Shown piece after piece: positions 1 through 38,086 of a stretch of DNA of 38,086 bases. Each line of letters opens with the position of its first letter. Position 1 is the first letter of the stretch. This stretch comes from Candidatus Phocaeicola faecipullorum (GTDB taxonomy: Bacteria > Bacteroidota > Bacteroidia > Bacteroidales > Bacteroidaceae). The notes beneath the pieces are model-generated. The model did no database searches, had not been told where the DNA came from, and saw only the letters and a program-made list of their open reading frames with translations. The stretch spans positions 1 to 38,086 of the forward strand of contig JAHLFB010000180.1 of the NCBI GenBank assembly GCA_018884025.1. Reading direction: 5' to 3'. A program made the position numbers and the translations under genes.

Positions 1-1251
1 CGCGACAGTGTAGATTATATAAACGAAAGAAAACTGGAGGAACTTGAAACCGAACCCGTGATACTGCGCGGCGAAATAAGAGGCGAATTTCCGGAAAGCA
101 GCCTTCCTACCAACATGGAACTGACAGTGAAAAAAGGAGCGCAAATCATATTCATAAAAAACGATATGGAAAAACGCTGGGTAAACGGTACACTGGGGAC
201 AATAACAGGTTTTGCAGCCGATGGCAGCATCAGCATTACCACGGAAGAAGGACGGGAGTTTTACGTAGAGCAGGAAAGCTGGAGCAATATACGCTACCGC
301 TACAACGAACAGGAAAAGAAGATAGAAGAAGAAGAACTGGGAACCTTCAAACAGTTTCCCATAAAACTGGCCTGGGCAATAACAGTACACAAAAGCCAGG
401 GACTTACTTTCAGCAGGGTGATAATAGATTTCACGGGAGGAGTATTTGCCGGAGGACAGACCTACGTGGCACTAAGCCGATGTACCTCGCTGGAAGGAAT
501 ACAGCTTAAAAAAGAAATAACACGTTCCGACATATTTGTGAGACCGGAAATAGCCGAGTTCTCACAAAAATTCAATGACGCAATGTCTATAGACAGGGCT
601 ATGAAGAAGGCACAGGCGGACATCGAGTACGAAAAAGCCGTAAAAGAATTCGACAAAGGTAATTTCGCCGCTTTCCTGGACAGTTTTTTCAAAGCCATAC
701 ACAGCCGGTACGACATAGAAAAGCCTCTGATACAAAGGTTTATAAGAAAGAAACTTGGAATAATAAACAAACTGAGGGAAGAGAACAAATATCTGAAAGA
801 GGAATTAAGACGGCAAAAGGAAAACCTTAGGAAGTATGCCCACGAATATTATCTGATGGGAAACGAATGCGTAACAAAGGCCAAGGATACAAGGGCTGCA
901 CATGCCAACTTCGACAAAGCCATAGAGCTGTATCCCGAATTTGTTGACGCGTGGGTGAGAAAAGGCGTGACATACTTCGACGAAGACAATCCGGAAGAAG
1001 CGGAAAGATGTCTTAACCGTGCGCTACAGATACAGCCCAACAACTTTAAAGCCATATATAACCGTGGTAAGCTAAGGCTGTTCACCGGAAGAACGGAAGA
1101 AGCCATATCCGATTTGGACAGAGCAACAAGCCTGAAACCGGAAAACGCGGGGGCACATCAGTTTTTCGGCGAGGCACTGGAAGCCGCCGGCATGGAATAC
1201 GAAGCAGAAATACAATACAGAATTGCTGAAGAATTAAGAAAGAAACATTAA
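1..1251 (+). CDS. Pif1-like helicase C-terminus fused to TPR repeats (5' end outside window)
   Basis: The reading frame is open from the first base of the window, so this is the C-terminal part (416 codons) of a larger protein. The conserved block ITVHKSQGLTFSRV, near bases 380-425, and YVALSRC, near 460-480, are helicase motifs V and VI of the Pif1/RecD-like superfamily 1 group. The Walker A and B motifs must lie upstream. After the helicase part comes a charged, coiled-coil-like stretch. The last 130 or so residues look like three to four tetratricopeptide repeats (for example the segments around AIELYPEFVDAW and ALQIQPNNFKAIYN). It is probably an ATP-dependent DNA or RNA unwinding enzyme with a protein-interaction tail. 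The fusion with TPRs is visible; its partner is unknown. The next gene starts 61 bp downstream behind its own promoter. Confidence 0.85.
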   Translation, partial: RDSVDYINERKLEELETEPVILRGEIRGEFPESSLPTNMELTVKKGAQIIFIKNDMEKRWVNGTLGTITGFAADGSISITTEEGREFYVEQESWSNIRYRYNEQEKKIEEEELGTFKQFPIKLAWAITVHKSQGLTFSRVIIDFTGGVFAGGQTYVALSRCTSLEGIQLKKEITRSDIFVRPEIAEFSQKFNDAMSIDRAMKKAQADIEYEKAVKEFDKGNFAAFLDSFFKAIHSRYDIEKPLIQRFIRKKLGIINKLREENKYLKEELRRQKENLRKYAHEYYLMGNECVTKAKDTRAAHANFDKAIELYPEFVDAWVRKGVTYFDEDNPEEAERCLNRALQIQPNNFKAIYNRGKLRLFTGRTEEAISDLDRATSLKPENAGAHQFFGEALEAAGMEYEAEIQYRIAEELRKKH

Positions 1252-1278
1252 GTCAAGATGTTTCTCTATATTTTTTAT

Positions 1279-1286
1279 TATTTTTG
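1279..1286 (+). promoter_or_regulatory. Bacteroidetes-type -7 box for the YciO-like gene
   Basis: TATTTTTG matches the TAnnTTTG consensus of the Bacteroidetes housekeeping sigma factor and lies 27 bp before the ATG at 1313. No clear -33 TTTG is seen. Confidence 0.5.
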
Positions 1287-1312
1287 CATATATTCATATT
1301 TTCACCAGCACT

Positions 1313-1930
1313 ATGGGTAATATAATAAAACTTTATAACAAGAACAATAGCATAGAAACGCTGCAAACCATTGCAGACACACTTAACGACGGCGGCATAA
1401 TAATATACCCCACCGACACTATGTATGCTATGGGATGTCATGCGCTCAAGGAACGCCCGATAGAGCGTATCTGCAAATTAAAAAAAATCGATCCACGTAA
1501 ACATCATCTGTCAATTATTTGTTATGACTTAAGTAACATCAGCGAATATGCCAAAGTGAGCAATACAACATTCAAGCTCATGAAGCGTAACCTGCCAGGA
1601 CCTTTTACCTTTATATTGAAGGCCGACAGCCGTCTGCCTAAAATATTCAGGAACAGAAAGGAAGTGGGAATAAGGGTGCCAGACAACGACATCATCAGAG
1701 AAATATGCCGGATGATAGACGCGCCAATACTGTCAACCACACTGCCCTTGGAAGAAGGGGAAGACCTGGAATATGTTACAGATCCGGAACTTATATACGA
1801 AAAGTTCGGCAATGAGGCGGACATAATAATAGATGGAGGCATAGGAGGGCTGGAACCTTCTACTGTAGTAAACTGCTGCGAGGACGAACCGGAAATAATA
1901 CGTCAGGGAAAAGGCATACTAGATGAATAA
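1313..1930 (+). CDS. YciO/YrdC/Sua5 family protein (L-threonylcarbamoyladenylate synthase-like)
   Basis: 205 residues. The fold signature is clear: YPTDTMYAMGC near residue 28, the KKIDPRKHHLSII segment that binds nucleotide, PGPFTFILKA near residue 88, and a C-terminal STVVNCC...IIRQGKG stretch. Family members make threonylcarbamoyl-AMP from threonine, bicarbonate and ATP for the t6A37 modification of tRNA. The spacing and wording of the motifs (for example RKHHLSIICYDLS) resemble the E. coli YciO branch more than TsaC/Sua5 proper, and the activity of that branch in t6A synthesis is less certain. The ATG at 1313 follows a -7 promoter box. The MscS gene follows after 23 bp, so the two are probably cotranscribed. 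Confidence 0.85.
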   Translation: MGNIIKLYNKNNSIETLQTIADTLNDGGIIIYPTDTMYAMGCHALKERPIERICKLKKIDPRKHHLSIICYDLSNISEYAKVSNTTFKLMKRNLPGPFTFILKADSRLPKIFRNRKEVGIRVPDNDIIREICRMIDAPILSTTLPLEEGEDLEYVTDPELIYEKFGNEADIIIDGGIGGLEPSTVVNCCEDEPEIIRQGKGILDE

Positions 1931-1953
1931 CTTTTAAAACAAATATATAAATT

Positions 1954-2811
1954 ATGCTACTTACATTACTAAACGTTGCATCAAATGTAACATCAAAAAT
2001 CAACATTGAGACCGTTTTGGACAAATTGGTCAGTTGGGGTATTGAAACTGGAAAAGACATTATTGGCGCCATACTGATATATGTCATAGGACGTTTCATA
2101 ATCAAACAGATAATCAAGCTGGTAAACAAAATCCTTGTCAGACGCAAACTGGAAATCAGCGTACAAACATTCTTGAAAAGCCTCATTAGCATCACTCTCA
2201 ACCTGATACTAGCGTTTGCCATAATAGCACGTCTGGGAGTGGAAACCACAAGCTTCGCTGCGCTCCTCGCATCAGCCGGAGTTGCAATAGGTATGGCTCT
2301 TTCCGGCAATCTTTCAAACTTTGCGGGTGGACTTATAATTCTGGTATTCAAGCCGTTCAAAGTGGGCGATTATATAGACGGCCCTGACGCAAGCGGAACT
2401 GTAAAGGAAATACAGATATTCCATACCATATTGGCTACCGTTGACAACAAGATCATATATGTCCCCAACGGCATGATGAGCAGCAACGTCGTAGTAAACT
2501 ATAGCAAACAAGAGACACGACGCGCAGAATGGGTTATCGGAGTGGAATATGGAGAGGACTTTGAAAAAGTCAAAGCGGTAATAGAACGCCTCTTAAACGA
2601 AGACGAAAGAATACTGAAGAATCCGGCACCATTCATCGCACTAGGTGCACTTTCGGCAAGCAGTGTCGATATCAAGGTACGCGCATGGGCATCCACAGCC
2701 AACTATTGGGATGTTTATTTTGACTTCAACAAGAAGGTTTACGATACATTCAACAAGGAAGGTATAGGTTTCCCATTCCCACAGCTTACTGTACATCAGG
2801 CAAATGACTAG
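1954..2811 (+). CDS. Small-conductance mechanosensitive channel (MscS family)
   Basis: 285 residues, the usual length of a minimal MscS. An N-terminal amphipathic part is followed by transmembrane segments near residues 28-50, 65-90 and 95-125. The third is the pore-lining helix rich in small residues (GVAIGMALSGNLSNFAGGL), followed by the FKPFKVGDYI entry to the cytosolic beta domain. The protein ends in the alpha/beta vestibule domain. It would release solutes from the cytoplasm during osmotic downshock. It starts 23 bp after the YciO-like gene and is followed by a hairpin terminator. Confidence 0.92.
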   Translation: MLLTLLNVASNVTSKINIETVLDKLVSWGIETGKDIIGAILIYVIGRFIIKQIIKLVNKILVRRKLEISVQTFLKSLISITLNLILAFAIIARLGVETTSFAALLASAGVAIGMALSGNLSNFAGGLIILVFKPFKVGDYIDGPDASGTVKEIQIFHTILATVDNKIIYVPNGMMSSNVVVNYSKQETRRAEWVIGVEYGEDFEKVKAVIERLLNEDERILKNPAPFIALGALSASSVDIKVRAWASTANYWDVYFDFNKKVYDTFNKEGIGFPFPQLTVHQAND

Positions 2812-2844
2812 GTATATATACAAAAAGATATAACCCTCAAAATG

Positions 2845-2897
2845 ACGACCTTCCGGAAATGCTTATGACTTTATTTCCGTGAAGGCCGTTTTTTTAT
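2845..2897 (+). terminator. Intrinsic terminator after the MscS gene
   Basis: The arms ACGACCTTCCGGAAAT (2845-2860) and ATTTCCGTGAAGGCCGT (2873-2889) pair with few mismatches, and a T7 run follows on the plus strand. It separates the convergent MscS and DUF2723 genes. Confidence 0.75.
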
Positions 2898-2898
2898 T

Positions 2899-5800
2899 TT
2901 ATCCGTTTGGAGAATATCTCTCGTGTCTCAGTTTTTCCACAAACTTAGCATATTCATCCAAACCTAATGAAGAATATCTGTCATGCGCCAGATTTAATAT
3001 ATCATCATATTCTTTTCCCACACAGACCGGATCTATATTATACAACGTGCGCAGCAGTTCATCCATATAGTCCGGAAAATCATTGTCGCCGAAAGTAAGA
3101 TACCATAAGGCATATTCCATGCGTTCATTCATAACAGACGAATAAACCTCGCTACTTCTGTCGCTTCCGGACAACAAAGCCAATCTGTCGGCACAGGAAT
3201 AGCAGTCAAAAAGCACATCTTCATTTGATATTTCCTCAAGACATTTATCAGCCAGAGCCGAACTCCTGATACTGTCGCCTGACGAATGCATCCACTCCGC
3301 CGCTTCATATATCATCCTCTGCATAGTTATGGCCATACGTCTGTTTGTCTCGTCAAAATATACCGAGTTATCGGATAAATTTCCATAAGAATACTTGTTC
3401 ATTATGTTGTCATAACATCTGTCGGCATCTACCGTCTGTCGCAGTTTCCCGGCATTGAACGGAACAATCCTCTGTGCCATACCTTCAAGTACAAGATAAT
3501 CATCCAAATCCAGATACTCGCCTATTCTCATAGACTTGGCGACGTAAAGCGGACGCTCCCAATTACAGTTACTTATAAGGTCGGCAAGAATAATACCGCT
3601 CCGTGTGAGATATGATTTGTTTTTCAGACTCACCACCATTGTTTCAGGAATTTTCATTCCTTCGGGAACATACATACCGGAACGTTTAACTGCATCAGCA
3701 TCTACTCTGAAATGTATCTCATCGGTAGGAATACACCTCATTGATTCATCATCCGATGTCAGCCAATAACGTACTATGTTTTTCCATTCCCATGGATCTT
3801 CACCGAAAGGATGTTCACCAGGATGTGTATTGTAATATTCCTCTATCTTGTCTTTAATATGTACAGGACTCCCGTCGTCAGAATACCCGGCAAGCGGATT
3901 TACACGCACAACATCATTCACCCCATCTCTGTAAAAATCTCTTGAAAATGATACCGGCAGTCCGGGAGATGAATGCGACGGACGGCACATCTGATCTACA
4001 TACCATCCTCCTGTGAGATACATCAGATTGCACACACGCACGTCCGTACGTACTCCTTCCACTTCCTGTGCGTACCAAAGCGGAAAAGTCTCATTGTCTC
4101 CATTGACAAAAAGTACAGGATATCCCTCATCCTGAACGGTATTAAGATAATTATATCCCATGTCACGACAGAGATAACGGTTGCTTCTGTCATGATCATC
4201 CCAGGTTTGGGCAAGCACCAACAATACCAATCCTGAACATAAGACTGAAGCAATCAAAAGTGCAGGTATGGATTTATTGGTACGGAAAATCTTCCCCAGT
4301 ATCTCGAAAAAAGCCACAACACCCAAACCTATCCAGACAGAAAAGGCATAAAACGATCCCGCATAAGCATAATCCCTTTCGCGAGGCTGCACAGGTACCT
4401 GGTTCAGATATAAGACTATGGCAAGACCTGTCATGAAGAACAGTATGGCAACAACGTTGAACTGCCTCCTTCCACGAGTTCCGTTTTTCCACTGCCACCA
4501 TATTCCCAAAAGTCCGAATATCAGAGGCAACGCATAATATACATTTCTGCCGTGATTGTCTTTCAAGTGTGAAGGGAGGAACTCATTGTCAGCCACCAGA
4601 AATCTATCTATAAAACTGAAACCGGTAATCCAGTTACCGTTGATTTTGTCGCCAAAGCCCTGAATATCGTTCTGACGTCCGACAAAATTCCAGAAGAAAT
4701 ACCTTAAATACATATAACTGACCTGATAGTTAAGAAAATATTTAAGATTGTCTATAAACGTTGGAACGGTTACCGATACTCTTTCTCCCTTTGACTTGTC
4801 GAAATAAGAGACCTGTTTCCCTTTCATACCTCCAGGTATCCAGGCTTTATATTGTTCAGCATGATCTTCGCTGTACATTCTAGGGAAAAACATACATGTG
4901 GCATCCTCATATTCAGGCTTGAGTTTTTGTCCTGTAACGACATACTTCTCGTCTTTAATTGTCTTGGCTGTATCTGTAGTCCAGTCTTTCCTTCTATATA
5001 TATTATCAGTAACTTTGTAATCATACATCAGATAACCATCCTTTTCTTTCAGGGCTCTTACTGAAGCAAAAGACGGACCATAAAGCAAAGGCGTATCGCC
5101 ATACTGTTCACGACCAAGATAATCACGCAAAGTAAACGGATCTTGAGGCGATTGCTGGTCCATGGGTGTATTTGCTGACGAACGTATCAGAATAAGTGCA
5201 TACGAGCTGTATCCCACGGTAAGCATCAGAAGACTGAAACTAAATACATATGAAATGCGCCATAAGCTGTCCGGACTGTTTTTTACTACAATAACCCATA
5301 TAATGAACGCAAGCAACAATGAGAAACACAAAGAAAGCCATATCTTACCATGAAATGTAACCCCAAGCATTATCAATGACAAATAAATACAGACAAATGC
5401 GATACGGATATTTCGCCTAACCACACATGATACGCATGCCAACAGAAGCGTGACAAAGAGCAATATGGCATAAACTGTCATACCTGTATCATAGCCGGCA
5501 TCAAAAGTATTAGCAAAAAACATTTCAAAAAGTCCTGCCACCTTCATTACTCCAGGAACAATACCGTAAAGAACCAGGGCTATAACCATTATACTTAGTA
5601 TAAGTGAAATCATAAGTCCTTTGCGACCTGTATGTGGGAATTTACGGTAATATACCACAAGTCCGACAGCAGGGATGCATAAGAGGTTAAGCAAATGAAC
5701 TCCTATGGAAAGACCTATTATATATGCCATGAGAACAATCCATCTGTCTGACGATACACTGGCAGCTTCTTCATCCCACTTAAGTATTATCCATACTGTC

Positions 5801-6273
5801 AATGCAGTAAGAAACGAAGAAAACGAATATACCTCTCCCTCTACAGCTGAAAACCAGAAAGTATCTGTAAATGCATACAGTAGAGCTCCGGTAAATCCAC
5901 TTAACATGATTAAAGAGATGGAAGAATTTGACAGGTCTTCCCGCGACTTTTCATTACAAACTACAGATGACACCAGATACGTTATCGTAAGGAACAGGAA
6001 GAATATACATCCTGCACTGAGAAGTGCGTTCATCACGTTTATACAATATGCCACATCCTGTGGAGAAGACGCAAAAAGTGAAAACACATTGCCGGCCAAC
6101 ATAAAGAACGGTGCGCCTGGCGGATGACCTACTTCAAGACGGGAGGCAGAAAGAATAAACTCAGGACAATCCCAAAAACTGGCTGACGGTTCTACCGTAA
6201 GAATATAAACTACGGCGGATATCACAAATGATATAAAACCGCAAACAAGATTTACACGTTGATACTTACACAT
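2899..6273 (-). CDS. DUF2723 family integral membrane protein (putative GT-C glycosyltransferase, GT117)
   Basis: 1124 residues from the ATG at 6273. That start gives MCKYQRVN, which matches the family's usual N-terminus, and a -7 promoter box lies just upstream of it at 6294-6301; a longer reading would run through the box. The N-terminal motif VEPSASFWDCPEFILSASR with GHPPGAPFF is the DUF2723 hallmark. About a dozen hydrophobic segments fill the first half, followed by a large soluble C-terminal region that would face the periplasm. DUF2723 proteins are Bacteroidetes-specific and are placed among GT-C glycosyltransferases that use polyprenyl-linked sugars. A role in protein or glycan O-glycosylation is an inference. 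The gene stands alone in its transcription unit. Confidence 0.85.
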   Translation of the reverse strand: MCKYQRVNLVCGFISFVISAVVYILTVEPSASFWDCPEFILSASRLEVGHPPGAPFFMLAGNVFSLFASSPQDVAYCINVMNALLSAGCIFFLFLTITYLVSSVVCNEKSREDLSNSSISLIMLSGFTGALLYAFTDTFWFSAVEGEVYSFSSFLTALTVWIILKWDEEAASVSSDRWIVLMAYIIGLSIGVHLLNLLCIPAVGLVVYYRKFPHTGRKGLMISLILSIMVIALVLYGIVPGVMKVAGLFEMFFANTFDAGYDTGMTVYAILLFVTLLLACVSCVVRRNIRIAFVCIYLSLIMLGVTFHGKIWLSLCFSLLLAFIIWVIVVKNSPDSLWRISYVFSFSLLMLTVGYSSYALILIRSSANTPMDQQSPQDPFTLRDYLGREQYGDTPLLYGPSFASVRALKEKDGYLMYDYKVTDNIYRRKDWTTDTAKTIKDEKYVVTGQKLKPEYEDATCMFFPRMYSEDHAEQYKAWIPGGMKGKQVSYFDKSKGERVSVTVPTFIDNLKYFLNYQVSYMYLRYFFWNFVGRQNDIQGFGDKINGNWITGFSFIDRFLVADNEFLPSHLKDNHGRNVYYALPLIFGLLGIWWQWKNGTRGRRQFNVVAILFFMTGLAIVLYLNQVPVQPRERDYAYAGSFYAFSVWIGLGVVAFFEILGKIFRTNKSIPALLIASVLCSGLVLLVLAQTWDDHDRSNRYLCRDMGYNYLNTVQDEGYPVLFVNGDNETFPLWYAQEVEGVRTDVRVCNLMYLTGGWYVDQMCRPSHSSPGLPVSFSRDFYRDGVNDVVRVNPLAGYSDDGSPVHIKDKIEEYYNTHPGEHPFGEDPWEWKNIVRYWLTSDDESMRCIPTDEIHFRVDADAVKRSGMYVPEGMKIPETMVVSLKNKSYLTRSGIILADLISNCNWERPLYVAKSMRIGEYLDLDDYLVLEGMAQRIVPFNAGKLRQTVDADRCYDNIMNKYSYGNLSDNSVYFDETNRRMAITMQRMIYEAAEWMHSSGDSIRSSALADKCLEEISNEDVLFDCYSCADRLALLSGSDRSSEVYSSVMNERMEYALWYLTFGDNDFPDYMDELLRTLYNIDPVCVGKEYDDILNLAHDRYSSLGLDEYAKFVEKLRHERYSPNG

Positions 6274-6293
6274 AGTCTGCTTTGTTTTTTCGG

Positions 6294-6301
6294 CAAAAAT
6301 A
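6294..6301 (-). promoter_or_regulatory. -7 box for the DUF2723 gene
   Basis: The minus strand reads TATTTTTG, 20 bp upstream of the ATG at 6273. It supports that start over the upstream in-frame start at 6315. Confidence 0.5.
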
Positions 6302-6451
6302 ATGTAAGCTATCATTATTGGTATAATTCAGATACGGACATCAACAAAGATATCCTTCACGTCTATTCATCTGATTATAAACATATTGTATATAAGAATT
6401 ATGAGACATCACACGGACATTTACATATCCGCGGTATTAATGAATGTAGTT

Positions 6452-7627
6452 TTATACATAGGCAAGACCAATTTCTGAAATATGACTAGCCTCAATCTTC
6501 TTTTGAATTCTGAATTTTGCTTTGGTCACAGAACCTGGTGATATACCATAAAAGACTGCCAATTGTCCGGTAGTAAAACCTAGCTTTGTAAGACAACTTA
6601 TTTCCTTGTCACGCAATGTGAATCCCTCTACCGATTCAAGACTTTCAACAAAGCCGGGATATAGTTTTTCAGAAAACGCAAACAAACAAGTCCATTCCTC
6701 AGAAGACTTTACCGGCATATATACAGGAGATGATTTCATTCTGTTTATCAGCGATACAGCAACAATACTTTCATCGGACAACAACTGTTCTTCGCGTGAT
6801 TTCAATTTTTTTTCATGCTCAGATAATTCACTTTCACGTGCGGTATAATATTGCTTTCTGTCAATATCGTCTTTTATAATGTTAGTCAGATTATTTTCAG
6901 CCTTACGCCTTCCCTGATAAAAAAAGACTGTCACTGCCGAGAATATACCGATTGTAAAGATTACTAATGCAGAATTTACAATGTTTGTCACTTTCTCTTT
7001 TTCCTTTTTGGACAATAACCTGTCATACATGAAATCAGACTCAATAGCCAACAACTTTTCCCTTGCATCCAAAGTACCTAGCGAATCAGCTTTCACCGTA
7101 TTTATAATAGAATTGATATCCTTCTGTCCAGTGGCAAACATTGAAACTCCATAATTATCTTTTAAGACATTCCTTAACCCGCTCTCAAAAGTCACCGAAC
7201 CATATCTTTCCATAAAATAGCGGGCTGTATCTTTTTGATTTAGCATCAGATAATCCAACCCTATCCTGCCCGCTGATTCACTAACCAATTTATCATTATT
7301 CAATCTCAGTGCTATATTATATCCTTCACGGTGGTTTTCCACAGCCTTTTCGTACATTCCATATTTAAAATGGAAATCACCAAGGCATGTATATGCAGAT
7401 ATTTTCAAAAGTGTATCCTGTTTTTCCGAAAGCATGTCAATGGCATTAAGGTAACACATCAACGCTTTCCCGGCATCCCCCTTACACTCATACTCTTTTG
7501 CTTGCTCAAACAATGCCAATATATCATTCTGTGTATTATTACCCGAATCATGAGTTACACCTGTACAGGAAATAATACAACATAATACAAATGACAATAC
7601 TGCATATAAAAGATATCTCATACTCAT
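6452..7627 (-). CDS. Membrane-anchored TPR-HTH regulator (Bacteroidetes one-component type)
   Basis: 391 residues. A hydrophobic leader ends at Cys21 in an IISC lipobox-like site. Residues 35-190 form helical TPR-like repeats (CLGDFHFKYGMYEKAVENH is a clear TPR). One membrane span lies at about 217-238, then a charged coiled coil at 255-290. A C-terminal helix-turn-helix at about 337-378 (LRDKEISCLTKLGFTTGQLA) resembles LuxR/Spo0A-type winged HTHs. The predicted topology puts the TPRs in the periplasm and the HTH in the cytoplasm, so an envelope signal could act directly on transcription. The protein family is common in Bacteroidetes; target genes are unknown. Two ATGs (7627 and 7621) are possible starts. 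It has its own full promoter at 7650-7680. Confidence 0.8.
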   Translation of the reverse strand: MSMRYLLYAVLSFVLCCIISCTGVTHDSGNNTQNDILALFEQAKEYECKGDAGKALMCYLNAIDMLSEKQDTLLKISAYTCLGDFHFKYGMYEKAVENHREGYNIALRLNNDKLVSESAGRIGLDYLMLNQKDTARYFMERYGSVTFESGLRNVLKDNYGVSMFATGQKDINSIINTVKADSLGTLDAREKLLAIESDFMYDRLLSKKEKEKVTNIVNSALVIFTIGIFSAVTVFFYQGRRKAENNLTNIIKDDIDRKQYYTARESELSEHEKKLKSREEQLLSDESIVAVSLINRMKSSPVYMPVKSSEEWTCLFAFSEKLYPGFVESLESVEGFTLRDKEISCLTKLGFTTGQLAVFYGISPGSVTKAKFRIQKKIEASHISEIGLAYV

Positions 7628-7649
7628 CTGAAAACAATTATTATATCCA

Positions 7650-7680
7650 CAAATTTATGACAAATATCATAAAATGCAAA
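7650..7680 (-). promoter_or_regulatory. Complete Bacteroidetes promoter for the TPR-HTH regulator
   Basis: On the minus strand TTTG (7677-7680) is followed after 19 bp by TAAATTTG (7650-7657), an ideal -33/-7 pair, 22 bp before the start codon. The TTTG lies inside the poly-T tail of the preceding terminator. Confidence 0.65.
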
Positions 7681-7716
7681 AAAACATCCGACCTGATACA
7701 GACTCAAGTCGGATGA
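7678..7716 (-). terminator. Intrinsic terminator after the FadL-type gene
   Basis: CATCCGAC (7685-7692) pairs with GTCGGATG (7708-7715), an 8-bp stem with a 15-nt loop. On the minus strand a run of seven T follows. Confidence 0.75.
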
Positions 7717-7749
7717 AGAAAAATATTGCATATGAAAGATGAAAAATAA

Positions 7750-9381
7750 TCAGAAACTACATCCCACAGTAAACAAAAGCTGATGGCGGTTATGATCAAC
7801 CAAAGCAGAATTGTTTCTTTCAACAACCGTTACTCCGTCATCAGCAAACTTGTAGTCATCAAACATATAAAAATCTGACTTATAAAAATCGTATTTATAA
7901 GCGATGTCAGCATATACTATACGACCTCTGTATCCAAGTCCTAATGTCAAAGTATTTCTGGCCTTGATATTATGATATTCCGGGTCTGTGCGTGTCTCGT
8001 CAAACCATATATATTTATCAGTCATTGTTTCCACATTCGGTACATATCTTACAGATCCATCTTTGAATGCTGAAGTAACATAATTATATCCGGCACGGAA
8101 ACTGAAAGACGGTGTCAGCATTGCCTCCATACCGAGCTTTAAAGTATGTACACCTTTCAGATATTTATCCGTAGCTACATTTGAACTTGACAAATCATAT
8201 CCGTCATAATCCTTGTAATTTATATATGAATAATCGGAATACTCATATTCAGCACCCACAGCAAGGACTCCACTGAACGTCGTACCCATATTCACATTAA
8301 ATTTCCATGGTGTACGCATTCTGTAATCCCACACATAGTCAGGGTTCAGATAATCCGAAAGATTTTCCGTATATGGACTCGACATTGCAAATATATCAGT
8401 ATTCAATGTTGAAGTATATCTGTCTGTCAACGCATACCATATTGGTGTGTGTATTGCAAAACCAAACCTGAAAGGAGAATATTCAAACGGACGGGCTATA
8501 AATCCGAACTTCAAATCATAACCGGTACCTTTTGTACTGAACCAGTTATTCAATGTGAAATTTCCATTGTCCGCCCCTTTATCGTTAAGCAATGTCTCAG
8601 AATATGATGAATAACGATTGTAGTTTACATCATATACTCCTAATGTCACACCAAAATAATATCTATCCTGTACGTTGAAAGACATGTTGAAATCATACTG
8701 GTTTATACCACCTTCTTCACGGCTGTAATATTCACCCATATCGCCATTCCATCCCATCATATAGAAACCATCCTTGTCTGTTCCACCGTCAACAAGTCCG
8801 GTTCTAGCCCCCATTGTTCCCAAAAAAGGAGTTCCATAAAAATACTCTGATGTATATGGATTTTCAGCATCTAAAACATTGTCATAACTCTCCTGTGAAC
8901 CGTATCCCGCACCTATCATCATATCAGTCATCTGCCAACTAAGTGAAGAACCGTTCAAAGCGCCCTTAGATGTAAACTGCCTGTTAAAATTTGCAGCCTT
9001 ATGATAATTGAAACCGAAATTCAAATATCTCAGATTAGTCTTATTGCCAATCTTGTTTGAATAGACAAAACCAATTTGATCAAACGAGGCCTTTGTACGA
9101 CTATCATTCACTTTAGTTCCATTAAAAGTGCTACTCGTCATATTCTTGTTAAACCCGAAAGAAGTAGAAACATTATGACTTCTGAAAAGGGCTATACCTG
9201 CAGGATTTGTACCAATAACAGAAATATCTGCACCTAAAGCGCCCATCGCACCTCCCATACCTACGAAACGAGCAGTTCCATTAAGTTCTGTTCCTGTTAT
9301 GCGTGCTGCATCATATTGTGTTTGCGCAGATACCACTGACGCCAACATTGTCAATGTTGCAAAAATATTTATTCTTTTCAT
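7750..9381 (-). CDS. OmpP1/FadL/TodX-type outer membrane beta-barrel protein
   Basis: 543 residues with a Sec signal peptide ending in VSAQ near residue 20. The first mature segment (RITGTELNGTARFVGMGGAMGALGADISVIGTNPAGIALF) is the conserved N-terminus of the Bacteroidetes FadL-like family often annotated as hemin receptor. Many alternating aromatic beta strands follow, and the chain ends in TVGCSF, a typical barrel C-terminus with a terminal Phe. FadL-type barrels let hydrophobic substrates cross the outer membrane; the substrate here is unknown. The gene lies 36 bp downstream of the Trp/Tyr-rich secreted protein on the same strand, so they probably share a transcript. Confidence 0.85.
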   Translation of the reverse strand: MKRINIFATLTMLASVVSAQTQYDAARITGTELNGTARFVGMGGAMGALGADISVIGTNPAGIALFRSHNVSTSFGFNKNMTSSTFNGTKVNDSRTKASFDQIGFVYSNKIGNKTNLRYLNFGFNYHKAANFNRQFTSKGALNGSSLSWQMTDMMIGAGYGSQESYDNVLDAENPYTSEYFYGTPFLGTMGARTGLVDGGTDKDGFYMMGWNGDMGEYYSREEGGINQYDFNMSFNVQDRYYFGVTLGVYDVNYNRYSSYSETLLNDKGADNGNFTLNNWFSTKGTGYDLKFGFIARPFEYSPFRFGFAIHTPIWYALTDRYTSTLNTDIFAMSSPYTENLSDYLNPDYVWDYRMRTPWKFNVNMGTTFSGVLAVGAEYEYSDYSYINYKDYDGYDLSSSNVATDKYLKGVHTLKLGMEAMLTPSFSFRAGYNYVTSAFKDGSVRYVPNVETMTDKYIWFDETRTDPEYHNIKARNTLTLGLGYRGRIVYADIAYKYDFYKSDFYMFDDYKFADDGVTVVERNNSALVDHNRHQLLFTVGCSF

Positions 9382-9417
9382 TTTTCAAAAAATTTATGAA
9401 GAACCACTGCCTATCAT

Positions 9418-10689
9418 TTATCTGCGACGACTGCCGCTTGAACGTGTCACAGAGCCACCTGAAGATCTGCTGTAACCGCTACTGCTACCTCTATTAAAGC
9501 TACTGCCTGAAGAGCCTACATTAGATCTCTGATATGTACTTCTCGTATTACTATTGTTATAATAATTTGAACTGCGGCGTGTACTGCTCGGACGGTTATA
9601 GTTTGAACCAGTTCTATCAACATTTGTAGTACTTCGGCGAGTATATGTTCCAGTATTAGGACGTGTATAACTATTATTAGTATTTACGCGAGTACCTGTA
9701 CTTACTCCTGTTGCAGTTCCCTGATTTCTTATAGCTGTTCTACCCGGTCTTACAGACTGCGTAGCCTCACCTCTGGTATTACTACCTGTCACTACTCTAC
9801 CAATCGAAGACCGTCTGGCAGCAGTATTTGCCCTGTTTGTTGTTATTGCAGACGAAGACTGTGACCGTCTGGTATATGATGAACCAGAACCGGCAATAGA
9901 GCTACCTCTATTATATGACTGATATCTGCCCGGTCTGTAGTCTGTATGTCCTGAACGGTACCATCCACTGTTCCAACCGTAATACGGATAATGATGGTGA
10001 TGATACCATGCCGGTCCCCAATATCCTCCCCAATAACCTGCGTACCATGGTGAATACCAACCACCATAATACCAAGGAGAATACCACGGTGAATACCATC
10101 CAAAGCTAAATCCCCATCCCGGACCATAGAATCCGTAAGACCATCTCCAGTCCCACCATAAACGATTTGTATATGTAGGGAATATATAAGCATACATACC
10201 GTCATCATATACATTCCAGTCCCATGACGGGAATGCTCCGTAAACAACATCCCAGTAAAGAGGACTGCTTACAGGTATTGCATATCTAGGATTGCGGAAG
10301 CGAACAAGGCGCATAGCATATTCATAATCCATATCTGAGCCTTGGAAACCGTTTACCCATTCACCTCTTTCACCATAAGGCTTTTCCTCAATATATAGAG
10401 TATCATTCTCATATGTGAATGTATTGTCACGCGATGTATATCGACGGTTATACTCGTCAACATCACGTACATTTCCTTTCACATCTTTCACCACTATTGC
10501 CGTATTTGAAGGCAATTCATTCACCGTTTTGTTTGACACTTCCTTTGGTACCACTCCAACCTTCTGACTTACCTCCGTTTTTTTCTCTTTCTTAGGGATA
10601 AAGTAAAGGTCGTCAGTACTCTGCGCCATTGCTAACCACGGCAGGAAAGCAAACAGCATGGAAGCCAGTACTTTGTTCATCATCTTCAT
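9418..10689 (-). CDS. Exported protein with Trp/Tyr/Gly/Pro/His-rich middle and Ser/Arg/Asn-rich tail
   Basis: 423 residues. The signal peptide ends near AMAQ at residue 23. Residues 24-160 form an ordinary mixed domain, including VSSPLYWDVVYGAFPSWDW. Residues 165-245 are extremely rich in Trp, Tyr, Gly, Pro and His, with WYSPWY appearing three times and an HHHH run. Residues 250-423 are a low-complexity tail of Ser, Arg, Asn, Thr and Gly ending in SGSRRR. Proteins of this look occur in Bacteroides genomes as hypothetical proteins, sometimes mislabelled vitellogenin-like; I know of no assigned function. Cotranscription with the downstream outer membrane protein suggests an envelope role. A promoter box lies 56 bp upstream. 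Confidence 0.75.
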   Translation of the reverse strand: MKMMNKVLASMLFAFLPWLAMAQSTDDLYFIPKKEKKTEVSQKVGVVPKEVSNKTVNELPSNTAIVVKDVKGNVRDVDEYNRRYTSRDNTFTYENDTLYIEEKPYGERGEWVNGFQGSDMDYEYAMRLVRFRNPRYAIPVSSPLYWDVVYGAFPSWDWNVYDDGMYAYIFPTYTNRLWWDWRWSYGFYGPGWGFSFGWYSPWYSPWYYGGWYSPWYAGYWGGYWGPAWYHHHHYPYYGWNSGWYRSGHTDYRPGRYQSYNRGSSIAGSGSSYTRRSQSSSAITTNRANTAARRSSIGRVVTGSNTRGEATQSVRPGRTAIRNQGTATGVSTGTRVNTNNSYTRPNTGTYTRRSTTNVDRTGSNYNRPSSTRRSSNYYNNSNTRSTYQRSNVGSSGSSFNRGSSSGYSRSSGGSVTRSSGSRRR

Positions 10690-10744
10690 ATGTTTTTGTT
10701 AGCGACTTTTTATATTAAACCAATATCATACTTTTATTCACGTA

Positions 10745-10752
10745 CAAATATA
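10745..10752 (-). promoter_or_regulatory. -7 box for the Trp/Tyr-rich protein and FadL-type operon
   Basis: The minus strand reads TATATTTG. No matching -33 TTTG is seen, but repeated TAGGGAAA boxes lie just upstream. Confidence 0.45.
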
Positions 10753-10780
10753 ACATGTAAATATCATACGATTTATAGAA

Positions 10781-10810
10781 TTTCCCTAATATATCATAGG
10801 GATTTCCCTA
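10781..10810 (-). promoter_or_regulatory. TAGGGAAA repeat cluster upstream of the promoter (possible operator)
   Basis: TTTCCCTA occurs at 10781-10788 and 10803-10810, exactly 22 bp apart, with the inverted copy TAGGGA at 10797-10802 between them. The cluster lies about 30-60 bp upstream of the predicted -7 box, where an activator would bind. Function is inferred from position only. Confidence 0.35.
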
Positions 10811-10829
10811 TTTTGAGTTTACATAATAA

Positions 10830-10879
10830 AAATATCGTCCCATCATATCTCACAATAATAATATGATAAGACGATATTT
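10830..10879 (-). terminator. Intrinsic terminator after the small antitoxin-like gene
   Basis: AAATATCGTC (10830-10839) and GACGATATTT (10870-10879) pair over 10 bp, followed inward by ATCATAT/ATATGAT over 7 bp after a 2x2 internal loop. On the minus strand the stem ends in a T-rich stretch. Confidence 0.7.
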
Positions 10880-10928
10880 AATCGTAAATATAAAAGCCAG
10901 TTAGCAACTAATTTCTCAATTAACCTGT

Positions 10929-11150
10929 TCATTGCTTATATGGTGTACGATAATGAACGTTACTTAAATCTTTTAGTGTCTGTTCATTCCATTGACCAGA
11001 CTCCCATAATTTTTCCATTTCTTCATCCGCACGCTTAGCATAATACTCAGATATCACATGCTTAAGTTCATCCAACTCCTTTTCCGAACGCACATTTGCC
11101 ATAATTTCAAGCATTTCAAGTTGGGCTTTATTAAATACAGTCCTTTCCAT
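10929..11150 (-). CDS. Small antitoxin-like protein, no toxin neighbour
   Basis: 73 residues, mostly charged helix: FNKAQLEMLEIMANVRSEKE, then LDELKHVISEYYAKRADEEMEKLWESG, then a conserved tail RTPYK. I recall similar small Bacteroidetes proteins beside PIN-domain toxins, acting as antitoxins. That is memory of the family, not something shown here, and no PIN gene lies on either side. The gene has its own -7 box (11246-11253) and its own terminator, so it is a single-gene unit. If not an antitoxin it may be an orphan conserved helical protein. Confidence 0.6.
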   Translation of the reverse strand: MERTVFNKAQLEMLEIMANVRSEKELDELKHVISEYYAKRADEEMEKLWESGQWNEQTLKDLSNVHYRTPYKQ

Positions 11151-11245
11151 ATATATGACATTTTAACAGTTCATTTATGCGAAGATAAACAATTAATTCG
11201 AAATATAGTATATTTAAATTTATTATTTCACAATATCAAGATAAA

Positions 11246-11253
11246 CAAAGGTA
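11246..11253 (-). promoter_or_regulatory. -7 box for the small antitoxin-like gene
   Basis: The minus strand reads TACCTTTG, about 95 bp upstream of the start codon. It is back to back with the prmA promoter at 11285-11292. Confidence 0.4.
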
Positions 11254-11284
11254 AATAACATTATTATGCCAATCATTCTTTTAT

Positions 11285-11292
11285 TATCTTTG
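11285..11292 (+). promoter_or_regulatory. -7 box for prmA
   Basis: TATCTTTG, 31 bp before the ATG at 11324. Confidence 0.55.
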
Positions 11293-11323
11293 CAGACATA
11301 AATTAAACAAAAAATATCCACAT

Positions 11324-12169
11324 ATGAAATACTTTGAAGTTACATTTTCTGTAAATCCATGCAATGAAACTGCAACAGACATCCTTTCCGCACTTACGGC
11401 TGAGATTGGTTTTGAAAGTTTTGTAGAATGCGAAGGAGGCATGCAAGCCTATATACAACAGTCACTTTTCGACGAAGAAGCACTCAAAAACATAATAGCC
11501 GACTTCCCTATTCCAGATACAGAGATAACATACACCATCACAGAACCTGAATACAAGGACTGGAACGAAGAATGGGAAAAGAACTTCTTCCAACCCATAG
11601 TTATTGACAACAGATGTGTGATACATAGCACTTTCCATAAAGATTATCCTAAGGCAGAATACGACATCGTAATAAATCCACAGATGGCTTTCGGAACAGG
11701 ACATCACGAAACGACAAGCTCAATACTTGGCGAACTGCTTGATGCCGACCTGAAAGGCAAATCTGTACTCGACATGGGATGCGGAACTTCAATTCTTGCA
11801 ATCCTTGCAAGCATGAGAGGCGCAGATCCGGTAACAGCTATAGACATCGACGACTGGTGTGTAAACAACTCACGCGACAACATAGCACTTAACAACATAA
11901 ACAATATCACAGTGGAATTAGGCGACGCATCGCTCCTGGAAGGACGCAAGCCATTCGATGTAATAATAGCAAATATCAACAGAAATATCCTCCTGAACGA
12001 TATGGCCGCCTATACAGCATGTATGCACAAAGGCTCGGAAATATACATGAGCGGATTCTATGTACAGGATATAGATGCCATCCGTAGCAAAGGGGAAAGC
12101 CTCGGCCTCAGGTTTGTACATTACCGCGAGAAAAACAACTGGGCTGCAGTAAAGCTTATAATGGAATGA
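11324..12169 (+). CDS. prmA: Ribosomal protein L11 methyltransferase
   Basis: 281 residues, the usual PrmA size in Bacteroidetes. An N-terminal substrate-recognition domain (about 1-75) is followed by DWNEEWEKNFFQPI near residue 80 and PQMAFGTGHHETT near 119, both typical of PrmA. The AdoMet motif is VLDMGCGTSILAI at 148-160 and the catalytic-site motif is IIANINRNIL. The enzyme trimethylates ribosomal protein L11. The gene has its own promoter and is followed by a region of 11-bp repeats and a hairpin terminator that mark the start of the accessory block. Confidence 0.95.
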   Translation: MKYFEVTFSVNPCNETATDILSALTAEIGFESFVECEGGMQAYIQQSLFDEEALKNIIADFPIPDTEITYTITEPEYKDWNEEWEKNFFQPIVIDNRCVIHSTFHKDYPKAEYDIVINPQMAFGTGHHETTSSILGELLDADLKGKSVLDMGCGTSILAILASMRGADPVTAIDIDDWCVNNSRDNIALNNINNITVELGDASLLEGRKPFDVIIANINRNILLNDMAAYTACMHKGSEIYMSGFYVQDIDAIRSKGESLGLRFVHYREKNNWAAVKLIME

Positions 12170-12180
12170 TAATTTCTACC

Positions 12181-12481
12181 GAACGGGCAATGAACGGTGA
12201 ATGAACGCTCAGTTAACATTATCCGGACTGATACTTTATAAGAAATAGAGGTTCTTCTTATGTTATTAAATAGCATTTAAATACTGCTTAAATAGCGTTT
12301 AAATAGTATTCGAATAGTGTTAGAATGTCATTCGAAGACCATTAGAATATTAAAAAACTTTTTTTAAGAACAATTTGTAATATCAGAAAACGCATAATGA
12401 AAGTATTCCCTCCTTCATCATTATGCGTTTTTTCATTGTTCAGCACACGTTCACTGAATGTTCAGTAAACGTTCACTAATA
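12181..12481. repeat. Left 11-bp-periodic repeat/hairpin element
   Basis: Three arrays with an exact 11-bp pitch surround a hairpin. (a) 12181-12224: four units beginning GAACG, GAACG, GAACG, TAACA. (b) 12266-12353: eight units beginning TTAAATA in the first four and degenerating to TNGAA in the last four; each unit has a constant core and a variable 4-5 bp tail. (c) 12438-12481: four units beginning GTTCA. Arrays (a) and (c) carry complementary cores, so the whole element is roughly mirror-symmetric about the hairpin at 12387-12431. No open reading frame crosses it. A related copy lies at 17510-17677. Confidence 0.85.
12387..12433. terminator. Strong hairpin terminator inside the left repeat element
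   Basis: AAAACGCATAATGA (12387-12400) pairs perfectly with TCATTATGCGTTTT (12418-12431) over 14 bp, loop 17 nt, with A-rich and T-rich ends that allow termination on either strand. It would end the prmA transcript. Confidence 0.8.
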
Positions 12482-12576
12482 AATAAATGGACTAATTTGG
12501 ACTTTACACAATACATGAATTAATCATATTTTTGAAAAAATAAATACCAACAGAGCGTAATATTAACAAAAAACGT

Positions 12577-12584
12577 TATATTTG
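12577..12584 (+). promoter_or_regulatory. -7 box for the structured RNA / small gene unit
   Basis: TATATTTG fits TAnnTTTG. The expected transcription start is near 12590, right at the first stem of the structured RNA. Confidence 0.5.
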
Positions 12585-12589
12585 CAATG

Positions 12590-12845
12590 TTCGACCGGAG
12601 AAATGGTTGGACGTAAAGAATGCGTTTTTTGCTTTTATCCTGCAACTGAAATCGCCAATTTCTAAAACAGAAGGATAAAGGACAATATTACGCTCATTTT
12701 CTGTTTGTATATGTACCCGGTATGGTATCTCCATATCGGTCGATACTACATTCAGGCGTGGGTTAATTGTCTTTGTTCATTTCTGTAAGGTGTTTGGCGA
12801 TACCGAGTTGCGATGAACAGCATGACAAGCCTCACGCCTTTCTTT
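12590..12845 (+). ncRNA. Structured RNA or long 5' leader of unknown family
   Basis: The stretch between a promoter box and the small gene folds into a chain of stems. 12590-12596 pairs with 12605-12611 (7 bp). 12634-12641 with 12672-12679 (8 bp, TTTATCCT/AGGATAAA) encloses a 5-bp stem at 12648-12662. CCGGTATGG with CCATATCGG (12717-12725/12731-12739) gives 9 bp around a 5-nt loop. A long nested arm spans 12755-12838: GGCGTGGG with CTCACGCC, TTGTC with GACAA, and TGTTCAT with ATGAACA. A short T-rich stretch follows. It could be a free small RNA of 6S type or a cis-regulatory leader of the next gene; I cannot assign it to a known family. No protein-coding signal is seen here. Confidence 0.55.
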
Positions 12846-12903
12846 GTATAATTTAGTAATGTCGAATTCGGGGGCTTATAGAGAAATAGAAAAACACATA
12901 GTT

Positions 12904-13188
12904 ATGAGTAAAGAAAGTATTAAGGCTTCAATTGAAACTGAAAAGGGTAGAATTGCACAATTACGCACTACTATTGCAACTCTTCGTTCACGTAAAAGTG
13001 AAGCCAGTGCACGTTATGCAGCAAAAATTGCAGGAGCAACACAAAAAGGTTCTAAAGATAGTTACCGCAAAGAAAAAGCTTCTGTTATTGCCCACATAGA
13101 ATCAGAAATTCGCTTAAAACAATCAGCATTAGCATCACACCAACAACGTATAGCATCATTGCGTGCTATGTTAAAAACTGCAAAATAA
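12904..13188 (+). CDS. Small basic coiled-coil protein, unknown function
   Basis: 94 residues from the ATG at 12904. Another in-frame ATG at 12859 would add 15 residues, but that stretch looks like leader sequence. The protein is nearly all helix with heptad-like spacing and is rich in Ser, Ala, Lys, Arg and Gln (EKGRIAQLRTTIATLRSRKS near the start and HQQRIASLRAMLKTAK at the end). A central hinge sits at GATQKGSKDSY. There is no signal peptide or membrane span, so it should be cytoplasmic. I do not recognise the family. It follows the structured RNA with no terminator that clearly separates them, and has a strong terminator after it, so RNA and gene may form one unit. Confidence 0.65.
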   Translation: MSKESIKASIETEKGRIAQLRTTIATLRSRKSEASARYAAKIAGATQKGSKDSYRKEKASVIAHIESEIRLKQSALASHQQRIASLRAMLKTAK

Positions 13189-13283
13189 TAAATAATTCAT
13201 TATAAAATTTCAACTAATGTCTATAATTAAATATTATTGAAGTTAAATATAAACTTAAATATACCTTATTTACTTCAAAACTA

Positions 13284-13321
13284 CTCGTCATTGGTATTTA
13301 ATTCCAATGACGAGATTTTTT
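13284..13321 (+). terminator. Intrinsic terminator after the small coiled-coil gene
   Basis: CTCGTCATTGG (13284-13294) pairs perfectly with CCAATGACGAG (13304-13314) over 11 bp, loop 9 nt, followed by A and a T run. The remaining bases up to 13459 are AT-rich and show nothing else I can support. Confidence 0.85.
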
Positions 13322-13459
13322 AATAAAAAGATAATATTTTTCTTCTGATTAATTATTGTATCTGCCTTTGATATTTAAGTATTCCATTAATAGAAAGCAA
13401 TAATATTTTGTTATAGAACTATTAGTAGAAAAATTATAAATTAAAACCAATAAATAATA

Positions 13460-14095
13460 ATGGAGCATAATATACCCAATTTTCAAGAAAGAATTAATGA
13501 GATAATAAATACCTCATATAAGATTTTATGTAATAAAATAGCATCTGGCAATATCGATGTTTATAATGAAGCTTCATTGCAATTACAATTCTCCGTAATT
13601 CTCAAAAGTATTGGTCAGCTATATGAATACGAAATAAAAGACCGTTTCGAAATTGAATTAGAGAAAAAAATAGATTTAGAGAGTAAAACATGGAAAAGTA
13701 ATAATCAAAAAGCAAGATGTGACATTTGGTTATCAATATACAATGGGAAAAACAGATATAGTGCAGCAATTGAACTCAAATATTTCAAAAAATCACAAGG
13801 AGAAACAACTACAGATAATCGTTTCTCGATTCTTTGCGATATTGAAAATCTTGAACATTATAAAAAACTATTCCAAAATTTAAGTTGTTATTCCATTGTT
13901 TACACTGACAATGTAAATTATATCAGGAGTAATAGCTCTTCATATATAAATATTGGTGAAGGTACTACACATCATGGAAAAATAATAAGTAATAACAGAG
14001 AAGTAATACTTAATAATTCTTATACATTCTCATGGGATATATATAGTAGTAAAAACAGCAATAACGGATTCTATTTCCTTAAAATAAGCTTTTGA
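13460..14095 (+). CDS. PD-(D/E)XK nuclease-like protein (putative)
   Basis: 211 residues, no signal peptide or membrane span. The layout fits a restriction-endonuclease fold: an N-terminal helix with Glu37 in NEASLQLQF, then Asp88 in ARCDIWLSIY and Glu105-x-Lys107 in SAAIELKYFK, about 16 residues apart. The Asp and the ELK strand are where the metal-binding D-(X)n-ExK motif should be. The C-terminal part is beta-rich. This is a motif-level reading; no specific family is recognised and activity is unproven. It is AT-rich and opens a run of six same-strand genes with short gaps. A DNA-damage, defence or mobile-element role is possible, but no methylase or recombinase is nearby. Confidence 0.6.
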   Translation: MEHNIPNFQERINEIINTSYKILCNKIASGNIDVYNEASLQLQFSVILKSIGQLYEYEIKDRFEIELEKKIDLESKTWKSNNQKARCDIWLSIYNGKNRYSAAIELKYFKKSQGETTTDNRFSILCDIENLEHYKKLFQNLSCYSIVYTDNVNYIRSNSSSYINIGEGTTHHGKIISNNREVILNNSYTFSWDIYSSKNSNNGFYFLKISF

Positions 14096-14152
14096 AACAA
14101 ACTTTATCTTAAACAATAACCAATTCAGGTCAATTACCATAAAAAATACATT

Positions 14153-14308
14153 ATGAAAATACCAGGAGTATCTTTCTCACTCAAAAGAGCTATAGGAATT
14201 ACTGCATTAAAGCAGAAAGTTGCAAGAAAGACAGGAATACCAACTACCAAACAAGGTTTGGAAAGGAAAATTGGAGGTACAATCCTAAAAATGATATTCA
14301 GAAAGTAA
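14153..14308 (+). CDS. 51-residue basic peptide, unknown function
   Basis: The frame runs ATG at 14153 to TAA at 14306-14308. The peptide begins MKIPGVSFSLKRAIGI and continues with ALKQKVARKTGIPTTKQGLE, then a short hydrophobic C-terminus ILKMIFRK. It has 13 Lys/Arg and almost no acidic residues. The start is preceded by an A-rich leader as for neighbouring genes. The pattern of a KIPGxSFSxKRAxGI block followed by a KxxRKxGIP block seems like a conserved small-protein signature, though I cannot name it. It sits 57 bp after the nuclease-like gene and 33 bp before the lipoprotein gene, so it is probably part of the same transcript. Confidence 0.6.
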   Translation: MKIPGVSFSLKRAIGITALKQKVARKTGIPTTKQGLERKIGGTILKMIFRK

Positions 14309-14341
14309 AATCACTCACCAGATAATTCCAAATAGAATATT

Positions 14342-15334
14342 ATGAAATACCTTTACTATATATTATTAGCTTTTTGCTGTGTTTCTTGTGGACAAGGGAA
14401 CAAGCAAAAAAATATTACAGATATTAGCATTTCGGAAAACAAAGACAACACCGTTAATGTCATCAATCAGGCAAAACCCAAACTGATGATTATCCCAAGT
14501 GACAGAATGTTAAAGGACGAGAAATGCCTTACAATCAATACTTTCAATGGGAAGAAAACTATAATAAGAGATATATCTGGATTTATAGTAAAAAGTGAAA
14601 AGTCAAATAGTATAATCTCGGCTATTCAAAAGTATTTCATACAAATAGGATATCCTCTGAATGATCTGGAACAATCACTTAAAGCCATAAATGACAGACA
14701 AATTTTGGATGAAGCTGACAATATTGTAAAAGACGCCAAGACACTTCTTCTGAATACAGTTTCACCCGATATAATACTGGAACTTGACTATCAAGAAAAT
14801 GTTATAACAGGAAGGACTTCAAGAAAATCGTATATCAATATAGCATTGTCAGCCATAGATGTATATTCCGATAAAGTCATTGCCGTAGCAAATAAAAATA
14901 ATCTTGATATGAGTTTAGATGAATACTTGGAAAAAGGAATTACAAAAGATTTGGAAACACTTGAGCCTCAGCTAAGAAACTATTTCACTGATATAGTAAC
15001 TAATGGTAGAGAAATCTCATTTAGAGTTACTCTTAGCAATGACTGTCCAATCAGCTTATCGGACATGTATAATAATGAAGGAGATACATATTCTGACTGG
15101 ATTCGCCGCTGGGTAATAACAAATGCTAAAAATGGCAGCGCAAACATGGTATCAAATACAAAAAAAGAAATAGCATTTACCAATGTAAGAATATCAAATG
15201 TAATGGATGATGGAACTCAGTTTAATGCATACGAGTTTGCAGGAAAGTTCAGAAAAGAATTCTTCAAAACATTCTCATTACAGTTAAGCAACAATTCTCA
15301 AGGATTAGGTAATGCATTAGTAATCATAAATTAA
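14342..15334 (+). CDS. Lipoprotein resembling DUF6175 family
   Basis: 330 residues. The leader MKYLYYILLAFCCVSCG gives a lipobox VSC with the lipidated Cys at 16. The mature part contains KPKLMIIPSDRMLK near residue 45, a central region NTVSPDIILELDY, a segment GREISFRVTLS near 220, and the ending GLGNALVIIN. These match what I remember of the Bacteroidetes DUF6175 family, whose function is not known. It would be anchored in the envelope. The next lipoprotein gene starts 10 bp downstream, so the two products are probably made together. Confidence 0.7.
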   Translation: MKYLYYILLAFCCVSCGQGNKQKNITDISISENKDNTVNVINQAKPKLMIIPSDRMLKDEKCLTINTFNGKKTIIRDISGFIVKSEKSNSIISAIQKYFIQIGYPLNDLEQSLKAINDRQILDEADNIVKDAKTLLLNTVSPDIILELDYQENVITGRTSRKSYINIALSAIDVYSDKVIAVANKNNLDMSLDEYLEKGITKDLETLEPQLRNYFTDIVTNGREISFRVTLSNDCPISLSDMYNNEGDTYSDWIRRWVITNAKNGSANMVSNTKKEIAFTNVRISNVMDDGTQFNAYEFAGKFRKEFFKTFSLQLSNNSQGLGNALVIIN

Positions 15335-15344
15335 TCACTTATAT

Positions 15345-16442
15345 ATGAAAAAGATTATCCTATTGTTTGGTATAGTTTTATGTGGATGTGGAGCATGTTC
15401 GGAAAATAAAAATAACAATAAGCCGACATTCAATCCGACTACACAAGAAACTGTTGTAACCAATAAAATATCCAATATCAGTAAAACTGTATCTCCAATT
15501 AATGGCAATATTGCACTAAGCGTTATTGTACAAAACAATCTGCCATCAGAAAGTGCAGAATTACTGAAATCAAAGATTATAAATATTATAACACATAATG
15601 GTATAGCATCACAAGGCGTTAATCCACAAATCATAGTTGCTCCGACTTTGACAGAAATCAACTATGATATAACCTCTACCCTACCCCAGAAACATAAAAT
15701 TAATTATAGTGCCACAATCTATATTGGAAATATCCTGACAGGAGAAATATTCAATTCAATAAACAAAACGATTATTGGCGTAGGCGATTCAAAAGAATTA
15801 GCTATAATGAATGCCATTTCTTCTATTTCTACAAATGATACAGATATAACAAATCTCATTAGCAGAACTGAACAGAAAATCATCAATTATTATAATACTA
15901 ATGGAGAATTGTTACTGAATGAAGCTGTCGGATACATTAATAATCATAAATACGAAGAAGCATTAGCTATATTAAATTCAATACCAAAGGAATGTCAGGC
16001 ATTGTACAAGAAATCTTCTAAAATGAGGTTTGATGCTATAGAAAAATATATGGAAAATAACTCCGATATAATGCTGAATGACTTTAAAGCCACATTAGGT
16101 ACAGAAAGAGATAATATTGGAGGATTTTCTAAAAAAGCTATGGCTATATACAGGAATATACCATCGGATTCGAAGGCAAAAAAAGAAGCTGACAAAATAT
16201 ATTCTGAATATATAAAAAGCCTTAATCCGGAAGCAAAGCTAAAACATGAGCAGGACATGAGGGAATGGGATTCAACAATGAAACAGCTCGACAGACAATA
16301 TGAATTGGATATGTATAAGACAGAAATGTCAACAAAAGTAGCAATAGAAGGACAGACTGCATTGTTGGAAAAATACAAGAAAGATGTAAACTACGAGAAA
16401 ATGAGCTGGTTAGGTAAATTATTCTATTTTGGAAAGGAATAA
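15345..16442 (+). CDS. Lipoprotein with helical repeat tail, unknown function
   Basis: 365 residues. The leader has Cys-rich lipobox candidates (LCGCGACS), so it is probably a lipoprotein. Residues 50-170 read as an alternating beta/alpha domain (LSVIVQNNLPSESAELLKSK, PQIIVAPTLTEINYDITST, KINYSATIYIGNILTGEIF), reminiscent of envelope proteins of the CsgG/LpoB-like kind, but this is only a loose resemblance. A helical repeat follows (LLNEAVGYINNHKYEEALAI is TPR-like) and then a long charged helix (HEQDMREWDSTMKQLDRQYE). It sits 10 bp after the DUF6175-like gene and 4 bp before the next gene, so translation is probably coupled. Confidence 0.65.
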   Translation: MKKIILLFGIVLCGCGACSENKNNNKPTFNPTTQETVVTNKISNISKTVSPINGNIALSVIVQNNLPSESAELLKSKIINIITHNGIASQGVNPQIIVAPTLTEINYDITSTLPQKHKINYSATIYIGNILTGEIFNSINKTIIGVGDSKELAIMNAISSISTNDTDITNLISRTEQKIINYYNTNGELLLNEAVGYINNHKYEEALAILNSIPKECQALYKKSSKMRFDAIEKYMENNSDIMLNDFKATLGTERDNIGGFSKKAMAIYRNIPSDSKAKKEADKIYSEYIKSLNPEAKLKHEQDMREWDSTMKQLDRQYELDMYKTEMSTKVAIEGQTALLEKYKKDVNYEKMSWLGKLFYFGKE

Positions 16443-16446
16443 AATC

Positions 16447-17112
16447 ATGAATAAAATTGGGTGTTTGATTGTTTTCTTTATTTTCTTAGTCGTTGCCATA
16501 ATTTATGACTGTGTTGATGGTAACAGAAGAAACGAAGAAAGAGAAAAATACGATTCTTTGGAAAAAAGATTAATGGAATATGTAAATGAAAACGATTTTG
16601 AAACGGCATATAAGATTATGGACGAGGAAGGTATGAATATTGATTATGTGCCTATTGCTGAAATCGACTACATGATAAAGAACAAAGATTTCATTTTTGC
16701 TTTAAACATTTCCAAAGACAGACTAAAAGATGAAGGTTATTACGCAAACTCAGTATTGGAGAACTTAATCTATATTTATAGTAATGGAGGGGAAGAAGAT
16801 ATAATAAAAGCTATGTCGCTTATTAACTATCCACTAATAAATAACGCATCTCCAAGATATTGGGCTGGTACTGGATATTCATCAATCATGCGTCATTGGG
16901 CGACCGACGAAATAAACGAAATACATAGCAAGAATAATAATGCCATAAAAAAGCTATTGATACATTTAGACTATCAAGGAGCAGAATTAAGCCCAAAGTT
17001 CAAGAAAACTTTAGTTGCTCTACTACTACCTTCTACATCTTACGATGGTGATGATGTAATATATAATTACGATGACGCTAACGAAATATGTAAAAAATTC
17101 AGACTAAAATGA
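16447..17112 (+). CDS. Single-span membrane protein with helical domain, unknown function
   Basis: 221 residues from the ATG at 16447, which lies 4 bp after the previous stop; the alternative upstream start overlaps that gene and adds nothing conserved. One membrane helix (IGCLIVFFIFLVVAIIYDCV) lies at residues 4-23, followed by a soluble helical region with an early charged stretch and TPR-like helix pairs (FETAYKIMDEEGMNIDYV). The rest could sit in the periplasm or cytoplasm. No family is recognised. The stop overlaps the next ATG in ATGA, which is a sign of coupled translation. Confidence 0.6.
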   Translation: MNKIGCLIVFFIFLVVAIIYDCVDGNRRNEEREKYDSLEKRLMEYVNENDFETAYKIMDEEGMNIDYVPIAEIDYMIKNKDFIFALNISKDRLKDEGYYANSVLENLIYIYSNGGEEDIIKAMSLINYPLINNASPRYWAGTGYSSIMRHWATDEINEIHSKNNNAIKKLLIHLDYQGAELSPKFKKTLVALLLPSTSYDGDDVIYNYDDANEICKKFRLK

Positions 17113-17486
17113 AAACATTACTCTACATTCTTGCCAATGGCATATACGCATTCCTTACCTTATCAATATTTTTAGGATACTTTGCATTAAAACATTGCAG
17201 TTACACAATATCTGATAATGGTGAAGATATAAATCTTTTAGGAAAAGTTATTTTTATTGCTACATGCATTATAGCAATAATAATGTCTATACCAATAGGT
17301 ATATTTGCTTACAGGAACTTTGATGAAGTTTTATCAAGAAGCGACAGGTACAGATCAAGCAAAGTCGATCTTATGCAAAAAAGAATAAAACACTCATTTG
17401 GCATTGCTATAGCCAGCTTTTTTACTTTCGTGCTTACTATTCCAAGTATATGCATGTTTGTACTTTCCGTATTCATAAAAGAATAG
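17109..17486 (+). CDS. Small integral membrane protein, unknown function
   Basis: 125 residues with three predicted membrane spans: about 8-27, 45-68 (VIFIATCIIAIIMSIPIGIF) and 98-121. A short basic cytoplasmic segment, RSDRYRSSKVDLMQKRIKHS, lies between the second and third. It overlaps the previous gene by four bases. This is the last gene of the accessory block; a repeat/hairpin element begins 24 bp downstream. No family is recognised. Confidence 0.6.
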   Translation: MKTLLYILANGIYAFLTLSIFLGYFALKHCSYTISDNGEDINLLGKVIFIATCIIAIIMSIPIGIFAYRNFDEVLSRSDRYRSSKVDLMQKRIKHSFGIAIASFFTFVLTIPSICMFVLSVFIKE

Positions 17487-17509
17487 AATAGATATAACAT
17501 TAACACTGA

Positions 17510-17677
17510 TTAAATATCATTTAAAGACCGTTTGAAAACCATTAGAGAAAGTATTGAAAAAGCTTTGCAAAACCCCATAATAAGAAGACGCATAACGAAT
17601 GGCCTCAACCCCATTCATTATGCGTCTTCTCATTTTCAAAATATGTTCACTGCCCGTTCAGCAGCCGTTCACTGAAC
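17510..17677. repeat. Right 11-bp-periodic repeat/hairpin element
   Basis: 17510-17575 holds six 11-bp units beginning TTAAATA, TTAAAGA, TTGAAAA, TAGAGAA, TTGAAAA, TTGCAAA. 17645-17677 holds three units beginning GTTCA. Between them is the hairpin at 17583-17630. The order matches the left element at 12181-12481, and there is direct similarity (for example CGAAGACCATTAGA on the left and TGAAAACCATTAGA on the right), so the two are diverged copies of one element. The GAAC array of the left copy is missing here. Confidence 0.8.
17583..17630. terminator. Hairpin between the accessory block and the MFS gene
   Basis: 17583-17600 (AGAAGACGCATAACGAAT) pairs with 17613-17630 (ATTCATTATGCGTCTTCT) over 18 positions with one mismatch, loop 12 nt. 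It separates convergent genes and probably ends both transcripts. Confidence 0.75.
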
Positions 17678-17683
17678 AGAATA

Positions 17684-19024
17684 TCATTTTCCTCTCTTTG
17701 TAGCCTTTGCATAAATTATAAGCGCAATAGCCGAAATGGCACCAATACCAGTAAACCAGTACCAGATGTAATGCGCGTTTGCAGCATCGGCTTTCCATGC
17801 TTCTACGGAATCATACAGTGCAGGGTCAGGGCAATATGCAGTAAGAAGAATACCCGACAAACCGAAACCTATTACTGAGGCAAGGAATGAGTGCAGATGG
17901 CTGAAGCCCAGATATAGTCCCTCCTCGCCTTTAGGAGCCTGGAGCGAGAAAAATTCCATATATCGTGGAGAAATGAAACACTCGGCAAGTGCCTGTACGG
18001 CTATCCCGGCAATCATCATCACAGTAATAGGATGCATACCGAACATATCTCCTTCAAAAAGATTTCCCGATGCCATAATCAGTGCTGAAAGAGGGATAAG
18101 GAACATTCCTACCGCCATTGAGGTCAGAGCCTTACGTCTTGCCATAAACCTTGTAATGATATTTACAAATACTACTACCACGAAAGGATTTACATTGGCT
18201 ATCCATCCCGGCTTTGCTGTCTCGCCGGCCATACGGATAACGTACTTCGGCATTGTAGCGTACATCTGGTGCTGAATCATCCAGAAACCAGTAACGATAA
18301 GTATCAGCAACAACAGACGGCCATTGGTGAACACCTTGCCAAGTCCACGGAACACCTCAGCCATACTCTTTCCTTCGCCGGAAGTATTGGCTGAATGGAA
18401 GAAAAAGAATATAGTCAGCAATGCCACGAAACAGAGAGTAGCGGAGAAGAAGTTAATATAAATATATGCTTCGTCACCAATTATGGAACGTAATGGGTCA
18501 ACAACACATTTGCCGGTGAAGGCACCGATATTGACCATCATATAAAAGATAGAGTATCCGCGGGCACGTGTTTCAGAGGTGGTTTCTCTTGCCACGGATG
18601 CGGAAATGATAGACTTGATAAACGAACCTCCGATAACCAATATAATCATTACCGGAACGATGAGCAGACGCAAACTGCTTGTTTCAAGTCCTGTGAAATG
18701 AGTTTTTTCGCCATACTCTACCAATCCTGCCGATTCAAGCATTACAGGTAGCATACCCAATCCAAGATAACCGACAGTAAGCAGAGTGAAGGCTATCAGT
18801 ATTGCCTTGCGATAGCCTATCTTGTCGGCAAAAGCTCCGGTGAACATAGGAAGGAAATAAAGTCCTCCGGAGAACAAACCGGAAATAAGGCTAGCCTCAA
18901 TGTCGTTAAAACCTAATGTGTTAGAAAGATAAAGTGTAATTACAATAAAGATGGCATAATAGGCCATACGTTCAAAAAGTTCCGACATGTTTGCTGTCCA
19001 GAACGCACGAGAGAATTTTGTCAT
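17684..19024 (-). CDS. POT-like MFS transporter (peptide/proton symporter type)
   Basis: 446 residues from the ATG at 19024; one upstream in-frame TTG is disregarded. About 12 membrane helices are evident. The N-terminus SELFERMAYYAIFI carries the ExxERxxYY signature (Glu15, Glu18, Arg19, Tyr22, Tyr23) used for proton coupling in proton-dependent oligopeptide transporters. A later loop, GAFADKIGYRKAIL, is the general MFS motif A. It is likely to import small peptides or similar solutes using the proton gradient; the true substrate is unknown. It is the last gene of a minus-strand cluster with the YccF and GH25 genes (gaps 39 and 59 bp). Confidence 0.75.
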   Translation of the reverse strand: MTKFSRAFWTANMSELFERMAYYAIFIVITLYLSNTLGFNDIEASLISGLFSGGLYFLPMFTGAFADKIGYRKAILIAFTLLTVGYLGLGMLPVMLESAGLVEYGEKTHFTGLETSSLRLLIVPVMIILVIGGSFIKSIISASVARETTSETRARGYSIFYMMVNIGAFTGKCVVDPLRSIIGDEAYIYINFFSATLCFVALLTIFFFFHSANTSGEGKSMAEVFRGLGKVFTNGRLLLLILIVTGFWMIQHQMYATMPKYVIRMAGETAKPGWIANVNPFVVVVFVNIITRFMARRKALTSMAVGMFLIPLSALIMASGNLFEGDMFGMHPITVMMIAGIAVQALAECFISPRYMEFFSLQAPKGEEGLYLGFSHLHSFLASVIGFGLSGILLTAYCPDPALYDSVEAWKADAANAHYIWYWFTGIGAISAIALIIYAKATKRGK

Positions 19025-19063
19025 CAATTAAAATGTATTATTGGTTAAAATAAATGTATATTG

Positions 19064-19432
19064 TCAGGATATTGTTTTTCCAAACGGAGTAAGAGCCAAT
19101 CCCGCAAGTTTGAAATGTTGCATGCCGAAAGGTATTCCTATGACAGTGATACAAAGCAAAGCGCCGAAAAGCAGATGTGTCAGCGCAATCCATACACCTC
19201 CAAGGAGTATCCACAACAGATTCATGAATACACTCAGGCATCCTCCGTCGGACGGTGTACTTTGAACCTTAACCCCGAATGGGAAAAGAGCCAGCAAAGC
19301 CAATTTTAAAGTCTGTATTCCGAAAGGTATTCCTATGATTGTAACCATAAGAAGGATGCTGGAAACGACATATTCCAGACATACGAATAATCCGCCAAAG
19401 ATTATCCAGAGTATATTCATCAGAATGTTCAT
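19064..19432 (-). CDS. YccF domain inner membrane protein
   Basis: 122 residues from the ATG at 19432, chosen because the MNILMNILWII start is conserved in the family, whereas the longer frame would add a low-complexity stretch. The protein has an internal duplication: each half holds NLLWIxxGG, a hydrophobic span, and a loop TIIGIPFG or TVIGIPFG followed by LKLALLALFPFG or FKLAGLALTPFG. These are the hallmarks of YccF (DUF307). Function is unknown; it is an inner membrane protein. The lead-in sequence contains a TTAGTTGTTGG direct repeat. Confidence 0.85.
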   Translation of the reverse strand: MNILMNILWIIFGGLFVCLEYVVSSILLMVTIIGIPFGIQTLKLALLALFPFGVKVQSTPSDGGCLSVFMNLLWILLGGVWIALTHLLFGALLCITVIGIPFGMQHFKLAGLALTPFGKTIS

Positions 19433-19446
19433 GTGATAATTAGTTT

Positions 19447-19471
19447 TTAGTTGTTGGTTATTAGTTGTTGG
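19447..19471. repeat. Short direct repeat TTAGTTGTTGG
   Basis: Two copies at 19447-19457 and 19461-19471, just upstream of the YccF start. Such motifs are common in Bacteroides spacers as I recall; no function is claimed. Confidence 0.5.
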
Positions 19472-19491
19472 CAACCAGCAAATAGTAATTA

Positions 19492-20397
19492 TTAATTCTT
19501 AATTGTTAATTCCAGTAAGTCGCTCATTGAGCCGTTAAACACATTCAAATCGACCTGCTCGTTTATTCCCGGCATAGAACCGACATCTGTATGTTGCCAG
19601 AATTTCCATTCGCCTTCGTATCTCACAGAATCGACATAATAGTGCGCAATCCAATATGGGTATGTATTAAAAACAGAATCGGACAAGTATTTGTTCTTGA
19701 ATTTATACGAAGTATATAATATTGGTTTTACTTTATAATGTTTTTCCACCCTGTCCAGCCATATCAGCAGGTCTTTCTTCAGTTTATCAACGTCCTTAGG
19801 CTTTTTTTCTATATCCAGAACCGGAGGCAAATCTCCTGCCTTCAGGTTTACATTACCTATAAAGAAATCAGCCTGTTTCACAGGGTCTGTATTTGGGTTA
19901 TAGAAATGGTACGCTCCACGTATGAAATGCATACTGTCTGCCTCAGCAAAGTTATAATCGAAAGCTTTATCCTTGAAATCTCCTCCCTCGGTAGCCTTGA
20001 CGAAGACGAAGCGCACCGGAAACTGGGCGTACTGAACTGTTTTAAGCGCTTTCCAGTCTATCTCGTCCTGATGATGCGAAACATCTATACCGTGTACGGC
20101 ATATCCGTAAGGCAGGCATACACCATAAGCTTTCATGCCGTAACATGGCTTCCATCTGTATGAATACGGACGTATGAAAAAGAAATAAAAACCAACCACG
20201 AAAACCAATGCTCCTATCCCCATAAGTACATAATGTGCTGTATCAGACAATTTACTACCTGAAGCCTGTTCCTTTGTCGCCGGAGATTTAGTCTTAGTCC
20301 TGCGTCCACCGCCTTTTACCGTTTGCGACGTCTTACGTCTGGCTGACGGTTTCCTTACAGTCTTCTTTTCCACAGAAACATTCGGTTCTTTAATCAT
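19492..20397 (-). CDS. Membrane-anchored GH25 muramidase (lysozyme-like)
   Basis: 301 residues from the ATG at 20397; a TTG two codons upstream is disregarded. A Lys/Arg-rich cytoplasmic tail of about 50 residues (PSARRKTSQTV, RRTKTKSP) precedes a membrane span at about 55-76, so the catalytic domain faces the periplasm. The GH25 domain follows: HGIDVSHHQ with the acidic Asp near residue 105, FVKATEGG with Glu near 137, RGAYHFYNP, PPVLDIE near 195, and the ending VDLNVFNG. GH25 enzymes cleave the beta-1,4 bond after N-acetylmuramic acid. The long basic tail is odd for a secreted lysozyme. It is followed by YccF and the transporter, possibly one transcript. Confidence 0.85.
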   Translation of the reverse strand: MIKEPNVSVEKKTVRKPSARRKTSQTVKGGGRRTKTKSPATKEQASGSKLSDTAHYVLMGIGALVFVVGFYFFFIRPYSYRWKPCYGMKAYGVCLPYGYAVHGIDVSHHQDEIDWKALKTVQYAQFPVRFVFVKATEGGDFKDKAFDYNFAEADSMHFIRGAYHFYNPNTDPVKQADFFIGNVNLKAGDLPPVLDIEKKPKDVDKLKKDLLIWLDRVEKHYKVKPILYTSYKFKNKYLSDSVFNTYPYWIAHYYVDSVRYEGEWKFWQHTDVGSMPGINEQVDLNVFNGSMSDLLELTIKN

Positions 20398-20460
20398 GGT
20401 CAATGCTTTTATCGTTATAAAATCAAACAGAGAATAAAAATCACAAATACATACTGTCGT

Positions 20461-20513
20461 AAAAAAATCACCACAGGAGCATACATACTCTGTTGCTTTG
20501 CTGTGGTGATTTC
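20461..20513 (-). terminator. Intrinsic terminator after pfp
   Basis: AAATCACCACAG (20465-20476) pairs perfectly with CTGTGGTGATTT (20501-20512) over 12 bp, and on the minus strand a run of seven T follows. Confidence 0.85.
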
Positions 20514-20546
20514 TGGCAATTATTTTTTATCAGTCATAAACCGATA

Positions 20547-22190
20547 TTATTTAGCCTGCTCCAACTGAAGAGTCTTGGTTGGCTGGTCGCAAACTTCAGA
20601 CGGACCGAAGTACTGGATAGGACCCGGATAAACGTAAGCAGTTTCCTTAGCCCAAGTTTCACGCTGTGCAGCGAATGCTTTGAAAGGAGCACCGTCAAGT
20701 TTAACAAGAGCCTTCTGTATAACCGGTTTCATTTCGCCGTGACGACGTTCCATGTTCATCATCATTGTGATAGGCACACCACCTGCAATCCATTCAGAAG
20801 CAGGAGCAGTAGTGTTGCGTACTGATGACATGTAACCAGTCTTACCGCTTGCTATAAGCAATGAAGCAGTGTAACCGAGTGAGTAGCAGTAGTCTGCATC
20901 GAAGTTAGATGGAGCAGCGCAACGTCCTTCGTAACCGAAGAAGTGGTGCTGTGCAGAGAACTTACCTACGAACTTACCTTCAGCCTTCCATGCAGCAAGT
21001 TTCTTGGCAACCATTTCAGAAAGAAGTTTTTCTGTTTCGATAAGTGATACCTGTACGTTTCCGTGTGGGTCGCGGTCGAGTGACAACTGACGAGCTACAC
21101 CTTCTGGAAGAGAAGCGTAGATAGCAGAGTTTTCAGCAGAAAGTTTGCTGATGATATATTCACGCTGCTTGTTAGGTTCAATCTTGTTGAATTCTTCGCC
21201 GTTGACAGCAAGGAAGTCGTTCAATTCAGCTATAAGAGCCTTCATGGCAGGGATGAACTCGATAAGACCTTCTGGGATAAGAACTGTACCGAAGTTGTTT
21301 CCTTCTGCAGCACGGTTAGCAACAGCCTGTGCGATGTAAGTTACAACATCGTCAAGTGACATGTTCTTAGCTTCAACTTCTTCAGAGATGATACAGATGT
21401 TTGGCTGAGTCTGAAGAGCACATTCAAGAGCAATGTGAGAAGCAGAACGTCCCATCAATTTGATGAAGTGCCAGTATTTACGAGCTGAGTTACAGTCGCG
21501 TTCAATGTTACCGATAACTTCTGAATAAGTTTTACAAGCAGTATCGAAACCGAATGAAGTTTCAATCATTTCGTTCTTCAAGTCACCGTCGATAGTCTTA
21601 GGACAACCGATTACCTGTACGCCATAGTTCTTGGCAGCATAGTATTCAGCCAATACACAAGCGTTAGTGTTAGAGTCGTCACCACCGATGATAACCAAAG
21701 CCTTGATACCAAGTTCTTTAAGGATTTCGTAACCTTTTTCGAACTGTTCTTCTTTTTCAAGTTTTGTACGTCCTGAACCGATGATATCGAAACCACCTGT
21801 GTTGCGGTATTCGTCTATGATATCAGCAGTAAGTTCTTTATAGTTATGGTCAACCAAACCACCAGGGCCAAGGATAAATCCGTAAAGTTTGTTGTTAGGA
21901 TTAAGTTTCTTGATACCGTCAAAAAGACCTGAAATCACATTGTGACCACCAGGAGCCTGACCACCTGACAAGATAACGCCCACGTTCATTTCGGCAGTGT
22001 TCTGAGCCTGTCCTTCAACGAACTGTATCAAAGGCATTCCGTATGTGTTAGGGAACAACTTTTTGATAGCTTCCTGGTCAGCTACAGACTGTGTAGCTTC
22101 ACCTTCCTTCACAGCAACCGCACCTGTCAGTGCTTTTGGTAATTTTGGCTGATAAGCAGCTCTTGCAATTTGTAATGCACTTTTTGTCAT
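20547..22190 (-). CDS. pfp: PPi-dependent phosphofructokinase (long type)
   Basis: 547 residues, within the long PFP group. It uses pyrophosphate to phosphorylate fructose-6-phosphate, a reversible glycolytic step. Key motifs are visible: [13 protein letters not shown] near 73, GGDDSNTN at 169-176 with the Asp that favours PPi over [13 protein letters not shown] at 197-206 with Lys and Asp at the phosphoryl site, and [16 protein letters not shown] at 246-261. Codon use is strongly biased and uniform, as in a highly expressed gene. A terminator follows at 20461-20513. Three 22-bp-spaced repeats lie 50-110 bp upstream of the start codon. No close promoter box was found. Confidence 0.95.
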
Positions 22191-22239
22191 AATTCTAATA
22201 TTTATTTATATAAAGGTGTATGTATATTTTCAATATAAA

Positions 22240-22299
22240 AAACGCTTCGTCGTTTCACATAAAACGCTTCGTCATTTTCTCCCAAACGCTTCGTCGTTT
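22240..22299. repeat. Three direct repeats AAACGCTTCGTCGTTT at 22-bp pitch upstream of pfp
   Basis: Copies at 22240-22255, 22262-22277 (one mismatch) and 22284-22299, each starting exactly 22 bp after the last. Each unit is itself a small inverted repeat, AAACG...CGTTT. The repeats sit in the 327-bp gap between pfp and the divergent small gene, followed by the hairpin GAGGAC/GTCCTC at 22305-22323. Spacing near two helical turns suggests a protein binding array; this is inference. The rest of the gap up to 22440 shows nothing else supported. Confidence 0.8.
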
Positions 22300-22448
22300 T
22301 TTCTGAGGACTTTTTGCGTCCTCACGCAACATCGTCAAACGCATACACGCGAGTTTTTTCATCCGTGCAAATTTCGCCTTTTTTTCGGAAATACGAAAAT
22401 GACAGATAAAAAAAATATACCACAGGAATAATATTTGACAAAAAGCTG

Positions 22449-22477
22449 TTGATATTCCGGCAAAAACACTATCTTTA
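22449..22477 (+). promoter_or_regulatory. Probable promoter for the small conserved gene
   Basis: TTG (22449-22451) and TATCTTTA (22470-22477), spacer 18 bp, one mismatch to TAnnTTTG. It lies 42 bp before the ATG. Confidence 0.4.
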
Positions 22478-22518
22478 CAACAAAATCATTTTTATTAATC
22501 AATTAAAATCATTGAATT

Positions 22519-22785
22519 ATGGCTAGTAGAAGAGACTTAAAAAAACATGTGAATTATATTTCTGAAGTAACTGTAGGTATGTGTATCATAGAAGGAATGA
22601 CTGCCGAGGCAGAAAGACGCGAGGCTATAGCAGACCTGGTGGAAAAGACACTTAACCTGCGTTCTGACATAATAAGCCGCATAAGCCATACTGAACCGGG
22701 CAATGTGAAAGGCTTTTACAAGAAACTGAAAGAAGATTTCAACAAACAGATAGAAGAAGTGTTCAACAAACTGAACGAAAAGTAA
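22519..22785 (+). CDS. Small conserved Bacteroidales protein, unknown function
   Basis: 88 residues, cytoplasmic, mostly helical. The N-terminus MASRRDLKKHVNYIS and the segment ISRISHTEPGNVKGFYKKLK look like a conserved signature I have seen in Bacteroidales small proteins of unknown function. The acyltransferase gene follows after 20 bp, so the two are likely cotranscribed and may have linked roles. Confidence 0.75.
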   Translation: MASRRDLKKHVNYISEVTVGMCIIEGMTAEAERREAIADLVEKTLNLRSDIISRISHTEPGNVKGFYKKLKEDFNKQIEEVFNKLNEK

Positions 22786-22805
22786 GCCACCCATAACTAC
22801 AAGAT

Positions 22806-23360
22806 ATGAAGAAAGCACTTTTCAGCTTCATATACTTCAAACTTATGGGATGGAAGGCAGAGGTAAATGTCCCCGATTATGACAAATGTATCATCTGCGC
22901 TGCTCCGCATACCACAAACTGGGACCTGATAATAGGCAAACTGTTTTTAGGCGCCATAGGAAGAGAATCAGGATTTTTCATGAAGAAGGAGTGGTTTTTC
23001 TTCCCTTTGGGATATCTTTTCAGGTGTATGGGAGGCATACCGGTAAACAGGAGCAAACGTACGTCACTGGTGGAACAGACTGTAGAATTAATAAAGAAAA
23101 GTTCCAAATTCCATCTTGCAATAACTCCTGAAGGCACACGCTCGGCAAACCCCAACTGGAAAAAGGGGTTCTATTTCATAGCAAACGGTGCCGGAATACC
23201 GATAGTCCTGATAGGTATTGACTACGAAAAGAAATGTATCTATGCCAACAAAGCAATAATGCCGACAGGAGATATAGACAAGGATATGCGTGAGATAAAA
23301 CTCTATTTTAAAGATTTCAAGGGTAAACATCCCGAAAAATTCGATATAGGAGAATTATAA
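22806..23360 (+). CDS. PlsC-like 1-acyl-glycerol-3-phosphate acyltransferase family protein
   Basis: 184 residues, shorter than the usual PlsC of about 240. The catalytic HX4D motif is His35 and Asp40 (APHTTNWD). The second block is GGIPVNR near residue 76 and the third is ITPEGTRS near 106-113. These place it among membrane-associated glycerolipid acyltransferases; the short length and the HTTNWD variant are typical of a compact bacterial subgroup. The exact acceptor is not clear. It sits 20 bp after the small conserved gene and is followed by a strong terminator. Confidence 0.85.
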   Translation: MKKALFSFIYFKLMGWKAEVNVPDYDKCIICAAPHTTNWDLIIGKLFLGAIGRESGFFMKKEWFFFPLGYLFRCMGGIPVNRSKRTSLVEQTVELIKKSSKFHLAITPEGTRSANPNWKKGFYFIANGAGIPIVLIGIDYEKKCIYANKAIMPTGDIDKDMREIKLYFKDFKGKHPEKFDIGEL

Positions 23361-23435
23361 TCCATTCTGGGAACAAGCATCAAGTTCTGAGTATAGAAGC
23401 AGAGCATAAAATATAATTTGCTTGCAAATGAACAT

Positions 23436-23476
23436 AAAAGAGGCCGTCTGAAATCACTTCCGGACGGCCTCTTTTT
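23436..23476. terminator. Bidirectional terminator between the acyltransferase and ROK genes
   Basis: AAAAGAGGCCGTCTG (23436-23450) and CGGACGGCCTCTTTTT (23461-23476) form a nearly perfect 15-bp stem around a 10-nt loop with A- and T-rich flanks. It serves both convergent genes. Confidence 0.85.
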
Positions 23477-23495
23477 CGTCAATAAAATAACAATA

Positions 23496-24698
23496 TCAAA
23501 AAACAAAAAGATTACTTCTAGCCAATAAGGCGGCACCGATGGCATTCGCCTTTTCCTTCAGCTCGGACAATACTATATCCGAATCACGATACATCATGTT
23601 CAGTGTATGTTTTCTTATTGCAGAGATTACCGGATGAAGGAGATAATCGCCAACCTTTGACAAATCTCCACCTATAATAACCTGCTCAGGATTGAAGATA
23701 TTAATCAGTCCGCCGATATGACGTCCTAGCTTATGGCCTATTTCTTCCACCAGCTCTATAGCCAGAACATCTTCTCTCTCTACCGCATTAAAAATATCAT
23801 CCAACTCAATCTCGTCAATAGATTTCTCTTTCAGAAGAACTGAGCTTTCCCCATTTTTAAGTCTTTCGATGAATTTACGGTACAAAGCAGAGCAGGATAC
23901 CTCCGTTTCGATACATCCTTTCTTTCCACAATGGCAAATCTGCTGATTATCATATCCGAAATTATGTCCGAACTCACCGGCAAAACCGGACATACCGCTA
24001 TACAACTTTCCGTCTATTATTATGCCCATACCAAGTCCCCAGCTAAGATTGATGAATATTACATTCTTAGGACATTTGACGGAATGAAGCATATACTCAC
24101 CGTAAGCCGTCGTTCTGCTGTCATTGTCAACACATGTATTTATACCTATACGGTCAGTTATCATCTCGCTTATAGGTGTTTGCGCAAAATTAAATGTACC
24201 GTAGCTGCATCCTGTAACCGGGTTAACACGGCCGTGTAACGCAACACATACATTCAGATATTTTTCTTTTTTATATGGTAATGAACTAATATAAGACAAA
24301 ATCTCATTGCATAATGTGTCGAGACATTCCACAGTATTTTCACGCTTGAATGGAATCCTTGTTTTGAAATCGACAATCTCGCCCCTGAAATTGACAACAC
24401 AAAAACTTAAATAGGTTTTCTCAGTCTCTACACCCAAAAAATAACCTGCGTCAGGATTTAATCCGTAAAGATTTGGATGTCTTCCTCCATTGGTCTCCAG
24501 TTTTCCGTTGTCATCTACATATCCGTCCTCGCACATTTCATCCACGAGTTTCGTAATTGTAGGAATACTCAAGTCCATGTCTTTTGAAAGATCCGTTATA
24601 GTTGCATCTCCATTGTATATGAAATGTGTAATAATACGACGCTTCATCGTTGCACTCTTTGTGCCTTTCTTAATTTCATCCAGTAGCCTTTGTCCCAT
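23496..24698 (-). CDS. ROK family transcriptional regulator (NagC-like)
   Basis: 400 residues. The N-terminal winged HTH covers about 18-60 (ATITDLSKDMDLSIPTITKL). The ROK sugar-binding domain starts near residue 85. Visible signatures are DNDS at 191-194, GEFGH at 241-245, and the zinc site CHCGKKGCIE at 255-264. ROK regulators bind sugar or sugar-phosphate ligands and release DNA. Divergence from nagB and the PIG-L fusion strongly suggests it controls amino-sugar use and answers to a GlcNAc-derived ligand. Its own -7 box lies in the 183-bp gap. Confidence 0.88.
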   Translation of the reverse strand: MGQRLLDEIKKGTKSATMKRRIITHFIYNGDATITDLSKDMDLSIPTITKLVDEMCEDGYVDDNGKLETNGGRHPNLYGLNPDAGYFLGVETEKTYLSFCVVNFRGEIVDFKTRIPFKRENTVECLDTLCNEILSYISSLPYKKEKYLNVCVALHGRVNPVTGCSYGTFNFAQTPISEMITDRIGINTCVDNDSRTTAYGEYMLHSVKCPKNVIFINLSWGLGMGIIIDGKLYSGMSGFAGEFGHNFGYDNQQICHCGKKGCIETEVSCSALYRKFIERLKNGESSVLLKEKSIDEIELDDIFNAVEREDVLAIELVEEIGHKLGRHIGGLINIFNPEQVIIGGDLSKVGDYLLHPVISAIRKHTLNMMYRDSDIVLSELKEKANAIGAALLARSNLFVF

Positions 24699-24724
24699 AT
24701 TTATATTTTTTATAGTATATGCTA

Positions 24725-24732
24725 CAAAAATA
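24725..24732 (-). promoter_or_regulatory. -7 box for the ROK regulator
   Basis: The minus strand reads TATTTTTG, 26 bp upstream of the start codon, facing away from the nagB promoter at 24777-24808. Confidence 0.5.
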
Positions 24733-24776
24733 ATAGTTTTTTTTAATATCTCGCCCTTAAAAAATCTTTTTTTTTA

Positions 24777-24808
24777 TTTGCCTTTCTAATTTATGATAGG
24801 TATCTTTG
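24777..24808 (+). promoter_or_regulatory. Complete Bacteroidetes promoter for nagB
   Basis: TTTG (24777-24780), spacer 20 bp, TATCTTTG (24801-24808). The leader from there to the ATG at 24882 is about 65-70 nt and A-rich. Confidence 0.75.
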
Positions 24809-24881
24809 CATAGTTATCAAAATATTTTTATTACAGGAGAATCGTTAACTAAATTATAAACTAACAAAAACAAAAAAAATC

Positions 24882-25673
24882 ATGAGAGTAATTATCGAAC
24901 CTGACTATCAGTCAATCTCTAATTGGGCTGCAAACTATGTTGTAAACAAAATAAACGCAGCAAACCCTACTAAAGAAAAACCTTTCGTACTTGGTCTTCC
25001 TACAGGTTCATCTCCACTTGGAATGTATAAAGCACTTATCGAACTGAATAAACAAGGTAAAGTATCATTCAAGAATGTTGTTACATTCAATATGGATGAA
25101 TATGTCGGACTTCCTGAATCACATCCTGAAAGCTACCATTCTTTCATGTTCAATAACTTCTTCAATCACATTGACATCTGCAAGGAAAACATACATATAT
25201 TAAACGGTAATGCTGCCGACCTTGAAGCTGAATGCGCTAACTACGAAAAGGAAATTGAGAAATTCGGAGGTATCGACCTGTTCCTCGGCGGTATAGGTCC
25301 TGACGGTCATATCGCATTCAACGAACCGGGTTCTTCACTAACTTCACGCACTCGCGTCAAGACTCTTACTACAGATACTATCATCGCAAACTCACGTTTC
25401 TTCGACAACGATGTAAACAAAGTTCCTAAGACTGCTCTTACTGTAGGTGTAGGTACAGTTCTTTCTGCTAAAGAAGTATTGATTATCTGTAACGGACACA
25501 ACAAGGCACGCGCATTGCAGCATGCAGTAGAAGGCGGTATCACACAGATGTGGACTATCAGCGCACTTCAGATGCACCAGCACGGTATAATCGTATGCGA
25601 CGAAGCTGCTACTGACGAACTTAAAGTAGGTACTTACAAATACTTTAAGGATATAGAAAGAAATAATCTCTAA
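24882..25673 (+). CDS. nagB: Glucosamine-6-phosphate deaminase
   Basis: 263 residues and easily aligned to E. coli NagB without gaps at key points. It converts glucosamine-6-phosphate to fructose-6-phosphate and ammonia. Catalytic residues are present: Asp72 (FNMDEY), Asp141, His143 and Glu148 ([11 protein letters not shown]). Residues that bind the allosteric activator GlcNAc-6-P in E. coli are also kept: Arg158, Lys160 and Tyr254. It therefore may be activated in the same way. It has its own strong promoter, and the divergent ROK gene likely regulates it. A fusion gene follows 20 bp downstream. Confidence 0.97.
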
Positions 25674-25683
25674 TTATAAAAAC

Positions 25684-25688
25684 AGGAG
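25684..25688 (+). promoter_or_regulatory. Shine-Dalgarno-like AGGAG before the NagB/PIG-L fusion
   Basis: AGGAG 5 bp before the ATG at 25694. A clear SD is unusual in this window and supports that start. A similar ACAGGAGAA lies in the nagB leader near 24834, far from its start codon. Confidence 0.5.
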
Positions 25689-25693
25689 AAACT

Positions 25694-27679
25694 ATGCGAA
25701 CTAATCTTACATCGCAAATCTCGCTGAATAACGTATCAACACGTTATTATAAGCCGGAAAATGCTGTGGAACGTTCTGTCATCACAAGATTTGAAAAGAT
25801 AACAACCAACATTTTCGAATCAATGGACGAAGGTACACAACAAATAGCCAGCGAAATAATAGCAAAGATACAGGACAGACAGCGCGAAGGAAAATTCTGC
25901 ACTATAGCATTAGGTACAGGCTCATCACTTAGACCATTGTTTGCCGAATTGATACGCCGCCATAAAGACGAAGGAGTAAGTTTCAGAAACGTGATACTCT
26001 TCAACCTTTATGAATTCTACCCTATCAACGAAGGTGCAGGAAGTACATTCAGCCATCTGATGAAACAGTTCATCTCACAGGTTGACATAGACAGACAGAA
26101 TATCTTCACAATGGAAGGCAGCATCCCACAGGATGCAATAATCGACCATTGCAGACTATATGAACAAAGAATACAGACATTCGGCGGTATCGACATTGCT
26201 GTCTTGGGAATAGGCAGAAAAGGTATCATAGGTATGAATGAACCGGGTTCACAAGCCAGTTCATCTACACGTCTGATATTGCTTGACAGCACTTCACGTT
26301 CGGAAGCTGCACACAATCTTGGTGTTGACAATCTTCCTCCTTGCTCCATCACTATGGGTATCAAAACCATTCTTGGCGCAAGAAAGGTATTCCTCTTGGC
26401 ATGGGGCGAAGACAAGGCAGAAATCATACGCAAGACTGTAGAGGAAAAGATTACAGACACACTGCCTGCATCATATCTTCAGATGCACACAAACGCAGTG
26501 GTTTGTACAGACCTTGCGGCTGCAGCATATCTGACAAGAATACAGCGTCCGTGGCTCGTTACAAACTGCGAATGGAACAACAAGCTTATCAGAAGCGCTA
26601 TCGTTTGGTTGTGCCAGACATTGGGTAAACCAATCCTGAAGCTCACAAACAAGGACTACAACGATAATGGTCTGAGCGAACTGCTTGCTCTTTACGGCTC
26701 TGCATATAATGTAAATATCAAGGTGTTCAACGACCTTCAGCACACAATAACAGGATGGCCGGGCGGAAAACCTAACGCTGACGACACTTACCGTCCTGAA
26801 AGAGCCAAACCGTTCCCGAAAAGAGTTATCGTATTCTCTCCGCACCCGGATGATGATGTTATCTCAATGGGTGGTACACTGAGAAGACTCGTTCAGCAGG
26901 GACATGAAGTACACGTAGCATACCAGACTTCGGGTAACATTGCCGTAGGCGATGAAGAAGTTGTAAGATTCATGCACTTCATCAATGGCTTTAACCAGTT
27001 GTTCGACGATAGCAAGAACCAGACTATCAGCGACAAGTATGCCGAAATCAAGAAGTTCTTTGCCGAAAAGAAAGAAGGCGATATGGACTCAAGGGATATT
27101 CTTACAATCAAGGGACTTATCCGCAGAGGTGAGGCACGTACAGCATGTACTTACAACAATATTCCTTTGTCAAGATGTCACTTCCTCGACCTTCCTTTCT
27201 ACGAGACAGGAAAGATAGAAAAGAACCCTATCAGTCTGCCTGACATCGAAATCGTTCTTAACCTTCTGAGAGAAGTAAAACCTCATCAGATTTATGTGGC
27301 CGGCGACTTGGCCGACCCGCATGGAACTCACCGAGTATGTACTGATGCAGTATTCGCCGCTATCGACGAAGAAAAGAATGCCGGTGCTGAATGGCTTAAC
27401 GACTGTAGAATATGGATGTATCGTGGCGCATGGGCTGAATGGGAAATCGAGAACATCGAAATGGCTGTACCTTTGAGTCCGGAAGAATTGCGTGCTAAAC
27501 GTAACTCAATCCTCAAGCACCAGTCACAGATGGAAAGCGCACCGTTCCTTGGCAACGATGAACGTCTGTTCTGGCAAAGAAGCGAGGACCGTAACCGCGG
27601 AACAGCCTCACTTTATGACGGATTAGGCTTGGCATGCTACGAAGCAATGGAAGCATTCGTTGAGTATAAGCCTCTATAA
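25694..27679 (+). CDS. Degenerate NagB domain fused to PIG-L (LmbE-like) deacetylase
   Basis: 661 residues. The first 290 or so align with NagB: ALGTGSS near 72, FNLYEF at 103-108, and GIGRKGIIGMNEPG at 172-185. But the NagB catalytic Asp72 is Tyr106, Asp141 is Lys176 and His143 is Ile178; only the Glu148 equivalent, Glu183, remains. This domain is probably not a deaminase. After a linker comes a PIG-L domain, about 375-625, with SPHPDDD (His384, Asp386, Asp387) and DPHGTHRVC (His543, His546), the zinc and catalytic motifs. PIG-L enzymes deacetylate GlcNAc-type substrates. The pair could supply glucosamine-6-phosphate to the NagB upstream, which is an inference. It is cotranscribed with nagB and ends at a terminator. 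Confidence 0.9.
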   Translation: MRTNLTSQISLNNVSTRYYKPENAVERSVITRFEKITTNIFESMDEGTQQIASEIIAKIQDRQREGKFCTIALGTGSSLRPLFAELIRRHKDEGVSFRNVILFNLYEFYPINEGAGSTFSHLMKQFISQVDIDRQNIFTMEGSIPQDAIIDHCRLYEQRIQTFGGIDIAVLGIGRKGIIGMNEPGSQASSSTRLILLDSTSRSEAAHNLGVDNLPPCSITMGIKTILGARKVFLLAWGEDKAEIIRKTVEEKITDTLPASYLQMHTNAVVCTDLAAAAYLTRIQRPWLVTNCEWNNKLIRSAIVWLCQTLGKPILKLTNKDYNDNGLSELLALYGSAYNVNIKVFNDLQHTITGWPGGKPNADDTYRPERAKPFPKRVIVFSPHPDDDVISMGGTLRRLVQQGHEVHVAYQTSGNIAVGDEEVVRFMHFINGFNQLFDDSKNQTISDKYAEIKKFFAEKKEGDMDSRDILTIKGLIRRGEARTACTYNNIPLSRCHFLDLPFYETGKIEKNPISLPDIEIVLNLLREVKPHQIYVAGDLADPHGTHRVCTDAVFAAIDEEKNAGAEWLNDCRIWMYRGAWAEWEIENIEMAVPLSPEELRAKRNSILKHQSQMESAPFLGNDERLFWQRSEDRNRGTASLYDGLGLACYEAMEAFVEYKPL

Positions 27680-27701
27680 AGATTATTTCTAATACATTAT
27701 A

Positions 27702-27738
27702 AAATCCTGCAAGGCTTAATGTTTTGCAGGATTTTTTT
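27702..27738 (+). terminator. Intrinsic terminator after the NagB/PIG-L gene
   Basis: AAATCCTGCAA pairs with TTTGCAGGATTT; a long T run follows. Confidence 0.85.
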
Positions 27739-27752
27739 ATAAAGACACAGTT

Positions 27753-30386
27753 ATGTTCAGACATCTATTCTTTTCGATAAGCCTTGCCTCAGTATGTATG
27801 CTTTGGACAGGTTGCAATAATGAAAAACATTTTATTAACGATTCGGACTACAGACTAAAGGTAGAAAACGACTTTGCTGAGAAACAGACAATTCTGAAAA
27901 ATGGGAATTTATTCGATATATTCAGCAAGGAAATGACATCCGAAGAGAAAGAGGCATTGCAGTTTCTATATGCATATATGCCACTAAGTGATATAGCCGA
28001 CAATTCGGGAGAGTTCTTTCTAAACAATATACGGCTTTCATTCAAAATAAGGGAATCGTCATCATGGGGTAAAAATATCCCGGAAGATATCTTCAGACAC
28101 TTTGTACTCCCAATAAGAGTCAACAACGAAAATCTGGACAATTCAAGGGAATATTTCCAAAAAGAATTATGGCCAAGAGTGAAACATCTCTCAATGCAAG
28201 ATGCGGTACTGGAAACAAACCACTGGTGTCATGAGAAAGCTACTTATACACCATCGGACAGCCGTACAAGTTCACCACTGGCAACAATAAAAACAGCCTA
28301 CGGAAGATGTGGTGAGGAATCTACACTATTAGTTGCAGCACTCCGAGCTATAGGTATTCCGGCACGTCAGGTATATACACCAAGATGGGCTCATACAGAC
28401 GACAATCATGCATGGGTAGAAGCATGGGTGGACGGAAAATGGTGTTTCCTTGGAGCATGTGAACCGGAACCTGTACTTAATCTCGGATGGTTCAACTCAC
28501 CTGCAAGCAGAGGAATGCTGATGCACACAAAAGTATTCGGCTCATATAACGGTAAGGAAGAAAAGATGATTCAGACTGCAAATTATACAGAAATCAACAT
28601 AATCGGTAATTATGCAGACAAATCGTCTTTAACAGTAACTGTAAAAGATGGCAATGGAAACGTTATTGAAGGAGCCAATGTAGAGTTCAAGCTATATAAC
28701 TATGCTGAGTTCTTTACTGTCTATAAACAGAAAAGCAATGAACAGGGACAGGTTTCACTCTCAGCAGGACTTGGTGACATGCTGGTATATGCTTCATATG
28801 GCGACAAATTCGGCATAAGAAAAGTATCATTCGGAAAGGAAAAGACTGTCGATATAGTCTTGAAACATAATGTAAACGAAGCATATTGTGAAAACATGGA
28901 TATCGTTCCTCCGGCGGAAAATGCAAACCTCCCTTCAGTATCAGAAGAACAACGAAATGAGAACAATATCAGGCTGCACCAGGAAGATTCTATCAGAAAT
29001 GCATATGTAGCGACATTCCCCGATAAAGATATTATCAGTAAGTTTGCCAAGGAAAACAATCTGAAATACGAAGAAATAGAAGGATTTATAGTCAAGTCAA
29101 GGGGTAATTACGCAGAAATAATGAAATTTCTGAGCAACTCTACACAAAACCAAATGTGCAGAAAAGCTATAGACTTATTGAAAACAATAACAGACAAAGA
29201 TTTGAGAGATACTCCATGCAGTGTTCTTGAAGACCATCTGTACAATACTCCGGAAGAAGCCAGTACGGAATATGTGCTTTGTCCGCGTGTAGCCAATGAA
29301 CTTCTCACTCCATACCGTTCATTTCTTCAGAAAGAAATACCGGAAAGTCTGAAAACAGAGTTTACATCAAATCCTCAAACACTTGTAAAATGGTGTTCGG
29401 ACAGCATTACCATAAGAAATGACCTTAACAAAGGCGCCTCTCCTACCTCACCTATCGGAACATGGAAATGCAGGGTTGTAGATACACAGTCACGCGAAAT
29501 ATTCTTTGTAGCTGCAGCAAGAAGCCTCAACATACAGGCATGGAAAGATGCTGTGACAGGAAATATCTATTACATAAACAATGGCAATACTTATCAGGCT
29601 GACTTTGAAATCTCAACAACGTCAAAAACTCCTGAAGGCACACTGAGAGCTACATACAAACCTATTCCACGACTGGACGATCCTAAGTATTATACACATT
29701 TCACCATATCTAAGTACGAAAACGGAAGCTTCAAACTGCTGAACTATCCTGAAAATGCGACATGGAATTCATTGCTGAAGAATGGTACAAGGATAGAAGA
29801 AGGATATTATATGCTGGTAACAGGCAGCCGTCTTGCAAACGGAAGTGTAATGAGTAACGTTTCATTCTTCACTGTAGAAAAAGACAAAGAAACAAAGATA
29901 GAACTGAAAATGCGTGACAATGCTGAAGAAATAAGAGTTATCGGAAATTTCAACTCTGAACTGAAATATACAGATGCTGTCACAAAAACAGAAACATCCA
30001 TACTCTCAACTACAGGAAGAGGATATTTCGTTGTCGGCATACTTGGCACCGGTCAGGAACCTACCAACCATGCACTGAGAGACATAGAAATAAAAAAGAA
30101 AGAATTTGAAAAATGGGGACGCAAAATGATACTGTTATTCCCGGACGAAAAGTCTTACAGGAAATTCTCTCCAACCGATTTCCCAAATCTTCCTTCTAAT
30201 ATAGTTTACGGAATAGACACCGATAATGAAGTAAGAAACGAGATTTCACAGAACATGAAACTGTCAAATGGAGGAAATCTGCCAATATTCATTATCGGCG
30301 ATACATTCAACCGTGTAGTGTTCCAGATAGACGGTTACACCATAGGTACCGGGGAACAACTCATAAGAACCATTAACGGTCTGTAA
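27753..30386 (+). CDS. Large lipoprotein with transglutaminase-like domain
   Basis: 877 residues. A leader ending MLWTGC points to lipidation at Cys21. The transglutaminase-like core covers about 150-245: AYGRCGEEST with catalytic Cys186, NHAWVEAW with His219, and the acidic GACEPEP segment after it. Flanking regions are large: an N-terminal helical part and a C-terminal half that is beta-rich (for example VTVKDGNGNVIEGANVEFKL, a carboxypeptidase-regulatory-like insert near residue 300), ending in an alpha/beta segment similar to thioredoxin-like repeats (GNLPIFIIGDTFNRVVF). Such lipoproteins are common in Bacteroides and are thought to act on proteins or peptides at the cell surface or in the periplasm. 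The 3' end overlaps the convergent cutC by 14 bp. Confidence 0.85.
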   Translation: MFRHLFFSISLASVCMLWTGCNNEKHFINDSDYRLKVENDFAEKQTILKNGNLFDIFSKEMTSEEKEALQFLYAYMPLSDIADNSGEFFLNNIRLSFKIRESSSWGKNIPEDIFRHFVLPIRVNNENLDNSREYFQKELWPRVKHLSMQDAVLETNHWCHEKATYTPSDSRTSSPLATIKTAYGRCGEESTLLVAALRAIGIPARQVYTPRWAHTDDNHAWVEAWVDGKWCFLGACEPEPVLNLGWFNSPASRGMLMHTKVFGSYNGKEEKMIQTANYTEINIIGNYADKSSLTVTVKDGNGNVIEGANVEFKLYNYAEFFTVYKQKSNEQGQVSLSAGLGDMLVYASYGDKFGIRKVSFGKEKTVDIVLKHNVNEAYCENMDIVPPAENANLPSVSEEQRNENNIRLHQEDSIRNAYVATFPDKDIISKFAKENNLKYEEIEGFIVKSRGNYAEIMKFLSNSTQNQMCRKAIDLLKTITDKDLRDTPCSVLEDHLYNTPEEASTEYVLCPRVANELLTPYRSFLQKEIPESLKTEFTSNPQTLVKWCSDSITIRNDLNKGASPTSPIGTWKCRVVDTQSREIFFVAAARSLNIQAWKDAVTGNIYYINNGNTYQADFEISTTSKTPEGTLRATYKPIPRLDDPKYYTHFTISKYENGSFKLLNYPENATWNSLLKNGTRIEEGYYMLVTGSRLANGSVMSNVSFFTVEKDKETKIELKMRDNAEEIRVIGNFNSELKYTDAVTKTETSILSTTGRGYFVVGILGTGQEPTNHALRDIEIKKKEFEKWGRKMILLFPDEKSYRKFSPTDFPNLPSNIVYGIDTDNEVRNEISQNMKLSNGGNLPIFIIGDTFNRVVFQIDGYTIGTGEQLIRTINGL

Positions 30387-31119
30387 GTGCACTTATTGTA
30401 TTTCGTACACGGGCAGCGGTAGTTACCGGAGTGAGATACTCATCTACTGTCACCGTTCCTCCCATAGACAGAGCCGGATCGCGATAGAGCATCCGGCTTT
30501 CTTTATTTTCGCGCGCTGAGAAATGAAATTCAGACGCACCTGTCTTCTCTGCTAAATCTCGTATATTGCTCTCATTGACTCCACAACCAGGCATTATGAT
30601 AATCCTGCCGGCAGCCTGTTTAACCAATGAGGCGAGCAAATCTGTTCCCTGTATAGCTGTCGGCTGCTGACCGGAAGTTAGTATTCTGGACACTCCCATC
30701 CAGATAAGACTATCCATCACTTCAGCCGGGCGAAGCACATAATCAAATGCACGATGGAATGTTATGCTCATCCCTTCAGCAGCCTCAACCAAACGTTTCA
30801 TAGCAGGCATATCAAGTTCTGCTTCCGGTGTCAGACATCCGAACACCACTCCATCCGCACCCGCTTCTTTCACAGCACGTATATCTTCTTCCATTATATC
30901 CAGTTCCAAAGGAGAATAAACGAAGTCTCCCCCACGAGGACGTATTATCACGTGAAGCTTTATATCCAACAATCGTCGCGCAAGTTTCACCTCTCCTATG
31001 GAAGGAGTAGTCCCTCCTTCCGGCATCGAAGCACATAATTCCACACGATGTGCCCCGCCCTCCTGAGCCGCCAGACAACTTTCCACCGAATTGGCACAAA
31101 TTTCAAAAGTATATTTCAT
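30373..31119 (-). CDS. cutC: CutC family protein
   Basis: 248 residues, the normal size. Typical parts are the start FEICANSVESCLAAQEGGAHRVELC, then EGGTTPSIG, HVIIRPRGGDFVYS, DGVVFGCLT, ITFHRAFD, ILTSGQQPTA and IIIMPGCGVNESNI. CutC is a TIM-barrel protein linked to copper handling in E. coli; later work has questioned a direct copper role, so the function is uncertain. It ends inside the last codons of the transglutaminase-like gene on the other strand. The tRNA-Arg gene lies 87 bp upstream on the same strand. Confidence 0.93.
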   Translation of the reverse strand: MKYTFEICANSVESCLAAQEGGAHRVELCASMPEGGTTPSIGEVKLARRLLDIKLHVIIRPRGGDFVYSPLELDIMEEDIRAVKEAGADGVVFGCLTPEAELDMPAMKRLVEAAEGMSITFHRAFDYVLRPAEVMDSLIWMGVSRILTSGQQPTAIQGTDLLASLVKQAAGRIIIMPGCGVNESNIRDLAEKTGASEFHFSARENKESRMLYRDPALSMGGTVTVDEYLTPVTTAARVRNTISALTDR

Positions 31120-31206
31120 AATCTATTCTATAAAAAAAGTGCGAATTACACTCACTATACTTAAAATCATCTTGTATAATCAACGTAATACGCACTCTAA
31201 TACTTG

Positions 31207-31278
31207 TACACCCATGGGGAGTCGAACCCCAATCGATGGAACCGGAATCCATTATTCTATCCATTGAACTATGGGTGC
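31207..31278 (-). tRNA. tRNA-Arg (anticodon CCG)
   Basis: Read on the minus strand, the acceptor GCACCCA (from 31278) pairs with TGGGTGT near the 3' end. The anticodon arm is ATGGA, loop TTCCGGT, TCCAT, giving anticodon CCG (Arg). The T arm is TGGGG, loop TTCGACT, CCCCA. Length is 72 nt including the discriminator base; CCA is not encoded. The -7 box is at 31305-31312. Confidence 0.9.
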
Positions 31279-31304
31279 TTGTAACCTTTTTTCTAAAAGC
31301 GATA

Positions 31305-31312
31305 CAAAAATA
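31305..31312 (-). promoter_or_regulatory. -7 box for tRNA-Arg
   Basis: The minus strand reads TATTTTTG, about 27 bp upstream of the tRNA 5' end. From 31313 to about 31446 I see only AT-rich spacer. Confidence 0.5.
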
Positions 31313-31446
31313 ATAAGTTTATCGGAATTATAAAATAAAATTGAGTAAAAACTCACACACAGTTCAACTACAGCTATTAATAGTGACATTTTCTACACCA
31401 ATTAAATAAAAATACAAACTATTTGATAAGTTTTTCGCAATTATAA

Positions 31447-31476
31447 TTGCATATTTACAAAATATACCTATCTTTG
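31447..31476 (+). promoter_or_regulatory. Promoter for asnA
   Basis: TTG (31447-31449), spacer 19 bp, TATCTTTG (31469-31476), 26 bp before the ATG. Confidence 0.6.
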
Positions 31477-31502
31477 CCAACAAAACTAATACCAAACAAA
31501 TC

Positions 31503-32543
31503 ATGAGTTACTTAATAAAACCAACCAACTATAAAGCCCTGCTCGACATGAAACAGACTGAGCTTGGCATTAAACAGATAAAGGAATTCTTCCAGCAAAA
31601 CCTATCATCGGAACTCAGACTCCGCCGCGTAACAGCACCATTGTTCGTTCTCAAGGGTATGGGTATAAATGATGACCTGAACGGAGTGGAGCGTGCCGTG
31701 TCATTTCCTATCAAGGACTTGGGAGACCAACAGGCTGAAGTGGTACACTCACTCGCCAAATGGAAGAGGGTGACACTTGCCGACTATAATATCGGTCCGG
31801 GATATGGTATATATACAGATATGAATGCAATACGCGCGGATGAGGAACTTGGTAACCTGCATTCGCTTTACGTTGACCAGTGGGACTGGGAAAGAACTAT
31901 CACACCAGAGCAAAGAAATGTGGATTTTCTGAAAAGCATAGTTACGAGAATATATTCTGCTATGCGACGTACTGAATATATGATATGTGAAATGTATCCA
32001 CAAATAAAATCATTTTTGGCTCACGACATACATTTTATCCATTCGGAAGAACTTTTACAAATGTATCCTGACAAGACTCCAAAAGAAAGAGAAAACCTGA
32101 TAACAAAAAAATACGGTGCCGTATTTATAATTGGTATAGGATGTAAATTAAGCAACGGCGAACCACATGACCTTCGTGCTCCTGACTACGATGATTATTC
32201 TACAATAGATCCTAAAACAGGATTGCCCGGACTGAACGGTGACCTTCTCGTTTGGAACGAGGTATTGGAACGCGCCATAGAACTTTCATCAATGGGTATC
32301 CGTGTTGACAAAGAAGCACTGTTGCGTCAATTGGAACTTTCCGGCAAGGAAGACAGAAAAGAACTGTATTTCCACAAAAGGTTACTAAACGGTTCGCTAC
32401 CTCTCAGTATAGGCGGAGGTATAGGTCAGTCTCGCCTATGTATGCTATATCTGAAAAAAGCACACATTGGGGAAATACAAGCCAGTATATGGCCTGAGAG
32501 CATGAGAAAAGAATGTGAAGAATATGGGATGACTCTTATATAA
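31503..32543 (+). CDS. asnA: Aspartate--ammonia ligase (asparagine synthetase A)
   Basis: 346 residues, the normal AsnA size. Clear signatures include KQTELGIKQIKEFFQ at the start, LRRVTAPLFVLKG, ERAVSFPIKD, EVVHSLAKWKR, LHSLYVDQWDWE, and the C-terminal GGGIGQSRLCMLYL that resembles motif 3 of class II aminoacyl-tRNA synthetases, the fold this enzyme shares. It makes asparagine from aspartate, ammonia and ATP. It is a single-gene unit with its own promoter and terminator. Confidence 0.97.
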   Translation: MSYLIKPTNYKALLDMKQTELGIKQIKEFFQQNLSSELRLRRVTAPLFVLKGMGINDDLNGVERAVSFPIKDLGDQQAEVVHSLAKWKRVTLADYNIGPGYGIYTDMNAIRADEELGNLHSLYVDQWDWERTITPEQRNVDFLKSIVTRIYSAMRRTEYMICEMYPQIKSFLAHDIHFIHSEELLQMYPDKTPKERENLITKKYGAVFIIGIGCKLSNGEPHDLRAPDYDDYSTIDPKTGLPGLNGDLLVWNEVLERAIELSSMGIRVDKEALLRQLELSGKEDRKELYFHKRLLNGSLPLSIGGGIGQSRLCMLYLKKAHIGEIQASIWPESMRKECEEYGMTLI

Positions 32544-32568
32544 GCAACTAAACGAGATTAAATACCAG

Positions 32569-32619
32569 CAACGGAATTCCTACACCGGTAACCGGCAACA
32601 GGAATCCCGTTGTTTTTTT
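32569..32619 (+). terminator. Intrinsic terminator after asnA
   Basis: CAACGGAATTCCT (32569-32581) pairs with AGGAATCCCGTTG (near 32600-32612) with small bulges, then a T run. It lies directly before the ung promoter. Confidence 0.75.
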
Positions 32620-32640
32620 ATATATAAAATGTTACCTTTG
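32609..32640 (+). promoter_or_regulatory. Promoter for ung
   Basis: GTTG (32609-32612), spacer 20 bp, TACCTTTG (32633-32640), 30 bp before the ATG. The -33 part overlaps the asnA terminator arm. Confidence 0.6.
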
Positions 32641-32670
32641 TTCCACTAAATCACATAAACATAAAAAAGC

Positions 32671-33333
32671 ATGAACGTACAAATAGAAGAAACATGGAAG
32701 GAAGCATTAATGCCTGAATTCTCAAAGGACTATTTTATACGGCTGACAGATTTCGTCAGGAAAGAGTATCATGAAACAACAGTATATCCTCCGGGAAAAC
32801 TGATTTTCAACGCATTCAACTTATGTCCTTTTGACAAAGTAAAAGTAGTAATAATAGGACAAGACCCATATCATGGTCCTGGACAAGCCCATGGCCTGTG
32901 TTTCTCTGTAAACGACGGGGTACAACCTCCTCCATCATTAGTAAATATTTTCAAGGAAATAAACAACGATCTGGGTAAACCTATTCCGCAAAGCGGTAAT
33001 CTCACCAGATGGGCTGAACAGGGAGTTTTATTACTTAATGCTACACTTACAGTGCGGGCCCATCAGGCAGGCTCACACCAAAGACAGGGCTGGGAAGAAT
33101 TTACAGACGCAGTTATCAGAAAACTTGCCGAAGAAAAATCAAATCTGGTTTTTATTCTTTGGGGGTCTTATGCGCAGAAGAAAGGTGCCTTCATCGACAG
33201 AAACAAACATCTGGTACTAACCTCAGTACATCCATCGCCTTTATCGGCACACAACGGTTTCTTCGGCAATCATCATTTCAGCCTAGCTAATGATTATCTG
33301 GTAAAAAACGGAAAGACAGCTATTGACTGGTAA
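32671..33333 (+). CDS. ung: Uracil-DNA glycosylase
   Basis: 220 residues, the normal size for family 1 UDG. Motifs: [18 protein letters not shown] with the catalytic Asp65 that activates water, [22 protein letters not shown], and [18 protein letters not shown] with the catalytic His. It removes uracil from DNA to start base excision repair. The stop at 33333 is only 4 bp from the stop of the convergent LptD-like gene, and no hairpin separates them. Confidence 0.97.
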
Positions 33334-33337
33334 GAGA

Positions 33338-36106
33338 TTAATACCATGTTACAGAACTACCGGTATTGCTTCGTTTGTCCCACTTGAGGGCATCCGTAAG
33401 CATACTGGAGTTGGCACGGATACTAAAATTATACGAAGTATATGGTCCGAACACCAATCCGCAACTCATATTAAAGCAGTGAAGGTCACGGGTAATATTC
33501 AGTGTTGTCATAGACAATTCTTTCGTAGTAAAATCATATCCAGTAGAATAATTCATATTCCATCGGCTACCTATCTTAAAATTACCTGACACATTCAGTG
33601 AGTGAGTGAGTTTATATGGGTAACGCATGGTTTTTATGTTTATCTTCTTTTTGTCCGAATTATCCTCACGTATGCTATAGCTGTAACTCAAACTGATACT
33701 CCAAGGAAATTTGAATGCCATATATCCATCTGCACCGATAGTAGCAGCCTCGGTCTTCCTCATATTAGAGTTATTCTGTTCTGTTTCCTCTGTATTTTCC
33801 TCACTGTTCTCCTCATCCTTTTCTTCACCTTCCTTCTTATCATCCTTTTCTTCTTTCTTTCCGAAAAGTTTTTTGAAAGTATCGTTGTTCAATGTATAAG
33901 AGAACGAGCCGCTATATCCCTGGAATCGTCCGAAACGTCCGTAAGACCATTCTGTACGGTCGCCAACTACTACATTTCCATTCTTGTCGAATTCATAGGC
34001 ATATGTAGCGAACGATGCGTTCATATTGAATGTATAGTTCTTTGTCAACTTCAAGCGAACGTTCATACTCAGGTCACTCCATTTCTTATTGGCAACGTCG
34101 TACGACATAGATGCTCCCAACTGGTCGATAAGACTGATTTTTCTGTAACCTGTCGTATCACGGTCGGATTTCATCTTCATTTCGATATTATTATCGACAG
34201 AAAATGAGATATTCTGCGACATGGTCTTGCCCGGCACACCGTATGTCATACCTTCATAGAGAGAATATTCTACAGTACGTACCTCACCCTGCTCGTCGGT
34301 GTATGTATATGTGTCATAATATCCGAAACGTTTTGTTCCGAAGTTTGGAGTATATGTATAGCTTACGGTAGGAGTAAACACATGGCGTACCTGTATTTCC
34401 TTACTCTTCATAAAGAGAGGTTTATACATACCATAAAGCTTGGTATTCATCTGCACAGACATATTGTAATCATATACTCGGTTAAAACCGTTTATAGTAT
34501 CACGACGTATATGATCGGAAGTATTAAGAGTAGGGTCATAACTTCTCTTAATCTTATTAAGATACCATCTTTCAGTGTAGTTGAACGAAGGTACAATGTT
34601 TATATATTTAAACAAGTTGAAAGTAGCCGAAATAGGAATCTTATGCTGAAAACCGTTTTTCCACTGTGTTAAAGGAGTCTTGAAAAGAAGATTATCCTTT
34701 GTACTTATACTATTTGTCATAGCTCCAGTGTATTGGAATGAGATTTTCTCATACCAACGTTCATCGCCGACAGCTTTCTTGCGTTTGAATGGATATATAC
34801 GGTTCAAAGATATGTTTATATCCGGCAATGTCATGTTGATGGATGAGTCACGAGTATTCTGTGTGATATTAAAGGAACTTGAAATATTAAGACCTATCTC
34901 AGGAAAACTACGTGAATAGCTTATACTTGACGCTTTAGTATTCTGAGCATATTGCTGTGGATTATACAAACTACTCAAGCTTGAACGGTCGTAACTACTT
35001 GTTGCAAAGTTAACGCTTGCCGAGAACGAGCTGTTTGGGCTGGCCTTTGCATCCTGACGGTGACTCCACTGTATTTTAAAATCTTTCGACACCGAATAAT
35101 CCGGCATTCCTTTATCACCAGTCTTCGTTACTATGTAGCTGGCATTAAACGAACCACTGAATTTATATCTCTTGTTATAGTTTGATGCTGCAGAAAGTCC
35201 CCATGAACCTTTTGTAAATATTTCACCAAGCACCTTCAGGTCCATCTTGTCGCTAATGGCAAAATAATATCCACCATCACGAAGATAGAAACCACGATTA
35301 AGTTCATCACCATAACTAGGCATGATGAAACCTGACGAATAACTGCTGTTGAATGGGAAAAATCCGAAAGGAACTGCAATAGGCAACGGAACATCTTCCA
35401 CCACAAGATGCGCCGGACCGAATACTACATTCTTCTTTGGTCGCACTTTAGCCATGGAAAGCTGAAGATAGAAGTGCGGATGCTCATGATTGTCACACGT
35501 TGTATATCGTCCGTGCTGCATATAAATCTCATCCTCAGCACCTTTCTTGGCATCACGGCTGGTAACGTATCCCTCACCCTGCTGAGTAACAATACTGTTG
35601 ATGAAACCCTTCTTAGTCTTGAAGTTATATCGCATAATCTTCGATTCGTGCGGTGTCTCGCCATCTTTGAAAACCGGCAAACCCGATTCTACTCCTGCTG
35701 TATCCTTCACGCCTCTGGCATACACGGTGTTACTGTCCATATTCATTGTAATGACAGCTGATGTAAGTTCAATTTTCTGATAATTGACCTTTCCTGAACC
35801 GTAAAGATGTGCAAAACCTCCTTTTGTAAAGACGATTGAATCGCTCGCTTCATATATCACAGGTGCGTCGAGTGCATCTTTCTTTCCCATTGTATCGGAT
35901 GGCAACGAATCGGCCGACAGTGAATCTGCAGACAGAGAATCGAGTCTCAACGAGTCGAGACCCAAGGAATCCGTTTTTACCTGGGATGACACATTTCTGC
36001 CCGAACGTCTTCCCCTTACACGCTGCGCTTCGGCGTAGAAAGTGGAAACAAGTCCTAACAGAAACAATGTTATAAATATGTATGTAGTTCTTTTAAATGA
36101 TGTCAT
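33338..36106 (-). CDS. LptD/OstA-like LPS assembly outer membrane protein
   Basis: 922 residues from the ATG at 36106. This start gives MTSFKRTTYIFITLFLLGLV, a proper signal peptide, and fits the -7 box at 36134-36141; the longer frame would overlap the promoter. After the signal peptide is a tandem DSLxx pentapeptide linker, then an OstA/LptA-like beta-jellyroll region (GGFAHLYGSGKVNYQKIELT, PVFKDGETPHESKI), then a long beta barrel with many aromatic strands. A KKEEKDDKKEGEEKDEENSE loop interrupts the barrel near residue 780. LptD inserts LPS into the outer leaflet. The Bacteroidetes version differs from E. coli LptD and the call rests on architecture. Confidence 0.8.
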   Translation of the reverse strand: MTSFKRTTYIFITLFLLGLVSTFYAEAQRVRGRRSGRNVSSQVKTDSLGLDSLRLDSLSADSLSADSLPSDTMGKKDALDAPVIYEASDSIVFTKGGFAHLYGSGKVNYQKIELTSAVITMNMDSNTVYARGVKDTAGVESGLPVFKDGETPHESKIMRYNFKTKKGFINSIVTQQGEGYVTSRDAKKGAEDEIYMQHGRYTTCDNHEHPHFYLQLSMAKVRPKKNVVFGPAHLVVEDVPLPIAVPFGFFPFNSSYSSGFIMPSYGDELNRGFYLRDGGYYFAISDKMDLKVLGEIFTKGSWGLSAASNYNKRYKFSGSFNASYIVTKTGDKGMPDYSVSKDFKIQWSHRQDAKASPNSSFSASVNFATSSYDRSSLSSLYNPQQYAQNTKASSISYSRSFPEIGLNISSSFNITQNTRDSSINMTLPDINISLNRIYPFKRKKAVGDERWYEKISFQYTGAMTNSISTKDNLLFKTPLTQWKNGFQHKIPISATFNLFKYINIVPSFNYTERWYLNKIKRSYDPTLNTSDHIRRDTINGFNRVYDYNMSVQMNTKLYGMYKPLFMKSKEIQVRHVFTPTVSYTYTPNFGTKRFGYYDTYTYTDEQGEVRTVEYSLYEGMTYGVPGKTMSQNISFSVDNNIEMKMKSDRDTTGYRKISLIDQLGASMSYDVANKKWSDLSMNVRLKLTKNYTFNMNASFATYAYEFDKNGNVVVGDRTEWSYGRFGRFQGYSGSFSYTLNNDTFKKLFGKKEEKDDKKEGEEKDEENSEENTEETEQNNSNMRKTEAATIGADGYMAFKFPWSISLSYSYSIREDNSDKKKINIKTMRYPYKLTHSLNVSGNFKIGSRWNMNYSTGYDFTTKELSMTTLNITRDLHCFNMSCGLVFGPYTSYNFSIRANSSMLTDALKWDKRSNTGSSVTWY
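35897..35971 (-). repeat. 15-bp tandem repeat coding DSLxx pentapeptides in the LptD-like gene
   Basis: Five pentapeptides in a row, DSLGL DSLRL DSLSA DSLSA DSLPS, between the signal peptide and the OstA region. The DNA repeats are degenerate, so slippage would be limited. Confidence 0.8.
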
Positions 36107-36133
36107 TATATATCTTTTTCGCGATAAGCGATA

Positions 36134-36141
36134 CAAAAGTA
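36134..36141 (-). promoter_or_regulatory. -7 box for the LptD-like gene
   Basis: The minus strand reads TACTTTTG, 27 bp upstream of the ATG at 36106. Confidence 0.5.
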
Positions 36142-36207
36142 AGCATTATCACTTAAATAACACTATTGGCAATAAGTTTTTAATGTATTTTTACGACAAA
36201 ACCGGCA

Positions 36208-36744
36208 TTAGAGAAACATCTTACACCATTTGTCAAACCTCTCCAGTCCTTCTTCACCATGCTTTTCTATACTCTTGCGAGCTTTTTCCAGCGATTTTTC
36301 ATTATCCAGTTTGGTTTTTGAAAAAAACTTGTCCGCAAAACATATGATTTGCTCTTCAAGACTTACCGGAAGCATGTCTCTGTGAGGGACCGGCAAATCG
36401 CGCTCTATGATAGCCTTCAATGAAAGGCCGGCACCTGTATGGCGCTCACACACTAAAGCATGACGCGGATATCCTTCCTTCCGTACCAAATCAGCACCCA
36501 AATAGCCATGACATATGTACGGATAAGTTCCATAGCAGAATATACCGTCGGCATCAGTAAGAAATATACCAATATCGTGCAGCATTGCAGCCTCTTCTAT
36601 AAACTGCGTGTCAAGATTCAGTTCAGGATGTTTTCGTGCCATTGCCAAAGCCTTATCAGCTACCGAACGGCTGTGTTTCAACAATATTTTCTTAAGTTCG
36701 TTATCTTCCGGATAATATTTGTCTATTAATTCTATAGGATTCAT
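36208..36744 (-). CDS. HD domain phosphohydrolase
   Basis: 178 residues. The HD metal site is visible: His24 in LLKHSRSVAD, then His56-Asp57 in AAMLHDIGI, then further His residues in CHGYLGADLVRKEGYPRHALVCERHTGAG and the Asp in CFADKFFSKT. HD proteins of this size hydrolyse phosphate esters or nucleotides; substrate unknown. It is transcribed away from the NamZ-like gene, and the two predicted promoters face each other. Confidence 0.88.
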   Translation of the reverse strand: MNPIELIDKYYPEDNELKKILLKHSRSVADKALAMARKHPELNLDTQFIEEAAMLHDIGIFLTDADGIFCYGTYPYICHGYLGADLVRKEGYPRHALVCERHTGAGLSLKAIIERDLPVPHRDMLPVSLEEQIICFADKFFSKTKLDNEKSLEKARKSIEKHGEEGLERFDKWCKMFL

Positions 36745-36753
36745 TGTTTTATT

Positions 36754-36761
36754 TATCTTTG
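36754..36761 (+). promoter_or_regulatory. -7 box for the NamZ-like gene
   Basis: TATCTTTG, 48 bp before the ATG at 36810. It lies inside the longer in-frame reading from 36744, which supports the later start. Confidence 0.55.
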
Positions 36762-36781
36762 CGTATTATTAATTCGATTTA

Positions 36782-36789
36782 CAAAACTA
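36782..36789 (-). promoter_or_regulatory. -7 box for the HD gene
   Basis: The minus strand reads TAGTTTTG, 37 bp upstream of the HD start codon. Its predicted transcript start lies inside the NamZ-like leader. Confidence 0.4.
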
Positions 36790-36809
36790 ATAAATATTAT
36801 CGTCCTATC

Positions 36810-37973
36810 ATGAAATATCTTGTTATTTTACTATTAATTTCTTTCTCCGGCATATGTAATGCCAAAAATATCCAAAACGGAGCAGACCAGATTGAGACTC
36901 TGACATCACTCATAGGCAAAAAAAAGATAGCTTTAGTAGCAAACCAGACATCTCTGACAGGCAGTACCCACCTGCTTGACACTTTATGCTCGCTTGGCAA
37001 AAAACCTGTAGCACTGTTTGCTCCCGAACATGGATTCAGAGGTAAGGCCGATGCAGGTGAAACCGTTAAGGACGGCAAGGACGTAAAAACAGGAACACCG
37101 ATAATCTCACTTTACGGAAAGAACAAAAAGCCTTCTGCAACCGACCTTGCGAATATCGATATGATAGTGTTCGACATTCAGGATGTGGGAGCAAGGTTCT
37201 ACACATACATCAGTACATTATATTATATAATGCAGGCATGTACCGAAAACGGGAAAGAGCTGATAGTGCTTGACCGCCCGAACCCTTGCGATTATGTTGA
37301 CGGTCCTGTACTGAAAAAGGAATACAAGAGTTTCGTAGGCATGTTACCCATACCGGTTCTTCACGGATGTACAATGGGCGAGCTGGCAGGCATGATAAAC
37401 GGTGAAGGATGGCTTGGCAACAATCTGAAGTGCAACTACTCAGTAATACAAATCAAAGGATGGAAACATGGCGACCCGTATTCACTCCCGGTAAAACCAT
37501 CACCTAACCTGCCTAATGACCAGTCCATAGCTCTCTATGCCTCACTATGCCTGTTCGAGGCTACATCTGTCAGTGTAGGACGCGGAACATATTTTCCATT
37601 CCAGGTGATTGGCTCACCCTTATTACCCAAAGACAAGTTTCCTTTTTCTTTTACTCCGAAAGCATTGGAAGGATTCGACAAAAATCCTTTGCACAAAAAC
37701 GTAGCGTGCCATGGACTCGACCTTAGAAAAACCGACATCAGCGGACTGAACGGATTTTCATTGAAATATGTCATCGAAATGTACCGTGAGTTCAAGAAGA
37801 TTAACAAATCAGAATCGTTCCTTACCCGTCCCAAATGGTTTGACCTGCTGATGGGAACAAATCAGGTAAGACTCGATATGCTAAAAGGGAAATCGGAAGA
37901 GGAAATACGTTCTGCGTGGAATGATGATTTGAAAAAATATAAGGAAATGCGAAAGAAGTATATTCTTTACTAA
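36810..37973 (+). CDS. NamZ-like exo-beta-N-acetylmuramidase (DUF1343, GH171)
   Basis: 387 residues from the ATG at 36810, which gives the signal peptide MKYLVILLLISFSGICNA; the frame upstream to 36744 has no signal and overlaps the promoter. DUF1343 signatures are strong: KIALVANQTSLTG, VALFAPEHGFRGKADAGE, MIVFDIQDVGARFYTYISTL, LDRPNP, and VGRGTYFPFQVIGSP. The founding member NamZ of Bacillus subtilis removes terminal MurNAc from peptidoglycan fragments, and this protein probably does the same in the periplasm. The signal peptide has a Cys but no good lipobox. It links with the GH25 and NagB genes as muropeptide turnover functions, though not in one operon. Confidence 0.92.
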   Translation: MKYLVILLLISFSGICNAKNIQNGADQIETLTSLIGKKKIALVANQTSLTGSTHLLDTLCSLGKKPVALFAPEHGFRGKADAGETVKDGKDVKTGTPIISLYGKNKKPSATDLANIDMIVFDIQDVGARFYTYISTLYYIMQACTENGKELIVLDRPNPCDYVDGPVLKKEYKSFVGMLPIPVLHGCTMGELAGMINGEGWLGNNLKCNYSVIQIKGWKHGDPYSLPVKPSPNLPNDQSIALYASLCLFEATSVSVGRGTYFPFQVIGSPLLPKDKFPFSFTPKALEGFDKNPLHKNVACHGLDLRKTDISGLNGFSLKYVIEMYREFKKINKSESFLTRPKWFDLLMGTNQVRLDMLKGKSEEEIRSAWNDDLKKYKEMRKKYILY

Positions 37974-37979
37974 ATAGTT

Positions 37980-38036
37980 CGGGCTGAACACCGTTTAAAC
38001 AATGTTTAATCACCATTTAAACGGTATTCAGCCCGA
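37980..38036. terminator. Long hairpin with 11-bp repeats after the NamZ-like gene
   Basis: CGGGCTGAA (37980-37988) pairs with TTCAGCCCG (38027-38035), and ACCGTTTAAA (37990-37999) with TTTAAACGGT (38016-38025), one mismatch between, loop 16 nt. Three 11-bp units beginning TTAAAC, TTAATC and TTAAAC (37995-38027) run through stem and loop, so this is a third variant of the periodic element seen at 12181-12481 and 17510-17677. It lies between convergent genes. Confidence 0.75.
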
Positions 38037-38062
38037 TTTATTATATCAAAAAATAATGTGTA

Positions 38063-38086
38063 TTATTTTTTCTTCAACTTCTGCAT
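38063..38086 (-). CDS. Possible last codons of a minus-strand gene running out of the window
   Basis: The minus-strand frame reads MQKLKKK then TAA at 38063-38065, open to the window edge. A gene end here fits the hairpin placed between convergent genes. Too short to identify. Confidence 0.3.
   Translation of the reverse strand: MQKLKKK

What the first reader, a model, noticed from the sequence alone, without database searches (positions are those of the whole stretch)
12577..12845. About 250-nt highly structured RNA between a promoter box and a small gene
The stretch holds at least five good stems, including a three-part nested arm of 84 nt closed by GGCGTGGG/CTCACGCC, directly after a Bacteroidetes -7 box, with a short T-rich end. 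It is more GC-rich and more structured than its AT-rich surroundings. It does not match tmRNA, RNase P RNA or SRP RNA as I know them. It may be a stand-alone sRNA (a divergent 6S RNA is one option) or a new cis-regulatory leader or RNA partner of the downstream coiled-coil protein.
Basis: partly seen in the sequence, partly recalled or inferred. Interest (0 to 1): 0.75.

Follow-up and report, generated by a model that had tools for sequence, protein, structure and literature searches.

The report
Widespread kissing-loop leader RNA
The stretch is a real, elaborately knotted RNA that sits just before genes, often for exported proteins, in many gut Bacteroidales and some more distant bacteria, matches no RNA family in the Rfam library, and probably acts as a built-in control switch for the gene that follows it.

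Summary
In detail: 12540-12860 folds far better than shuffled sequence (z -7.7) and matches no Rfam family. It is one copy of a large RNA family. Models built here find it in 49 of 61 genomes of the genus and 77 of 295 of the order, with up to 31 hits per genome, and in the phylum of a MAG titled Lentisphaerae (9 of 194).

Two hairpins pair through their big loops along three consecutive helices (LR1-KL-LR3, roughly 20-30 bp). The pairs are private to each copy: among 26 copies of one Parabacteroides genome, a loop's own partner is best in 21.

In this family a Bacteroidetes promoter precedes the RNA and a stem plus U-run ends it. The next ORF is on the same strand in 117 of 121 loci; in 91 it starts within 300 nt, median 64 nt. 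A box after the U-run pairs with, and overlaps, the terminator-like stem.

Best reading: a cis-acting, attenuator-type leader for accessory, often exported proteins. Signal and expression are untested. It is not 6S RNA, and the window's coiled-coil protein is one of many interchangeable downstream genes.

The parts
12527..12534 (+). TATTTTTG, candidate upstream -7 element; the transcript would start near 12541 and include P1 and P2
   Evidence: a TAnnTTTG 40-75 nt before the inner one is present in 24 of 47 copies with P1 against 8 of 101 without
12553..12564 (+). P1 5' arm (pairs with 12684-12695)
   Evidence: 12 bp; of the 7 P1 pairs counted on 17 sequences one has changes on both sides, in 8 sequences, and none is broken; P1 present in 47 of 148 copies by the rule, some of these doubtful
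12568..12575 (+). P2 5' arm (pairs with 12623-12630)
   Evidence: not tested by covariation
12577..12584 (+). TATATTTG, family-wide inner promoter -7 box
   Evidence: at least one TAnnTTTG in 150 of 163 stretches (the 163 include three chance matches); TTG 19-20 nt upstream in 62 of 149; in this copy the -33 TTG is missing
12590..12611 (+). P3 hairpin (12590-12596 / 12605-12611), 5'-terminal hairpin if the inner promoter is used
   Evidence: cognate arms beat non-cognate in 1866 of 2237 trials
12623..12630 (+). P2 3' arm
12632..12641 (+). P4 5' arm (pairs with 12672-12680)
   Evidence: cognate > non-cognate 1601 of 2356
12642..12647 (+). LR1 5' arm GCAACT (pairs with 12806-12811)
   Evidence: cognate > non-cognate 2290 of 2354
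12652..12658 (+). kissing loop (KL) 5' arm TCGCCAA (pairs with 12794-12800)
   Evidence: replaced by other complementary pairs in other copies
12667..12672 (+). LR3 5' arm ACAGAA (pairs with 12781-12786)
   Evidence: cognate > non-cognate 2119 of 2354
12672..12680 (+). P4 3' arm
12684..12695 (+). P1 3' arm
12717..12739 (+). P5 hairpin (12717-12725 / 12731-12739), variable in the family
12755..12762 (+). P6 5' arm, terminator-like stem (pairs with 12830-12838)
   Evidence: 7 of 8 pairs with changes on both sides in 57 sequences, 98.9% of cells paired
12773..12780 (+). P7 5' arm (pairs with 12813-12820)
   Evidence: 5 of 5 pairs counted with changes on both sides, 91.0% of cells paired
12781..12786 (+). 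LR3 3' arm
12789..12804 (+). P8 (12789-12792 / 12801-12804) with KL 3' arm 12794-12800
   Evidence: GGYGTTTGGCGATRCC; invariant in A3 partly because the scan pattern demanded it; 1 of 3 pairs changes on both sides
12806..12811 (+). LR1 3' arm
12813..12820 (+). P7 3' arm
12827..12833 (+). PK2 5' arm AAGCCTC, overlaps the P6 3' arm
12830..12838 (+). P6 3' arm
12839..12845 (+). U-run after P6
   Evidence: a T-rich run (at least 5 T in 7) found in 153 of 158 copies
12870..12877 (+). 3' box (PK2 3' arm) GGGGGCTT, can pair with 12827-12833
   Evidence: cognate > non-cognate in 1701 of 2283 trials against 1207 of 2282 for a control pairing
12904..13188 (+). first downstream gene, 94 aa, coiled-coil-like by eye and weak Pfam hits; exchangeable cargo

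Best explanation
A cis-acting 5' leader RNA that controls the gene after it. Transcription starts at a Bacteroidetes promoter (in this genus probably near 12541, otherwise near 12590). The nascent RNA folds into P4, then P6-P7-P8, and the two large loops lock together through LR1, KL and LR3, whose sequences are private to each copy so that paralogous leaders do not cross-pair. The P6 stem followed by a U-run ends many transcripts or stalls polymerase, leaving a stable RNA of about 260-300 nt. When an unknown signal (small molecule, protein or translation state) prevents the P6 stem from closing, transcription reads on. In the read-through RNA the 3' box pairs with the P6 3' arm (PK2), keeps the terminator stem open and leaves the start codon free about 60 nt downstream. 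Shown by computation: the architecture and its covariation, the promoter motif, the U-run, the place before a same-strand gene, and the overlap of PK2 with P6 where PK2 is seen. Inferred: that it is transcribed, that it regulates at all, attenuation as the mode, and the existence of a signal.
For: Next downstream ORF of at least 80 aa on the same strand in 117 of 121 loci, against 78 of 121 for the next upstream one; in 91 of 121 it starts within 300 nt of the U-run (median of those 64 nt), and TAnnTTTG lies between in only 10 of these 91. P6/P7/P8: 78 cells changed on both sides against 19.4 shuffled, 96.7% paired, 0 of 500 shuffles as high, slid controls 44-61% paired. LR1, LR3 and PK2 cognate tests. 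One genome, 26 copies: cognate duplex -29.7 against -13.5 kcal/mol, own partner best (one tie with a near-identical copy) in 21 of 26; 157 copies overall, -40.4 against -24.8. Twenty hits picked by hand from the R3 lists, found by the 3' half alone and not in its training set: each pairs with an upstream segment at -30.6 or better, mean -36.6 against -22.3 (sd 5.3) for non-cognate, own partner better than all ten others in 13 of 20. PK2 overlaps P6 by at least 2 nt in 72 of the 74 copies where both score well, of 153 examined. Promoter. Signal-peptide-like start by a simple rule in 71 of 120 first genes against 144 of 588 other ORFs.
Against: The 3' box lies after the U-run, so it cannot prevent first-pass termination; it may act on translation or stability instead. 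PK2 scores well in only 74 of 153 copies. The P6 stem encloses a loop of 67 nt here and a standard terminator scan finds none. Downstream genes share no pathway (67 Pfam families in 122 of the 142 first genes, largest 14), unusual for a metabolite riboswitch. In 30 of the 121 loci no same-strand ORF of at least 80 aa starts within 300 nt (some hold a shorter gene). Tandem copies (for example own genome C209 at 51.7 and 52.2 kb) are unexplained. Two R1 hits (L043, L044) show no recognisable 3' half. The loci include close relatives, so the counts are not independent. No transcript data were available.
Confidence: 0.55

Rival explanations
1. A leader, but a passive one: the kissing complex is an exonuclease-resistant or translation-helping 5' end that gives the mRNA of accessory proteins a long life or good ribosome access. 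There is no switch and the U-run is incidental.
For: Place before same-strand genes; private, stable pairing; the 3' box close to the start codon; no common pathway downstream.
Against: The U-run and P6 are kept in nearly all copies examined, and PK2, where seen, competes with P6, which a passive stabiliser would not need.
Confidence: 0.18
2. A stand-alone RNA gene with its own promoter and terminator that acts in trans or on proteins (sRNA, 6S-like); the neighbour gene is a bystander.
For: Promoter motif, compact fold, stem plus U-run at the end; 30 of 121 loci without a same-strand ORF of at least 80 aa within 300 nt.
Against: 117 of 121 same-strand next ORFs, a covarying box beyond the U-run, private loop sequences per copy, no match to 6S families of Rfam.
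Confidence: 0.13
3. A recombination joint: the element is kept because its structured DNA or RNA lets different genes be swapped in behind it, as at an integron-like site. Regulation is secondary.
For: At the locus of the window the element is 92-100% identical per 25 nt over 12551-12800 in three relatives, while what follows is unrelated and the switch lies inside or just after the element. Tandem copies occur. Five of the 20 loci lie within about 210 nt of a contig end. Resolvase-like genes stand upstream in L005 and (a fragment) L004, and an integrase-like gene beside L015, by eye.
Against: Plain homologous recombination over a conserved leader explains the swaps. The recombinase-like genes are not constant neighbours in the loci listed (not searched with family models). 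Covariation in the transcribed part, the promoter motif and the U-run point to RNA.
Confidence: 0.08

Closest known systems
Transcription-attenuating riboswitch or leader RNAs, in particular kissing-loop riboswitches such as purine, lysine and cobalamin (recalled; no Rfam family matched)
   Same: Structured 5' leader, promoter upstream, stem plus U-run before the gene, a tertiary loop-loop contact
   Different: Three consecutive long-range helices, roughly 20-30 bp in all, with no fixed sequence; genes of no common pathway; up to 31 hits in one genome; competing box after the U-run instead of before it
Bacteroidetes motifs of Rfam (Bacteroidales-1, Bacteroides-1, Bacteroid-trp, Flavo-1, 6S-Flavo; named in a table passage of PMC2864571)
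   Same: Structured RNAs of the same bacteria
   Different: None reaches its gathering score in the window or in 10 related loci, nor E up to 10 on 12400-12910
Candidate structured RNAs of human microbiomes, PMC8040213 (abstract and passages seen)
   Same: Several Bacteroidetes candidates, some upstream of genes or predicted to be terminators
   Different: The motifs whose length is shown in the passages are 40-132 bp with other neighbours; the supplementary list was not searched, so a fragment of this element may be in it
Processive antitermination leaders (UpxY/LoaP type; recalled)
   Same: A leader RNA before accessory, often surface-related operons (two of 122 first genes match polysaccharide export)
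   Different: Not tested: I did not search for NusG paralogues near the element, and one search shows only 25 of its 67 families

Membership tests
6S RNA | Match to an Rfam 6S model | tested here: not met
   Searches (window; 10 relatives): no match
6S RNA | One or few copies, stand-alone gene | tested here: not met
   2 to 31 hits in seven named genomes at E up to 0.01; next ORF on the same strand in 117 of 121
cis-regulatory leader RNA (kind, not family) | Constant position and orientation to a downstream gene | tested here: met
   same strand in 117 of 121; within 300 nt in 91 of 121, median 64 nt of these
cis-regulatory leader RNA (kind, not family) | Conserved structure with compensating changes | tested here: met
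cis-regulatory leader RNA (kind, not family) | Changes expression of the gene | not testable with these tools
   needs reporter or RNA-seq
metabolite riboswitch | Downstream genes of one pathway | tested here: not met
   67 Pfam families in 122 first genes; largest LRR_5 with 14
metabolite riboswitch | Ligand binding | not testable with these tools
   needs in-line probing
intrinsic terminator / attenuator | GC-rich stem followed by U-run | tested here: inconclusive
   T-run in 153 of 158 copies after P6, but the loop is 67 nt here and a standard scan finds none
type III toxin-antitoxin, retron or DGR RNA | Fixed partner protein next to the RNA | tested here: not met
   no family among more than 14 of 122 first genes; upstream genes only read by eye

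The most novel reading that the evidence does not exclude
A distinct class of very large loop-loop RNA switch found in at least two phyla, in which each gene copy carries its own private 'lock' of three matched helices. One genome holds about 30 largely orthogonal versions, about a dozen of them before paralogous exported proteins, so the leader acts as a portable, self-insulated control module that travels with or receives interchangeable surface genes.
Probability: 0.35. Interest if true: 0.92.

Novelty: new variant of a known kind. Interest (0 to 1): 0.82.

Why it matters
If it holds, a sizeable part of the accessory gene repertoire of gut Bacteroidales (BspA-like repeat proteins, lipoproteins, some capsule export) sits behind one shared RNA device that Rfam does not list. 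It offers a natural set of orthogonal long loop-loop pairs, and it makes a direct question testable: what signal opens the roughly 30 leaders of one Parabacteroides genome, together or one by one.

Tried and rejected
Rfam at gathering score and, on 12400-12910, at E up to 10: nothing relevant. 6S RNA: rejected. The coiled-coil protein as fixed RNA partner: rejected. P1 as a universal part: I first took it for universal; only part of the family has it. A single-strand-DNA promoter or an R-loop on its own promoter: considered because P1 and P2 overlap the inner promoter, dropped because most copies lack P1. Integron-like cassette site: kept as a weak rival. Plasmids: no match; phages: two partial matches; IMG/VR: six pattern matches, one of them (L188) chance.

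Rows dropped and faults. Alignment used 16 of the 20 loci then held (L013, L015, L016, L019 left out as short). Alignment A2 held three rows that I had placed wrongly; it was redone without them. L102, L164 and L188 were set aside as chance matches. L139 and L189 were set aside with them before the counts, but one search shows that they look like members; still contain all five where they passed the other filters. L061 was set aside as a false R1 hit; L043, L044 and L019 were also left out of the 3' listing. One search used 122 of the 142 first genes. R2 was built from copies with one kissing-loop sequence, so its prevalence is a lower bound.

Paper searches in which I found no description: (listings). 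Passages only: PMC7366714, PMC10994844, PMC9723704, PMC2864571, PMC11109978; abstract, outline and passages: PMC8040213.

Full report
What is in the window. It is richer in GC than its flanks (0.41 against 0.28). No Rfam family matches, at gathering score over the whole window (apart from a distant tRNA) or at E up to 10 over 12400-12910 apart from two chance hits on the other strand. The gene after it, 12904-13188, encodes a 94-aa protein that looks like a coiled coil and is found only in the window's own genome (1 of 60).

It is a family. BLAST with 12540-12860 hits 16 of 60 relatives, the own genome included, several more than once. A covariance model of the 5' half (R1) hits 23 of 61 genomes of the genus and 8 of 295 of the order. 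A model of the 3' half (R2) hits 77 of 295 genomes of the order at E up to 0.001, and 10 of 345 of the phylum, the own one included in both; the four loci read outside the order (L197-L200) show matched loops by eye. R3, which includes other kissing loops, hits 49 of 61 of the genus and 39 of 149 of the order at E up to 1e-4. Hits at E up to 0.01 in seven named genomes: Parabacteroides An277 31 (one place counted on both strands; 26 of them read), B. timonensis 12, B. acidifaciens 10, B. caecigallinarum 7, B. fragilis Q1F2 4, Xylanibacter rodentium 3, Coprobacter secundus 2. The own genome has 13 at E up to 0.1, again with one place on both strands; one of those read, L209, shows no 5' half.

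Beyond the phylum. A contig titled Lentisphaerae (L139) and an IMG/VR contig (L189) carry members with matched loops. The MAG of L139 has three R3 hits, all weak (E 0.0015 to 0.06), with loop partners upstream (no control run there). In the phylum of that MAG 9 of 194 genomes have hits at E up to 0.001, and the MAG itself has none at that cut-off. Of eight loci read there, six show an upstream partner by eye (L292, L293, L295, L296, L298, L299) and two do not (L294, L297); in four of the eight (L292, L295, L298, L299) the own partner beats all seven others, in the other four it does not.

Architecture. P4 (12632-12641/12672-12680) closes a 30-nt loop. P6 (12755-12762/12830-12838) and P7 (12773-12780/12813-12820) close a second loop with a small hairpin P8. 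The two loops pair through LR1 (12642-12647/12806-12811), KL (12652-12658/12794-12800) and LR3 (12667-12672/12781-12786). On 57 sequences P6-P7-P8 have 96.7% of cells paired and 78 cells changed on both sides, against 19.4 in shuffles (0 of 500 as high) and 12-14 in slid versions. For the long-range helices I asked whether a copy's 5' arm fits its own 3' arm better than another copy's. LR1 did so in 2290 of 2354 trials, LR3 in 2119 of 2354. P3 (1866 of 2237), P4 (1601 of 2356), P7 (1662 of 2364) and P6 (1567 of 2285) are weaker, as expected if their sequences are more alike. KL is TCGCCAA/TTGGCGA in the window and other matched pairs elsewhere (CTGGAA/TTCCAG, CGGCAAA/TTTGCCG, TTCTCGCA/TGCGAGAA and more).

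Private locks. In 26 copies of Parabacteroides An277 the own partner is the best of 26 in 21 cases (one a tie with a near-identical copy), mean -29.7 against -13.5 kcal/mol. In the five failures the script cut the 5' arm in the wrong place, as its printed segments show; I did not rerun it. Twenty further hits that R3 had found by the 3' half alone, picked by hand and not in its training set (some are relatives of training rows), were fetched. Each has an upstream partner at -30.6 kcal/mol or better; 13 of 20 beat all ten non-cognate partners tried, and several of the other seven have a near-copy among the twenty.

Promoter and 5' end. TAnnTTTG lies in the stretch before the core in 150 of 163 sequences (five of the 163 were later set aside, see Tried and rejected). 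Among 149 with enough sequence, TTG stands 19-20 nt upstream in 62; at any other single spacing it stands in at most 14. This is the Bacteroidetes -33/-7 promoter (consensus recalled). In the window's genus an extra stem P1 lies upstream of it. Copies with P1 more often have a second TAnnTTTG further up (24 of 47 against 8 of 101) and less often the inner -33 TTG (15 of 47 against 55 of 101). So here the RNA probably starts near 12541.

3' end and the gene. A T-rich run follows in 153 of 158 copies. The nearest downstream ORF of at least 80 aa is on the same strand in 117 of 121 loci with enough flank, the nearest upstream one in 78 of 121. In 91 of the 121 the same-strand ORF starts within 300 nt of the U-run, with a median of 64 nt, and TAnnTTTG lies between in 10 of these 91. 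A box after the U-run pairs with the 3' side of P6: cognate beats non-cognate in 1701 of 2283 trials, against 1207 of 2282 for a control pairing. Where both helices score well (74 of 153) they overlap by 2 nt or more in 72. This makes a leader more likely than a stand-alone RNA, and it suggests, but does not show, a competition between terminator-like stem and box. Because the box is made after the U-run it cannot by itself stop termination, and a standard terminator scan does not recognise the stem in the window.

Cargo. First downstream genes are diverse: in 122 of 142 first genes, 67 Pfam families appear (25 shown), the largest BspA-type LRR with 14; others include BACON, CotH, tubulin-like and two polysaccharide export proteins. 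A signal-peptide-like start (simple rule) is present in 71 of 120 first genes of at least 100 aa against 144 of 588 other ORFs of the named and viral loci. Twelve of 142 first genes are one small helix-turn-helix-like protein (neither of the two tested matches Pfam or NCBIfam). At the window's locus the leader is 92-100% identical per 25 nt over 12551-12800 in three relatives (prmA upstream seen in two of them) while what follows is unrelated.

Novelty. Seven paper searches and passages of six papers gave no description. The supplementary list of PMC8040213 was not searched. I call it a new variant of a known kind: a leader RNA with an architecture that matches no Rfam family.

Noticed in passing
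window 12800-13190 against L029, L046, L002: Same flank and same leader but unrelated downstream sequence (prmA upstream seen in L029 and L002); in L029 the switch lies inside the RNA near 12810, in L002 and L046 near 12880-12900.
   Followed up: partly
L063, L018, L045, L050, L027 (and G060:C126): Tandem pairs of the RNA 464-551 nt apart with no long ORF seen between; the upstream copy scores lower with R1.
   Followed up: no
L066, L086, L088, L091, L101, L108, L112, L117, L119, L127, L144, L170: A small helix-turn-helix-like protein (about 70-80 aa in most, motif FAxxxxCxRxNxYxIF) is the first gene after the RNA in 12 of 142 first genes; the two tested match no Pfam or NCBIfam family.
   Followed up: partly
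L010, L020, L041, L045, L050: A divergent gene, helix-turn-helix-like by eye, lies 120-153 nt upstream of the RNA (of the upstream copy in L045 and L050).
   Followed up: no
L230-L255 (Parabacteroides An277): About a dozen exported-looking proteins starting MNKK (most MNKKVLTL), each behind its own copy of the RNA with its own loop pair; of three tested, one has a borderline DUF6266 hit and two none.
   Followed up: partly
L139, L189, L288-L299: Members of the RNA family in a Lentisphaerae-titled MAG, a viral-collection contig and the wider phylum; two of eight wider loci show no partner.
   Followed up: partly
L100, L106: MAG contigs titled Lachnoclostridium and Paenibacillus carry copies that look typical of Bacteroidales; the titles are probably wrong.
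   Followed up: no
L005, L004, L015: Resolvase-like genes upstream (L005, fragment in L004) and an integrase-like gene beside the hit (L015), by eye.
   Followed up: no
L043, L044, L209: Copies that look partial: L043 and L044 without a recognisable 3' half, L209 without a 5' half.
   Followed up: no
window 12266-12340: Short AT-rich repeats (TTAAATAGCATTTAAATA...) between prmA and the leader; GTTTGAATAG-like repeats lie before other copies (L063, L027).
   Followed up: no
window 14342-16442: A DUF6175 protein and another lipoprotein-like gene; a protein that looks similar by eye follows the leader in L005, so cargo may recur between loci.
   Followed up: no
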